From assembly GCA_030601675.1 (NCBI GenBank), contig JAUWBN010000006.1, forward strand, positions 1-47,684: a DNA stretch of 47,684 bases, written 5' to 3'. Under the pieces are notes generated by a model that had not been told where the DNA came from, did not search any database, and saw nothing but the letters and a program-made list of their open reading frames with translations. A program made the translations under genes and the position numbers. Source of the DNA: Hadesarchaea archaeon (GTDB taxonomy: Archaea > Hadarchaeota > Hadarchaeia > Hadarchaeales > Hadarchaeaceae). Shown here in pieces: positions 1 to 47,684 of the stretch (the first letter of the stretch is position 1; each line of letters opens with the position of its first letter).

Positions 1-857
1 GAGCGGACATATACGGATGCTGCATTAAATTGTTGACGGGTATCAAATATGTGAAGGAACGCTGGGAAGAAAACTTTTATCCCATGTCTGAGCACGTTCG
101 TTCTCACGGGAGAATGTTGGTGATAAAAGATGGTAATGAAAAACAACGCGTAATCTATGACAAGCTTTCAAAAACAGCCTTTCTAATTAACGTGGACTAC
201 TACGGTTGGATAAAATCCATAGCTTTGAGCATCGCTAGTGACGTCCTCGAGGATGGCCACGGTATACATGCTGTTCACGGTGCTTGTGTGGACATAGATG
301 GACGAGGAGTTTGCTTAATAGCACCCTCAGGAACTGGTAAAACAACGCATACCTACGGTCTTCTCAGACTTAAAGGAGTTCGCGTTGTATCTGATGACTG
401 GTTTTTTGTCCGCTTCATGGCTGATCAAGACATTGCATTCGGTTCCGAGAAAAACTTCTACATTCAAGCGGACATAGCAGATACGTGGGGTGAATACAAG
501 AAACTCGTTGAGAAGACAGAGTTTGACGATAAGGGTAGAGCTATTGTGGATGTTAGGTGGATAGTTGGAAAGGGGAAAATACTACCCATGACCACATTAA
601 GAACAGCCATCGTGTTAAAGCGTGACCCAGAAGACGATACCATTGTTAGAAAGTTGATGCCCAATGAAGCGGTTGAATACATGGAAACCGTGGGCTTCTG
701 CAACCCCCACCTATTGGTAAAAGATTCGCGTAAAAACTATTTGAGACGACAGTTTTTCCAAGATTTCTTCAGCCACCTTGAAATCTACCTCATAAACACA
801 ACATTTCCCGTAATTGAAACCCACAAAACAATAAAGGAAGAGATTTTGAAAATATAA
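1..857 (+). CDS. HPr-kinase-like P-loop protein (5' partial)
   Basis: The reading frame is open to the left window edge, so the first start seen (TTG at 30) is probably internal and the gene is 5'-truncated. Counting from that TTG, a Walker A motif APSGTGKTTH lies at residues 98-107, preceded by HAVHGACV (80-87) and followed by VVSDDW (119-124). A histidine-rich strand, a P-loop and then an SDD motif is the layout of the C-terminal kinase domain of HPr kinase/phosphorylase and related small-molecule or protein kinases. The natural substrate cannot be read from the sequence, and a classical PTS/HPr system is not expected in an archaeon. Only the nucleotide-binding fold is assigned. The gene is clearly more AT-rich than thrS next to it, which may indicate transfer. 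It is followed by a 108-bp AT-rich gap holding the thrS promoter. Confidence 0.6.
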   Translation, partial: ADIYGCCIKLLTGIKYVKERWEENFYPMSEHVRSHGRMLVIKDGNEKQRVIYDKLSKTAFLINVDYYGWIKSIALSIASDVLEDGHGIHAVHGACVDIDGRGVCLIAPSGTGKTTHTYGLLRLKGVRVVSDDWFFVRFMADQDIAFGSEKNFYIQADIADTWGEYKKLVEKTEFDDKGRAIVDVRWIVGKGKILPMTTLRTAIVLKRDPEDDTIVRKLMPNEAVEYMETVGFCNPHLLVKDSRKNYLRRQFFQDFFSHLEIYLINTTFPVIETHKTIKEEILKI

Positions 858-920
858 CAATTCAGATTTCTTGACCTTTCCGACAGAGAACGGGAAAATT
901 AAATAGCACTTGGGTATGGA

Positions 921-935
921 TATAACTTTATTAAA
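921..935 (+). promoter_or_regulatory. Likely TATA box of thrS
   Basis: An AT-rich element (TATAACTTTATTAAAC) is centred about 27 nt upstream of a predicted transcript start near 955. A GGTG ribosome binding site at 957-960 sits 5 nt before the TTG start at 966. Called by spacing and composition only. Confidence 0.45.
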
Positions 936-965
936 CTCGGACAATCAAGTTCGCGCGGTGTTCAC

Positions 966-2825
966 TTGCGGATCCTGTTGATCCACGCCGATCATCTCGA
1001 ATTCGAGGCGAAGCAGCGCACCCCCGTGGCTGAGGAGGTGCCTGCCGAGCAGCGCTCGGGGCGCCTCGAGGAAGTGCTCGTTGTCTTCACCGCTGCGGAG
1101 GAGGAGGATGAGGGGCTGGCCGATGCGATAGTCAAAAATGCCGCCCGAGAGATCGCCGACGTCGCCCGGAAAGTCGAGGCCAAACGAGTGGCGCTTTACC
1201 CATATGCTCACTTAAGCTCCTCGCTCGCTCCCCCAAAGGTCGCCATCGGGCTGCTCGACGCCACCCGCGACGCTCTGCGCGAGCTGGGTTTAGAAGTCCA
1301 CCGCCTGCCTTTCGGCTGGTATAAGGCTTTCAGGCTCAGCTGCAAGGGACATCCGCTGTCCGAGCTCTCTCGAACGATAACCGCCGAGGCCGGCGAGGAA
1401 GCGGTGGCCGAAGAGGCGAAGGCCCCAAGTGAGTACATCATTTTGACGCCCGAGGGAAAGGAACACGAACTCGACTTGAAAAATGTTGACGCGTGCGAGG
1501 GGCTCCGCGGCCAGTCCCTGCTCCGCCAGTTCGTGCTGAGTGAGGAGCTGGGGCAGAAGCCCGGTGAGGAGCCCGCGCACCTGAAACTCATGCGTCGCCT
1601 AGAGCTCGTCGACTACGAGCCCGCCAGCGATGCCGGGCACTTCCGCTTCTACCCGAATGGAGCGCTCATCAAGGGACTGCTCGAGGATCTCGCGGTTCAA
1701 CTCGCGGACGAAATTGGCGCGAGCCGCATCGAGACGCCCGTGCTATACAAGGCGGACGAACCCGACATAGCCGAGCAAGCGGCACGCTTCTACCAGAAGA
1801 ATTACAAAATCAAGCTGCCTAACCGCACCCTGCTCCTTCGGTTCGCCGGCGACTTCGGCCTTTTCAAGCTCATGAAGCAAACCGGGATGAGCTACAAACA
1901 GATGCCCGTTCGAATATTTGAACTCTCCCCATCCTACCGTCTCGAGCAGAGTGGCGAATGCGTCGGGCTGAAGCGGCTCCGCGCCTTCACCATGCCGGAC
2001 GTGCACTGCTTCTGCCGCGACCTGAAGCAGGGGCTCGAGGAGTACGAGCGGTTGTTCATGGCGTACACGAAGCTGCAGGGCGTGATGGGGCTCGACTACG
2101 TGGTCGCCTTCCGCATGGTCAAGGAATTCTACGAGCAGAACCGAGCCTTCCTCGCCCGCCTCCTAAGGCTCGTCAAGCGTCCCGCGCTCATTGAGCTCCT
2201 GCCAGAGCGAAAGCACTACTGGGTGATGAAGCACGAATTTCAGGTGATCGACTCGGTGGGGGGGAATGCCCAGTTGGCGACGGTTCAGCTCGACCTCGAG
2301 GACTCGGAGCGCTACGGCATCCTCTACGTGGACGAGCGCGGGGAGAGACGCGGGTGCATAATTTTACACTCCTCGATGGGCTCGATTGAGCGCTGGATCT
2401 ACGCGGTGCTCGAGGAGGCCGCAAAATCGCAAAAGGCCGGGAAGGTGCCGAGCATACCGCTCTGGCTCTCGCCCACTCAGGTCAGGCTCGTGCCCGTGAA
2501 CGAGCGGCATCTAAAATTCTGCCTCAAACTTTCAGACTCGCTTGAGAAGGCCAACGCCAGGGTCGATGTCGACGACCGGAGTGAGACCGTTGCGAAGCGA
2601 GTGCGCGATGCCGAGCGCGAGTGGATCCCATACGTGATTGTCATTGGGGACAAAGAGGTGAAAACGAAAAAGCTGCCAGCTAGGGCTCGAGGGGTGAAGA
2701 AACTCAAAACTTTGACAACGAAGGGGTTAATCGCGGAAATCGAACGAAAGACCAAGGGGATGCCCTACAGACCGCTCGCCTTGCCTCGCTTGCTTTCGAT
2801 GCGCCCGATTTTTGTCGGTAGTTAG
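966..2825 (+). CDS. thrS: Threonyl-tRNA synthetase, archaeal type
   Basis: Charges tRNA-Thr with threonine in the cytoplasm. At 619 residues it has the archaeal layout. Residues 1 to about 140 form the archaeal N-terminal editing domain, related to D-aminoacyl-tRNA deacylase (starts MRILLIHADHLEFE; YAHLSSS at 80-86), which removes mischarged serine. The class II catalytic core spans about 200-490, with motif 2 around YRLEQSGECVGLKRLRAF (324-341), a zinc-ligand cysteine candidate at C332 and motif 3 SIERWIYAVLEE (473-484). The anticodon-binding domain runs from about 500 to 619. The TTG start gives the normal family N-terminus and has GGTG 5 nt upstream. The gene stands alone between an AT-rich promoter region and a T-rich terminator region. 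Confidence 0.96.
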   Translation: MRILLIHADHLEFEAKQRTPVAEEVPAEQRSGRLEEVLVVFTAAEEEDEGLADAIVKNAAREIADVARKVEAKRVALYPYAHLSSSLAPPKVAIGLLDATRDALRELGLEVHRLPFGWYKAFRLSCKGHPLSELSRTITAEAGEEAVAEEAKAPSEYIILTPEGKEHELDLKNVDACEGLRGQSLLRQFVLSEELGQKPGEEPAHLKLMRRLELVDYEPASDAGHFRFYPNGALIKGLLEDLAVQLADEIGASRIETPVLYKADEPDIAEQAARFYQKNYKIKLPNRTLLLRFAGDFGLFKLMKQTGMSYKQMPVRIFELSPSYRLEQSGECVGLKRLRAFTMPDVHCFCRDLKQGLEEYERLFMAYTKLQGVMGLDYVVAFRMVKEFYEQNRAFLARLLRLVKRPALIELLPERKHYWVMKHEFQVIDSVGGNAQLATVQLDLEDSERYGILYVDERGERRGCIILHSSMGSIERWIYAVLEEAAKSQKAGKVPSIPLWLSPTQVRLVPVNERHLKFCLKLSDSLEKANARVDVDDRSETVAKRVRDAEREWIPYVIVIGDKEVKTKKLPARARGVKKLKTLTTKGLIAEIERKTKGMPYRPLALPRLLSMRPIFVGS

Positions 2826-2871
2826 GAACATTTAGCCATTAAGAAGAAAATCAGATTTCTTGGTTAAAATT

Positions 2872-2896
2872 TAACTTTTTAAAGATACTTTTTTAT
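2872..2896 (+). terminator. T-rich termination region after thrS
   Basis: Runs of T5 (2876-2880) and T6 (2889-2894) lie 50-70 nt past the thrS stop. Oligo-T runs without a hairpin are typical archaeal transcription termination signals. The convergent gene ends at 2901. Confidence 0.4.
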
Positions 2897-2900
2897 TTAA

Positions 2901-3119
2901 CTACTTTCTTTTTTTAGATTTTTTATACTCCTCTCCCCTTAACGTCCTTCCTACATGCGGCTTGTGTTCCCTATGTTTTAAAAGAGAAAGAAAAATAAAT
3001 AACCCAATAATAAATACAACAAATATAATTACCCCCTTTCCTATATCCTCCCAGGGAATATCTGTTGATTGAGCAGCCATAACTGCAAGAGATAAGAATT
3101 TCATCTTACTACCATTCAT
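2901..3119 (-). CDS. Small single-span membrane protein
   Basis: Unrecognised protein of 72 residues, or 67 if it starts at the second methionine (3104, MKFLSLAV). It has a short polar N-terminus, one hydrophobic span around residues 28-48 (GVIIFVVFIIGLFIFLSLL), then a highly basic tail rich in Lys, Arg and His (HREHKPHV through KKSKKRK) that would stay in the cytoplasm. A minus-strand TATA-like stretch at 3135-3144 (TTTATAAT) favours the downstream start, because the transcript would begin near 3112. Base composition is AT-rich like the surrounding gap. No function can be assigned. Confidence 0.5.
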   Translation of the reverse strand: MNGSKMKFLSLAVMAAQSTDIPWEDIGKGVIIFVVFIIGLFIFLSLLKHREHKPHVGRTLRGEEYKKSKKRK

Positions 3120-3271
3120 GAGTATCCTGGGTACATTATAAATTCCTTTAATTCTCTCTGGTTTTGTTGAAAGGCTAGATAATCATAAGCGCAAAGGGGA
3201 GACCTATCAAGGCCCCAAGTGTTATTGCACAAGTACCAAAATAATAGCTTCCACCGCTTTAAAAACACGAG
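3120..3271. other. AT-rich gap with a hydrophobic reading-frame fragment
   Basis: This gap lies between the ParB-fold gene and the small membrane protein gene. On the minus strand it carries the TATA box noted for the downstream gene, and a startless frame (about 3187-3255) that would read FGTCAITLGALIGLPFALMI before a stop. The fragment looks like a membrane segment, perhaps a remnant, but has no usable start codon. Confidence 0.25.
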
Positions 3272-4126
3272 CTACTCGAAGATCCAAAGTTCACCCTCGT
3301 ATTTCCGCCCTTCGAATACTGTACCCTTCGGCAGGCGCTTCACCCCACGCTTCGAGAGGTGCTCGATCAGCGTGCGGTTGAGCGCCTCGAGCGATCGATC
3401 CCCCTTCAGCCACCCGAGTGGAACGTCGACGTGCATAGGCCTGGCTGAGAGGACATGTCGGGTCGTCTTGTGGGCGAACACGTTACCGGAGAGGGCTGCC
3501 TCGATTACCTCGTCCTTCCTCACCCCGGGCACCATCAGCGCGGCGGCAACTTCCCCGGAGCGTGCCCGCTGCACCGCGTCGACCTCGTTCTCGTAGTCCA
3601 CCCTCAGCCCCTCCTCCCTCAGGGTGCGCTCGATCCGCTTCGCCCATGCGTAGCTCTCCCTTATCTCACCGCTTTTCCCCTTCAGCAAGTAGCAGGCATC
3701 TCTGGTGAGCAGGGCCGCGGATGCTCGGCGCTCCTCGAGAGCTCGGGATGACGTTTCCGGCGGGGCGGATTCGACGCCTAGTCCCGGCAGCCTGAATAGG
3801 TCCAGGAGCTTCGGTTCACCCACTTCTCCCCGGATGGTGCGGTACCAACAACCGACGCGCACGTTTGGGTTTCGATGATCGACCAAGCAGACGGGCAGGT
3901 ATCTGCAGCCCAGCTTCCTGAGCGCGGCGACTCGGTGCATGCCGTCGAGCACGACCAGCGTGTTGGAGTCGATGATGGCCGGGTCCCTGACCGCGCCGCT
4001 CGACTTTATCTCGTCGACGAGTTCATCGAGCAGCTCGGGGATGATCTCCTCGTGGATGCGAACTTTGCTCAGGTCCTTGAGCCCAAGTTGGAGCTCGAGT
4101 CCGGGTGCAGCTAACTTGAACAGCAA
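3272..4126 (-). CDS. ParB/Srx-fold protein, SerK-like
   Basis: Protein of 284 residues with a ParB/sulfiredoxin-type N-terminal domain: HEEIIPE at 25-31, a PAIIDSNTLVVLDGMHRVAALRK-type stretch with DGMHR at 61-65, then LPVCLVDH. The same order of motifs (HEE, then DGxHR, then a VDH/VDY strand) is seen in the archaeal ADP-dependent free-serine kinase SerK of Thermococcales, which has a ParB fold. Serine kinase activity is therefore a reasonable but unproven suggestion; a DNA-binding ParB-like regulator is the alternative. The C-terminal part (about 120-284) is less recognisable and contains a second DVPLGWLKG-like conserved patch. The start is TTG at 4126, preceded by GGCGATGA; no ATG fits the frame. 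Confidence 0.6.
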   Translation of the reverse strand: MLFKLAAPGLELQLGLKDLSKVRIHEEIIPELLDELVDEIKSSGAVRDPAIIDSNTLVVLDGMHRVAALRKLGCRYLPVCLVDHRNPNVRVGCWYRTIRGEVGEPKLLDLFRLPGLGVESAPPETSSRALEERRASAALLTRDACYLLKGKSGEIRESYAWAKRIERTLREEGLRVDYENEVDAVQRARSGEVAAALMVPGVRKDEVIEAALSGNVFAHKTTRHVLSARPMHVDVPLGWLKGDRSLEALNRTLIEHLSKRGVKRLPKGTVFEGRKYEGELWIFE

Positions 4127-4183
4127 ATCATCGCCAATAGCACAGGGGCGTCGAGTTTCAAAAAGCTAACGTGAGGGGTCAAA

Positions 4184-4240
4184 TTATTTTTTACCAACGA
4201 TTATTCGGTTTCCGGCTTCTGTGATCCACTTTTTCTTCAT
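4184..4240 (-). CDS. Candidate 18-residue micro-ORF between radA and the ParB-fold gene
   Basis: On the minus strand an ATG at 4240 opens MKKKWITEAGNRIIVGKK and stops at 4184-4186. A TATA-like AT-rich element (CTAAAAATAT on the minus strand, about 4264-4274) is placed so that transcription would start at or just before this ATG, as in leaderless archaeal messages. The same promoter could equally serve an untranslated leader or the ParB-fold gene downstream. Confidence 0.2.
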   Translation of the reverse strand: MKKKWITEAGNRIIVGKK

Positions 4241-4307
4241 GTATTTCGGTAATACCTATCGCCGATATTTTTAGCGCCGTAGACCTCGCTCACCGCAGCT
4301 TCCAAGT

Positions 4308-5240
4308 TCAATCCCTGATTCCCGCCTCGGTTATCTGAAACGTCGCGCTCTCGGGAGGCAGCCCCGGGTGGTCTATGAGCTTGGCGACCCGGGTGTTCGC
4401 CTTGCTCTTCCGCAGGTAGACCCGCGCGGTCATCGCATGGCCCAGCACGTGACCCCCGATGGGCTTGGTCGGGTCGCCGAAGAACATGTCCGGCCTCGAC
4501 ATCACCTGGTTCGTCACGAAGACCGCGAGGTCGTTCAGCTCCGAAAGCCTGTGCAGTGCCGCGATGTGGCGTCCCAGCTTCTGCTGCCGCTCGGCAAGCG
4601 CGCCCCGCCCGCAGTACTCGGTCCGGAAGAGCGAGGTGAGCGAGTCCACCACGACGAGTTTCACATCGTTCTCCTTCGCCATCTCCTGGACCTTCTCGGC
4701 CAAGAGCATCTGGTGGTCAGTCGTGTGCGCTCGGGCGACGTAGATGTTTTCAAGCACCCCCTCGGGGTCCAGCCCCACCGCGCGCGCCATCTGCGCAAGT
4801 CGCTCGGGCCTGAATGTGTTTTCAGTGTCGATGTAAATTGCCTTTGCCCCCAGCCCTCCCTGCTCCGGGGGCTGCTGGACGTTGACGCAGAGCTGGTGGG
4901 CTATCTGGGACTTCCCCGATCCGAACTCGCCGAATGTTTCTGTCACGCCTTGGGTCTCGGCCCCTCCCCCGATTATCTTGTCGAGCGCCGGGCTCCCCGT
5001 CGAGATGTAGCCGAGGTGCTTCCGCCGCTCCATCACCTCGCTTGCCTTCTCATACCCCATTTTCGCTGCATCGCGAGCGGCGTTTATCACCTTCACCGCC
5101 ACCCGCATCCCCATCTCGGCGGCCTCCATCAGCTCACCCGTGGTGGCTACGGCCAAGCTCTCCAACGAGTCGTAACCGGCCGAGTGAAGCTTCTCCGCGA
5201 TCGCAGGCCCGATCCCCTCAAGATCCTCAAATTCGGTCAT
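4308..5240 (-). CDS. radA: DNA repair recombinase RadA
   Basis: Archaeal RecA/Rad51-family recombinase that forms ATP-dependent filaments on single-stranded DNA and drives homologous pairing. The start is placed at ATG 5240 because it is preceded by a strong GGAGGTGG site and gives the normal N-terminus [18 protein letters not shown] (310 residues); a longer frame to 5303 is not needed. Residues 1-60 are the helix-hairpin-helix DNA-binding domain. Walker A GEFGSGKS is at 104-111 and Walker B LVVVDS at 195-200, with the L1/L2 DNA-binding region around [20 protein letters not shown]. The C-terminus [13 protein letters not shown] is complete. It is divergent from lsm, with a short shared promoter region. 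Confidence 0.97.
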
Positions 5241-5310
5241 TTGACCACCTCCGTTCGACCCTCTCGCACCTGCGTTTAAGCGGATTGACCCCAGAGAGGT
5301 CACCGAAAGT

Positions 5311-5320
5311 AATTTATAAA
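5311..5320 (+). promoter_or_regulatory. TATA box of lsm
   Basis: TTTATAAA in a strongly AT context preceded by a CGAAAG purine-rich element that fits a BRE. Centred about 27 nt before a predicted transcript start near 5343, just upstream of the lsm ATG at 5352. Confidence 0.65.
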
Positions 5321-5351
5321 GGGGGTCGGACGAGCGTCAATTGGGCATTTG

Positions 5352-5594
5352 ATGGAAAAGGGAGCACCAGCAGAACCAGAAAAGGAAACGCAGGTCGACC
5401 TCGGGAAGCTACTGAATGTAACTGTGGTGGTTAGCGCGAAGGACGGCCGGAGATTTCGTGGCAAGCTGACTCAATACGACGCCCACATGAACCTAGTGCT
5501 GGAGGAGGTCGAGGAACTCCCGCAGGAGGGCCCCGCCGCCAAGCATAAGCTCGTTCTGATAAAGGGTGGAAATGTCTCATCGATCTCGGTCTAA
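5352..5594 (+). CDS. LSm/Sm-like RNA-binding protein
   Basis: Archaeal Sm-like protein of 80 residues that would form a hexameric or heptameric ring binding U-rich RNA. The Sm1 motif is visible as GRRFRGKLTQYDAHMNLVLE, with the conserved Asp and Met-Asn pair. The Sm2 motif is LIKGGNVSSISV near the C-terminus, where the usual RG(D/N)NV is KGGNV. The ATG at 5352 is preferred over the TTG one codon earlier. The N-terminal 15 residues are acidic and poorly conserved, as usual. The stop codon overlaps the stop codon of the convergent winged-helix gene (5591-5594). Confidence 0.9.
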   Translation: MEKGAPAEPEKETQVDLGKLLNVTVVVSAKDGRRFRGKLTQYDAHMNLVLEEVEELPQEGPAAKHKLVLIKGGNVSSISV

Positions 5595-5860
5595 ACGGGC
5601 TTGACGTATTCCATCGCCTTAAATCCCTCGAGCACTTTTTGTCCGCTTTCGGTCAGCTTGTATTTTTCCTCTATCTCAGCGATCAGGCCACGATCGACGA
5701 GGGCTCGAAGATGGCTCTTCACCGGCCACCAGTCCTCGGCGCCGAAGAGTTCGCGGAGTTCCCGGACCCTCGTACTCCCCCTGCCGGCGATGAGTAGGAA
5801 GACCTTCCCCACGCCTTCTTCATCATCCTTAAGCCAGTTGATATCCTCGGTGACCCCCAT
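5591..5860 (-). CDS. Winged-helix protein downstream of ABCE1
   Basis: Protein of 89 residues with an archaeal winged-helix pattern: TRVRELRELFG as a helix, WWPVKSHLRALVDRGLIAEI as recognition helix plus wing start, and EKYKLTESGQKVLEGF as the wing and final helix. This is the layout of small MarR/ArsR-like regulators. It begins 24 nt after the ABCE1 gene on the same strand and is probably cotranscribed with it. Its target is unknown. The double tryptophan before the recognition helix is distinctive. Confidence 0.7.
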   Translation of the reverse strand: MGVTEDINWLKDDEEGVGKVFLLIAGRGSTRVRELRELFGAEDWWPVKSHLRALVDRGLIAEIEEKYKLTESGQKVLEGFKAMEYVKPV

Positions 5861-5884
5861 CGCGTTCCCCCACGAAAGATGGAG

Positions 5885-7651
5885 CTATCCGAGATAAAAG
5901 TACTCGCCCCTCTCCTTCTGCTCCCGATCGAGACCGCTCCCCGGCTTGTTCGCCCGGGGCCTACCTGTCTGGGGGTCCCGCCTGAAGGTGACCCCCACCT
6001 CACGCAGGAACATATTCATCCCCTCGCGCATCCCGAGGGGGCCGTGAGTTTTGCCCGCTCGGCTTGGTTCGCCCGCGAAGACGAGCAAGCGGTCGGAGAT
6101 GAAGTCAACGCTGAGCACGTCATGATCCACGACAAACGCCGCGACCTCACGCTTCTCGATCACCCGCCTTATCACGCGCGCCATGCCCAAGCGCTGCTCG
6201 ACGTCGAGGTAAGCGCTGGGTTCGTCGATCAAGTAGACATCAGCTGGTTGCCCCAAGCACGCGGCGATCGCGACGTGCTGGAGCTCGCCCCCGCTCAGCT
6301 CCTCCAACCTCCGCTCGAGCAGGGGCCTCACCTCGAGCGGCTGCAGGATTTCGGGATCGAAGGTCGGATTGAACTCGCCGAGCAACTTGTGCAGCCAGGC
6401 CTCCACGGTGCCGTCGAACTCGAGCTTGAGGTACTGTGACTTGTGGGCGACCGCGAGCTTGAACTCGAGCCGCCCGACCGTAGGTTTGAGCTCCCCCGCA
6501 AGCATTCGCACGAAGGTGGTTTTACCTATGGCGTTCGGCCCCACCACCCCAACTACCTCGGCGGCGTAAACGCTGCCCGGTGAGACCTCGAGCTCGAAGC
6601 CCTTGAAACGTTTCTTGAGCTTGGGGTAGCTGAACATCGCCCGCCCAGCGACACGAGCTTTTGACGGAGGCCGAACTTCGAAGCGGATGGATTCCCGCCT
6701 GAACCTCACGTTCTCCTCGCGCAGGTAGCCATCGAGAAAAACATTTATCCCAACCCTGACCCCCCGGGGGGAGGAGATGACACCGTAGGCCCTAGGTTGG
6801 CCGTAAAGGACGTGGACGTAATCACACATGTAGTCGAGCATCGCGAGGTCATGCTCCACGACTAGCACGGCTTTCCCAGCCCCGGCGAGCCCCTGGATGA
6901 CGCGCGCTGCATTTAGGCGCTGGTAGACATCGAGGTGCGAGCTCGGTTCATCGAAGTAATAAATATCCGCCTCCCGCGCGGCGGTAGCGGCTATCGCCAG
7001 GCGCTGGAGCTCACCCCCGCTGAGGAGCTTGATGTTGCGGTCGAGGACCTCGTTCAGTTCAAGCGCTCTGGCCAGCTCCCTCGCCTCGCCCCGTTCATCC
7101 ACCTTCGCGAGGAGCGCACCGACCTCTCCTCGCACCACTTTGGGAACCCCATCGATGGCTTGAGGCTTGTAAGCCGTTTTTATTCGCCCGATTCGAGCGA
7201 AGTAGGCCTGTAACTCGGAACCCTTGAAGAACTCGTTCAGGGCCCTCGGCGGCGCTGTTTCCAGCGAGCTCAAGTTTGGCCTGAGCCTCCCAGCCAAGAT
7301 CTCAAGCGCGGTTGTCTTGCCCGTTCCGTTCTGCCCGACAAGCCCCGTGACCTTGCCCGCCCTGGGGATGGGTAATTCATAGAGGGCAAATCCGTTGGGG
7401 CCGTAGCGGTGGATGCAGCGCCCTTCGAGCTCATGAGGCAGATTGATGATCGAGATTGCGCGGAACGGGCACTTGTGGACGCAAATGCCGCAGCCCGTAC
7501 ACAGCTCCTCGGAAATCGTTGGCCCGCCCGTTCGCTCGTCGATGACCACCGTCTCTTCGCCGGTTCGAACCCCCGGACAGTAACGGTAGCACTCGAGCGA
7601 GCATCGATTCGGCTGGCAGGAGTCCCGATCAAGAACGGCGATCCTCGGCAT
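5885..7651 (-). CDS. Ribosome recycling ATPase ABCE1 (RNase L inhibitor homologue)
   Basis: Splits terminated ribosomes into subunits together with aRF1/Pelota. The 588-residue protein begins with two 4Fe-4S clusters (CQPNRCSLECYRYCPG at 12-27 and CTGCGICVHKCPF at 51-63). It continues with two nucleotide-binding domains: Walker A GQNGTGKTT at 106-114 and GPNAIGKTT at about 374, each with an LSGGELQ signature and a DEPS Walker B end. This is the complete, universally conserved archaeal and eukaryotic architecture. The start is supported by AGGTGA 5 nt upstream. The gene heads a minus-strand unit with the winged-helix gene. Confidence 0.97.
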   Translation of the reverse strand: MPRIAVLDRDSCQPNRCSLECYRYCPGVRTGEETVVIDERTGGPTISEELCTGCGICVHKCPFRAISIINLPHELEGRCIHRYGPNGFALYELPIPRAGKVTGLVGQNGTGKTTALEILAGRLRPNLSSLETAPPRALNEFFKGSELQAYFARIGRIKTAYKPQAIDGVPKVVRGEVGALLAKVDERGEARELARALELNEVLDRNIKLLSGGELQRLAIAATAAREADIYYFDEPSSHLDVYQRLNAARVIQGLAGAGKAVLVVEHDLAMLDYMCDYVHVLYGQPRAYGVISSPRGVRVGINVFLDGYLREENVRFRRESIRFEVRPPSKARVAGRAMFSYPKLKKRFKGFELEVSPGSVYAAEVVGVVGPNAIGKTTFVRMLAGELKPTVGRLEFKLAVAHKSQYLKLEFDGTVEAWLHKLLGEFNPTFDPEILQPLEVRPLLERRLEELSGGELQHVAIAACLGQPADVYLIDEPSAYLDVEQRLGMARVIRRVIEKREVAAFVVDHDVLSVDFISDRLLVFAGEPSRAGKTHGPLGMREGMNMFLREVGVTFRRDPQTGRPRANKPGSGLDREQKERGEYFYLG

Positions 7652-7724
7652 TTTTTCACCTGTTCTTAGAGTTTCTCTGGGTTAAGCTTTAAAAGCTCCT
7701 CGTGTAAGCAAAATAGGTGAATGT

Positions 7725-7991
7725 TTGCGCGGGTGGTTGATTCTAACGGGGGCGGTCCTCCTCATCATCGTGTTGCCGATCATCGCCCTCACGTACAGCG
7801 GCTGGGTGCGGTTGGTAGGGCAGATCGTGCTCAGCATCTTGCTCATCGTGGCCTTAATCGGCAGTGGCCTTTTCGGCTACATTTGTCTCAGGGCTCAGGC
7901 CAAGAAGTGGGGAGCTGGCCTCTTCATAATCGCCGCGTTATGTATTGTTGTCATTTACTGGGTGTGGGCCGGGCATCTGCCACTTCTCTAG
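7725..7991 (+). CDS. Small multi-span membrane protein
   Basis: Unrecognised hydrophobic protein of 88 residues starting at TTG 7725 (MRGWLILTG). Three membrane spans are apparent: about 4-24, 29-52 and 64-84, with short basic loops between them (CLRAQAKK). An overlapping frame from ATG 7721 is proline- and arginine-rich without protein-like character, so the hydrophobic frame is preferred. It is divergent from ABCE1 and ends inside the last codons of the convergent CARF-like gene. No homologue is recognised. Confidence 0.55.
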   Translation: MRGWLILTGAVLLIIVLPIIALTYSGWVRLVGQIVLSILLIVALIGSGLFGYICLRAQAKKWGAGLFIIAALCIVVIYWVWAGHLPLL

Positions 7992-8470
7992 ACCCCGCCG
8001 CTCGGCACGATCTCGTAGAGCTTGCGGAGGAGATCCCTCAGCGCTTGGGTGTGGTCGAAGATTTTTTCCCTGCCACTCAGAGAACGAGTCGAGTATAGCA
8101 CTCGCACAGGCATTATCCGAGTGAGCACGATTGCCACTGACCCAAGCACCAAGCTCATCGCCTGTGTCCCTCCGCTGTAGTTGATCGTCACCTCGTCGTC
8201 GGGCTTTATCTTTTCCAAGATCTTGCTCAGAGCATCGCCTATGGATTCGGGATCAAAGGGGTCGCACCGATATAGACTCAGCTTGCATCGTACGCGGCGA
8301 GCGGTCTCCTTCAACACCGTGGAGTTGGGCTTGGTGTAGCCGTGCTCGCTCGCGATGTAGTTCAGGCCGTCTTCCGACGCTACAACGTGACACGCCTTCG
8401 GCTTCTGGGTGAGCATGATGTGCTCGACGGGACGAGGGTGGAATCCCAGCGTTAAAATAGCAACTTTCAT
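7988..8470 (-). CDS. Stand-alone CARF-like Rossmann protein
   Basis: Protein of 160 residues. It starts with a beta strand and loop MKVAILTLGFHPRPV, has a second Rossmann strand CHVVAS, and carries INYSGGTQAMSLVLG at 96-110 after an EVTINYSGG strand. A hydrophobic strand ending in (T/S)GGT(K/Q)xM followed by a helix is the characteristic signature of CARF domains, which bind cyclic oligoadenylates in type III CRISPR systems. No effector domain (HEPN, nuclease) is present, so it could be a sensor, a ring-nuclease-like cyclic-nucleotide hydrolase, or an unrelated Rossmann protein. No cas gene or CRISPR array is in the window. The gene starts 7 nt after the 84-residue helical protein on the same strand and is probably cotranscribed. 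Confidence 0.6.
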   Translation of the reverse strand: MKVAILTLGFHPRPVEHIMLTQKPKACHVVASEDGLNYIASEHGYTKPNSTVLKETARRVRCKLSLYRCDPFDPESIGDALSKILEKIKPDDEVTINYSGGTQAMSLVLGSVAIVLTRIMPVRVLYSTRSLSGREKIFDHTQALRDLLRKLYEIVPSGGV

Positions 8471-8477
8471 TTAACCC

Positions 8478-8732
8478 CTACTCCGGCTTCTGCCACTGTT
8501 CCGCGTTGAGCTGTTTCGTTCGTTCTTGGAGCTTCATCATTATAAAATCCCTCGCCTGCCTTCGTTCGAGCTCACTTTTGAAGGCATCGGAGAGGCGCTC
8601 GAGCCTGGGTTTCGCGAACATCTCGAATGCCAGCTCGATGTCGCGGTCGGTGAGCGGGGAATCCTTCACCTTGTCGGCGAGCAGCTCGGTGGCCTTTTGA
8701 ACTATCCAGTCGAGCTCCGATCGTTCGACCAT
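8478..8732 (-). CDS. Small helical protein paired with the CARF-like gene
   Basis: Unrecognised 84-residue protein, predicted almost entirely helical and charged (e.g. LDWIVQKATELLADKVKD and SDAFKSELERRQARDFIMM). There are no cysteines or obvious catalytic motifs. It starts at ATG 8732, 30-35 nt downstream of an AT-rich TTAAAGAATT element. It is the first gene of a two-gene unit with the CARF-like protein 7 nt later, so it may be its partner. No function is assigned. Confidence 0.55.
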   Translation of the reverse strand: MVERSELDWIVQKATELLADKVKDSPLTDRDIELAFEMFAKPRLERLSDAFKSELERRQARDFIMMKLQERTKQLNAEQWQKPE

Positions 8733-8787
8733 TTTATCACGTCAAATTCTTTAAGTTCAGTGGAGGCTTAAATGCTTAAGGGTTCGG

Positions 8788-9309
8788 ATGGACGTTTTTG
8801 AAGCGATTAAGGGCAGGCGGAGCGTGCGCGAATTTGAGTCCACGCCGGTCAAGGAGAAGGATCTGGAAAAAATCCTTGACGCCGCTCGCTGGGCCCCTAG
8901 TGCCGGGCATTGCCAGCCTCTCGAACTAGTCGTCGTGAAAGACCAAGCACAAAAAGAGCGATTGGCGCGTGCAGCGCTCGGGCAGACATTCATCGCGGAG
9001 GCACCGGTAGCCATCGTCGTGTGCACAAACGTCGCCCGTACCTCCCGACGCTACGGCAGGCGTGGCGAGGAGCTCTATTGCATCCAGGATACTGCAGCCG
9101 CGACACAAAATATTCATCTAGCCGCTTGCGCACTCGGCTACGCGACGTGCTGGGTGGGGGCATTCGATGAGGATGCTGTCGCTGAGGTGATCAAAGCTCC
9201 TGCGGGTGTGAGGCCCGTCGCCATCGTCCCGCTCGGCAGGCCAGCTGAGAAACCAAGTCCCCCGCAGCGTATGCCGCTGAACAAGATCGTGCGTGAGGAT
9301 GAATTTTAA
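8788..9309 (+). CDS. Nitroreductase-family FMN oxidoreductase
   Basis: Protein of 173 residues in the nitroreductase superfamily, which binds FMN at a dimer interface and uses NAD(P)H. The diagnostic N-terminus KGRRSVREFESTPV (8-21) carries the Arg residues that contact FMN phosphate. It is followed by ILDAARWAPSAGHCQP, and later by the AAATQNIHLAACALGYATCWVGAF stretch typical of the family. The physiological substrate (quinone, nitro compound, thiol) cannot be deduced. A TATA-like GCTTAAATGCTTAAG lies about 15-25 nt upstream, so the message is nearly leaderless. It converges with the pantoate kinase gene, overlapping it by 4 nt. Confidence 0.88.
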   Translation: MDVFEAIKGRRSVREFESTPVKEKDLEKILDAARWAPSAGHCQPLELVVVKDQAQKERLARAALGQTFIAEAPVAIVVCTNVARTSRRYGRRGEELYCIQDTAAATQNIHLAACALGYATCWVGAFDEDAVAEVIKAPAGVRPVAIVPLGRPAEKPSPPQRMPLNKIVREDEF

Positions 9310-10217
9310 CCGAGCAACCTAGCGCCTATTCGGTCCACGCTTGCGACGATGACAGCACCGGGCTCAAGAAACTCGAGAAATACTCGCCTCACTCGTTCAA
9401 GCTTTCCTTCCCTCACCAACGCAAATGTCGCTCTCCCCAGCATCACCTGGCTTGCTCCAATTGCACCCGCCTTCGAAACAGCTTCGGTCAACGCACGAAG
9501 CTCATCGTCTAAAAGCCCGAGGCCCTCCGCAAATTCACGCGATACTTGCATAAAATTTCGAGGGGTGGGTTTTTCTAACAATTTTTTCAGGGCCAAGCCA
9601 CCGAGTCGCTTCGAACGCTCGCGAAATCCCTCCTCGCGCAAAAGCTTCGCCGTCGGTAACCCGGCGAAGGTGCCGCAAACCACCTTTACACCTTTCGGGA
9701 GGTGAATTTGCTCCCACCTGCCGTGTGGGGGGGCACCTGGCTCCAGCCCGATCACCAGCCCGCCGAGCGCCTGCGCCCCCACGTCGCCGAGCCCCGTGCG
9801 ACAGGTCACTTCAGCGACGTGCGCAATCGCCGCAATCCTTTCGCGCGCTAAGCGCAAACCCAGAGCATGGGAGAGGGCTAAGGCGGCGCCGAATGCCCCC
9901 GCACCGCTCGCCCCATACCCAGCGCCTATCGGCACCTTGCAGGAGTGGGCTACCACGACTTCAAGCGGTTCATGTACTAGGCCCAAGAGATTCTCGACGG
10001 CTGTCAAAGTTGTCTTTGCCCCGGGTGCTCGCTCGTTATTTATGTGAACACTTATGCTGGTGCGTGCGGCTGGCTCAACTTTAACTTTCGTGAGCACGCC
10101 GGCATCGATGCAGGGGCCGCAGTTGCGCGAGCCCTTTCGTTCGAATTCGTGGAACTCGTCAAACACTTGAAAAAAACCCGAGATGTGGGCTGGGACGAAA
10201 GCCGATGCCTTCCGCAT
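9306..10217 (-). CDS. Pantoate kinase (GHMP family)
   Basis: Archaeal CoA pathway enzyme that phosphorylates pantoate to 4-phosphopantoate, replacing bacterial pantothenate kinase. The 303-residue sequence begins with the family-typical AFVPAHISGFF. The GHMP ATP-binding loop PIGAGYGASGAGAFGAALAL is at 96-115 and a C-terminal GASQVMLGRATFALV motif corresponds to GHMP motif 3. It overlaps the coaBC stop by one nucleotide (TAATG), which implies translational coupling. The partner phosphopantothenate synthetase is not in this window. Placement at the end of a CoA gene run strongly supports the call. Confidence 0.9.
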   Translation of the reverse strand: MRKASAFVPAHISGFFQVFDEFHEFERKGSRNCGPCIDAGVLTKVKVEPAARTSISVHINNERAPGAKTTLTAVENLLGLVHEPLEVVVAHSCKVPIGAGYGASGAGAFGAALALSHALGLRLARERIAAIAHVAEVTCRTGLGDVGAQALGGLVIGLEPGAPPHGRWEQIHLPKGVKVVCGTFAGLPTAKLLREEGFRERSKRLGGLALKKLLEKPTPRNFMQVSREFAEGLGLLDDELRALTEAVSKAGAIGASQVMLGRATFALVREGKLERVRRVFLEFLEPGAVIVASVDRIGARLLG

Positions 10218-11434
10218 TAGCGACGCCCTCGAAGCCCCGCCATCACAGCATCTAGAATTGCCCTCGCGATCTCAACCTTCGTCGCGCGCATCGGTTTAGA
10301 GCCGGAGGGTGTCACGATCACGACTTCGTTGGTGTCGGTGCCAAATCCAGCTCCCGATCTAGCTACATCATTTGCCACGACCATATCGAGCCCCTCGGCC
10401 AGCTTGTCTTTCGCCGCTTCTAGGAGCTCCTCATCGCTCACGTCGTACTCCGCCTTGAACCCCACCACAAAAGCATCTGGCGCGAGTTTTCGGACCCCAT
10501 CGAGCACACGGGGCGCTGACACCAGCTTGAGCGTCACCGGCTCGGAATGCTTAAGCTTCCGCTTCGCTGGTCGCTCGACCGCAAAATCCTGTGCGGCCGC
10601 GGTCGAAACAATGATATCGTGTCGCGACCCAAGCTCGCGCCTGAATGCGTCATGCATCTCCGCCGTTGTTTGCACTCGGACGAGTTTGATGTTGGCTGGA
10701 GGGGTCTCGTTTCCAGGTCCATAAATCAACGTGACCTCGGCGCCGCGAGCGGCCGCGGCTCGGGCCACAGCGATGCCCATCTTGCCCGAACTTCGATTTG
10801 TGATCAGCTTGATCGGGTCGATGGGCTCGATCGTTGGACCAGCGGTGACAAGCGCGCGCATGCCCTGCATGTCACGAGGGCCTAGCAATCCGATGACAAA
10901 ACTTACGATCTCCTGAACCTCCGGCAGCTTGGCCCTACCCTCCTCGAGGCGGGGCTCCAAAACATGAACGTCGGCCGATCGCAGACGTGCGAGGTTCTCT
11001 TTAAGCAATTTGTGCTGGTACATCGACCCGTGCATCGCCGGTACCACGACAACCGGCTTACCCAAACCAAGCGCCACTGAAACGACCGAGGTAACTGGTG
11101 TATCGTCAATCGCGCATGCAACCTTGCTCAACGTGTTTGCGGTAGTTGGTGCGGTGAGTACCAAATCAGTCCACTGCGCGAGTTCGACGTGTTCCAGCTT
11201 ACCCGTCAGCTCGGCGATGACCTCATTGCCCGTCGCCCAGTGCATGAGCTGGGGCGTTATCAACTGGGTTGCGCGAGGCGTCATCACAACCCTCACGTCG
11301 GCCCCGCGGCGCATGAGTTCTCGAGCCAGCTCGGGGCACTTTACCGCTGCAACACTTCCCGTAATGCACAGCACGATTTTTCGTTCGGCTAACTCGGTGC
11401 CCTTTGTGCCGTGGATATCATGGGAGGGGTGCAT
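10217..11434 (-). CDS. coaBC: Bifunctional phosphopantothenoylcysteine decarboxylase / phosphopantothenate-cysteine ligase
   Basis: Carries out two successive CoA steps: coupling of phosphopantothenate with cysteine, then decarboxylation to 4'-phosphopantetheine. The N-terminal CoaC flavoprotein half (about 15-190) shows LCITGSVAAVKCPELAREL, the active-site His in LEHVELAQWTD, APTTANTLSK and PAMHGSMY. The C-terminal CoaB half (about 195-405) shows ITNRSSGKMGIAVARAAAA, VGFKAEYD and VVANDVARSGAGFG. The start at 11434 has AGGTGAA upstream. The N-terminus carries about 14 extra residues before the conserved core. Second-to-last gene of the pro/CoA run. Confidence 0.95.
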   Translation of the reverse strand: MHPSHDIHGTKGTELAERKIVLCITGSVAAVKCPELARELMRRGADVRVVMTPRATQLITPQLMHWATGNEVIAELTGKLEHVELAQWTDLVLTAPTTANTLSKVACAIDDTPVTSVVSVALGLGKPVVVVPAMHGSMYQHKLLKENLARLRSADVHVLEPRLEEGRAKLPEVQEIVSFVIGLLGPRDMQGMRALVTAGPTIEPIDPIKLITNRSSGKMGIAVARAAAARGAEVTLIYGPGNETPPANIKLVRVQTTAEMHDAFRRELGSRHDIIVSTAAAQDFAVERPAKRKLKHSEPVTLKLVSAPRVLDGVRKLAPDAFVVGFKAEYDVSDEELLEAAKDKLAEGLDMVVANDVARSGAGFGTDTNEVVIVTPSGSKPMRATKVEIARAILDAVMAGLRGRR

Positions 11435-11525
11435 TCGTTCACCTTAAAGTAAACAGCGTTCATCTGACTTTAAAAGTTGCCTTCAACGACGGCCCGAGCG
11501 TTAGGTTTCTGCTTGACGCACGATC

Positions 11526-12011
11526 TCAAAAACGAGGTCGCTTTAGCAGTTTTCCGTGTGCATCGATCTCGCCGTAGCGTACCCTTATCGACGAGATCGG
11601 CTTCCCGTCCTCGGATAGCACGAAGGGAATCTCGACGATCTCGAGCGGCTTCAGCCCCCTTGAGCTCCTGAGCTTGTTGAGCTCCTCGGCGCGCACTTTA
11701 GTTTCAGGGCTTGCGACTATCGCCTCAAGCTCTGCGTCTTCGAGCGACGGCCCGAATGCATCAGATATCTTTATTATTTCAGCGCGTGCAAGCCAACCTT
11801 TTTCACGGAGTAGCTCTTTCAATGCACGCATGCGAAACTCGAGCAGTTGGATGCCGGCCGAGTCCTTCTGAAGCAGGAGCTGCATCTCGTCCGAGCAGAT
11901 GCCCACGAGCACGCGCTCCCCCAGCTCGAACGCCTTGGCCAAGATCGCCGCGTGCCCATCGTGCAGGTAATCGAATGTCCCCCCGACCACGACTTTCTTG
12001 AACTTCACCAT
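11526..12011 (-). CDS. coaD: Phosphopantetheine adenylyltransferase, archaeal type
   Basis: Transfers AMP from ATP to 4'-phosphopantetheine to give dephospho-CoA. The 161-residue protein is a nucleotidyltransferase with VVGGTFDYLHDGHAAIL (9-25), containing the HxGH-type TFDYLHDGH signature, and the C-terminal ISSIRVRYGEID, the archaeal/eukaryotic equivalent of the ISSTxxR motif. It starts 10 nt after the proA stop and is followed by coaBC after a 91-bp gap, linking proline and CoA genes in one minus-strand run. Archaeal PPAT is related to the eukaryotic rather than the bacterial enzyme. Confidence 0.93.
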   Translation of the reverse strand: MVKFKKVVVGGTFDYLHDGHAAILAKAFELGERVLVGICSDEMQLLLQKDSAGIQLLEFRMRALKELLREKGWLARAEIIKISDAFGPSLEDAELEAIVASPETKVRAEELNKLRSSRGLKPLEIVEIPFVLSEDGKPISSIRVRYGEIDAHGKLLKRPRF

Positions 12012-12021
12012 AGCACCAAAA

Positions 12022-13362
12022 TCACGCCTTCTCGAGGGCCCGCACGATGTCGCTCCAGCGCTTGGGAAGTGGTCGATGGGTAAATGGTCTCGCGCCAGGC
12101 CCCAAGTAAGTGGCGACCACGTGCCCCCCGCCCAAGAGATAAAACTTAGAGGTCGTCAGCCCCTCGAGCCCGACTGGTCCCCGTGCGTGAACTTTGCCGG
12201 TGCTTATCCCCACCTCTGCCCCCAGGCCGTAGCGGTAGCCATCGCTGAACCGCGTCGAAGCATTGAGCATAACACTCGAGGAATCAACCCCCCTCAGGAA
12301 TCTGAGCGCAGCTTTTTCATCTCGGGTGATTATCGCGTCGGTGTGCTTCGACCCGTAAGTGTTGATGTGCTCGATCGCCTCCTCGATGCCGTCCACAATT
12401 TTGATCGAGATTATCAGGTCTAGATATTCCGTCCGCCAGTCCCGCTCCGTCGCTCGCTTGATGCCCCGCAGGATCCTTCGCGTTCGCTCACAACCACGGA
12501 TTTCAACCCCGGCCTCACGATACCTCTCCGCAATCCCGGGCAAAAAGCGGGACGCGATGGCGCGGTGCACGAGCAAGGTCTCGACCGCATTGCAGACGGC
12601 GGGATACTGAACCTTTGCGTCATAACACACCTCCAGCGCTTGCTCGAGATCGGCGTGCTCGTCGACGTAAACGTGGCATACCCCCTCGGCGTGACCGAGC
12701 ACGGGAATGCGCGTGTTTTCCTGGATGTACCTCACGAATTGTTTGCTCCCGCGGGGCAGCAGCAGGTCAAGATACTCGTCCAGCCCGAGCAGCTCCCGCA
12801 CCTCCCGCCTCGCCTCGATGAGCTGAATCCACCCGCGCGGGACCCCTGCCCGCTCGCTGACGTCGCGGACGAGCTTGAAGAACGCCCCGTTCGAATACTT
12901 CGCCTCCCTTCCCCCTTTCAGAACTACGGCGTTTCCAGACTTGAGGCAGAGTGCCGATATCTGGGGCAGCACATCGGGCCTCGCCTCGAATATCGCTCCG
13001 ACCACGCCAATCGGGCACGACACCTTGTAGAGCTCTAGGCCGTGGTCGAGCTCCGTCGCGTATAGCGTCCTCCCGACTGGGTTCTCGAGCCTCGCGACGC
13101 TTCTCACCATCTCGACCACGTTGCGCAGCTTGTGATCGCTGAGCTTTAACCTCTGAACGAACGCCTTGGAGAGTTTCCTGGCCTTCAAAAGACGTTCGGC
13201 GGCTTGAACGTCCTTCGCGTTTGCCTCCAGTAATGCTCCCTTATTTTTCGAGATGGCCGACGCGATTTTCAGGAGCGCTGCATTTTTTGCTTTGGTTGTG
13301 ATGTTAGCTAGCCTGAACGATGCCCCGCGAGCGGCCATCGCTTTTGAGGCAACCCCGCTCAT
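12022..13362 (-). CDS. proA: Gamma-glutamyl phosphate reductase
   Basis: NADPH-dependent reduction of gamma-glutamyl phosphate to glutamate semialdehyde, the second step of proline synthesis. The 446-residue protein belongs to the aldehyde dehydrogenase superfamily. It has SCPIGVVGAIFEARPDVLPQ and GNAVVLKGG in the nucleotide-binding region, LLLPRGSKQFVRYIQ, and the catalytic cysteine in YPAVCNAVETLLVH near residue 256. The ending carries GLTTSKFYLLGGGHV, also family-typical. The ATG overlaps the proB stop by 4 nt (ATGA), so the two are translationally coupled. Confidence 0.96.
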   Translation of the reverse strand: MSGVASKAMAARGASFRLANITTKAKNAALLKIASAISKNKGALLEANAKDVQAAERLLKARKLSKAFVQRLKLSDHKLRNVVEMVRSVARLENPVGRTLYATELDHGLELYKVSCPIGVVGAIFEARPDVLPQISALCLKSGNAVVLKGGREAKYSNGAFFKLVRDVSERAGVPRGWIQLIEARREVRELLGLDEYLDLLLPRGSKQFVRYIQENTRIPVLGHAEGVCHVYVDEHADLEQALEVCYDAKVQYPAVCNAVETLLVHRAIASRFLPGIAERYREAGVEIRGCERTRRILRGIKRATERDWRTEYLDLIISIKIVDGIEEAIEHINTYGSKHTDAIITRDEKAALRFLRGVDSSSVMLNASTRFSDGYRYGLGAEVGISTGKVHARGPVGLEGLTTSKFYLLGGGHVVATYLGPGARPFTHRPLPKRWSDIVRALEKA

Positions 13363-14153
13363 TTTTCCCTCTCCGGGAGGAAAATTGTCCCTATCCCCTC
13401 ACCAGCGGTCACGCGTTCGAGCACGCGCTTCTTCCCTCCGTTGGCTATCACCACTGGTATCCCGGCCTTCGCCGCCATCTTAGCAGCTCTGACCTTGGTG
13501 AGCATGCCGCCGAAGCCGCGAAAGGCCCTACCGGCGAGCCGTTCGACCTCTCGCGTCACTCGCTCAACGGTTCGGATGAGATTCCTTCGCTCCCCCTTGC
13601 CCGCGTAGAGCCCCTCCACGTCCGATAGAATTATGAGGAGGTCGGCGCCGGATCCCATCGCCACGTGTGCCGAGAGGGTATCATTATCGCCGAGTCTTAT
13701 CTCCTCGACCTCCACGCTGTCGTTCTCGTTCACGATCGGGATCACCCCCCACCTGAGCAGGGTCGCGAGGGCGTTCTTGAAATTTCGATACCGCCTGGGA
13801 TCCGTGAAGTCCTCCCCCGTCAGCAGCATCTGTGCCACGTGTTGCTCGTAGTCCCTAAAGCACTTCGAGTAGACCTGCATCAGAATCCCCTGCCCGACAG
13901 CCGCGGCCGCCTGCAGCGAGGGCATATCCTTCGGCCGACGTTTGAGGTTAAGGCGCCCCACGCCGGCCCCTATCGCGCCCGACGAGACGATGATGATTTC
14001 CTTCCCGCGAGCGCGCAGTTTCATCATCTCCTCGACCAGCTTCCCGACCTTGGCCGGGTCGAGCCTAGAGCGTTTGTCGGTGAGGCTGCTCGTGCCGACT
14101 TTCACCACGATTCGCCTTGCCTTGGGGAGGCTTTTTCTTTCTTTTACAACCAT
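13359..14153 (-). CDS. proB: Glutamate 5-kinase
   Basis: Phosphorylates glutamate at the gamma carboxyl, committing it to proline. The start is placed at ATG 14153 because GGAGGT lies 5 nt upstream and the protein then begins MVVKERKSLPKARRIVVKVGTSSLTD (264 residues); the longer frame to 14225 adds unconserved sequence. Amino acid kinase fold motifs include VVKVGTSSLTD, IIVSSGAIGAGVGRL, PIVNENDSVEVEEIRLGDNDTLSA and GGMLTKVRAAKMA. There is no C-terminal PUA domain, unlike the roughly 370-residue bacterial enzymes. First gene of the proB-proA-coaD-coaBC-pantoate kinase run. Confidence 0.95.
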   Translation of the reverse strand: MVVKERKSLPKARRIVVKVGTSSLTDKRSRLDPAKVGKLVEEMMKLRARGKEIIIVSSGAIGAGVGRLNLKRRPKDMPSLQAAAAVGQGILMQVYSKCFRDYEQHVAQMLLTGEDFTDPRRYRNFKNALATLLRWGVIPIVNENDSVEVEEIRLGDNDTLSAHVAMGSGADLLIILSDVEGLYAGKGERRNLIRTVERVTREVERLAGRAFRGFGGMLTKVRAAKMAAKAGIPVVIANGGKKRVLERVTAGEGIGTIFLPEREK

Positions 14154-14256
14154 CGTCGACCTCCTAAAGCGGTTCCAATTTCTTGAGTTGCATGAACAAC
14201 GGCTAGTTTCAATTCCATCCCTCAATAAAGTTTAGGTCAAAGCATAAAAACTTCGG

Positions 14257-14787
14257 CTATCGTCTCGCGATACAGAAGACGTCTTCCCTGCCAACCTCAC
14301 CTGAACTGAGCGGCTTGAAACCAGCTGCACAAATCCAGCGCTCAAGCTCGCCCAGCGAGTGTTTGCGCTTGAGGGTAATCATGATCACGATCCCCTCGGG
14401 CTTTGCGACCCGTGCGACCTCCCGCACCGTGGCCGCTGGATCCGGCATGTTCTGAAGCAGGGTTACCGAGATTACCGCATCAAAGCTGCGATCGGCGAAT
14501 GGCAGGTAATCGGCATCCGCGAGCACGAGCGCCGCGCTACCCCTCCGTTCCATCGCTAGCTCCAACATCTCCGGCGATGTATCTATGCCGACCACGAACT
14601 CGCTTCGCCGCGTGAGTTCGCTTAAGAGCATGCCCGTGCCGCAGCCCAAGTCAAGAACTTTACTAACCCCGGGGAGATTTCCGGTAACGATCTCGTACTT
14701 CTCGCGCTGGATTTGCTCGTAACGTCGTTCATACACGGGCGCGGTTTCGCTGTAGCGCCGCTTAAGCTCGAGCTTTCTCGCGACCAT
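14257..14787 (-). CDS. Class I SAM-dependent methyltransferase
   Basis: Protein of 176 residues with a standard Rossmann methyltransferase core: motif I VLDLGCGTGMLLSEL (about 44-58), acidic motif II VVGIDTSPEMLELA, motif III ADADYLPFADRSFDAVIS and motif IV LLQNMPDPAATVREVARVAKPEG. This arrangement resembles UbiE/BioC-like small-molecule methyltransferases. The substrate is unknown. The start at 14787 lies close to the divergent M24 peptidase gene. It is monocistronic as far as the spacing shows. Confidence 0.85.
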   Translation of the reverse strand: MVARKLELKRRYSETAPVYERRYEQIQREKYEIVTGNLPGVSKVLDLGCGTGMLLSELTRRSEFVVGIDTSPEMLELAMERRGSAALVLADADYLPFADRSFDAVISVTLLQNMPDPAATVREVARVAKPEGIVIMITLKRKHSLGELERWICAAGFKPLSSGEVGREDVFCIARR

Positions 14788-14834
14788 CGGAGAACATTTT
14801 TACCTAGCGCCCTAAAGCTTGAGCGGGTTGGTGT

Positions 14835-15902
14835 TTGAGAAAGCACGTTAGGAAATTGAAGGATGAACTCGTTAAACGTGGGTTGGACGCATTTTTGGCC
14901 ATTCAGAACACCCGCTACTTGGCGGGCACGACGGCTGCAAAGGCGGTGATCGTCCCCACCGATGGGCCCCCAGTGCTCATCTGCAGCAGGCTCGAGTTTG
15001 ACCAAGCCAAGAGGGAAGGTTGGATTCGCGATGTTCGGGCCTTTTCGAGGTGGAGGGCTCCCCTGCGCCCCGGGGAGCGGGTAAGCTTTTGCGAGCCCTT
15101 GCAACTCATTGCCGATTGCCTACGAGAGCTGGGTACCCGAGCCGTTGGCTACGATCGAGGAGGGAAGAAATTCGTGCGGAAGTTGCGGGCTGCCCACGCG
15201 GCGAGCTACCGCGAGCTACCAGAACTCATGCTCGAGCTCCGGAAGATAAAGTCGAAGGAAGAAGTGACCTTGTTGCAAAGGGCTGCAAAGATAGCTATGA
15301 ATGGCATGCGTTGCGCCGCGGAGTCGGTCACGGTCGGTCGGACCGAGCTGGAGGTTGCCGCGGAAGCCGAGCGCGAGATGCGAATAGCTGGCTCCGAAGG
15401 CACGCCATTCCCCACGATTGTCGCGTCCGGCAGAAATTCTTGGTTACCCCATGCTAGCGCGACGAGAAAACATCTACGACGGGGAGAACTCGTTGTCATC
15501 GATTTCGGCGCCACTTGGGGGGGCTACGCCTCGGATATGACACGAACGTTTGCACTCTCGCCGACGAAAAAACAGCTCACATTGATCGGGTTGGTTAAGC
15601 GCGCTCAAAAAGCGGCTATCGGTCGTGTTCGCAACGGTGCTAAAGCGAGTAACGTGGATAAAGCCGCCCGCATAATCATCTCACGTGTCGGCTATGCCAA
15701 GTTTTCCCCGCATGGCACAGGGCACGGCGTCGGCATGGAGGTCCACGAGCCTCCGGGCCTTGCCCCAGACTCGAAAGACATCTTGCGCGAGAGGATGGTC
15801 ATCACAGTGGAGCCAGGCATATATGTGCCACGGGTGGGAGGTGCTCGCTGGGAAGACATGGTGTTGGTAACAAAGAAGGGGTGCAAGTCGCTCACGGCAT
15901 GA
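14835..15902 (+). CDS. Xaa-Pro aminopeptidase/dipeptidase, M24 family
   Basis: Metal-dependent pita-bread peptidase that cleaves before proline. The 355 residues hold a creatinase-like N-terminal domain (1 to about 125, with AFLAIQNTRYLAGTT) and the catalytic domain. Metal ligands are visible in order: Asp in VVIDFGATWGGYASDMTR, His in HGTGHGVGMEVHE, Glu in VEPGIYVP and Glu in RWEDMVLV. The family core is complete, so the enzyme should be active with Mn or Co. The start codon is TTG at 14835. It could be a prolidase (PepQ) or an Xaa-Pro aminopeptidase; the sequence does not separate these. Confidence 0.92.
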   Translation: MRKHVRKLKDELVKRGLDAFLAIQNTRYLAGTTAAKAVIVPTDGPPVLICSRLEFDQAKREGWIRDVRAFSRWRAPLRPGERVSFCEPLQLIADCLRELGTRAVGYDRGGKKFVRKLRAAHAASYRELPELMLELRKIKSKEEVTLLQRAAKIAMNGMRCAAESVTVGRTELEVAAEAEREMRIAGSEGTPFPTIVASGRNSWLPHASATRKHLRRGELVVIDFGATWGGYASDMTRTFALSPTKKQLTLIGLVKRAQKAAIGRVRNGAKASNVDKAARIIISRVGYAKFSPHGTGHGVGMEVHEPPGLAPDSKDILRERMVITVEPGIYVPRVGGARWEDMVLVTKKGCKSLTA

Positions 15903-15923
15903 ACTTAAATGCCATGCTTGCTT

Positions 15924-18900
15924 TCAAATTTGGATTTTCTCGTATTTGTAAATAACGTGACCCGTTGGTGGGCAATTTGAAAGAGAGAGATTTATGCTAA
16001 CCGAAGCTGCGCCCTCACCAAAGGCGAACGTATAACCGCCCGGTGCTCCATCCACATAATTTACAACATTTTCGTCTAATGGACCGCTGTCATTTCTAGC
16101 GTCAACCAAGCTCCCGAACTGCCCACACCTTAGCAGCGATGGGGGCCCGCTCAGGTAATCAAATCTAAACCAAGAGGGGCTCAGCACTCCCTCTCCTATT
16201 TCCGTTTCCTCCGATTTCAGAATCCAACTTTCGCTGTCACCCTCAACGAACTCAAAACCGGGGGGTGCTTCACCTGGTCCCGGTCCAGGCCCAAGTTCAG
16301 GTGATTTGGCGCTGAGGATATTTGGGGGCTCGCAATAGTACATCCGGTAGGTACCATCCGGGAGTTCAACCACATCAGGATCGTAAATTCCACCTGCCAA
16401 CCTCGCTCCCTCCTCCTTCGTCCAAGTCAGACCGTCGGACGAAATAGCGCTGTAAATACCTCCCTCCTCCTCTCGACCGGGCGGAGCTACAGTATAAAAC
16501 ATTCGATAGGTCCCGTCTGAGAGCACAATCACGTCGGGGTCCATGCGCTGCGCTGGTATCCCGCTGATTGTTTCTCTTTCCCAAGTCCACCCGTTGTCTG
16601 ATGAAATTGCGCATCGAACGGTGTTCTGGTTCTCCTCAGGGCCCTTGTTGAACATGTCCCCGACGTAGTACATTCTGTATCTGCCATCTGGAAGCTCGAT
16701 GATTTCTGGGACGGAGATCGCCCCGTAGTCTGGCGCTCCTTCGCTTTCAAGTCTTATGCCTGATTCCTTCTCCCATATGAGTCCGTCTGTTGAAATCGCA
16801 CTGACAAACCATAAGTGCGCGTTAGGAGGTTGTCCTTCCTGTAAATCGTAAATCATCCTATAGCTGCCATTATCAAGTTGTATTATTGCTGGACAGAAGC
16901 CATTTTCAATCATTACCCCACTCTCTTTCGTCCACGCCAATCCATCCGATGAAATGGCGCTAAAAATGCTCAGGTGGTCGGGGTCGGGCCCCGAATTGTA
17001 ATACATCCGGTAAGTGTTATCTGGGAGCACGATGGTGCACATAGGCACTCCATTAGACACTCTTACGCCGCTTTCTTTCACCCAATCTCCACCAAGTCCC
17101 GGCCCCATCGGCATTTCAATCCCCTTAACGACCGATGCGACGGCAAGCGCTAGTACAACAACCCCTCCAACGATGATGCCCTTCCTCAGCTTCTCGAGCT
17201 TCTCGCCGGATGTTATTCTTCGAATCGCTTCCCACGCCAAGCACGGCAGAAACACCCACAGCAGGACGGTGAGGGGGATCCCAACTATAAACTTCGCGGC
17301 ACCCGGAATCACGTACACCGGCGCGAGCAAGATTTTGAGCGTGAGCGGCTCCTCCTCTTGGGCTTGTTGCTGGCCCCCCTGTTGGCCCCCTGGAAGCTGC
17401 TGATTACCAGGAAGTGGCTGCTCTGCAGCTAAAGCGAAATCGCCTTCTTTGGGGCCGGAGGGAAGATGGTTTCCAAGCAGGCTAAACTTCTCGCTCAATG
17501 CATATGCTCGCAGGCTCGGACGGCTGAAGATGAGCTTAAACAGCTGCTCGTTTTCCAAAATTTGTGTGCGCTCGTGCTCCTCCGTGCTTGCAAGTGCGTA
17601 AATATTCTCCCCCACCTGTTGTTGCCCCATGTACCATTCGGCGGCTAGCTCTGAGGCGTTAATTTGCCCCCCGGATGGCCCTCCTAACATGCTAAGGTGC
17701 GTTATCACCTCTCCTCCCTGAATGGTCCCCTTCAGCCCGACAGCATCCGGCCAGTAAATAAATCGCTCACCGCTTCCGAAAACGTAAACATCGCCGAACT
17801 GTTGGTGAAATTCCTGCAGGGCGTTGTATTCCTCCATTGTTATCGTCGGTTGAAGTTGACGAATTTCACCTTCTTCCCAAACGAAAGTGTGGCAGGCGCG
17901 TACTTGCTGAACCACGACGAACAAGAGCAAGCACAGGAAAACGGCACACCCAGCCATCGTGACAACCCTATGAGATCTCAAGCGGCCTTTGCCTAGTAAC
18001 GCTTGGAGGTTTTTCCCCGCCCTCCAAAGCAGCGCTCCAACCCCCTCAACGAGACCGACCGCCGCTAGCAGCACCATTGGTGTAGCTAGCATTATGACGA
18101 ACCTCCAATTATCGTATGCGACCCAAGTCTGTGCCATTATCAGGGCGCTCATACCCCACGCCAGCAGGAAGAAATCGGCCGGCTTTCTGCGATATGCTGC
18201 AATCCCCGCGCCGATGGCTGCGAGTACCAGCAATAACTGCCCGATATAATCGTTGTAGAGCACATGTAGCACCCCCTCCGGCCCCTGACCTCCTGGTGGC
18301 TGCTGTAGCTCTCCCTGGGCCACTAGGGTTGCTGCCTGCCCCTCGCCCGCCATGCCTCCTATCGTCCCCAGCTTCCCGATGTAAAAGTACCCGCAGATGA
18401 GGGCGACGGGTATCGCGATGATAATTGCAGCTTTGAGCTCACGCCAGGGTATGCGCCTGCGGTAGGCGAGCAAGAACGCGAGGTAACAGATGTACGCAAT
18501 GACCAAGGTGCCGAATGCCAATTCGTGTGTTAGCCCGACCACACCGAGCGCGATTCCGGCGACGACAAAATCTAGCTTCCTCTTACTCTCCAGCCCACGC
18601 CATAGGAAGAGCACGGGCAGAGGGGCCAGGGCCACGCCAAACGCATTCTTTTGGAGTTCGCCCATCATTCGGAAGCTGCCGGGGACGAAAGCGGAGAGAA
18701 AAGCTGCCGCTAAGGCCGTCGCGTCGTTCTTCGTCAGCCTCCTTACCATCAGAAAAGTCGTCAGGGCAACTAGCCCCGAAGCTAGCGCGGTGGCGATATT
18801 GAAAGATGTCATCAGCGAGACGCCGAACGCTGAGAGTATTGTACAGACCCCGGCGGCGAAGTGGAAGAAAACTGGAGGGGATGAAAGAAATGGGTTCGAG

Positions 18901-19112
18901 GGGTAGTGGTCGAGCAGGTAGCCCACGTGGAAGAGGTGATAGGGCCCGTCCCTGCCCAAGGGGAGCCCGTGCCCGAGGGTCACCGAGAGCCGCAGGTAGA
19001 GCGCGCCAGCGAATATCACCAACAAAACAATCAAGATAAGCGCCTGCTTCCTGCTCATCCGGAGAGGCGCGGTCACCAAACGTTTGAGCGCACCTATGCT
19101 AGGTTTCACCAC
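15924..19112 (-). CDS. Giant membrane protein: GT-C-like transferase with five-repeat beta-propeller tail
   Basis: A 1062-residue protein. Residues about 20-445 carry many membrane spans with a GT-C glycosyltransferase look: an early luminal loop GLPLGRDGPYHLFHVGYLLD with an Asp (like the first acidic motif of STT3/PMT enzymes), then alternating hydrophobic spans. Residues 450-600 form an extracytoplasmic domain with a Gln/Pro-rich linker, and further spans follow at about 625-670. Residues about 674-940 contain five repeats of about 50 residues, each with a LPDGTYRMYY-like strand (TYRMYY, SYRMIY, RYRMYY, TYRMFY, TYRMYY) and most with a SxDGLxWxKE strand. This is the pattern of five-bladed propellers such as GH43/GH32-like or BNR proteins. 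A beta-rich C-terminal domain (940-1062) follows. The acceptor and donor are unknown; joining a membrane transferase to an outside propeller suggests cell-surface glycan work. Confidence 0.7.
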   Translation of the reverse strand: MVKPSIGALKRLVTAPLRMSRKQALILIVLLVIFAGALYLRLSVTLGHGLPLGRDGPYHLFHVGYLLDHYPSNPFLSSPPVFFHFAAGVCTILSAFGVSLMTSFNIATALASGLVALTTFLMVRRLTKNDATALAAAFLSAFVPGSFRMMGELQKNAFGVALAPLPVLFLWRGLESKRKLDFVVAGIALGVVGLTHELAFGTLVIAYICYLAFLLAYRRRIPWRELKAAIIIAIPVALICGYFYIGKLGTIGGMAGEGQAATLVAQGELQQPPGGQGPEGVLHVLYNDYIGQLLLVLAAIGAGIAAYRRKPADFFLLAWGMSALIMAQTWVAYDNWRFVIMLATPMVLLAAVGLVEGVGALLWRAGKNLQALLGKGRLRSHRVVTMAGCAVFLCLLLFVVVQQVRACHTFVWEEGEIRQLQPTITMEEYNALQEFHQQFGDVYVFGSGERFIYWPDAVGLKGTIQGGEVITHLSMLGGPSGGQINASELAAEWYMGQQQVGENIYALASTEEHERTQILENEQLFKLIFSRPSLRAYALSEKFSLLGNHLPSGPKEGDFALAAEQPLPGNQQLPGGQQGGQQQAQEEEPLTLKILLAPVYVIPGAAKFIVGIPLTVLLWVFLPCLAWEAIRRITSGEKLEKLRKGIIVGGVVVLALAVASVVKGIEMPMGPGLGGDWVKESGVRVSNGVPMCTIVLPDNTYRMYYNSGPDPDHLSIFSAISSDGLAWTKESGVMIENGFCPAIIQLDNGSYRMIYDLQEGQPPNAHLWFVSAISTDGLIWEKESGIRLESEGAPDYGAISVPEIIELPDGRYRMYYVGDMFNKGPEENQNTVRCAISSDNGWTWERETISGIPAQRMDPDVIVLSDGTYRMFYTVAPPGREEEGGIYSAISSDGLTWTKEEGARLAGGIYDPDVVELPDGTYRMYYCEPPNILSAKSPELGPGPGPGEAPPGFEFVEGDSESWILKSEETEIGEGVLSPSWFRFDYLSGPPSLLRCGQFGSLVDARNDSGPLDENVVNYVDGAPGGYTFAFGEGAASVSINLSLSNCPPTGHVIYKYEKIQI

Positions 19113-19197
19113 GCGATTACCCCAGAGACTATACCTATTAGCTTAAAATTATGTAAACGCTTAAGTCCGTACCGAAGTGATTCATACGGGTGAGCGA

Positions 19198-20625
19198 GTG
19201 AAGCGCGAGCGTTGGAAGAGCAACTTCAGCGAGTGGTTCAGCGGCATCCTGCGCAGTGCCGACATCATGGAGACCCGCTACCCGGTCAAAGGGCTCTTCG
19301 TCTGGCTCCCCTACGGGCTGAAGCTCCGCAACCATGTATTTGCGATCATGCGCGAGCTGCTCGAGCGGAGCGGGCACCAAGAGGTACTCTTTCCCCAGCT
19401 CATCCCTGAAAACATCTTCAAGAAGGAAGCTGAGCACATCCGGGGCTTCGAGGAGCAGGTCTACTGGGTGACGCACGGCGGGAAAGACAAGCTCGATGTC
19501 AAGCTCGCGTTGCGCCCGACAAGCGAAACCTCCATTTACCCCATGTTCGCGCTCTGGATCCGCTCCCATGCCGACCTCCCGATCAAGATCTACCAGATCG
19601 TCAACATCTTCCGCTACGAAACTAAGATGACCAAACCAATGATCAGGCTGCGGGAAGTGACGACATTCAAGGAAGCTCACACCGCCCACGCCAAGCCCGA
19701 GGAGGCAGAGGCGCAGGTGCGGGAGGCTGTGCACATTTACAAGCGTTTCTTCGACGAGCTGGGGGTGCCCTATGTCGTGACCAAGCGCCCTCGGTGGGAC
19801 ACCTTCGCTGGCGCCGAATACTCGCTCGCCTTCGACACGCTGGCACCCGATGGACGGACGTTGCAAATAGGCACGGCCCACAACCTCGGGCAGAACTTCG
19901 CGAAGGTATATGAGCTCAAGTACGAGGCCCCCAACGGGAAGCATCACTACGTCTACCAGGCCTGCTACGGTGTTTCCGAGCGGGTGATAGCCGCGGTGAT
20001 GATGGCGCACGGCGACGATGTTGGTCTCTGCTTGCCACCCAATGTTGCGCCAATTCAGGTCGTGATCGTGCCGATTCCATTCAAAGGCAGGGAAGTTCCG
20101 GTCGAGCAGATTGCAACCGCGATCAAAAACGAACTCGCAGCGGCGGGCTTGAGGGTCCATCTCGACGAGCGTGACCTCCGCCCCGGCAACAAGTTCTACT
20201 ACTGGGAACGCCGGGGGGTTCCGCTGAGGCTCGAGGTGGGGCCCGAAGACGTGAAGAAGGAGCAGGTGACCGTGGTCAGGCGCGACACCGGTGAAAAACA
20301 AGCGATCGCCAAGGGGGCGCTCAAGACCAAGGTCAAGCAGTTGCTCGAGGAAATCACAGGTGACATACGCAAACGAGCATGGAAATCCTTCCACGAGTCC
20401 GTAAAGGATGCCTCCGACACGGAGACGATCAAGCGGGTGATTGAGAAGCGTGGGGGAATAGCCCGTATGCCTTGGTGTGGAGGAAAAGCGTGCGGGAAGG
20501 CGCTAGAGGAGCAAACGGGCGGGGACCTGCTTGGGGAGGAATTCGACGGCAAGACCCCGTCTGGTGCTTGTCCAATTTGCTCCAAACGGGCGAAAGTTAG
20601 TGTGCTGATCGCTCGAACCTATTAA
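19198..20625 (+). CDS. proS: Prolyl-tRNA synthetase, archaeal/eukaryotic type
   Basis: Charges tRNA-Pro. Class II synthetase of about 475 residues with RYPVKGLFVWLPYG, motif 2 region FRYETKMTKPMIRLREVTTFKEAH, and motif 3 with GLCLPPNVAPIQVVIVPI leading into the anticodon-binding domain. The archaeal C-terminal zinc domain is present: CGGKACGK followed by CPICSK, ending in LIARTY, the usual conserved terminal Tyr. The start is set at GTG 19198, where GGTGA lies a few bases upstream and the protein begins VKRERWKSNFSEWF. GTG 19177 would add seven residues and cannot be excluded. No bacterial-type editing insertion is present. Confidence 0.95.
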   Translation: MKRERWKSNFSEWFSGILRSADIMETRYPVKGLFVWLPYGLKLRNHVFAIMRELLERSGHQEVLFPQLIPENIFKKEAEHIRGFEEQVYWVTHGGKDKLDVKLALRPTSETSIYPMFALWIRSHADLPIKIYQIVNIFRYETKMTKPMIRLREVTTFKEAHTAHAKPEEAEAQVREAVHIYKRFFDELGVPYVVTKRPRWDTFAGAEYSLAFDTLAPDGRTLQIGTAHNLGQNFAKVYELKYEAPNGKHHYVYQACYGVSERVIAAVMMAHGDDVGLCLPPNVAPIQVVIVPIPFKGREVPVEQIATAIKNELAAAGLRVHLDERDLRPGNKFYYWERRGVPLRLEVGPEDVKKEQVTVVRRDTGEKQAIAKGALKTKVKQLLEEITGDIRKRAWKSFHESVKDASDTETIKRVIEKRGGIARMPWCGGKACGKALEEQTGGDLLGEEFDGKTPSGACPICSKRAKVSVLIARTY

Positions 20626-21503
20626 AGGCTCGTCAAGGCTCCTAGAATCTCTTTCTCGGAGGGGAAGCCGGTGGGGCCCTTATACTTTATCTTCAGCCCC
20701 GCTGCAGCGGTTGCAAATTTTGCCGACTCCAACGCGTCACGCGTGGCGATATGCCTGGCTAGGAACGCAGCGCCGAAGACATCGCCAGCGCCGGTCAAAT
20801 CCTTGGCATCGACTTTCAGGGACTCTATTTTGACCAGCCCCTCGTCGCTGAGCACCATCGAAGCATCCTCCCCTCTGGTCAAGATCGCAATTTTTGGTCC
20901 CATCGCTCTAAGGCTCTCGAGGACCTCCTTGGGACCGCCCCTGAGCGCCCTCACTTCCTCTTTCCCTATTTTTACTATGTCGACATGTTTCAGAAATCCG
21001 CCAAGCTCACGGGATTTGATCTCGACCTTTCCCTCCTTGCTTATCTCCCTCAGAAGCCCCTGGGGGTCGAGCATGACGAGGTTCGACTCACGCTTGATCG
21101 CCTTGAGCACATCAGGCGTTATCTCGTTGGCGATTGGAGAAACGTAGAAGCTTTGGGCGTCACTATAAGCGGCGGGGATATCGTCGGGTGAAATTCCCGG
21201 GGCCACGTGTTTGCAAACTTGCTTGCGATTGCCCGCCTCGTCGTAGGTGTTCTCAAAAGTCGTGGTATACTCACCCGCCACCATGATGCCCTCGGTGTCT
21301 AGGCCGAGCTTGCTGTAAATCGGGGGAAACTTCTCGAGGAAATCAGCGCCAACTTTCGAGACAACGCCAACGTTTTTCCTCAGGGCCGCGAACGTGAGAC
21401 CCGCATAAGTCGGCGCCCCGCCGAGGGCATTTTCGATGACACCCCAAGGTAGCACGTTCACATCGATCGCTACATGCCCGATCACGATGGTTTCGAACTG
21501 CAT
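20622..21503 (-). CDS. PfkB-family carbohydrate kinase, coupled to ino1
   Basis: Ribokinase-fold kinase of 293 residues. The N-terminal glycine motif is NALGGAPTYAGLTFAALRKNVGVVSKVG, and the C-terminal signature DLTGAGDVFGAAFLA contains the catalytic Asp and the anion hole. Its ATG lies one base after the ino1 stop (TAG C ATG), so the two are translationally coupled. PfkB kinases from Thermococcales that phosphorylate myo-inositol at the 3-position are known, so the neighbour makes an inositol or related polyol kinase a good hypothesis. A different sugar or nucleoside substrate cannot be ruled out from the sequence. Confidence 0.85.
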   Translation of the reverse strand: MQFETIVIGHVAIDVNVLPWGVIENALGGAPTYAGLTFAALRKNVGVVSKVGADFLEKFPPIYSKLGLDTEGIMVAGEYTTTFENTYDEAGNRKQVCKHVAPGISPDDIPAAYSDAQSFYVSPIANEITPDVLKAIKRESNLVMLDPQGLLREISKEGKVEIKSRELGGFLKHVDIVKIGKEEVRALRGGPKEVLESLRAMGPKIAILTRGEDASMVLSDEGLVKIESLKVDAKDLTGAGDVFGAAFLARHIATRDALESAKFATAAAGLKIKYKGPTGFPSEKEILGALTSL

Positions 21504-21504
21504 G

Positions 21505-22578
21505 CTATCGCTCCCTCCTGCCGGCTATAAAATCCTCAACGGCCTGCTTCGCGTCCGTATCTGACATCTGAACGGGTGGGTGCTTGAAGAAATAGGCCGA
21601 GATACCAATCAGCGGTCCGGCGATGCCTCGATCTAGAGCGAGTTTCACGCCCCTTATGGCGTCGATCACAACACCCGCGCTGTTCGGGGAATCCTCGACC
21701 GAGAGTTTCACATCGATGCTAAGGGGCACGTCCCCGAATTTCCTGCCCCGCATGTAGATGTAGCACACCTTGTTGTCCTTCAGGAAGGAAACGTAGTCGC
21801 TGGGGCCGATTCGAAGGGGGATCTCGTAGGGCACTTGGCTTGAAACCGCTTCCGTCTTGCTCACGCGCTTCGAACTCAGGCGTTCCTCTTCGATCATGTT
21901 CAGAAAATCTGTGTTCCCACCTATGTTCAGCTGGTAACTCTCCTCGAGCTTGACTCCCCGGTCGATGAATAGCTTTGCGAGCATGCGATGGAGGATCGTC
22001 GCCCCGACTTGAGATTTGATGTCGTCACCCGCGCAGGGCAGCTTGGCATCCTCGAAGCGCTTCCCCCACTCCTTACCCGAAGCTATGAATTCTGGGATGC
22101 AGTTGATAAATCCGCATCCCGCCTCGATTGCCTGCTGCGCGTAGTAGCGGGATGCCTCGTAGCTCCCGACTGGCAGGTAGCTTATTAAGATATCCGCGCC
22201 CTTGTCTTCGAGCGCTCGGGCGACGTTCACTGGCTTCTGCGTGGGGTCGACCGGTATCACTGGTTTAAGGTATCTGCCCAAGCCATCCAGTGCTTGGGCC
22301 TTCATCACCTCAACACCCAGCCTTGAAACGTCGCTAAATTTGACCGTGCAATTTGGGGGGGCGAATATGGCTTCCGCGAGATCCCTGCCAACTTTGTTCG
22401 CGTCAACATCGAATGCCGCGACAAACTCGATGCTCCGGATGTGGTAGCCGCCGAAGTTCACGTGCATCAGGCCCGGCACGAACTGATCCTCGCGTGCATT
22501 TTTATAGTACTCAACGCCTTGAATGAGCGAGGAAGCGCAGTTCCCCACACCCGTTATCGCTACTTTTATTTTAGCCAT
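21505..22578 (-). CDS. ino1: Inositol-3-phosphate (myo-inositol-1-phosphate) synthase
   Basis: NAD-dependent cyclisation of glucose 6-phosphate to inositol phosphate, precursor of archaeal inositol phospholipids and compatible solutes. The 357-residue protein is of the archaeal/actinobacterial length. It begins with the NAD-binding [21 protein letters not shown] and includes [48 protein letters not shown] (catalytic Lys region) and [20 protein letters not shown] site precedes the ATG. Downstream on the same strand is a PfkB kinase; a CDP-alcohol phosphatidyltransferase lies about 0.8 kb upstream. Confidence 0.95.
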
Positions 22579-22602
22579 TGAATCACCATATCTGATCTAA
22601 GA

Positions 22603-22983
22603 TTAGAGGATATCTTCTAACATGAAGAGATAAAACTTTCCATCCATTTCACAAGCGAAACCCACATCTGATGTTTTGCCGTGGTATTTGAGTAAGCCCT
22701 CTAGCTGTGAACGTCTAATGTGATAGCTATGACCTGATTTAACATCTATGAACAGTTTCCTCCCAGCCCGCTCGGCGTGGACATCGATTATTTTCTGTCC
22801 ACCTATGGGTTCCAAGCGCCAACCGTGTAGAGCAAGTAACTCCGACAATTTTCTCTCTGCGCGCTTCCACTTGCGGGCCTTCGTTTCACCCAGCATAGCC
22901 TGACATGAAGGACACCTTTTAGGTTTCCCCCGTGGGCGCCACTCGTATCCACAATTTTCGCAACGCATATTTGTTACAACCAT
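22603..22983 (-). CDS. Zinc-ribbon protein with PD-(D/E)XK nuclease-like domain
   Basis: Protein of 126 residues (121 if it starts at the second Met, 22968). It begins with a four-cysteine zinc ribbon: CENCGYEW and CPSCQA, separated by a basic loop. The rest shows ELLALHGWRLEPIGGQKIIDVHAERAGRKLFIDVKSGH. An Asp after a hydrophobic strand followed by a (V/I)DVK strand matches the active-site pattern of PD-(D/E)XK nucleases and Holliday-junction-resolvase-like proteins. A helix with RRSQLEGLLKYH follows. The domain pairing suggests nucleic acid cleavage or binding. A TATA-like element at 23011-23025 is shared with the divergent PadR gene. Confidence 0.6.
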   Translation of the reverse strand: MVVTNMRCENCGYEWRPRGKPKRCPSCQAMLGETKARKWKRAERKLSELLALHGWRLEPIGGQKIIDVHAERAGRKLFIDVKSGHSYHIRRSQLEGLLKYHGKTSDVGFACEMDGKFYLFMLEDIL

Positions 22984-23010
22984 ATTTCAACTTTGGAGAT
23001 AGCTCATGAA

Positions 23011-23025
23011 ATAAACTATTTAAGG
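23011..23025. promoter_or_regulatory. Nearly symmetric TATA element shared by two divergent genes
   Basis: ATAAACTATTTAAGG reads as a TATA-like box on both strands (CTATTTAAG / CTTAAATAG). Its distance fits transcript starts near 23045 for the PadR-like gene and near 22994 for the zinc-ribbon gene. Inferred from spacing only. Confidence 0.4.
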
Positions 23026-23053
23026 CTTGTGGTAAAGGTGAATTGGGTTTCCT

Positions 23054-23374
23054 TTGGCGATTCGGAGGTTGAAGAAAAAGACGACCGCGGAGCTGTTATG
23101 GCCCTATTTTTTGAAGCTCCTGAAAAAGCGCCCGATGTACGGGTATGAACTACGACAAGAGGTGATCAAGCAATTCGGGTGGAAACCCGCGACCGTTACC
23201 TCCTACCTTGTGCTCTACCGCCTCCAGCACGGGGGCTACGTCACGATAGCGTGGCGAGAGCAGCGAGGCAAGCCCGCGCGCAAGTACTATAAGTTAACGA
23301 AGAAGGGCGAGGAACTGCTGGAGGAAGGGATAAAATACCTAAAGGAGTTCAGCTCGAAACTTTCTGGAAAGTAG
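23054..23374 (+). CDS. PadR-family winged-helix regulator
   Basis: Transcription regulator of 106 residues. LLWPYFLKLLKKRPMYGYELRQEVIKQFG is the characteristic PadR start (helix, then the xMYGYEL turn). It is followed by the recognition helix PATVTSYLVLYRLQHGGYV and a wing with WREQRGKPARKYYKLTKKGEELL, after which the C-terminal helix for dimerisation follows. The start is TTG 23054, with an AGGTGA site about 12 nt upstream. The gene is divergent from the zinc-ribbon nuclease-like gene and convergent with the phosphatidyltransferase gene, either of which could be a target; this is inference. Confidence 0.85.
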   Translation: MAIRRLKKKTTAELLWPYFLKLLKKRPMYGYELRQEVIKQFGWKPATVTSYLVLYRLQHGGYVTIAWREQRGKPARKYYKLTKKGEELLEEGIKYLKEFSSKLSGK

Positions 23375-23965
23375 TCAAGGCAGGCGGAGCTTCGCGACGA
23401 ACAACCTCTGAGCCACGGTGAGATGGGTCAGAATTACGATTAGAACCACTGCGTATTGCGTATACCCAATCAACGCCCCGATGGCTAGGATGAGGATCCG
23501 CTCACCCCGCTCGGCTATTCCCACATCGAGCTTGCCTGAGCCGGCTGCTTCTGCCCTGACGCGGGTGTAGCTGACCATTAAGCTTCCAGCGATGGCTAGA
23601 GTCCCCCATGCCCAGCCAGGCAGAAGACCCGCTTCAGCGAGCCCACCGTTGATGAAAGCGTAGATGATGCCCGCAAAAATCAAGAAATCCACATACCGAT
23701 CGACGACTGAGTCGAGCACTCCCCCGAACGCTGTCTCTCTGCCGATCACCCTAGCAACAGCGCCGTCGATGATGTCAAAAAACCCACAGACGATGAGAAC
23801 AAACCCAGCCCAAAGTTGCATCCCGTACGCGAACAGCATGGCCGCAATGACACCGACGACCAGCCCAATTAGAGTAAAAACATTCGGGGAAAGGCCGGTC
23901 CGCGCGAAGGCTCTGGCCAAGGGTTCCGTCAGCTCCTCTACTCGCTCCCGAACCCTACTCAGCAT
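23375..23965 (-). CDS. CDP-alcohol phosphatidyltransferase, likely archaetidylinositol phosphate synthase
   Basis: Integral membrane enzyme of 196 residues with about six spans. The CDP-alcohol phosphatidyltransferase signature is complete: DIIDGAVARVIGRETAFGGVLDS followed by VVDRYVD, matching D-x2-D-G-x2-A-R-x8-G-x3-D-x3-D. The second conserved stretch SPNVFTLIGLVVG precedes it. In archaea this family attaches inositol phosphate, glycerol phosphate or serine to CDP-archaeol. The proximity of ino1 makes archaetidylinositol phosphate synthase the best guess. GGTGA precedes the ATG. It is divergent from the endonuclease IV gene. Confidence 0.85.
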   Translation of the reverse strand: MLSRVRERVEELTEPLARAFARTGLSPNVFTLIGLVVGVIAAMLFAYGMQLWAGFVLIVCGFFDIIDGAVARVIGRETAFGGVLDSVVDRYVDFLIFAGIIYAFINGGLAEAGLLPGWAWGTLAIAGSLMVSYTRVRAEAAGSGKLDVGIAERGERILILAIGALIGYTQYAVVLIVILTHLTVAQRLFVAKLRLP

Positions 23966-24024
23966 GGCTTCACCCCCGGCGCAAGAGATTTTTGTTCGCC
24001 ATCATAAGTGTTTTGGGTGAGATG

Positions 24025-24858
24025 ATGATATACCTTGGTCCCGCGGGCATCCCTACCGTGAGCAAGGAACGAACGACAACCGGGGGCATCAGGTGTGCAG
24101 CCGAACTCAAGCTCAACGCTTTTGAGGTCGAATTCGTTCGCCGGGTCGGGATGAGCAACGAGACGGCGAAGGAGGCTGGAGGAGTTGCGAAGGAGTTCGG
24201 CGTTCTCTTATCAGTCCATTGCCCCTACTTCGTCAACCTGTGCTCGCGGGAACCTGAGAAGCTTGAGGCGTCAAAAAAGCGCATCCTCGATTCAGTCGGG
24301 CGGGCTTTTCACATGGGTGCAGATGTCGCTGTTTTCCACCCCGGCTTTTACGGGGACCTAACGCCTGAAGCCGCGTTCAACGCAGTTGAAGGCGCCTGCC
24401 GGGACATGCTCGACCGGATGCGTGCAAGCGGGATAAAAGGGGTAAGGCTTGGGCTGGAGACGACCGGCAAAGTCAGCCAATTCGGGACACTCGATGAAAC
24501 AATCGAGCTCTGCGAGAAACTCAAGGGTTGCGCACCAGTGGTGGACTTCGCCCACATCTACGCGAGACGGGCGGGGAAGATAGACTACGCCGAGATATTC
24601 GAAAAGCTGAGGCCGCTGAAGCTGAAGCACCTACACGCGCACTTCACCGGCATGGAGTGGACACCCGCTAAAGCGCCGTGGCAGGGGAACGAACGACGCC
24701 ACCTCGAGCTCAAAGTGAACAAGCCACCCTTCGAGCCGCTCGCGCACGAGGTGCTCAAGCGAAAGGTTAACATCACTTTGATCTCCGAGTCACCAATTCT
24801 GGAAAAGGACTCCCTCGAGATGAAGCGCATATTTGAGAGATTAGGGCACCGCTTTTAG
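24025..24858 (+). CDS. nfo: Endonuclease IV (AP endonuclease family 2)
   Basis: Cleaves the DNA backbone at abasic sites; a trinuclear-zinc TIM barrel. The start is set at ATG 24025, four bases after GGTGA, giving MIYLGPAGIPTVSKE and 277 residues, the normal length. Zinc ligands appear in the expected order: His in LSVHCPYFVNL, His in VAVFHPGFYGD, Glu in LGLETTGK, Asp and His in VVDFAHIYAR, His in HLHAHFTG, and Glu in LISESP. All active-site blocks are intact. A related sugar-phosphate isomerase role is less likely given the full set of ligands. Confidence 0.9.
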   Translation: MIYLGPAGIPTVSKERTTTGGIRCAAELKLNAFEVEFVRRVGMSNETAKEAGGVAKEFGVLLSVHCPYFVNLCSREPEKLEASKKRILDSVGRAFHMGADVAVFHPGFYGDLTPEAAFNAVEGACRDMLDRMRASGIKGVRLGLETTGKVSQFGTLDETIELCEKLKGCAPVVDFAHIYARRAGKIDYAEIFEKLRPLKLKHLHAHFTGMEWTPAKAPWQGNERRHLELKVNKPPFEPLAHEVLKRKVNITLISESPILEKDSLEMKRIFERLGHRF

Positions 24859-24908
24859 CCAAGAGGCTCACTCAGGTGCCTCTGCAACATGGAGATTCTT
24901 TTCTATGC

Positions 24909-25628
24909 TTAAAACGCGGGTTTCTCAGCTTTGACAGCGATGACCCCCGCAAATTCTTTGAAAATGCTAGAAAGCCGATCATCCAGCTTAACCAAATGAG
25001 TTGCTATGAGTCTCACGAGATTCGAAATAACACCCAACCGCGATAACAAGAAAGGTAAAACATATGTTATCATGGAGAAGTGTCTCACCTCGACATTGAC
25101 GAAGTGTTGAGAAATCGATTTCTCAAGCATTGATGGTATAAAAGGTTTCTCGCTTGGCTCGTGGAAAGGGGATGGAAAAAATGTGCGCGCTGGGGTCGCG
25201 AAGGGGTTCAGATGCCCTGGCTCCACCAGTAATATTTTTCCCCCTGGCTTGAGCACCCTGTAGACTTCTACCAGCGACCTCCTCGTATTGGGAAAATGGT
25301 GTAAAGCTGCCCAACTATAAACGATATCAAACGTGCTGTCTTTAAAGGGGAGGGAACACGCGTCTCCGAGCACGTGATGGAAATTTGGGATTTCTCTATA
25401 AATTTTATGGCCGTGTTCGATGTGTTCTTTTGAGGTGTCTACGCAGACGATGAAACGCCTTTCATCTGCGAGTTTAGCTGTCCTGCTACCCGGGCCGCTG
25501 CCCAAGTCCAGCATGTTTTTCCATTCGGAACCTAAGCGCGCAGATATCCAGCTACTCCAGTGTTCTTCATTGATCCGTGCAAACGTTTCATCCTTTTTCC
25601 AGCTCAATGTTCGGAGTTTAAGTCTCAT
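24909..25628 (-). CDS. Class I SAM-dependent methyltransferase
   Basis: Protein of 239 residues with motif I MLDLGSGPGSRTAKLA (about 40-55), VCVDTSKEHIEHG, LGDACSLPFKDSTFDIVYSWAALHHFPN and VEVYRVLKPGGKILLVEPG, the UbiE-like small-molecule methyltransferase pattern. The C-terminal 90 residues include a hydrophobic helix pair (YVLPFLLSRLGVISNLVRLI) that may contact a lipid substrate or membrane. The substrate is unknown. It is on the same strand as hisS upstream, with a 20-bp gap, so the two may be cotranscribed. Confidence 0.82.
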   Translation of the reverse strand: MRLKLRTLSWKKDETFARINEEHWSSWISARLGSEWKNMLDLGSGPGSRTAKLADERRFIVCVDTSKEHIEHGHKIYREIPNFHHVLGDACSLPFKDSTFDIVYSWAALHHFPNTRRSLVEVYRVLKPGGKILLVEPGHLNPFATPARTFFPSPFHEPSEKPFIPSMLEKSISQHFVNVEVRHFSMITYVLPFLLSRLGVISNLVRLIATHLVKLDDRLSSIFKEFAGVIAVKAEKPAF

Positions 25629-25648
25629 TTTATTTTAACCTCAGTTTT

Positions 25649-26923
25649 TTAGCTCCCCTTCCCTGCCTGTAATTTCTCGCACAAGTCCCTGCGTGATATC
25701 CTCTCCTGAGAGCCTGTATCCATGTCGCGAAGCGTCACCTGTCCCTTATCGAGGTCCTTTGCGCCGACGATGACAACGTTTTTGGTTCCCCTCGCATTTG
25801 CGTACGCGATTGCTTTAGCGAGCTTGCGCCCCATTAGATCGATGTCGACGAGCAGGCCGGCCCTGCGCAGCTCCCCAGCGATTTTCAAACATTCGCTCAC
25901 CATTTCTTCACTGCTGGGGAGGACCAAACAATCTAAGCGCTCGCGGGGGACTATCATCCCCCGCTTCAAAAGGGCTCGGGCGATGCGGTCGATGCCGAAC
26001 CCGACACCAACGGCGGGACTGGGGTCGCCCCCCAAGAGCTCGATGAGTTCGTCGTAACGGCCACCCCCTGCAACTTGGACCCCATCGACGTAGAGTTCGA
26101 AAACGAGGTCTGTGTAATACTCCAACCCGCGGGCGATCCCGAAATCAATCGTGAATTTCTCGACCCCAAACGAGCGAACGTGCTCGAGGATTTCATGTAG
26201 GTTCTTCAGCGCTGCTTTGGCCTTCGGCAGACCAGCGACAAGTTTCTCCACTTGCTTCAACACTTTCACACTCCCACGTAACGCGACTAGCGAGCGAAGT
26301 AATTTTTCATCTCCGGCTCTGACTTGTGCGCGATCAAGCTCCGCTCGAAGCCTTGCTTCCTCACGGCTGTCAATCGCCCGCATGATCGGATCTTGGGCGC
26401 TTCCCTTCGCCCCCGCGTGGGTCAGCACCTCTCGAAGCAGGCGGGTATGGCCTATGCGGAGCTCGTAGTCCGACAAACCGAGTTCCCCCATTACTTCATC
26501 GGAGAGGGCGATCACCTCTGCATCCGCCTCAGCTCGAGCGGAACCTATGATTTCGGTGCCAGACTGCAAGAACTGCCTCCACCGCTGCGCCTGGGGCTCC
26601 TCGTAGCGAAAACAGTTGCCGAAGTAACAGAGCTTCACGGGCTTGGGTGCGGATCGAAGCTGGTTTATGTAGAGGCGGACGACGGGGGCGGTTAGCTCGG
26701 GGCGGAGGGCAAGCTCGCGACCAGATTTATCCTTGAACGCGTAGAGCTGCATCACCACCGATTCGCCGCTTTTTTTGGTGAAGAGATCGAGGGGCTCGAA
26801 TGCGGGTGTCTCAACCTCCTCATAACCATAGCGCTTGAAAACATCACCCATCACGCGCTCGACGTGGCGAATGCTGGCGAGCTCCTCTCCGAGTCGGTCT
26901 TTGGTCCCCTTTGGCCTTTGCAT
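25649..26923 (-). CDS. hisS: Histidyl-tRNA synthetase
   Basis: Class II synthetase of 424 residues that charges tRNA-His. It begins MQRPKGTKDRLGEE (the PKGTxD family start). It carries motif 2 FRYEEPQAQRWRQFLQSGTEIIG, the histidine-specific signatures LEYYTDLVFELYVDG and AGGGRYDELIELLGG, and motif 3 AVGVGFGIDRIARALL. A C-terminal anticodon-binding domain follows (LVLPSSEEMVSE, then GAKDLDKGQVTLRDM). GGTGGG precedes the ATG. It likely leads a unit with the methyltransferase. Confidence 0.95.
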   Translation of the reverse strand: MQRPKGTKDRLGEELASIRHVERVMGDVFKRYGYEEVETPAFEPLDLFTKKSGESVVMQLYAFKDKSGRELALRPELTAPVVRLYINQLRSAPKPVKLCYFGNCFRYEEPQAQRWRQFLQSGTEIIGSARAEADAEVIALSDEVMGELGLSDYELRIGHTRLLREVLTHAGAKGSAQDPIMRAIDSREEARLRAELDRAQVRAGDEKLLRSLVALRGSVKVLKQVEKLVAGLPKAKAALKNLHEILEHVRSFGVEKFTIDFGIARGLEYYTDLVFELYVDGVQVAGGGRYDELIELLGGDPSPAVGVGFGIDRIARALLKRGMIVPRERLDCLVLPSSEEMVSECLKIAGELRRAGLLVDIDLMGRKLAKAIAYANARGTKNVVIVGAKDLDKGQVTLRDMDTGSQERISRRDLCEKLQAGKGS

Positions 26924-27023
26924 CCCACCGCCTCGGACGCAGTTACTTTTTGAAACTTCTTAAAGCTTCTTTAAACGTCCATCTGTTATCGGTGAAAATT
27001 GAGGATAAACTCTACAGCTGGGG

Positions 27024-30000
27024 CTAGGTCTGCACGGTAAATGTCCAAACGGAAGACTCGTTCTCATTACCTGCTTTATCGATCGCGATTACCTTCCAGG
27101 AGTAATTATCATCTGCCAGACCTGTGGTCGGGGTGTAGGTGTTTTCGGGTGCCGCAAGGGTGACATTGATCTCAGGCGATGAGAAGTCCGAACTGTTGTC
27201 GACGAGCAGGCGATGCTCCGCTGCCCCGGCGCCAACCGTCCACTCAAACGTTGGGGTGTTATTGCTCGTTGTCGTCCCATTTTCTGGTGCGTGGAGCGTT
27301 GCCGCTGTGGGTAGAGTGGTATCAACGACGAACGTCCATACCGACGAGGAGTCTTGGCTTCCCCCGACAATCGCGATTACCTTCCAGGAGTAGTTGTCAT
27401 CGCGTAAAGCATTCTCATCGGCCACCACGTAGCTGTCGATTATCCCGAGCCGGACGTTCTCTTCAGGCGATAAAAAGTCAGCATCATTATCCACAAGCAG
27501 GCGATAATTATCTGCATTACCTTCAGCCCACCCAAAAGTTGGAGTGTTGTCGTTCGTGATCGTCCCATCAGCTGGTGCGCTAGGCGTTGGGGCTCTCGGC
27601 GGCGCCCTGATGATGAGCTTGTAGTTGTCTGACCACCCGCTCGCGTTACCAGTCCGATCGAAAGCTTGAACGCGCCAGTAATAGGTGCCGTTGTGGGAGA
27701 AGAGATACGTGTATGAGTTTTCCTTGATGTCGGAGTTGTCGTGCACGTAAGGTGGGGAGAAACTCACCTCATCGTCGATTTGGGTTCCATAGGTCACGTT
27801 GGGTTCAGGCTCCGTCCATGCGAATGTAGTTTGTAAAGTGTCGAGCTCAAAGTTGTTCTCTGGCTCGCGGAGCTGCGGACTCCCTGGCACCTGGGTGTCG
27901 ACGACGAAGGTCCACGTGGGAGACCACCCGAGCTCGGTGTTGTCAGCTCTGAATGCCATAACCCGCCATGAGTAAGTGTCATCTACCAAGGCGTTCTCAT
28001 CCGGTATCGTATGCGTAACAGTAGAAATGTTTTCTCTTATCTCGGGTGAGGTAAAGTCTGCATCGTTGTCCACCCATAGCTCGTATTTCACCGCATCAAC
28101 AGCACCCGACCACACAAAGGTCGGAGTGTTGTCGCTCGTGGCTGTGTTATCCGTGGGTGAGGTCAACGAAGGCTCATGGTAGACCTTCACCACCTTGACC
28201 AAGCCGTTTGAGCTTGTGTAAGCCACCCCAATGAAATCTGGGATAGTTCCTCTCCCTTCGAAAACGCGCATGAGTATAGGTAACCCGTGTTCCGTAGGGG
28301 CGGTCAGCTGTGCGTGGGTCTGATCCCATGTCGGTGCTTCCACCCAATCCGGCACGAGAATCCATAAGACTTGTGGTATTGCCGGGTCTGGTCTTAAACT
28401 GTAGTCAAGGATCCGCGTTATGTAACCCCCTTGATTGAAAAACGCCCTTACCCAGCCAGCTAAGTGAAGGGTTTCGTCATCCCTCGCTACATATGCCTCC
28501 CACGATTGAGGGTCGAAAAAAACGTTTTCGTCGCTGAAAGTGTAAAGTATTTTTCCATCTTGTATGCTCCCCGATGTGGTAGAATTTTGAACCCCTCCAC
28601 GACGAGTAGCCCAAATTGCTGTATTGTACAAGTATCGGTGGAAAATAACGTAGTCGATTCGAACTCTATAGTTGTCCCTGTAAGTTTTGAAATAAAAAGC
28701 GAGTTCGTTATCATCGGTTAAGGTTGGAAGGTATTGAACATCTGTGCGTCTACCGTTGATAGTCCAGTGGGATTTTAAGAAAATGCCTGTTGAATCCTCT
28801 ACGTAATAAACGTAGTCGGGTGGATAATAGGGCCTATCCTCATTCTCCCAAATCCCTATTTCCCCACGATCACCACCTGAGCCGTCCACCACAGATGCAC
28901 GCCTGGCAACACCTGTCATCAAATGTCCGAAGGACCACTCTATGGCGACCACTGAATTTTCGGGCGTGTTCTCGCGAAGCCAAGCGAAAGAGTCCATGAA
29001 CCCTTCGTCCAACCCATACCCATGCCACTCGGTCGGAGGGGTGGTGCGCCCAGCGACGGCGCGCGCATTGAAGATAAACGTTGTCGCGACTATGCAGACA
29101 CAAAATGCGATCACAACTGAGTCGTGGAGGAAGTGTTTTAGCCATTCTCCAAACTGTTCGAACGATAACCGCCAGACGAGAGAGACCAGCACCGCCGCGC
29201 CCACACCAGCTAGGACAGGCACAAAGGGCCACCACATCCGTTCGAATCGCACCTGCGCCAGCCCTGCTCCAGGCCATACCATCGCGGCGATGACGATCAA
29301 CCAAGAGAGGGACAGTAACCCCCAACGTTTTTTACGCCAACAAAGCATAACCAACGCTAAAACTGCTAAGAGGAAAACAAGTACAGTTAAAACAGCTGCA
29401 TTGCCTTGTTGAGACAAGCTGGTATTAGGATCTCCGCCATACATCCGGTAGACTGTATCCCCCCACGAGTTCGGCGCAGCTTCCTCCCCCGCGACCCTCC
29501 CAAATGAAATCCCCTCGCCAACGCCCCCAATCCCGACACCACCCAAGAGAGATCGGCCGAAGCTGACCCACATCATGGGGCTTTGTCCACCCAGTATGCA
29601 AAGTGCAAGCGTCATTACTGCCAGCATGCCAAGCACGTTGACTATTAAAGGGATATTTGTACGCACGCCTGTTAGAATCCGCATAAAGAGGGAGCTTATA
29701 GATGCACGATGTAAAAATAGCTCTATAAGGGCGGCAAGGATGAGCCCGCCTATTAAAATATAGACTAAATTCATCACGCTGCCGGGGGTCCCCCCTCCTT
29801 TAAAGATAGCCCCTATGAAACCTGTAAACAATAAGAAAACACCGGCTAGAATCACAGGTAACCAAGTTAGGCGTTCGCTGAGTAGGACTAAGAGTAGAAG
29901 TCCAATCACGATGGGGGCAATGTAGAGAGCCCCGGACCATGCCAACCCGAAAAGCCCGTATACGAGCCCCGCTAAGAGCGCAAACTTCGGCATCTCGCTC

Positions 30001-30554
30001 CGTGGGGCCTTGAACAGCTTTATTGTGAAGTAGATGGTCCATATTCCCAAGAGTAGCTGGATCGGCTCCCGGTCGAATGCTCCGACCTTGTGCCAATAGA
30101 TGCTCGAGGTTAGGGTAGCTGCGAAAAATGCTGCAGCACAACCACCGAGGTTTCCCCCAAGTTCCCTGCCGGTCAGGAAAATTGGGATGATCGAGAGGGC
30201 AAAAAGCAGTGGAGCCCAATAGCGAACCACATCCATCAGAGTTACGCTTGGGTTAATGGCGTGGACGCCCCCGTAGAGCATTACCGTTATCAGCGGTTGG
30301 GCTTGCTCCGTAAGGCCAACAGATGCTGCGTAAGGGGCGCGAGAGAGACGGTTATTTTCTACCATGCCGCGGGTTTCATCTATATCCACGGCGATGTCGT
30401 AGAACCATCCGCTGTCCGAGGTAGTCAGCGTGTCGTACTTTTCGCCCGGGATCAGAAGCACTGAAGTCGTAAAAGCCATCAGGGCAAGCAGGTAACCGAC
30501 GAGCAGCCATCGTCTGTAATTCAACCGTGCACCCACTAAACTGAGGTCAGCCAA
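27024..30554 (-). CDS. STT3/AglB-type oligosaccharyltransferase with four FN3/Ig-like repeats
   Basis: A 1176-residue membrane enzyme likely to transfer lipid-linked glycans to asparagine of surface proteins. Residues 15-500 carry about 12-13 membrane spans. The first outside loop holds an acidic motif (TSDSGWFYDIAVDIDE, about residue 45), and a second loop holds YWHKVGAFDREP. The position of the catalytic-domain WWDYG motif reads IEWSFGHLM near residue 540. It sits after ENTPENSVVA, as in other STT3 proteins, so Trp and Gly are kept but WDY is replaced by SF. From about 795 to the end, four repeats of about 95 residues with D(N/D)TPTFxW and YSWKV(I/M)A strands resemble FN3/Ig-like domains and should be outside the cell. 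Parts of the repeats are still near-identical at DNA level. Confidence 0.85.
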   Translation of the reverse strand: MADLSLVGARLNYRRWLLVGYLLALMAFTTSVLLIPGEKYDTLTTSDSGWFYDIAVDIDETRGMVENNRLSRAPYAASVGLTEQAQPLITVMLYGGVHAINPSVTLMDVVRYWAPLLFALSIIPIFLTGRELGGNLGGCAAAFFAATLTSSIYWHKVGAFDREPIQLLLGIWTIYFTIKLFKAPRSEMPKFALLAGLVYGLFGLAWSGALYIAPIVIGLLLLVLLSERLTWLPVILAGVFLLFTGFIGAIFKGGGTPGSVMNLVYILIGGLILAALIELFLHRASISSLFMRILTGVRTNIPLIVNVLGMLAVMTLALCILGGQSPMMWVSFGRSLLGGVGIGGVGEGISFGRVAGEEAAPNSWGDTVYRMYGGDPNTSLSQQGNAAVLTVLVFLLAVLALVMLCWRKKRWGLLSLSWLIVIAAMVWPGAGLAQVRFERMWWPFVPVLAGVGAAVLVSLVWRLSFEQFGEWLKHFLHDSVVIAFCVCIVATTFIFNARAVAGRTTPPTEWHGYGLDEGFMDSFAWLRENTPENSVVAIEWSFGHLMTGVARRASVVDGSGGDRGEIGIWENEDRPYYPPDYVYYVEDSTGIFLKSHWTINGRRTDVQYLPTLTDDNELAFYFKTYRDNYRVRIDYVIFHRYLYNTAIWATRRGGVQNSTTSGSIQDGKILYTFSDENVFFDPQSWEAYVARDDETLHLAGWVRAFFNQGGYITRILDYSLRPDPAIPQVLWILVPDWVEAPTWDQTHAQLTAPTEHGLPILMRVFEGRGTIPDFIGVAYTSSNGLVKVVKVYHEPSLTSPTDNTATSDNTPTFVWSGAVDAVKYELWVDNDADFTSPEIRENISTVTHTIPDENALVDDTYSWRVMAFRADNTELGWSPTWTFVVDTQVPGSPQLREPENNFELDTLQTTFAWTEPEPNVTYGTQIDDEVSFSPPYVHDNSDIKENSYTYLFSHNGTYYWRVQAFDRTGNASGWSDNYKLIIRAPPRAPTPSAPADGTITNDNTPTFGWAEGNADNYRLLVDNDADFLSPEENVRLGIIDSYVVADENALRDDNYSWKVIAIVGGSQDSSSVWTFVVDTTLPTAATLHAPENGTTTSNNTPTFEWTVGAGAAEHRLLVDNSSDFSSPEINVTLAAPENTYTPTTGLADDNYSWKVIAIDKAGNENESSVWTFTVQT
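27064..27440 (-). repeat. Near-identical DNA segments inside the FN3-like repeats
   Basis: The segments around 27084-27110 and 27370-27400 share the stretch ATTACCTTCCAGGAGTA and surrounding bases almost exactly, one repeat length (about 285 bp) apart. They encode matching YSWKVIAI strands, suggesting fairly recent tandem duplication of a domain unit within the glycosyltransferase gene. Confidence 0.6.
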
Positions 30555-30578
30555 CTTTAAAAATCATCGTTGGCGTTG

Positions 30579-30845
30579 TTACTCTTCTTTCTCGGTCTCG
30601 GGTTTGCTCTCTACCACGCTCGGCGCTGGAGCAGGCACCGGGGAGATTTCTTTGGTGCTAGCCATGATCCAACCCAGCCAGAAGCCCAAGCCAGCGAGGA
30701 TGAGCACCCCCGCAGTAATAGGCAGCGCAAATGCTAGCGTTCCCGGCCCCCAAGTGCCCCGTATATAGCCAAAGAAAATGTGAGCAACCGCTATCACTAC
30801 ACACACTACGCAGAGCAACGCTCCGATCATCCTTGAAGTCCCCAT
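30579..30845 (-). CDS. Small two-span membrane protein
   Basis: Unrecognised protein of 88 residues with two membrane spans (about 7-27 and 37-62, rich in Gly, Leu and Ile) and a Pro/Glu/Lys tail (SPVPAPAPSVVESKPETEKEE) that is probably cytoplasmic. It lies 24 bp upstream of the AglB-like gene on the same strand, so it may be cotranscribed and could be an accessory subunit; this is inference. A BRE plus TATA lies upstream (30881-30900). Confidence 0.6.
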   Translation of the reverse strand: MGTSRMIGALLCVVCVVIAVAHIFFGYIRGTWGPGTLAFALPITAGVLILAGLGFWLGWIMASTKEISPVPAPAPSVVESKPETEKEE

Positions 30846-30880
30846 TATATCACCTTTAAAGCTAAGAATTGATGGAACAG

Positions 30881-30900
30881 CCCTTTTTAAATATCTTTCG
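30881..30900 (-). promoter_or_regulatory. BRE and TATA box for the small membrane protein/AglB unit
   Basis: On the minus strand the order is CGAAAG (BRE-like) then ATATTTAAAAA (TATA box), centred about 45 nt before the start codon at 30845. This is among the clearest promoter matches in the window. Confidence 0.6.
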
Positions 30901-30962
30901 CCGCACGAGAGTTTGAGTTCAGATTAGCAACCGTCATAAGTTCGGGCGACAAAACTCTACAT

Positions 30963-31039
30963 GGGCCCGTGGCGCAGTTGGATAGCGCGGCAGCCTCCTA
31001 AGCTGTAGGTCGCGGGTTCAAATCCCGCCGGGCCCGCCA
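30963..31039 (+). tRNA. tRNA-Arg (anticodon CCT)
   Basis: Full cloverleaf, 77 nt with encoded CCA. The acceptor stem GGGCCCG pairs with CGGGCCC. The anticodon stem GCAGC/GCTGT encloses loop CTCCTAA with CCT at 30997-30999. The T arm is GCGGG-TTCAAAT-CCCGC and the discriminator is G. No intron. It reads AGG codons. A T-run follows shortly after (CTTTTTA at 31044-31050). Confidence 0.97.
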
Positions 31040-31076
31040 GAAACTTTTTACAAACGCGCGAGCACGATTAAATAGT

Positions 31077-31154
31077 GCCCCTGTGGTGTAGACCGGTCAA
31101 TCATGCGAGCCTCTCGAGCTCGCGACTCGGGTTCAAATCCCGGCGGGGGCACCA
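31077..31154 (+). tRNA. tRNA-Glu (anticodon CTC)
   Basis: Cloverleaf of 78 nt with encoded CCA. The acceptor GCCCCTG pairs with CGGGGGC. The anticodon stem CGAGC/GCTCG encloses loop CTCTCGA with CTC at 31113-31115. The T arm contains TTCAAAT and the discriminator is A. No intron. Reads GAG. A TATA-like TTTTTACAAAC lies about 30 nt upstream. Confidence 0.96.
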
Positions 31155-31163
31155 TGTGGTCAC

Positions 31164-31262
31164 ATGTCGTGGAAAGTGGAAGAGGAGTTGGAGAAAAAAT
31201 TGCAAAAAAAGCGCAAGAAGTACCGTGCGGTCTATCGCAGGGCCCACAAAAAAAGCCGCTAG
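31164..31262 (+). CDS. Candidate 32-residue basic micro-protein between tRNA genes
   Basis: ATG at 31164 opens a frame of 32 residues ending at TAG 31260-31262. It begins MSWKVEEELEKKLQKKRKKY, a charged helix-like stretch, and ends with RAVYRRAHKKSR. The strong Lys/Arg excess and regular helical pattern look protein-like, and it fills the gap between tRNA-Glu and tRNA-Leu. The ribosome binding site is weak (GTGGTCAC just upstream). It would have to be translated from an mRNA made independently of, or processed from, the tRNA transcript. Confidence 0.35.
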   Translation: MSWKVEEELEKKLQKKRKKYRAVYRRAHKKSR

Positions 31263-31293
31263 TTTTATTGCCTCGTCCAAAGAAGTTTTTCTT

Positions 31294-31383
31294 GCGGGGG
31301 TGCCCGAGCCTGGTCTAAGGGGCAGGACTTAAGATCCTGTGGCCGTAGGGCCTTCGCAGGTCCGAATCCTGCCCCCCGCACCA
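31294..31383 (+). tRNA. tRNA-Leu (anticodon TAA)
   Basis: Type II tRNA of 90 nt with encoded CCA and a long variable arm. The acceptor GCGGGGG pairs with CCCCCGC. The anticodon stem CAGGA/TCCTG encloses loop CTTAAGA with TAA at 31330-31332. Discriminator A is as expected for leucine. No intron. The threonylcarbamoyl-AMP synthase gene begins 14 nt after it. Confidence 0.97.
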
Positions 31384-31397
31384 CAGTCGGTGAACCA

Positions 31398-32030
31398 ATG
31401 GTCAAAATCCTGGAAATCGACAGCCGATCCCCTCGCATCGACGCGATCGCTGAAGCTGCGGCCACGATAAGGGCTGGCGGCCTAGTGGTGTACCCAACCG
31501 AGACTGTTTACGGCCTGGGGGCTGACGCCTGCTCGGACGAAGCTGTGGCAAAAATTTTTGCTGTAAAGGCAAGGCCGTTGAAAGAACCAATTCCTGTTGC
31601 GGTTAATTCATTTGAACTAGCCCATCGGATCGCCGAGTTATCACCCATCGCCGCGCTCGCTTTCAAGAAATTTTTGCCCGGACCGCTCACTTTGGTTGTT
31701 AAATCCAAACGGGGAAAAATTTCAAAACTCGTGACCGCTGGCACCGAAAATGTAGGGATAAGGGTGCCGGACCATCCGGTTGTGCTCAAGCTCATCGAGT
31801 TTGTAGGCGGCCCGATCACAGCAACTTCGGCAAATCTTTCGGGAAAGTCAGCGCCGATTGCGATAAGAGGGGCGCTCGAACAGCTGGGCGAACACGTCGA
31901 CGTGGCGCTCGACTCCGGCAAATGTAAGCTAGGTGCACCATCGACCGTTTTGGACCTCAGCTCTGGGGACCTACGAATCCTCCGGGAAGGCCCGATATCG
32001 GAAAAAGAACTCTCAAGAATTCTCAAATGA
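31398..32030 (+). CDS. Threonylcarbamoyl-AMP synthase (Sua5/YrdC family)
   Basis: Makes threonylcarbamoyl-AMP from threonine, bicarbonate and ATP for the universal t6A37 modification of ANN-reading tRNAs. The 210-residue protein consists of the YrdC domain. Characteristic blocks are GGLVVYPTETVYGLGADA, KIFAVKARPLKEPI (with the KxRP nucleotide-binding motif), GPLTLVVKS, VGIRVPDHPVVLKLI and GPITATSANLSGKS. The C-terminal Sua5 extension domain is absent, so it is a short TsaC-like form. It starts 14 nt after tRNA-Leu, so a shared transcript is possible. Confidence 0.92.
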   Translation: MVKILEIDSRSPRIDAIAEAAATIRAGGLVVYPTETVYGLGADACSDEAVAKIFAVKARPLKEPIPVAVNSFELAHRIAELSPIAALAFKKFLPGPLTLVVKSKRGKISKLVTAGTENVGIRVPDHPVVLKLIEFVGGPITATSANLSGKSAPIAIRGALEQLGEHVDVALDSGKCKLGAPSTVLDLSSGDLRILREGPISEKELSRILK

Positions 32031-32032
32031 TG

Positions 32033-32833
32033 TTACCTTCGTTTTGACTGCCTCGCAATCGAAGCCGCGAAGATCCCTGCCCCAAAACCGTTGTCTATAT
32101 TGACGACCGCGATCTTGGGGGAGCAGGTCTGGAGCATCGTCATGAGAGCCCCCGCGCCCTTCAGCCCCACCCCATACCCGATCGAGGTCGGCACTCCGAC
32201 GACGGGCACGTCAATTAAACTCGAGACGAGAGAAGGTAAAGTCCCCTCCATCCCCGCGACGACCACGATAGCCGTCACCCCCTGCTCGACCATGCGCTTA
32301 AGAGGTTCGAACAATCGATGGATCCCAGCAACGCCAACATCATAGGCTTTCAGCACCTCACAACCCATCACCTCGGCCGCGACCACCGCCTCCTCCGCGA
32401 CCGGCACATCAGCTGTACCAGCCGCAAGTACTCCTATCTTCCCGCTCTTTGGGAAAAGATGGCCCTTCTTTTTGATGACGATGGTTCTAGCCTTGGAATT
32501 GTACTCAACCTCGAAGTCCCCCCGAAGCCTCGATTGGATCAATTTGAGGTGTTTTTCACTCACCCGGGTTACTAGAGCATAGCCGCTCGTGCTCGCGAAT
32601 GCAATCGCAGTTTTGGCAACTGTCTCGGGGCTCTTTCCTTCGGCCAGCACCACTTCTGGGATCCCGATTCGATGAACTCGCTCGATATCCAGCCTTGCTA
32701 GGTCGCCGATCCGCTTTATGTTAAAGGCTGCCAACTTTCGTTTGGCTTGCTCAACGGTGAGTTTTCCGGCCAATAACGCGTTGAGCACGCCTTCAACGCC
32801 GGTGATGAGCTCCTTTCGGCTTTTGGCCCCCAC
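32033..32833 (-). CDS. larB: LarB-like pyridinium-dicarboxylate synthase (NCAIR-mutase fold)
   Basis: LarB carboxylates nicotinic acid adenine dinucleotide to start synthesis of the nickel-pincer nucleotide cofactor. The 266-residue protein has an N-terminal helical part (1-95) and a C-terminal AIR-carboxylase-like domain with IGVLAAGTADVPVAEEA, CEVLKAYDVGVAGIHR, VVVAGMEGTLPSLV, VGVPTSIGYGVG and MLQTCSPKIAVVNIDNGFGAG. These are the LarB blocks rather than those of PurE (no short bacterial PurE length). The start codon is GTG at 32833. larC and larE are not in the window. It converges with the Sua5-like gene (2-bp gap). Confidence 0.88.
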   Translation of the reverse strand: MGAKSRKELITGVEGVLNALLAGKLTVEQAKRKLAAFNIKRIGDLARLDIERVHRIGIPEVVLAEGKSPETVAKTAIAFASTSGYALVTRVSEKHLKLIQSRLRGDFEVEYNSKARTIVIKKKGHLFPKSGKIGVLAAGTADVPVAEEAVVAAEVMGCEVLKAYDVGVAGIHRLFEPLKRMVEQGVTAIVVVAGMEGTLPSLVSSLIDVPVVGVPTSIGYGVGLKGAGALMTMLQTCSPKIAVVNIDNGFGAGIFAASIARQSKRR

Positions 32834-32867
32834 GAAATCACGCTTCGCTTATTTTAGGTCGCGTAGT

Positions 32868-32879
32868 CTTTAAATTATG
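32868..32879 (+). promoter_or_regulatory. TATA box of the gene at 32906
   Basis: CTTTAAATTAT lies about 27 nt upstream of a predicted transcript start near 32899, just before the ATG at 32906. Called by sequence and spacing. Confidence 0.4.
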
Positions 32880-32905
32880 ATGCGGCGAGGTTCAAGGGGA
32901 CGATT

Positions 32906-33277
32906 ATGGAAATCGAGTTATTGGGAAAAAGCCTGAATGCGCCGAAATTCTTGGGGGTGCTTGAAAAAGAATTTGACTGGTTTATTTCTTACACCCTGTT
33001 GCTCGCCGAGAAGCACTTCGAGGACCCGGAAAGCAAGAGGATTTACATCGCGGTCGCCTTCATAGGTGATTACCTCTGGGATCTTCACACCCTCCGATTC
33101 GAGGAGATCATCTACGAGAAGGATCGCACGCGAAGGCGCAAGGTAGCGGTACCCCCCCGAGTCGTGGCCGAGAAGGCCATCGCCGAGCTCCGCGCAGCTT
33201 ACGAAAAAACAAAGGAGCTGCCAGCCCGGATAAAAAAACGTCTGAAGGAAGCCCAAGAGGCCCAAGCCGCAAGGTGA
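32906..33277 (+). CDS. Uncharacterised helical protein
   Basis: Unrecognised protein of 123 residues, predicted mostly helical. A conserved-looking core reads VLEKEFDWFISYTLLLAEKHFED and IAVAFIGDYLWDLHTLRFEEIIYEKD. The C-terminal third is a long charged helix rich in Lys, Glu, Arg and Ala. There are no cysteines, P-loop or membrane spans. Aromatic and acidic residues cluster in the middle. It is flanked by larB (divergent) and proC (convergent, 2-bp gap). No function is proposed. Confidence 0.6.
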   Translation: MEIELLGKSLNAPKFLGVLEKEFDWFISYTLLLAEKHFEDPESKRIYIAVAFIGDYLWDLHTLRFEEIIYEKDRTRRRKVAVPPRVVAEKAIAELRAAYEKTKELPARIKKRLKEAQEAQAAR

Positions 33278-33279
33278 TG

Positions 33280-34068
33280 CTACCTCGATAGTTCCTTCGC
33301 TCTTCTCGCGGCAGCCTTCACCGCATCTCTGAGCGCATCAGCTACTTTTCGCTCTTCTAGCACTTTGAGCCCCTCGACCGTCGTCCCTTTTGGGGTGCAC
33401 ACCATCTCTATTAACTCCTCCAGCGTCTTCCCCTCGCGCAAAATTACTTCACCCGCCCCCTTTGCGGTTTGCGCGGCGAGCTTGAGCGCTACCTCGCTTG
33501 ACAGGCCGAGCTCGACCCCAGCTTCTTGCAGAGCTTGTACGATGAAGTAAAAATATGCCGGGCCGCTCCCGCTCAGTCCCGTGACTGCATCCATCAACTT
33601 TTCATCCACTTTGAACGTCGTGCCCATACCGGCTAGGAGCTTCTCAACTAATTTCCCGTCTTCTCTCAAAGCTCTGGTGCCGAGCGAGAAGCATGATGCC
33701 ATCCCCCCGACGAGCCCACAGATGTTCGGCATTACCCTTATCACCCGCGCGCCCGTCCTAGCTTCAATAAATTTTGTCGAGACCCCTGCCGCGACCGAAA
33801 CGAACAATTTGCCATCCGAGAACTCCTTGGTCTCTTCCAGCACGGATTCAACGATGTCCGGCTTCACGGCGATGAAGATGACATCACAATGTTCCACCAA
33901 CTTTTTGTTGTCGGTTGTCGTCTCGATCCCGAACTTCCCAAGCTCCTTGAGTTTCTCATCGCTCACGTCGCTGGCTACGATCCCCTCCGCCTGAAGCGTG
34001 CCGGCGTTTAGGATACCCTTTATCAGGGAACTCCCCAAATTGCCGCACCCGATGAAACCCACCTTCAT
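33280..34068 (-). CDS. proC: Pyrroline-5-carboxylate reductase
   Basis: Last step of proline synthesis, reducing 1-pyrroline-5-carboxylate with NAD(P)H. The 262-residue protein starts MKVGFIGCGNLGSSLIKG (Rossmann GxGxxG). It continues with VFIAVKPDIVESVL, VRVMPNICGLVGGMASCF and the diagnostic DAVTGLSGSGPAYFYFIVQAL, then the C-terminal TPKGTTVEGLKVLEERKVADALRDAV. The set is complete for a functional enzyme. With proB and proA at 12-14 kb, the window encodes the entire glutamate-to-proline pathway, though proC is in a separate unit. A TATA-like TTTAATATC lies upstream at about 34095-34105 (minus strand). Confidence 0.95.
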   Translation of the reverse strand: MKVGFIGCGNLGSSLIKGILNAGTLQAEGIVASDVSDEKLKELGKFGIETTTDNKKLVEHCDVIFIAVKPDIVESVLEETKEFSDGKLFVSVAAGVSTKFIEARTGARVIRVMPNICGLVGGMASCFSLGTRALREDGKLVEKLLAGMGTTFKVDEKLMDAVTGLSGSGPAYFYFIVQALQEAGVELGLSSEVALKLAAQTAKGAGEVILREGKTLEELIEMVCTPKGTTVEGLKVLEERKVADALRDAVKAAARRAKELSR

Positions 34069-34152
34069 ATCACTCCCGCATCCATATCGTTCAAAGATAT
34101 TAAAGTGCTAACCTCGGAAGTCTTTTAGATTTCAAGTGTCAGTTTTAATCGG

Positions 34153-34236
34153 GCCGCCGTAGCTCAGTTGGTAGAGCGCCACCTTGGTATGAGTACAAAA
34201 AGGTGGAGGTCGCGAGTTCAATCCTCGCCGGCGGCT
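34153..34236 (+). tRNA. tRNA-Thr (anticodon GGT) with an 11-nt intron
   Basis: The acceptor GCCGCCG pairs with CGGCGGC, the D arm is AGCTCAGTTGGTAGAGC-like, and the T arm is GCGAG-TTCAATC-CTCGC. The anticodon stem CCACC/GGTGG encloses 18 nt instead of 7, so removal of 11 nt at the canonical 37/38 position (34190-34200) leaves loop TTGGTAA with anticodon GGT at 34186-34188. No CCA is encoded; the discriminator T runs directly into an oligo-T stretch. Confidence 0.92.
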
Positions 34237-34243
34237 TTTTTTC
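34236..34243 (+). terminator. Oligo-T terminator of tRNA-Thr
   Basis: An uninterrupted T run begins at the discriminator base of tRNA-Thr, a typical archaeal termination signal for a single tRNA gene. Confidence 0.55.
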
Positions 34244-34291
34244 CAAATTGTGTAAAAAGAAACAAACGTGCTTTAAATACTGGCACCTAGA

Positions 34292-35104
34292 ATGAAGTTC
34301 GGTGAATCCGTGCCCGTGATGTGGTTGGAAGGGTTATTAGTTTTCATAGTTTTTCTCGTCGCCATATTTCTGATGGCCGCGATAAGGATTCTGCGGGAGT
34401 ACGAGCGGGCGGTGAAATTTAGGTTGGGCAGGTTCGCAGGGATCAAGGGGCCTGGAATCTTCCTAATCAATCCGATACTCGACAGGATAAAGAAAGTCGA
34501 CCTGCGCACGATAACGCTCGACGTGCCCAAACAGAATATTATCACCAAGGATAACGTAAGCGTCAACGTCGATGCCGTTGTATACATGCGGGTGGTAAAC
34601 CCGGGCGATGCCATCATGAAGGTGGAGCACTATATCATTGCCACGAGCCTACTCGCTCAGACCACGCTGCGGGATGTGCTCGGGCAAAGGGACTTGGACG
34701 AACTGCTGACTAAACGTGATGAACTGAATGTGAGCCTCCAGAAGATCATCGATGAGGCGACCGACGCTTGGGGCATAAAGGTGAGTTCGGTGACGGTGAG
34801 GGACGTGAGCCTGCCCGATGAGATGCTTCGCGCGATAGCGAAGCAGGCGGAAGCGGAGCGGGAGCGGAGATCGAGGGTGATAATGGCCCAGGGTGAGTTC
34901 GAGGCGGCGAAGAAGATGGCCGAGGCCGCGAAGCAGTACCAAGAGAACCCGTCTGCGATAAGACTTCGGGAGCTCCAAACCCTGACCGAGATTGCCCGCG
35001 AGAAGAACATGATCGTGGTGAGCCCGACCCAGCTTGGCACCCGGCTTGGAGAAGTGCTCGGTGTAACTACAGCACTCCGGAAAAAAGGGAAGGGGAAAGA
35101 GTAG
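34292..35104 (+). CDS. Stomatin-like SPFH/band 7 membrane protein (slipin)
   Basis: Membrane-anchored scaffold of 270 residues. There is one N-terminal membrane span at about 10-32. The SPFH domain starts at ILREYERAVKFRLGRFAG, with the family hallmarks GPGIFLINPILDRIKKVDLRT, DNVSVNVDAVVYMRV, TTLRDVLGQRDLDELL and WGIKVSSVTVRDVSLPDEM. A coiled-coil stretch EAERERRSRVIMAQGEFEAAKKMAEAAKQY follows. Such proteins are substrates and partners of the NfeD-type protease (STOPP) in archaea. Here that protease gene is adjacent but on the opposite strand, with the two stop codons touching at 35104/35105. Confidence 0.93.
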   Translation: MKFGESVPVMWLEGLLVFIVFLVAIFLMAAIRILREYERAVKFRLGRFAGIKGPGIFLINPILDRIKKVDLRTITLDVPKQNIITKDNVSVNVDAVVYMRVVNPGDAIMKVEHYIIATSLLAQTTLRDVLGQRDLDELLTKRDELNVSLQKIIDEATDAWGIKVSSVTVRDVSLPDEMLRAIAKQAEAERERRSRVIMAQGEFEAAKKMAEAAKQYQENPSAIRLRELQTLTEIAREKNMIVVSPTQLGTRLGEVLGVTTALRKKGKGKE

Positions 35105-36331
35105 TCATTTCTTGCCACGTTTTTCGACGATTAGCACTAAGCCCTTCACATCCTTGACCACGACCTCCTCGCCCTCTCGAATTCGTTTCTCGGAGGTCGC
35201 ACGCCAGAGTTCACCCTTCAGCCTGACCATCCCATCCGGGGCGAGGTCGGTGGTGGCGACACCAACTTGACCTATCATGGCTTCCCTACCCACAGCTATG
35301 GGTCTCTTCATAGCACGTCTCGCCAGCACGATGAAGACGGCGAAGACGGCGAGCAGACCTATCGCCACCCCCTTCGCCACGTCGCCCGCGACCTCAACCC
35401 ACGGCTCCTTGTTGATCATCATCAGCCCTAGGATGAGGGCAACTCCTCCCCCAATTCCGAAGACGCCGAAGCCAGGCGTGAAGATCTCAGCTGCGATCAA
35501 CACCACCCCCAGCAAAATCAGCGCGACCCCGACGTAGTCTATCTTAAGCACCCCCAAGCCCCAGAAGGCCAACAGCAAACAAATCACGCCAGCTATGCCG
35601 GGAACCCCTATACCCGGGGTGGTTATTTCAGCCAAGATGCCGAGCAGCCCGGCGATAAACAGGATGGCAACTATGTTTGGGTCGCTGAGCACCCTCAACA
35701 CTTTTTCGAAGACGCCCATCTCGATCTCCCTTATTTCGGCGCCGGGCCTACCGATATAGCTTAAAATTTCAGCATCGCTGTGCGCGCGCAGTTCAATGAT
35801 TTTATTGTCGAGCGCCTCCTCGGACCCCATTGCTAAATTTTGCGTCACAAATAGTTCCGCTATTTCTTTTGGACGGCCACGATTTTCGGCCACCTCCCCA
35901 ATCCATTTAGCCATAGCCGCAGTGAACTTCGGATCCTCAGGCCTGGGCTGCGCTACGCCTATCGTTGTTGCACTATCCATGGCTGCAACATGCGACGCAA
36001 GTAGGATGTATGTGCCTGCTGAATATGCCCACCTCCCCTGCGGGGTGACCCAAACTACAATCCTATTCTCCTCGACATCCATCATCTTATCAACAATTTC
36101 TTTGGTTGCAGAAAGTAGTCCGCCTGGGGTGTCGATCTTTATTATCAACCAAACGTTGTCTCGCTCGGCTCGATCGATCGATTTTTGGATGAAGTTCGAG
36201 ATGCCCGCGTCTATCGTCCCTTTCACTTTTATCGAGTAAACGAAGTCCTGCTGGGCCTCGCCAGTGTGTGTCGTCGCTAGGCAGCCGAGAATTATCAGAA
36301 AAATCGCGAGCACGAAAATTCGCTTGTTCAT
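35105..36331 (-). CDS. NfeD-type membrane serine protease (stomatin-operon partner, ClpP-like)
   Basis: The start is placed at ATG 36331 giving MNKRIFVLAIFLIILGC, a signal peptide, and 408 residues; the longer frame is cysteine- and arginine-rich junk. After the signal comes a ClpP-class protease domain with LIIKIDTPGGLLSATKEIVD, the nucleophile Ser in RWAYSAGTYILLASH (about 105), and a candidate general-base Lys in AAMAKWIGEVAENRGRP (about 143). Four or five membrane spans follow (about 235-350), and the C-terminal soluble NfeD OB-fold domain ends in RIREGEEVVVKDVKGLVLIVEK. Archaeal homologues cleave the hydrophobic C-terminus of stomatin. Confidence 0.92.
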   Translation of the reverse strand: MNKRIFVLAIFLIILGCLATTHTGEAQQDFVYSIKVKGTIDAGISNFIQKSIDRAERDNVWLIIKIDTPGGLLSATKEIVDKMMDVEENRIVVWVTPQGRWAYSAGTYILLASHVAAMDSATTIGVAQPRPEDPKFTAAMAKWIGEVAENRGRPKEIAELFVTQNLAMGSEEALDNKIIELRAHSDAEILSYIGRPGAEIREIEMGVFEKVLRVLSDPNIVAILFIAGLLGILAEITTPGIGVPGIAGVICLLLAFWGLGVLKIDYVGVALILLGVVLIAAEIFTPGFGVFGIGGGVALILGLMMINKEPWVEVAGDVAKGVAIGLLAVFAVFIVLARRAMKRPIAVGREAMIGQVGVATTDLAPDGMVRLKGELWRATSEKRIREGEEVVVKDVKGLVLIVEKRGKK

Positions 36332-36545
36332 CGGCTCGCCGCCCGCTCGATGTTGCCCTTGTCCTGCAGCCCGGCTCGAGGAGCAAATCTTGGCGCCCTT
36401 TTTGCGGGCGCAGCCGCAGGAGAAAAACATTGTCCAACTTGTACATCATCGACTCGAGCACCAATAGCGTTTTTAAGCTCCCGAGCGCAGACCATAATGT
36501 CCAAGCTAGACATGAATAACTTCATACCATCATCTGGTGTGTGAT

Positions 36546-36842
36546 ATGGAACTCGTGGCTAAAATTACCCTCCTATTCGCCGCGTTCGGGGCGATAGCTG
36601 GATGTGTATTCGAAGTTGCTCCCATCCCAAGCGACTTGTCAGGAGCATTCGCTGGGATTATCATTTTTTTCACCATTTTCTATGTCGCGTATAAACTGGC
36701 ACCAATAGCGCTCAAGTTCACACCCGAGGAGTTCCCGGGTGGAAGGTGGACGGGATGGACCGCGTTCAAGAGAGGATTTTCGGGGTTTTTCATCATGTGG
36801 TTGGTCCTGTGGATAATGACTCATACCATACTGGTTTCCTGA
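36546..36842 (+). CDS. Small three-span membrane protein
   Basis: Unrecognised protein of 98 residues. The ATG at 36546 is preferred because a GGTG site sits just upstream and it gives MELVAKITLLFAAF. Three hydrophobic spans are at about 3-22, 31-50 and 76-96, with a soluble loop KFTPEEFPGGRWTGWTAFKRGFSG between the last two. The aromatic- and glycine-rich loop is distinctive. Function unknown. The gap upstream (36332-36545) holds only promoter-type sequence for the divergent protease gene, and nothing else was seen there. Confidence 0.6.
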   Translation: MELVAKITLLFAAFGAIAGCVFEVAPIPSDLSGAFAGIIIFFTIFYVAYKLAPIALKFTPEEFPGGRWTGWTAFKRGFSGFFIMWLVLWIMTHTILVS

Positions 36843-36918
36843 GGAACCGTCCCGACTTTTACCCACCCCAATTGCTGTTTTTATCTCCTCGTCACATACC
36901 TTGTGAGGGGGCTGAGAG

Positions 36919-37608
36919 ATGGCCGAGCAAAAACCGCTCGAGGGGCCTGCTGAAAAAAGGATAAAAATCATAGCAGACCACCGCGAGGTCCCATCCGGCG
37001 TCGTGCACGAACTCACGCAGCTCGGCGTCGAGGTTGAAGCGCGCCAGCTTAGCGTCGGCGATTTCATCCTCAGCGACCGCGTTGGGGTCGAACGAAAATC
37101 CGTCGGCGACTTTTTGCAGTCGATCGTCGACAAACGCCTCCTAAACCAAGCCAAGCAATTGGGCGAGACATTTGAGCGCCCGGTGCTCATCTTGGAGGGC
37201 AAGAGTTTGTACTCGCGGAGGGCAATTCACCCGAATGCGATCCGCGGTGCACTCGCCGCGCTCGCTGTAGAGCTCAACATCCCGATATTGCCGACTCGGG
37301 ATGAAAAAGAAACGGCGTTAATCCTCGTCGCCATCGCTAGGCGCGAACAGGTGAAGGAGGCTCGGGAAGTCGTGATACGCGGTGAACCTAAGGGTTTGAC
37401 CCTACCCGAACAACAGCGGTTTGTGGTCGAAGGGCTGCCCGGCGTATCGGCCGTGCTCACAAAACGGTTGCTCGAACGTTTCAGTACGGTCGAGCGGGTG
37501 ATGAGTGCGTCGGGTGACGAGCTGCAGCAGGTGCACGGCATCGGACCTGAAAAAGCGAAGGAGATCAGGCGAGTTTTGAGGGCAGAATATGAGGCTAAAG
37601 CTTCTTGA
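36919..37608 (+). CDS. XPF/ERCC4-type structure-specific nuclease (short form)
   Basis: Cuts branched DNA such as flaps and forks. The 229 residues contain the ERCC4 nuclease domain with IIADHREVPSG (D20), LSVGDFILSD (GDF at 47-49) and VERKSVGDF (the ERKxxxD motif, 58-64). A tandem helix-hairpin-helix region follows (about 165-225: VEGLPGVSAVLTKRLLERF and QVHGIGPEKAKEIRRVL). There is no helicase domain, so this is the short XPF form typical of TACK archaea rather than the euryarchaeal Hef fusion. The stop overlaps the convergent aminotransferase gene by 14 nt. No clear PCNA-binding tail is visible. Confidence 0.92.
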   Translation: MAEQKPLEGPAEKRIKIIADHREVPSGVVHELTQLGVEVEARQLSVGDFILSDRVGVERKSVGDFLQSIVDKRLLNQAKQLGETFERPVLILEGKSLYSRRAIHPNAIRGALAALAVELNIPILPTRDEKETALILVAIARREQVKEAREVVIRGEPKGLTLPEQQRFVVEGLPGVSAVLTKRLLERFSTVERVMSASGDELQQVHGIGPEKAKEIRRVLRAEYEAKAS

Positions 37609-38758
37609 CCGATTCTTTTGTCCGATCGATCGCTTTTTTAATGTCCCCCATAGATGTCGCGTAACTGAATCTCACGTGGCCCTCACCGTACGGGCCAAAC
37701 CCACTCCCCTGCACAGCGGCAACGCCCGCCTCGCGCAACAGGAATTCACAAAGGCTCAAGGATGAGACGCCAAGTTTTTTGACGCTGGGGAACGCGTAGA
37801 AGGCGCCCGCAGGCTTTGTGCATTCAAATCCCTCGATCGAATTCAGCCCCCTGACGATCGCGTCTCGACGCTTTCGATATTCATCGCGCATCTCGCGGAC
37901 GCAATCCTGGGGGCCGCGGAGGGCCGCTACGCCCGCGGCTTGCACAAATCCCGCGACGCACGATGTCGATGCCTGCTGTACCTTGTTCATCCCCGCAATC
38001 AATTCGACCGGCGCGACAGCATAACCCAGACGCCAGCCGGTCATCGCATAAGCTTTCGAGAAGCCGTTGACGTAAATCGTGCGCTCAGCCGTGTTTGGCA
38101 GCGACAACACACTCACGTGCTTTCCCTCGTACACCAAGCAATCGTAAATCTCATCGGACAAGACCCAAAGGTCGTGATCGATCGCAAGGTCAACTATGGA
38201 TCGAAGGTCCCCTCGCTGCATGACCGCACCGGTTGGATTGTTCGGATAATTGATCAATATCATCTTCGTTTTTTTCGTTAGCGCCTCCTGCATCTTCTCT
38301 GCCCCCACCTTGAACTCGTCGGCCTGTGTGGCTTCGACGAATACCGGTTTAGCACCGACCGCCAGCACCATGGGCTCGTAGGTCCAGCAGGGGCTAGGGA
38401 TGATCACCTCATCGCCGGGATCGAGCGCTGCAACCATCGCACAGAAGATGGCGTGCTTCGCCCCGGGGGTGACGATAACGTTTTTTGTGGTTGTGGTGAT
38501 GCCCTTCGTAACGAGGTGCTCCGTGATCGCCTCGCGCAGCTCGGGCAGGCCGGCGCTCGGCGTGTATTTGGTCATCCCGCGTGCGAGGGCCTCCTCCGCG
38601 GCTCGCTTGATGTGGGCCGGCGTGTCGAAATCCGGTTCGCCTACCTCCATGTGGATGATGTCCTTACCCTGGCGCTCGAGTTCTTTGGCTAGGCCGAGAA
38701 CCTTGAGCGTGCTTGAGGGGGGAATCCCCTTCATGCGCTTGGCAGGCTTCAACCTCAC
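37595..38758 (-). CDS. PLP-dependent aminotransferase, class I (aspartate/aromatic type)
   Basis: Fold type I aminotransferase of 387 residues. Key blocks are MEVGEPDFDTP, KYTPSAGLPELREAI, ILINYPNNPTGAVM, the VLSDEIYDCLVYEG strand with the PLP-pyridine Asp, and the Schiff-base Lys in VNGFSKAYAMTGWRLGY. The C-terminal VRFSYATSMGDIKKAIDR has the substrate-carboxylate Arg. It could be an aspartate or broad aromatic aminotransferase; specificity cannot be read. A TATA box sits about 27 nt upstream, so its mRNA is probably leaderless. Confidence 0.93.
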   Translation of the reverse strand: MRLKPAKRMKGIPPSSTLKVLGLAKELERQGKDIIHMEVGEPDFDTPAHIKRAAEEALARGMTKYTPSAGLPELREAITEHLVTKGITTTTKNVIVTPGAKHAIFCAMVAALDPGDEVIIPSPCWTYEPMVLAVGAKPVFVEATQADEFKVGAEKMQEALTKKTKMILINYPNNPTGAVMQRGDLRSIVDLAIDHDLWVLSDEIYDCLVYEGKHVSVLSLPNTAERTIYVNGFSKAYAMTGWRLGYAVAPVELIAGMNKVQQASTSCVAGFVQAAGVAALRGPQDCVREMRDEYRKRRDAIVRGLNSIEGFECTKPAGAFYAFPSVKKLGVSSLSLCEFLLREAGVAAVQGSGFGPYGEGHVRFSYATSMGDIKKAIDRTKESVKKL

Positions 38759-38781
38759 ACCCGCTAAGAATTTACGTGTTC

Positions 38782-38789
38782 AATATAAA
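38782..38789 (-). promoter_or_regulatory. TATA box of the aminotransferase gene
   Basis: GTTTATATTG on the minus strand is centred 27-28 nt upstream of the ATG at 38758, the standard archaeal distance for a leaderless transcript. lysS diverges from the same 46-bp gap, probably using GAATTTACG near 38768-38776. Confidence 0.55.
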
Positions 38790-38804
38790 CCTACTTCGGT
38801 TCCC

Positions 38805-40394
38805 ATGCACTGGATCGATCGCGTTGCGAAAGCCCTGCTCAAGCGGGGCAAAAAACACATCATCGCAAGCGGCATCTCGGTCTCCGGCCACATCCACATC
38901 GGCCATTGCAACGACATCTTCATAGCCGATGGGGTTCGGAGGGCGCTCGAGGAGTTTGGAGGCGAAGGGCAGGCTTTTTGGTACGCCGATGACTTCGACC
39001 CCATGCGCCGGATACCCTGGCCGTTGAACGAGGGCGAGTTGGCTGAAAGGTACAAACAGTACTTGGGCATGCCTTACATCAACATCCCCTCGCCCGATCC
39101 GAAGTACAAAAACTTCGTCGATTACTTCGCCCGCCCATTCATCGAATCACTCGACGATTTCGGGATTGATGTGAAGATTTACTCAGGTGCGGAAATCTAT
39201 CGAAGCGGGAAGATGGCGGACCCAACCCGAACCGCACTCGAACACGCCGACAAAATCCGCGCGATCCTCAACCGATACCGCTCCAAACCGTTGCCTGAGG
39301 GCTGGTTGCCTTATGATGTATTGTGCGAGCGATGTGGTAGGCTTGCAACTACCCGATCACTCAGCTGGCACGATAACTACGTGAGTTACAGGTGCGAGGG
39401 CTCCGACTATGTCGCCGGCTGCGGCCACGAGGGCGAGGCCGATTTCACCAAAGGTCAAGGTAAACTGACTTGGCGGGTGGAGTGGCCTGCGCGCTGGAAG
39501 TTACTCGACGTCGCCTGCGAACCCTTCGGCAAAGATCATGCGGTCGTCGGCGGAAGTTACGATACGGGCAAATTGATCGCAAAGCAGGTTTTCAAATGTG
39601 AGGCCCCCTACCCCGTGCCCTACGAGTGGGTTAGCCTTAAAGGTAAACGAATGTCCTCCTCGAAGGGAGTCGTGTTCACACTCCCCCAGTGGCTCGAGAT
39701 AGCCGAGCCCGAGCTCCTGCGCTACTTCATCTTCAGGAGCAAACCCATGAAGGCCAAGGAGTTCGACCCCGGGCTAGCGCTGCTTGACCTTTACGATGAG
39801 TACGACCTGGTCGAGCAAGTTCACTTCGGCATGGTGGAGGCGAGTGATCGTAGGAGCGAACAGTTCAAGCGCATCTACCAGCTCTCCCAGCTCCGCGAAA
39901 CGCCAAGACGGCTGGTGCAGCGGGTGCCGTTCAGGTTCGCCACGGTGCTGACCCAAGTAATGAGGGATGAAAAGCATGCGATCAACGTTCTAACTTCCCG
40001 GGGGATGCTAACCGACCCAAGCGAATCCGATATCGAGCTAGCCTTCCGCCGCTTGAGTTGCTCGCGGAACTGGGTGTCCAAACATGCACCCGAGCGTTTG
40101 CGATTCAAGGTTGCCGAAACCTTACCCGCCGAAGCTGTAGAGGGCCTTACCAAAAAACAAAAACAGGGTTTAACGCAACTGGCTGCTGATCTATCCTCGC
40201 GCGATTTCACCCCGGTCGAACTTCACAACCACATCTACGAACTCGCGCAGAGGGTCGGTCTGAAAGCGCCCGAGTTATTCAAGACGGTCTACCTCGCTCT
40301 GCTGGGTCGAGGGTCAGGCCCCCGCGTGGGCAACTTCATCTCGGTTCTCGATAAGGAGTTCGTCATCTCGCGTCTTAGGGAAGCTGCTCTTTGA
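38805..40394 (+). CDS. lysS: Lysyl-tRNA synthetase, class I
   Basis: Archaeal class I LysRS, unrelated to the class II enzyme of most bacteria. The ATG at 38805 gives MHWIDRVAKALLKRGKKH and 529 residues; the open frame extends far upstream through the aminotransferase gene and is not real. Class I signatures are HIHIGH (29-34) and KRMSSSKG (about 281, the KMSKS loop). A zinc-ribbon-like CERC...C...C region in the middle (residues about 170-205) and an all-helical anticodon-binding C-terminus complete it. It overlaps the convergent nucleotidyltransferase gene by 20 nt. Confidence 0.95.
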   Translation: MHWIDRVAKALLKRGKKHIIASGISVSGHIHIGHCNDIFIADGVRRALEEFGGEGQAFWYADDFDPMRRIPWPLNEGELAERYKQYLGMPYINIPSPDPKYKNFVDYFARPFIESLDDFGIDVKIYSGAEIYRSGKMADPTRTALEHADKIRAILNRYRSKPLPEGWLPYDVLCERCGRLATTRSLSWHDNYVSYRCEGSDYVAGCGHEGEADFTKGQGKLTWRVEWPARWKLLDVACEPFGKDHAVVGGSYDTGKLIAKQVFKCEAPYPVPYEWVSLKGKRMSSSKGVVFTLPQWLEIAEPELLRYFIFRSKPMKAKEFDPGLALLDLYDEYDLVEQVHFGMVEASDRRSEQFKRIYQLSQLRETPRRLVQRVPFRFATVLTQVMRDEKHAINVLTSRGMLTDPSESDIELAFRRLSCSRNWVSKHAPERLRFKVAETLPAEAVEGLTKKQKQGLTQLAADLSSRDFTPVELHNHIYELAQRVGLKAPELFKTVYLALLGRGSGPRVGNFISVLDKEFVISRLREAAL

Positions 40395-41085
40395 GTCGGA
40401 CTTTCATCTCCGGATGGCTCTGGACCAGCCGTTTGAAAACTTCCTCGAAACTTTCGTTCGGCATGAGTGCGCGTTGGATGAAAATCCCAGTGCGGCCCAC
40501 ATCTCCCCTACGGGTTAGGACCTGCACGCGCTCCCGAACTATATCCAGACCAACACCGACCCGCTTCGCCGCTTCAGCTTCCTTACCCATAACTGGACTT
40601 TCAATATGCCCTCGCGGCGTGGGCTCGATCAACATCAGGCGCTTATCGACACCCGGCACGCGAACCGCTCGCTTGACCTGTTCGGAGCTTGCCGCGCCCC
40701 CGAAATAATAGAACTCGACCTCTAGCCGCTTCGGCTTCACCAGCGGGAAAGTAACCAAACGGTCTTCTTCGATGTAAATGTGTGCCTTCGGGAGCTGCCA
40801 AGGCGTCGCCACGACTATTTCCCGGTTCATTGGCTCGAGCTTGGCCTCTCGAAGGGCTAGCTCGATCTTGTAGGATGGCACGACGTGAGGGACGAACACA
40901 TCAACATCACTATCTTTACCGACGTCCCCACGGGCGACGCTCCCGTACACGATCGGATCGAACCCTTGCTTTACCATAACCTCCATCAGTTCCAGCGCAC
41001 GCGTTCGTAGCTCCTTAAAAAATCGCCAGCGTTCTTCATCGTATACAATTTCGACGATGTCGGCGGCACGAACAGGCTTGACCAT
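40375..41085 (-). CDS. Archaeal nucleotidyltransferase-domain protein
   Basis: Protein of 236 residues from ATG 41085 (MVKPVRAADIVEIVYDEERW), one base after the preceding gene's stop; an in-frame GTG at 41103 would overlap it. The nucleotidyltransferase (pol-beta) motif VYGSVARGDVGKDSDVDVFVP carries the GS and DxD metal-binding residues. Further blocks are EAKLEPMNREIVVATPWQLPKAHIY and GGAASSEQVKRAVRVPGVDKRLMLIEPTPRGH. Members of this archaeal family are single-gene and uncharacterised. It could adenylylate a protein or an RNA. It lies downstream of the flavoprotein and cutA on the same strand. Confidence 0.75.
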   Translation of the reverse strand: MVKPVRAADIVEIVYDEERWRFFKELRTRALELMEVMVKQGFDPIVYGSVARGDVGKDSDVDVFVPHVVPSYKIELALREAKLEPMNREIVVATPWQLPKAHIYIEEDRLVTFPLVKPKRLEVEFYYFGGAASSEQVKRAVRVPGVDKRLMLIEPTPRGHIESPVMGKEAEAAKRVGVGLDIVRERVQVLTRRGDVGRTGIFIQRALMPNESFEEVFKRLVQSHPEMKVRLKEQLP

Positions 41086-41086
41086 A

Positions 41087-41626
41087 TCAAAGCCCTGTTT
41101 CACGGTCGCCGATGACGAAGTTCTTGCCAGACACGTGGAGCAAGGGTTTTACTTGCTCGGCGTTCAGCCTCCCCGCCTTCATCGCACCCTTCTGCGCATG
41201 CGCCACGACGACCCTTCCCGCCACCACAACATATTCGGGTCCCCGATGGATCCAATCGAGTTTGCACTCCAAATTAACCGGACACTCGGCGATTCGCGGT
41301 GGCTTCACTTTCTCGGAAGGTTCCCAGTTCAGGCCGGCTTTCTCGAGCTCGTTGACCCCCCGTGGAAAACTCTTGCTGCAGGTGTACATCTGCTTCTTGA
41401 TTCGCTCCGGAACGAGGTTGAGGACGAATTCCCCCGTCTCGCTGACGTTGCGGTAGGTGTCGCTGTCGTAGCTGGTCGAGAAAATGACGATCGGTGGCTC
41501 TGATTCAACCGGCGTCACCCACGACATCGGCGCAGCGTTAATCCGTCCTTCTTTGTCGACCGTCGTGATCAAAACGATCGGCCGTGGAGCAATCAAACGA
41601 TAAGCATCCTCCAAATCGACCAGCAT
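41087..41626 (-). CDS. Flavin reductase-like FMN-binding split-barrel protein
   Basis: Protein of 179 residues of the flavoredoxin/flavin reductase family, a homodimeric FMN-binding split barrel. It shows the family start RLIAPRPIVLITTVDKEGRINAAPMSW, then PPIVIFSTSYDSDTYRNVSETGEFVLNLVPE, and the PRIAECPVNLECKL strand with two cysteines. It probably reduces a flavin or protein-bound flavin for a partner. GGTGATTGT precedes the ATG. It is the middle gene of a minus-strand group cutA-flavoprotein-nucleotidyltransferase with gaps of 4 and 1 nt. Confidence 0.88.
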   Translation of the reverse strand: MLVDLEDAYRLIAPRPIVLITTVDKEGRINAAPMSWVTPVESEPPIVIFSTSYDSDTYRNVSETGEFVLNLVPERIKKQMYTCSKSFPRGVNELEKAGLNWEPSEKVKPPRIAECPVNLECKLDWIHRGPEYVVVAGRVVVAHAQKGAMKAGRLNAEQVKPLLHVSGKNFVIGDRETGL

Positions 41627-41630
41627 ACAA

Positions 41631-41942
41631 TCACCTCAAACTTTCCTCGAGCCATTTTAAATATTCAGGTAACCCGCGCTCGATTGGGACCACCAAGACC
41701 TCGGGCACTTCATAGCTATGCAATTCTTTGATGCGTGGGATTAAGCGATCGAGTTTTTCGTCAGAGGTTTTTATCAGGAGCAGGTTTTCCCTCGCCCGCT
41801 CAAGTTTCCCGCGCCACCTATAAGTTGAACTTGCGCTCGGCAGGACACTAACGCAAGCCGCGAGCTTTTCCGACACCAATTTTTCACTTAGCCTTTTCGC
41901 CTCCGCCCGATTTTTCACCGTCGTCAACACCAGCGAGAACAT
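41631..41942 (-). CDS. cutA: CutA1 divalent-ion tolerance protein
   Basis: Trimeric ferredoxin-like CutA1 protein of 103 residues. Family blocks are TTVKNRAEAKRLSEKLVSEKLAACVSVLP, the STYRWRGKLERARENLLLIKTS stretch with the central Trp, and LHSYEVPEVLVVPI, followed by YLKWLEESL. It is linked to metal-ion tolerance, though its biochemical role is unsettled. It is the first gene of the minus-strand trio and ends 4 bp before the flavoprotein gene. Confidence 0.93.
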   Translation of the reverse strand: MFSLVLTTVKNRAEAKRLSEKLVSEKLAACVSVLPSASSTYRWRGKLERARENLLLIKTSDEKLDRLIPRIKELHSYEVPEVLVVPIERGLPEYLKWLEESLR

Positions 41943-42014
41943 ACACTTCCCACGACAACAACCCGAACGCAGAGGTTTAAACTTTGCCGATGGTATAGAC
42001 TACGGTGCCTCGAG

Positions 42015-43199
42015 ATGCTTGAATGGGTGCTCGTCGCTCTTGCGCTGCTCGCCCTGTTCTGGGCATCCTTGGTCTTGGTGAATCGCCGATATCGTCTGGA
42101 GAAGCACGGCTTCACCATCACCCCGGGCATGCTGATGTGGCGCACCAAGCGAGGGTTACGATTCATCGACCGCGTGGCAAAATCCTCAAAACGAGGGTGG
42201 CGCACATTTGGGACCGTGGGCGCCGCGATCGGGATATTCCTGATGGCGTTCATTTTATTCAACGTCGCTTTTAACGCCGCGATCACCCTCACACAACCCA
42301 CCCAAGCACTTCCGGGTGTGCGCTTCGTGCTACCCGGTGTCGTCCCCGGCCTGACTATCTTTGGGTGGTTGGTGGGTATAGCCAGCGTGCTTTTTGTTCA
42401 CGAGTTCGCCCACGGGTTCGTGCTGCGTGCACAGGGGCTTAAGACGAAATCAGTTGGCGGGATGTTGTTGGTGGTAATCCCCGGCGCGTTTGTCGAACCA
42501 GATGAAAAACAGTTGAAGAAGGCGCCTATATTAAAACGCCTACGTGTCTTCGGTGCTGGGTCGTTCGCGAACATCTTGTTTGCCTTCCTGTGCTTAGGCA
42601 TCCTCCTTCTCCTCTTGGTCCCCAAACCGGGCATTTATGTGTATGGCTTTGCCGAGAACTACCCCGCCGAAAATGTCTTGGATCCAGGCATGCGCATCCT
42701 CGAAATCGACAACGTGCCCATAAACACATACGAGGATTTCTACAGCTTCATGGACAACACCCAACCGGGGGATAATATCCAAATCTCAACCGACAGCGAG
42801 AATTTCCGAATCGAGCTGGCAAAACGTCCGGAGAATGAAAATAAGGGTTACCTTGGGGTAAGTACGATCTCAGCACGTTCCCACTCCGAGTTCGCCAATC
42901 CCCTATTTGACATGGGGGTGATGATGTTGGTGCTAACGGGGCGCCCTGAGTTCCACCCCTACGTCTACGATGCACGCGTGCCGTGGGGGTTGATAGATCT
43001 GATAAAGTGGATGTTCGTGCTAAACCTCGGCATCGGGCTGTTCAACCTCCTACCGATGGTGCCGCTCGATGGAGGTTACATCTTTCAGGGCATGGTCGAG
43101 CGAGCGAGCTCCAAACGAACGGCCAGGCGCGTGAGCCATGCACTCTCGATAATCGTGCTAGCGTTGCTCATCGTGAGCTTCATGCCCATGCTGGCGTGA
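42015..43199 (+). CDS. Site-2 protease family intramembrane metalloprotease with PDZ domain
   Basis: M50-family zinc protease of 394 residues that cuts within membrane segments. The zinc motif HEFAH is at about 129-133, and the distal ligand in MVPLDGG is near residue 350, after the conserved GLFNLLP. A PDZ-like insertion lies between (about 215-285, with LDPGMRILEIDNVPINTYEDF). There are about six membrane spans. It starts with ATG 42015. The TtuB-like gene follows 4 nt later, so the three plus-strand genes may be one transcript, although a functional link with tRNA thiolation is not evident. Confidence 0.92.
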   Translation: MLEWVLVALALLALFWASLVLVNRRYRLEKHGFTITPGMLMWRTKRGLRFIDRVAKSSKRGWRTFGTVGAAIGIFLMAFILFNVAFNAAITLTQPTQALPGVRFVLPGVVPGLTIFGWLVGIASVLFVHEFAHGFVLRAQGLKTKSVGGMLLVVIPGAFVEPDEKQLKKAPILKRLRVFGAGSFANILFAFLCLGILLLLLVPKPGIYVYGFAENYPAENVLDPGMRILEIDNVPINTYEDFYSFMDNTQPGDNIQISTDSENFRIELAKRPENENKGYLGVSTISARSHSEFANPLFDMGVMMLVLTGRPEFHPYVYDARVPWGLIDLIKWMFVLNLGIGLFNLLPMVPLDGGYIFQGMVERASSKRTARRVSHALSIIVLALLIVSFMPMLA

Positions 43200-43203
43200 T
43201 GGA

Positions 43204-43419
43204 ATGACTTGCATCAAAATTGTAGTAAAGCAGGTGGGGAAGAGACACAAACGCGAACTTCGACTCGCCCCCCACGCCACCATTGCTGACCTACTCAGGA
43301 AACTGGACCAAAACCGAGAGACCATCGTCGTGAGGCGGAACGGGAAGATAGTGGTAGAGGAGGAGCGGCTTTCAGATGGTGACCTCATCGAGATTTTGCC
43401 CATCGTCACAGGTGGTTAG
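43204..43419 (+). CDS. Ubiquitin-like sulfur carrier (SAMP/TtuB/MoaD type)
   Basis: Beta-grasp protein of 71 residues ending in TGG, the diglycine C-terminus that is adenylated and thiocarboxylated by an E1-like enzyme. The core has RELRLAPHATIADLLRKL, NGKIVVEEERLSDGDLIEILPIVTGG, which is the ThiS/MoaD/Urm1 fold. The next gene, a TtuA-type thiolase, starts at the very next base after its stop. This supports a role as the sulfur donor for tRNA 2-thiolation. The E1-like activator is not in the window. Confidence 0.92.
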   Translation: MTCIKIVVKQVGKRHKRELRLAPHATIADLLRKLDQNRETIVVRRNGKIVVEEERLSDGDLIEILPIVTGG

Positions 43420-44379
43420 GTGCTCAAGTGTACTTTTTGTGGGCGGCGCGCGGCTTATAACCGCCGCTATGCGGGCGTGCTCCTCTGCGATCGTTGCTTG
43501 ATCAAAAGCGTTGAAAAGCGCTTCCGGCGCGCGATCGCTGAACACAAGCTTCTCTCGCCCGGTGAGCGGGTCGCGGTGGCGGTATCCGGGGGCAAGGATA
43601 GCATCGCGGCAATGCACTTACTGGTCGAGCATTGCGGGCGTAAAAATTGCGAGCTTGTGGCGATAACGATCGATGAGGGGATAAAGGGGTACCGCGATCA
43701 AAGCCTACCCATAGCCCGGGAAAACGCAAAATCGCTGGGCATCGAGCACTACGTGGTGAGCTTCAAACGAACTTTCGGCGCGACGCTCGATCAAATGGTC
43801 AGGCGCGCGAATGCCAGGAAAACTGAACTGAATCCCTGTACCTATTGTGGCGTGATGCGCCGCTCGCTGCTCAACCAAGCTGCCCGCGAACTGGGGGCGG
43901 ACAAGCTCGCTACCGCACACAACCTCGACGACGAAGTCCAAGCAATCATGCTGAACTACGTGCGGGCCGACTTCTCCAGGCTACACCGCCTCGGGCCATC
44001 CTATCCACCGCGTGAAGGCTTCGTCCCTCGCATCAAGCCTCTGCGCGAGATCCCGGAGAAGGAGGTAGCGCTCTACGCCCTGCTCCGCGGACTAGAGGTG
44101 CACCTCGCCGTCTGCCCTTACACAGGGGGGATCCACACCGAGATTCGCGATTTTTTGAACCGAATCGAGGCCAACCACCCGAACTCGAAATTCATGATCC
44201 TGCGGATGTTCGACCGGCTAAAGCCCCAGCTCGCGCGAATCGTGCCCGAGTTTGAGATGCGAAGGTGTAAAAATTGTGGCGAGCCGACCTCAGCGAACAT
44301 TTGCAAGAGCTGTGAACTCCTAAAGGAACTGGGATTGCGACGGTTGCGGAAAACCCTTATTTCTCCAAAATCCAGTTAA
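43420..44379 (+). CDS. ttuA: TtuA/NcsA-type tRNA 2-thiolation enzyme
   Basis: PP-loop ATPase of 319 residues that adds sulfur to U in tRNA (2-thio-ribothymidine at 54 or s2U34). An N-terminal zinc ribbon has C4, C7, C23 and C26. The PP-loop VSGGKDS is at 55-61. Cysteines C140 and C143 (NPCTYCG) plus C232 (VCPYTGG) are the three [4Fe-4S] cluster ligands of the TtuA branch. A C-terminal zinc ribbon CKNCGEPTSANICKSC closes it. The start is GTG at 43420, immediately following the sulfur carrier stop. Whether the substrate is U54 or U34 cannot be settled by sequence alone. Confidence 0.93.
   Translation: MLKCTFCGRRAAYNRRYAGVLLCDRCLIKSVEKRFRRAIAEHKLLSPGERVAVAVSGGKDSIAAMHLLVEHCGRKNCELVAITIDEGIKGYRDQSLPIARENAKSLGIEHYVVSFKRTFGATLDQMVRRANARKTELNPCTYCGVMRRSLLNQAARELGADKLATAHNLDDEVQAIMLNYVRADFSRLHRLGPSYPPREGFVPRIKPLREIPEKEVALYALLRGLEVHLAVCPYTGGIHTEIRDFLNRIEANHPNSKFMILRMFDRLKPQLARIVPEFEMRRCKNCGEPTSANICKSCELLKELGLRRLRKTLISPKSS
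44355..44363 (+). promoter_or_regulatory. Likely TATA box of the SRP RNA gene
   Basis: CCTTATTTC lies within the final codons of the TtuA gene, about 25 nt upstream of the predicted 5' end of the SRP RNA at 44384. Assigned by spacing; TTAAATA at 44376-44382 is too close to be the box. Confidence 0.4.
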
Positions 44380-44383
44380 ATAC

Positions 44384-44698
44384 GGCGGCGAGCTAGGTCG
44401 GGCGGCTACCCCTCGCCTGTGACCACAAATGGGGTTTATGGTGGGATCAAAGCTCGGGGACGGCGTCGGAACCGTGCGTCGACCTGGTTTCCGGCGAAGA
44501 AGTCCCGTCCTGCTGGGTCGGCGGCGGCAGGGCCTCGGTCGTAAGGCCGGGGAGAACTGCCCTCACCTGCCGAACCCCGTGAGGACCGGAAGGTAGCAAC
44601 GGTAGGCAGGACGTTTGGTGCTGGCAGATCACGGGATGGAGCTAGGGACCAGCAATCGTCGCGTGGGGAAGGCATCAACTTCGGGCGCGCTCGCCGCC
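44384..44698 (+). ncRNA. Signal recognition particle (7S) RNA
   Basis: About 315 nt, the usual size of archaeal SRP RNA. The first ten bases GGCGGCGAGC pair perfectly with the last ten GCTCGCCGCC, closing the archaeal helix 1. The SRP54-binding helix 8 is unmistakable at 44579-44603: GTGAGGACCGGAAGGTAGCA, with the GGAA tetraloop and AGCA asymmetric loop, continuing into ACGGT. The rest is very GC-rich and free of sensible reading frames. It ends three bases before tRNA-Ser. Confidence 0.93.
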
Positions 44699-44701
44699 TT
44701 C

Positions 44702-44808
44702 GCCGGGGTAGCCTAGCCAGGTATGGCGACAGGTTGCTACGGGTGAAAACCCGCAAATACCTGTTGGTCCTTTGGGCCTCCAGGGTTCAAATCCCTGCCC
44801 CGGCGCCA
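44702..44808 (+). tRNA. tRNA-Ser (anticodon GCT) with a 19-nt intron
   Basis: Type II cloverleaf with encoded CCA. The acceptor GCCGGGG pairs with CCCCGGC and the discriminator is G, as expected for serine. The anticodon stem ACAGG/CCTGT encloses 26 nt; removing 19 nt at 37/38 (44740-44758) leaves loop TTGCTAA with anticodon GCT at 44736-44738. The intron forms a hairpin CGGGT-GAAA-ACCCG. The long variable arm GGTC/GGCC and T arm CAGGG-TTCAAAT-CCCTG are clear. It begins three bases after the SRP RNA. Confidence 0.93.
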
Positions 44809-44848
44809 CCCTTAAGTTTTCTCGGGCCAAAACGTGAGCGGTGGACAG

Positions 44849-46009
44849 ATGCCGGAAGCACCGACTTTGACCGGGCGGGTGGTCTTCCAGTACTTCTACG
44901 ATGTCGGGGGTAACATCGAGCTTGAGCGCGTACCCAAACAAAAACTCGCGGTGGTCGAACGCCATGTCCCAAGGGGAACAAGAATTTTAGCACCGAAATA
45001 TGAGGAGGTGGGTTTCCGGCCGATCAAGGTCGACCTCGGTGCAAGGAAAATCGACCGGCACAAGGCCACCATCGAGGGGCACATTTTCCCCATCGGCGTC
45101 ATAGGAATCAACATAAACATCGAATTCCGCAGGGCTAACTTCGAGGGCATCACAAAACTCGTCACCCTGAACGAAAGGCGGGTGAAAGTGGGTGAAAAGG
45201 AAATCGACTTCGACGAGCTGCCACTCGAGCTCTTCAAGGACCTCATGAAAACGATAAAACCCGCGATAGTTTATCCATACCCCGCGTTCGAGCTCCCGGA
45301 AATCTACACCCTCATCTTGATCGCCGGGTCCGAACCGAGGCTGGAAGCGGAAGATTTCTTGACCAAGTTTCGAAAGCAGACGGCGGGGCTGCTGCGCGGG
45401 GAACGAGACTGGCGCTCGCTCAGCGACAAGGAAGTCGAAGATGCCCTGAAGCCTTACCTGAGTTATTCCGACGAGGACATCGTAATCGTCGACTGGTACG
45501 CGGCGCTCATCAGCGGCGCGGCCGAGTACACCGACGAGCTCGTGCGAATGATCGAGTTCGCGCGGATCCAACTGCTCGAGCTCAAGACCTACGACCGCTT
45601 GCTCGACCGCCGCGTGGAACGGGCCTACAGTTCCCTTCGCACCGCCCTCGCTGGCCCCCGCATGGGCATAACTTGGCGAAGCCGCCCCTATGGGGAGCTT
45701 GCTCGAACCGCGAGTGAGCTGGCGGAACTGCGCATCGAGGTCATGGACTACGTGGGGGACCTCCGCAACATCCTGAAGTTCACGGGAGAGTGGTACTTGG
45801 GGAAGCTCTACCGCGTCGCGAGCGAGCGCTTCCGCATCGCCGACTGGCTGGCGTTAGTCGACAAGAAGCTCAATCAGTTGCAGGAGCTCTACGCCATGGC
45901 GATGGAGCGCATCGACGTGCACCGCGCGACCACCCTTGAGTTCCTGATGATGCTGCTAATCGTGGCCATAGTCGTGCTCGAGGTAATTATGATCGCCCAG
46001 GGGCTCTAG
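44849..46009 (+). CDS. Uncharacterised C-terminally membrane-anchored protein, possibly RMD1/DUF155-related
   Basis: Protein of 386 residues from ATG 44849, which has a GGTGG site 4 nt upstream; GTG 44834 would add five residues. The N-terminal half is beta-rich (GRVVFQYFYDVGGNIELE, then DLGARKIDRHKATIEGHIFPIGVIGININIEF). The middle has KTIKPAIVYPYPAFELPEIYTLILI and an acidic stretch with YLSYSDEDIVIVDWYAALI. The C-terminal half is helical, ending in RFRIADWLALVDKKLNQLQELYAMAMERIDVHRATTLEF and a hydrophobic span MMLLIVAIVVLEVIMIAQGL. That ending resembles the RMD1/YagE (DUF155) pattern, but the N-terminus does not, so the link is tentative. No catalytic motif is seen. Confidence 0.6.
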   Translation: MPEAPTLTGRVVFQYFYDVGGNIELERVPKQKLAVVERHVPRGTRILAPKYEEVGFRPIKVDLGARKIDRHKATIEGHIFPIGVIGININIEFRRANFEGITKLVTLNERRVKVGEKEIDFDELPLELFKDLMKTIKPAIVYPYPAFELPEIYTLILIAGSEPRLEAEDFLTKFRKQTAGLLRGERDWRSLSDKEVEDALKPYLSYSDEDIVIVDWYAALISGAAEYTDELVRMIEFARIQLLELKTYDRLLDRRVERAYSSLRTALAGPRMGITWRSRPYGELARTASELAELRIEVMDYVGDLRNILKFTGEWYLGKLYRVASERFRIADWLALVDKKLNQLQELYAMAMERIDVHRATTLEFLMMLLIVAIVVLEVIMIAQGL

Positions 46010-46018
46010 GCGAGTACG

Positions 46019-46027
46019 CTTTTATCT
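46019..46027 (+). promoter_or_regulatory. Likely TATA box of tRNA-Val
   Basis: CTTTTATCT is centred about 25 nt upstream of the tRNA-Val 5' end at 46048, the expected archaeal spacing. Confidence 0.4.
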
Positions 46028-46047
46028 GTGGGAACAAAAAATCAACT

Positions 46048-46136
46048 GGGCCCGTGGTCTAGTGGTTAAGACGCCACCCTTACAATCTCGATGGGAAAGG
46101 TGGAGATCCCGAGTTCGAGTCTCGGCGGGCCCACCA
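46048..46136 (+). tRNA. tRNA-Val (anticodon TAC) with a 13-nt intron
   Basis: The acceptor GGGCCCG pairs with CGGGCCC, discriminator A, CCA encoded. The T arm contains TTCGAGT between CCGAG and CTCGG. The anticodon stem CCACC/GGTGG encloses 20 nt; removal of 13 nt at 37/38 (46085-46097) restores loop CTTACAA with TAC at 46081-46083. The intron can form a short TCTC/GGGA helix. The convergent HD-domain gene ends at the next base. Confidence 0.93.
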
Positions 46137-46655
46137 CTAACTTCTTTCCAAAAGCTTCCGGATTTCAGCGTGAAGTATCTTAAAGCGCTCGAGTGCCGGA
46201 TGCGTTGCTCCCAGGTCCGATTTAAACCACTCCAAAGCACCCTCGTAAGAAGTCGTGCGGTGCCCCATCGCGAGCTTGTCGGCATAGGTGACGACTTTCT
46301 CCTCGAGCGTGCGGGGCATGAAATCCCGCGCTGGGAGTCCGAGCTCCCTCGCCTCCTCGGCTGGAATTCCGGCACCCAAATGACACTCGGCGAACCGCGC
46401 AAATTTGTTTAACTTAAGGCCCCGCAGGATCTTGGCCCCTTCGACCCCATGCCTGATGCCGTGCGTCCGAGCCCGCCCGATGTCGTGCAGCAATGCACCC
46501 AGACTCACGAGGCGCAGGTCGAGCTTGTGACCATTCGCACGAATTCGCCGGGCGAGCCTTAGAGAAATCCGCTCAACGGCAAGCGAGTGCTGAATAACTT
46601 CTCTCGAACAACCAACCTCGTGCAGAGTGCGAAGCGCTTCCTCGCGACCGAACAA
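46137..46655 (-). CDS. HD-domain phosphohydrolase (archaeal HDIG family)
   Basis: Protein of 172 residues with an HD metal-dependent phosphohydrolase domain. The metal ligands are visible as H23 (VIQHSLAVERISLRLA), the HD pair H57-D58 in LGALLHDIGRARTHGIRHGVEGA, and a distal Asp in VTYADKLAMGHR. This full set suggests an active phosphatase or phosphodiesterase, acting perhaps on a nucleotide. The stop directly abuts the 3' end of tRNA-Val on the other strand. Members of this small archaeal family have no established substrate. Confidence 0.85.
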   Translation of the reverse strand: MFGREEALRTLHEVGCSREVIQHSLAVERISLRLARRIRANGHKLDLRLVSLGALLHDIGRARTHGIRHGVEGAKILRGLKLNKFARFAECHLGAGIPAEEARELGLPARDFMPRTLEEKVVTYADKLAMGHRTTSYEGALEWFKSDLGATHPALERFKILHAEIRKLLERS

Positions 46656-46770
46656 CTAGCTCACCATTGGTTAGGAATAGGCAATACCACTTATTTCTTT
46701 TCTTTTTGGCGGTAAACAGTTATCAACACGCACTGAAAAATTAAAGATCACCACTCCCGTGAGCCACAAA

Positions 46771-46780
46771 TGGTTTAAAT
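46771..46780 (+). promoter_or_regulatory. Likely TATA box of the terminal surface-protein gene
   Basis: TGGTTTAAAT lies in the AT-rich gap 46656-46811, about 27 nt upstream of a predicted start near 46803, just before the GGAGG site of the gene at 46812. Nothing else is recognised in that gap. Confidence 0.45.
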
Positions 46781-46811
46781 GTGAACCGCCGAATTTCTAA
46801 GGAGGCAATAA

Positions 46812-47684
46812 GTGAGGACCGAGAGTTTTAGGCGTGGGCTGGGTTCTATCTTGCTAGTTTCTGTGATAGTGTTTTCGATGACTCTCTCGATGACATGTGT
46901 AGCTCCACCAGTTCTCGCAGACGCGGTCATCTCCTACCCGGGACACCAGCTGCAGCCGCAGAACATCTTCGATGTCCCCCAAGGTCATACCTTCACCCTC
47001 AGACATAGGCTGGCGTGGGACGAGCCAAGTGAGTCCGGATACTGTATGGTCGTAATCTACTGGGACTACTTTGGCGGCAATGCGTATCACTTCACCCTCG
47101 AGGGTGCGGTCGCGTACTTCGATGATGATGGCGACAACTTGCCTGACCCAGGCGTTGCCATGATCGATAACACAGTGCAAACAAGAGACAACGGGACCAT
47201 GTACGTAATCGGCATGTCAAACACGGCCGGAGATTGGAGGGATGGGGAATTCAATGTCGACATAACGCTACGCGCGAGCGGGCCCGATGGCACTCCCCAC
47301 GCAGCCACGGATAATCATCCGATCTATTACGCTATTGTACAAAGCCTCGAATCCGTCCCGCCAAGCACCGCAGTCCCGTTAGTCACCGTGCGGGTGCTCG
47401 GCCGGGGCATAGCCGTATCGATCTCGCCTGGTTACCAGGGCGGGGAGCCCGGGGCGACGCTAAGCTACGCCGTCACAGTGAAGAACACGGGGATCGTCGA
47501 GGACAATTATGATTTAATTGTTACGGATAGTGTCGGCTGGGGCCCATCGCTCTCTGAAAATCGATTTGAAAACGTGGCGCCTGGCGAGGACAGGGTGGCT
47601 ACGTTGAGCGTCATCATACCAAGCGACGCGCTGTCGGGCATGGAGGACAGTATGACCGTCACCGCGATCTCGCAGTCGGATCCG
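46812..47684 (+). CDS. Secreted surface protein with NEW3/CARDB-like repeats (3' partial)
   Basis: An open frame of 291 codons starts at GTG 46812 and runs off the window without a stop. AAGGAGG lies 7 nt upstream. The protein has a signal peptide: basic start MRTESFRRGLG, hydrophobic core SILLVSVIVFSMTLSMTC, and a likely cleavage after PPVLADA. Residues about 35-180 form an uncharacterised beta-rich domain with acidic DDDGDNLPDPG. From about 195, the stretch GIAVSISPGYQGGEPGATL, then SYAVTVKNTGIVEDNYDLIV and NVAPGEDRVATLSVIIPSDA, matches NEW3/CARDB-like Ig-fold domains found repeatedly in archaeal surface proteins. Further repeats probably lie beyond the edge. A natural target of the AglB-like glycosyltransferase, but that is inference. 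Confidence 0.85.
   Translation, partial: MRTESFRRGLGSILLVSVIVFSMTLSMTCVAPPVLADAVISYPGHQLQPQNIFDVPQGHTFTLRHRLAWDEPSESGYCMVVIYWDYFGGNAYHFTLEGAVAYFDDDGDNLPDPGVAMIDNTVQTRDNGTMYVIGMSNTAGDWRDGEFNVDITLRASGPDGTPHAATDNHPIYYAIVQSLESVPPSTAVPLVTVRVLGRGIAVSISPGYQGGEPGATLSYAVTVKNTGIVEDNYDLIVTDSVGWGPSLSENRFENVAPGEDRVATLSVIIPSDALSGMEDSMTVTAISQSDP

Follow-up and report, generated by a model that had tools for sequence, protein, structure and literature searches.

In two known relatives of the protein considered here, bacterial PglB and archaeal AglB, the Trp-Trp-Asp of the WWDYG motif and the Ile or Lys of the MI or DK motif together make up the pocket for the Ser/Thr hydroxyl at position +2 of the acceptor (PMC7226087, PMC3527161, PMC3703281, and PMC8342417). 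Plasticity of the WWDYG segment has been described (PMC3703281), and substitutions within it inactivate PglB (PMC3527161). Moreover, exclusion of Pro at +1 is regarded as a hallmark of the oligosaccharyltransferases (PMC8342417). Campylobacter PglB needs an acidic residue at −2 in addition to the +2 Ser/Thr (D/E-x-N-x-S/T), which are read by R331 and WWD (PMC7226087 and PMC4894442). Here, we compare these systems with an enzyme encoded in a 47,684-nucleotide stretch of DNA (the window) that belongs to a metagenome bin of Hadesarchaea, within the uncultured Hadarchaeota, which a preliminary description had called AglB-like, with EWSFGH at the STT3 signature position, and for which it had raised the possibility of a different acceptor sequon.

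Fold, catalytic residues, and distribution of the enzyme

The open reading frame (Table 1) encodes an STT3/AglB-type enzyme. Pfam STT3 matches it at 38.6 bits (cutoff 24.5), and a phmmer search against solved structures aligned both halves of the 1176-residue protein with human STT3B, while placing residues 517-566 against human STT3A/B with EWSFGH exactly below WWDYGY. The same register (WSFGH = WWDYGY) was given by hhalign when a profile of 19 relatives, drawn from three families of the order Hadarchaeales, was compared with ten canonical archaeal AglBs (probability 100, E=1.8e-40). In the AlphaFold2 model (mean pLDDT 75.9, pTM 0.76), both the GT-C multi-spanning domain and the C-terminal globular domain are present, and the best 19 Foldseek matches are all STT3, PglB, or AglB, with the C-mannosyltransferase DPY19 next.

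Table 1. Positions in the window of the enzyme, its domains, and its motifs
Feature	Coordinates	Strand	Evidence and remarks
STT3/AglB-like enzyme, Hadarchaeales WSYG type	27024..30554	minus	ORF, 1176 aa, TTG start
Multi-spanning membrane domain, residues 1-502	29049..30554	minus	AF2 helices; best Foldseek matches STT3, PglB, AglB
TTSDSG, first DXD site, D47	30408..30425	minus	hhalign; D47 in 17/17 covering sequences
GAFDRE, second DXD site, D161 and E/D163	30066..30083	minus	hhalign; both in 18/18 covering sequences
A-[S/G/T]-E, TIXE/SVSE loop glutamate E357	29484..29492	minus	hhalign; E357 in 18/18 covering sequences
Extracellular domain, residues 503-795	28170..29048	minus	[ED]N at 6/11 Asn, 1.5 expected
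EWSFGH at the WWDYG position	28923..28940	minus	phmmer, hhalign; [EQ]WS[YFH]GH in 19/19 relatives
Insertion specific to the lineage, following WSFGH, residues 558-605	28740..28883	minus	Invariant W-x-N, P-P-D, G-R-R-x-D
Y-x-x-A helix at the DK/MI position, neither DK nor MI	28617..28628	minus	A646 in 17/19; register uncertain
Four Ig/FN3-like repeats, residues 796-1176	27027..28169	minus	Pfam Big_13, repeat motifs; missing in many orthologs

With canonical archaeal AglB (Archaeoglobus fulgidus, PDB 7e9s/3wak), the Hadarchaeal enzyme shares the GT-C fold and extracellular domain, both DXD acids, and the glutamate of external loop 5, where the T-I part of TIXE is not preserved and E357 is. In contrast, it carries [EQ]WS[YFH]G for WWDYG, an apparent Y-x-x-A for DK/MI, and an insertion after the motif. 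The change at the signature position is larger than had been claimed and affects three of the five residues, namely the first Trp, Asp, and Tyr (W-W-D-Y-G to E-W-S-F-G). Across the 19 aligned relatives, W540, S541, G543, and H544 are invariant, and since [EQ]-W-S-[YFH]-G-H is found in every one of them, the variant motif is not a product of chance. Where the STT3/AglB/PglB family has WWDYG, all 19 sequences read [EQ]WS[YFH]G, and the alignment check for a canonical WWDYG at other positions of the protein found none. With the catalytic acids intact and no +2 reader, a different acceptor rule is to be expected.

A partly comparable change was seen in a distant archaeon (G029) that has three STT3 genes, one with an altered WWD pocket. 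This EWNYG paralog (G029:C1:233564-234745, L033) resembles the Hadarchaeal enzyme in that the first Trp and the Asp of WWDYG are changed, but it lies outside the WSYG family and is accompanied by two more STT3 copies, L060 having WWDFG.

When the encoded motif was scanned in 84,980 species genomes, relatives turned up only in Hadarchaeota or closely similar archaea, those with names being Hadarchaeum and Hadesarchaea genomes. The search for a second, canonical AglB that the preliminary description had called for found none in 27 Hadarchaeales genomes, by either a Pfam STT3 search or a canonical AglB profile search. G001, the single genome that represents a different order of the phylum, on the other hand, has a canonical AglB with AWWDYGYW. 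The Hadarchaeales thus probably have no AglB-type oligosaccharyltransferase other than the product of this gene, a judgment that we make jointly with the sequon reading set out below. The earlier proviso that WSFG might be common among ordinary AglBs of the lineage held in part: the motif is common there, but its bearers are not ordinary AglBs, being the only AglB-type enzymes found in a lineage whose surface proteome also shows a changed motif. The canonical AglB gene of G001 (G001:C10:6632-9205) lies near a gene of the Alg7/GPT family (PF00953) on the same contig, and no member of this family was detected in the 27 Hadarchaeales genomes, a point against the sequon reading proposed below. The pathway that supplies the donor may therefore have been altered along with the transferase.

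Residue pairs in extracellular and cytosolic proteins

To characterize the target proteome, we sampled about 0.8 Mb of G022, 0.4 Mb of G026, and parts of the window's own genome (G000) and 13 other Hadarchaeales genomes, with control stretches from G001 (same phylum) and from two other archaea (G030 and G037), all three having WWDYG. Open reading frames were called simply, and a simple hydrophobicity rule separated extracellular parts from cytosolic proteins free of TM segments; such crude sorting should dilute an [ED]N signal, not create it. Every residue pair at gaps 1-3 was then scored without bias as observed versus expected. In canonical G037, the top extracellular pair was N-x-T (97 vs 43 expected), and the scan can therefore recover a sequon.

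In the Hadarchaeales, a different pair came first. The top two extracellular pairs were E-N and D-N in both G022 (601 vs 167 and 302 vs 134 expected) and G026 (408 vs 99 and 199 vs 55), and the extracellular parts from the window's own genome gave 65 vs 17 for E-N and 93 vs 22 for D-N. In cytosolic proteins, by comparison, E-N stood at about 1.28x in G022 (up to 1.29x) and 1.07x in G026, and D-N at 0.69x and 0.65x, respectively. Moreover, [ED]N was enriched 1.8-5.0x in each of 13 separately tested Hadarchaeales genomes, while G017 yielded no extracellular sample. The controls gave 0.93 for E-N and 1.05 for D-N in G001 (the sister order), 0.96 and 1.13 in G037, and 1.64 and 0.83 in G030.

Hadarchaeal extracellular parts also differ from the targets of canonical AglB in that N-x-S/T occurs at chance (583 vs 582.6 expected, 1.00x) while [ED]N is enriched. 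The missing N-x-S/T enrichment is by itself weak proof, because two of the three control genomes likewise show none, with N-x-S/T at 0.94x in G001 and at 0.79x in the extracellular proteins of G030, which has a canonical WWDYG. For a Nitrosopumilus S-layer protein, too, no clear N-glycosylation has been reported (PMC12153357). What carries the case instead is that an [ED]N-{P} signal is present and coincides with the loss of the +2 reader, which we regard as strong sequence evidence. The proteome statistics lend strong support to the earlier suggestion that the acceptor sequon differs, [E/D]-N-{P} being enriched extracellularly only and N-x-S/T not.

A candidate acceptor rule and its alternatives

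We consider it likely that the WSYG enzyme N-glycosylates [E/D]-N-{P} in place of N-{P}-[S/T]. With slightly less assurance, we propose that the swap is order-wide in the Hadarchaeales and would give the first STT3-type sequon without a +2 hydroxyl. Our search of the literature on Hadarchaeota N-glycosylation or an [E/D]-N sequon found nothing, an absence that is not proof. The behavior of proline at these sites is one sequon-like feature: in extracellular parts, Pro followed [ED]N in 9 of 1666 cases against 162 of 2321 for other Asn (p=2e-28), while in cytosolic proteins the difference (91/960 against 469/5881) was not significant. Around the extracellular [ED]N sites, Pro is depleted at +1 only (0.16x); that it is not excluded at +3 counts against the reading. 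At −2, E is depleted (63 vs 143 expected), and at +2 there is no S/T excess. The bacterial PglB-type rule, D/E-x-N-x-S/T, was rejected on these two counts. While PglB belongs to the same superfamily and likewise depends on an acid before the Asn, the Hadarchaeal proposal differs from it in placing the acid at −1 and in not requiring Ser/Thr.

The identity of the acting enzyme invites an alternative that we hold to be unlikely, namely that [E/D]-N is a real surface-protein motif served by some other enzyme, with the WSYG enzyme having either relaxed glycosylation or another acceptor. After all, the STT3 variant is tied to [E/D]-N by correlation, and other GT-C proteins are present, as with the 1062-residue protein encoded at 15924-19112 of the window (minus strand), which is of PMT_2 type and weakly STT3/Agl23-like. 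This PMT_2/Agl23-type protein shares the GT-C fold with the WSYG enzyme, and its first external loop likewise bears an acidic motif, but it has no recognized WSYG/WWDYG-type domain and is patchily distributed. Its family, represented in just 8 of the 28 Hadarchaeota genomes, is not found in G022 and G026, both of which are strong in [ED]N, and in G026 the sole PMT_2-type match is the WSYG enzyme itself. From such a patchy distribution, the paralog is unlikely to be the enzyme responsible. More generally, the +1 Pro exclusion is that of an oligosaccharyltransferase (PMC8342417), and no GT-C protein other than the WSYG enzyme was found throughout the order, exactly its +2 reader being lost. As a separate observation, the C-terminal repeat region of the 15924-19112 protein weakly resembles the propellers of glycoside hydrolase families 32/43, and it is unusual for a transferase and a glycosidase-like module to be joined in one protein.

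Whether the pair marks a modification at all is a second matter. Since many extracellular proteins are repeat-rich and raw counts are inflated by repeats, the [ED]N excess might be a structural or compositional habit of Ig, FN3, and β-propeller surface domains, the enzyme then being a degenerate or relaxed AglB. This seems to us quite improbable, for with one protein counted per family, 41 of 50 extracellular families still lie above the [ED]N expectation (p=5.6e-6), compared with 107 of 230 in the cytosol. The signal also extends to polytopic membrane proteins, whose outside loops hold 48 [ED]N vs 17.4 expected and whose inside loops hold 19 vs 16.7. Moreover, acid and Asn are lost jointly: in across-genome alignments, the acid is retained at 336 of 383 positions (88%) where the Asn is retained and at 128 of 395 (32%) where the Asn is lost, while the same measure for all other second residues gives 56% and 52%. 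Neither this joint loss nor a Pro exclusion confined to +1 is an effect of composition, and surface proteins of G001, G030, and G037 are without the signal. Weakest of all, and highly improbable, is the notion that N-x-S/T is still used via a differently built pocket while [ED]N serves something else: the conserved catalytic acids and the plasticity of the WWDYG segment (PMC3703281) speak for it, but WWDYG substitutions inactivate PglB (PMC3527161), and extracellular N-x-S/T sits exactly at expectation, which is a weak argument alone given that G030 and G001 are alike in this.

Returning to glycosylation of [E/D]-N-{P} by the WSYG enzyme, we infer that an N-glycan is the mark at [ED]N and that this enzyme is its maker; the link between enzyme and sequon is correlative, since the change occurred once in evolution as far as the data go and the sister order is represented by G001 alone, which itself lacks N-x-S/T enrichment. 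As we picture it, the enzyme would have retained the fold together with the acids for metal binding and activation of the acceptor carboxamide, and would have lost the WWD (apparently also the DK/MI) pocket for the +2 Ser/Thr hydroxyl. The acceptor Asn would most likely be held between D47 and E357, as in other oligosaccharyltransferases, and the backbone register forbidding Pro at +1 would most likely be retained, with a side chain read at −1 instead of +2. Hadarchaeal-specific residues may read this acid, such as the invariant GRR within the insertion, and the insertion with its G-R-R-x-D is our candidate for the −1 reader, in a region that is poorly and unreliably modeled (pLDDT <50 in AF2). 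The lipid-linked glycan would then be transferred to an Asn that directly follows Glu or Asp and does not precede Pro.

If this acceptor rule is true, pocket and sequon have both changed, which would separate what catalysis needs (metal site, acids, and Pro exclusion) from what is mere recognition, and would explain how a whole proteome can exchange one target signal for another. In practical terms, sequon predictors and standard glycoproteomics searches would miss all sites in the Hadarchaeales, and glycoengineering would gain an enzyme with a two-residue target.

The Ig/FN3-like tail

The four FN3-like repeats described at the C-terminus are real, as judged from Pfam Big_13 and from two repeat motifs, TxTFxW (at 810, 909, 1004, and 1100) and YxWRVxA (at 861, 958, 1055, and 1151), that recur in units of about 95 residues. 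The accompanying suggestion of a tether to the cell wall or to substrates is unsupported, since some orthologs have the tail and others do not, even within one genus. The orthologs of G006, G010, G021, G022, G019, G005, G024, G026, and G027 lack it, and several relatives end just before the repeats, among them orthologs from the window enzyme's own genus and family. With nine tail-less genomes, the tail is ruled out as an essential part or as a wall tether in general.

Within the window protein, the tail has 31 Asn, 21 of them in [ED]N (4.7 expected), the extracellular domain has 11, 6 of them in [ED]N (1.5 expected), and the membrane half has 12, only 1 of them in [ED]N; no [ED]N of the tail or extracellular domain is followed by Pro. 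Ig/FN3 domains are found in giant surface proteins of Hadarchaeota as well, so the enzyme has probably taken over its tail from such proteins, with the tail in turn probably being glycosylated. In G026, one cluster of such giant surface open reading frames (G026:C1, about 82000-133000) encodes proteins of 7934, 5630, and 3149 residues with Ig/FN3 repeats.
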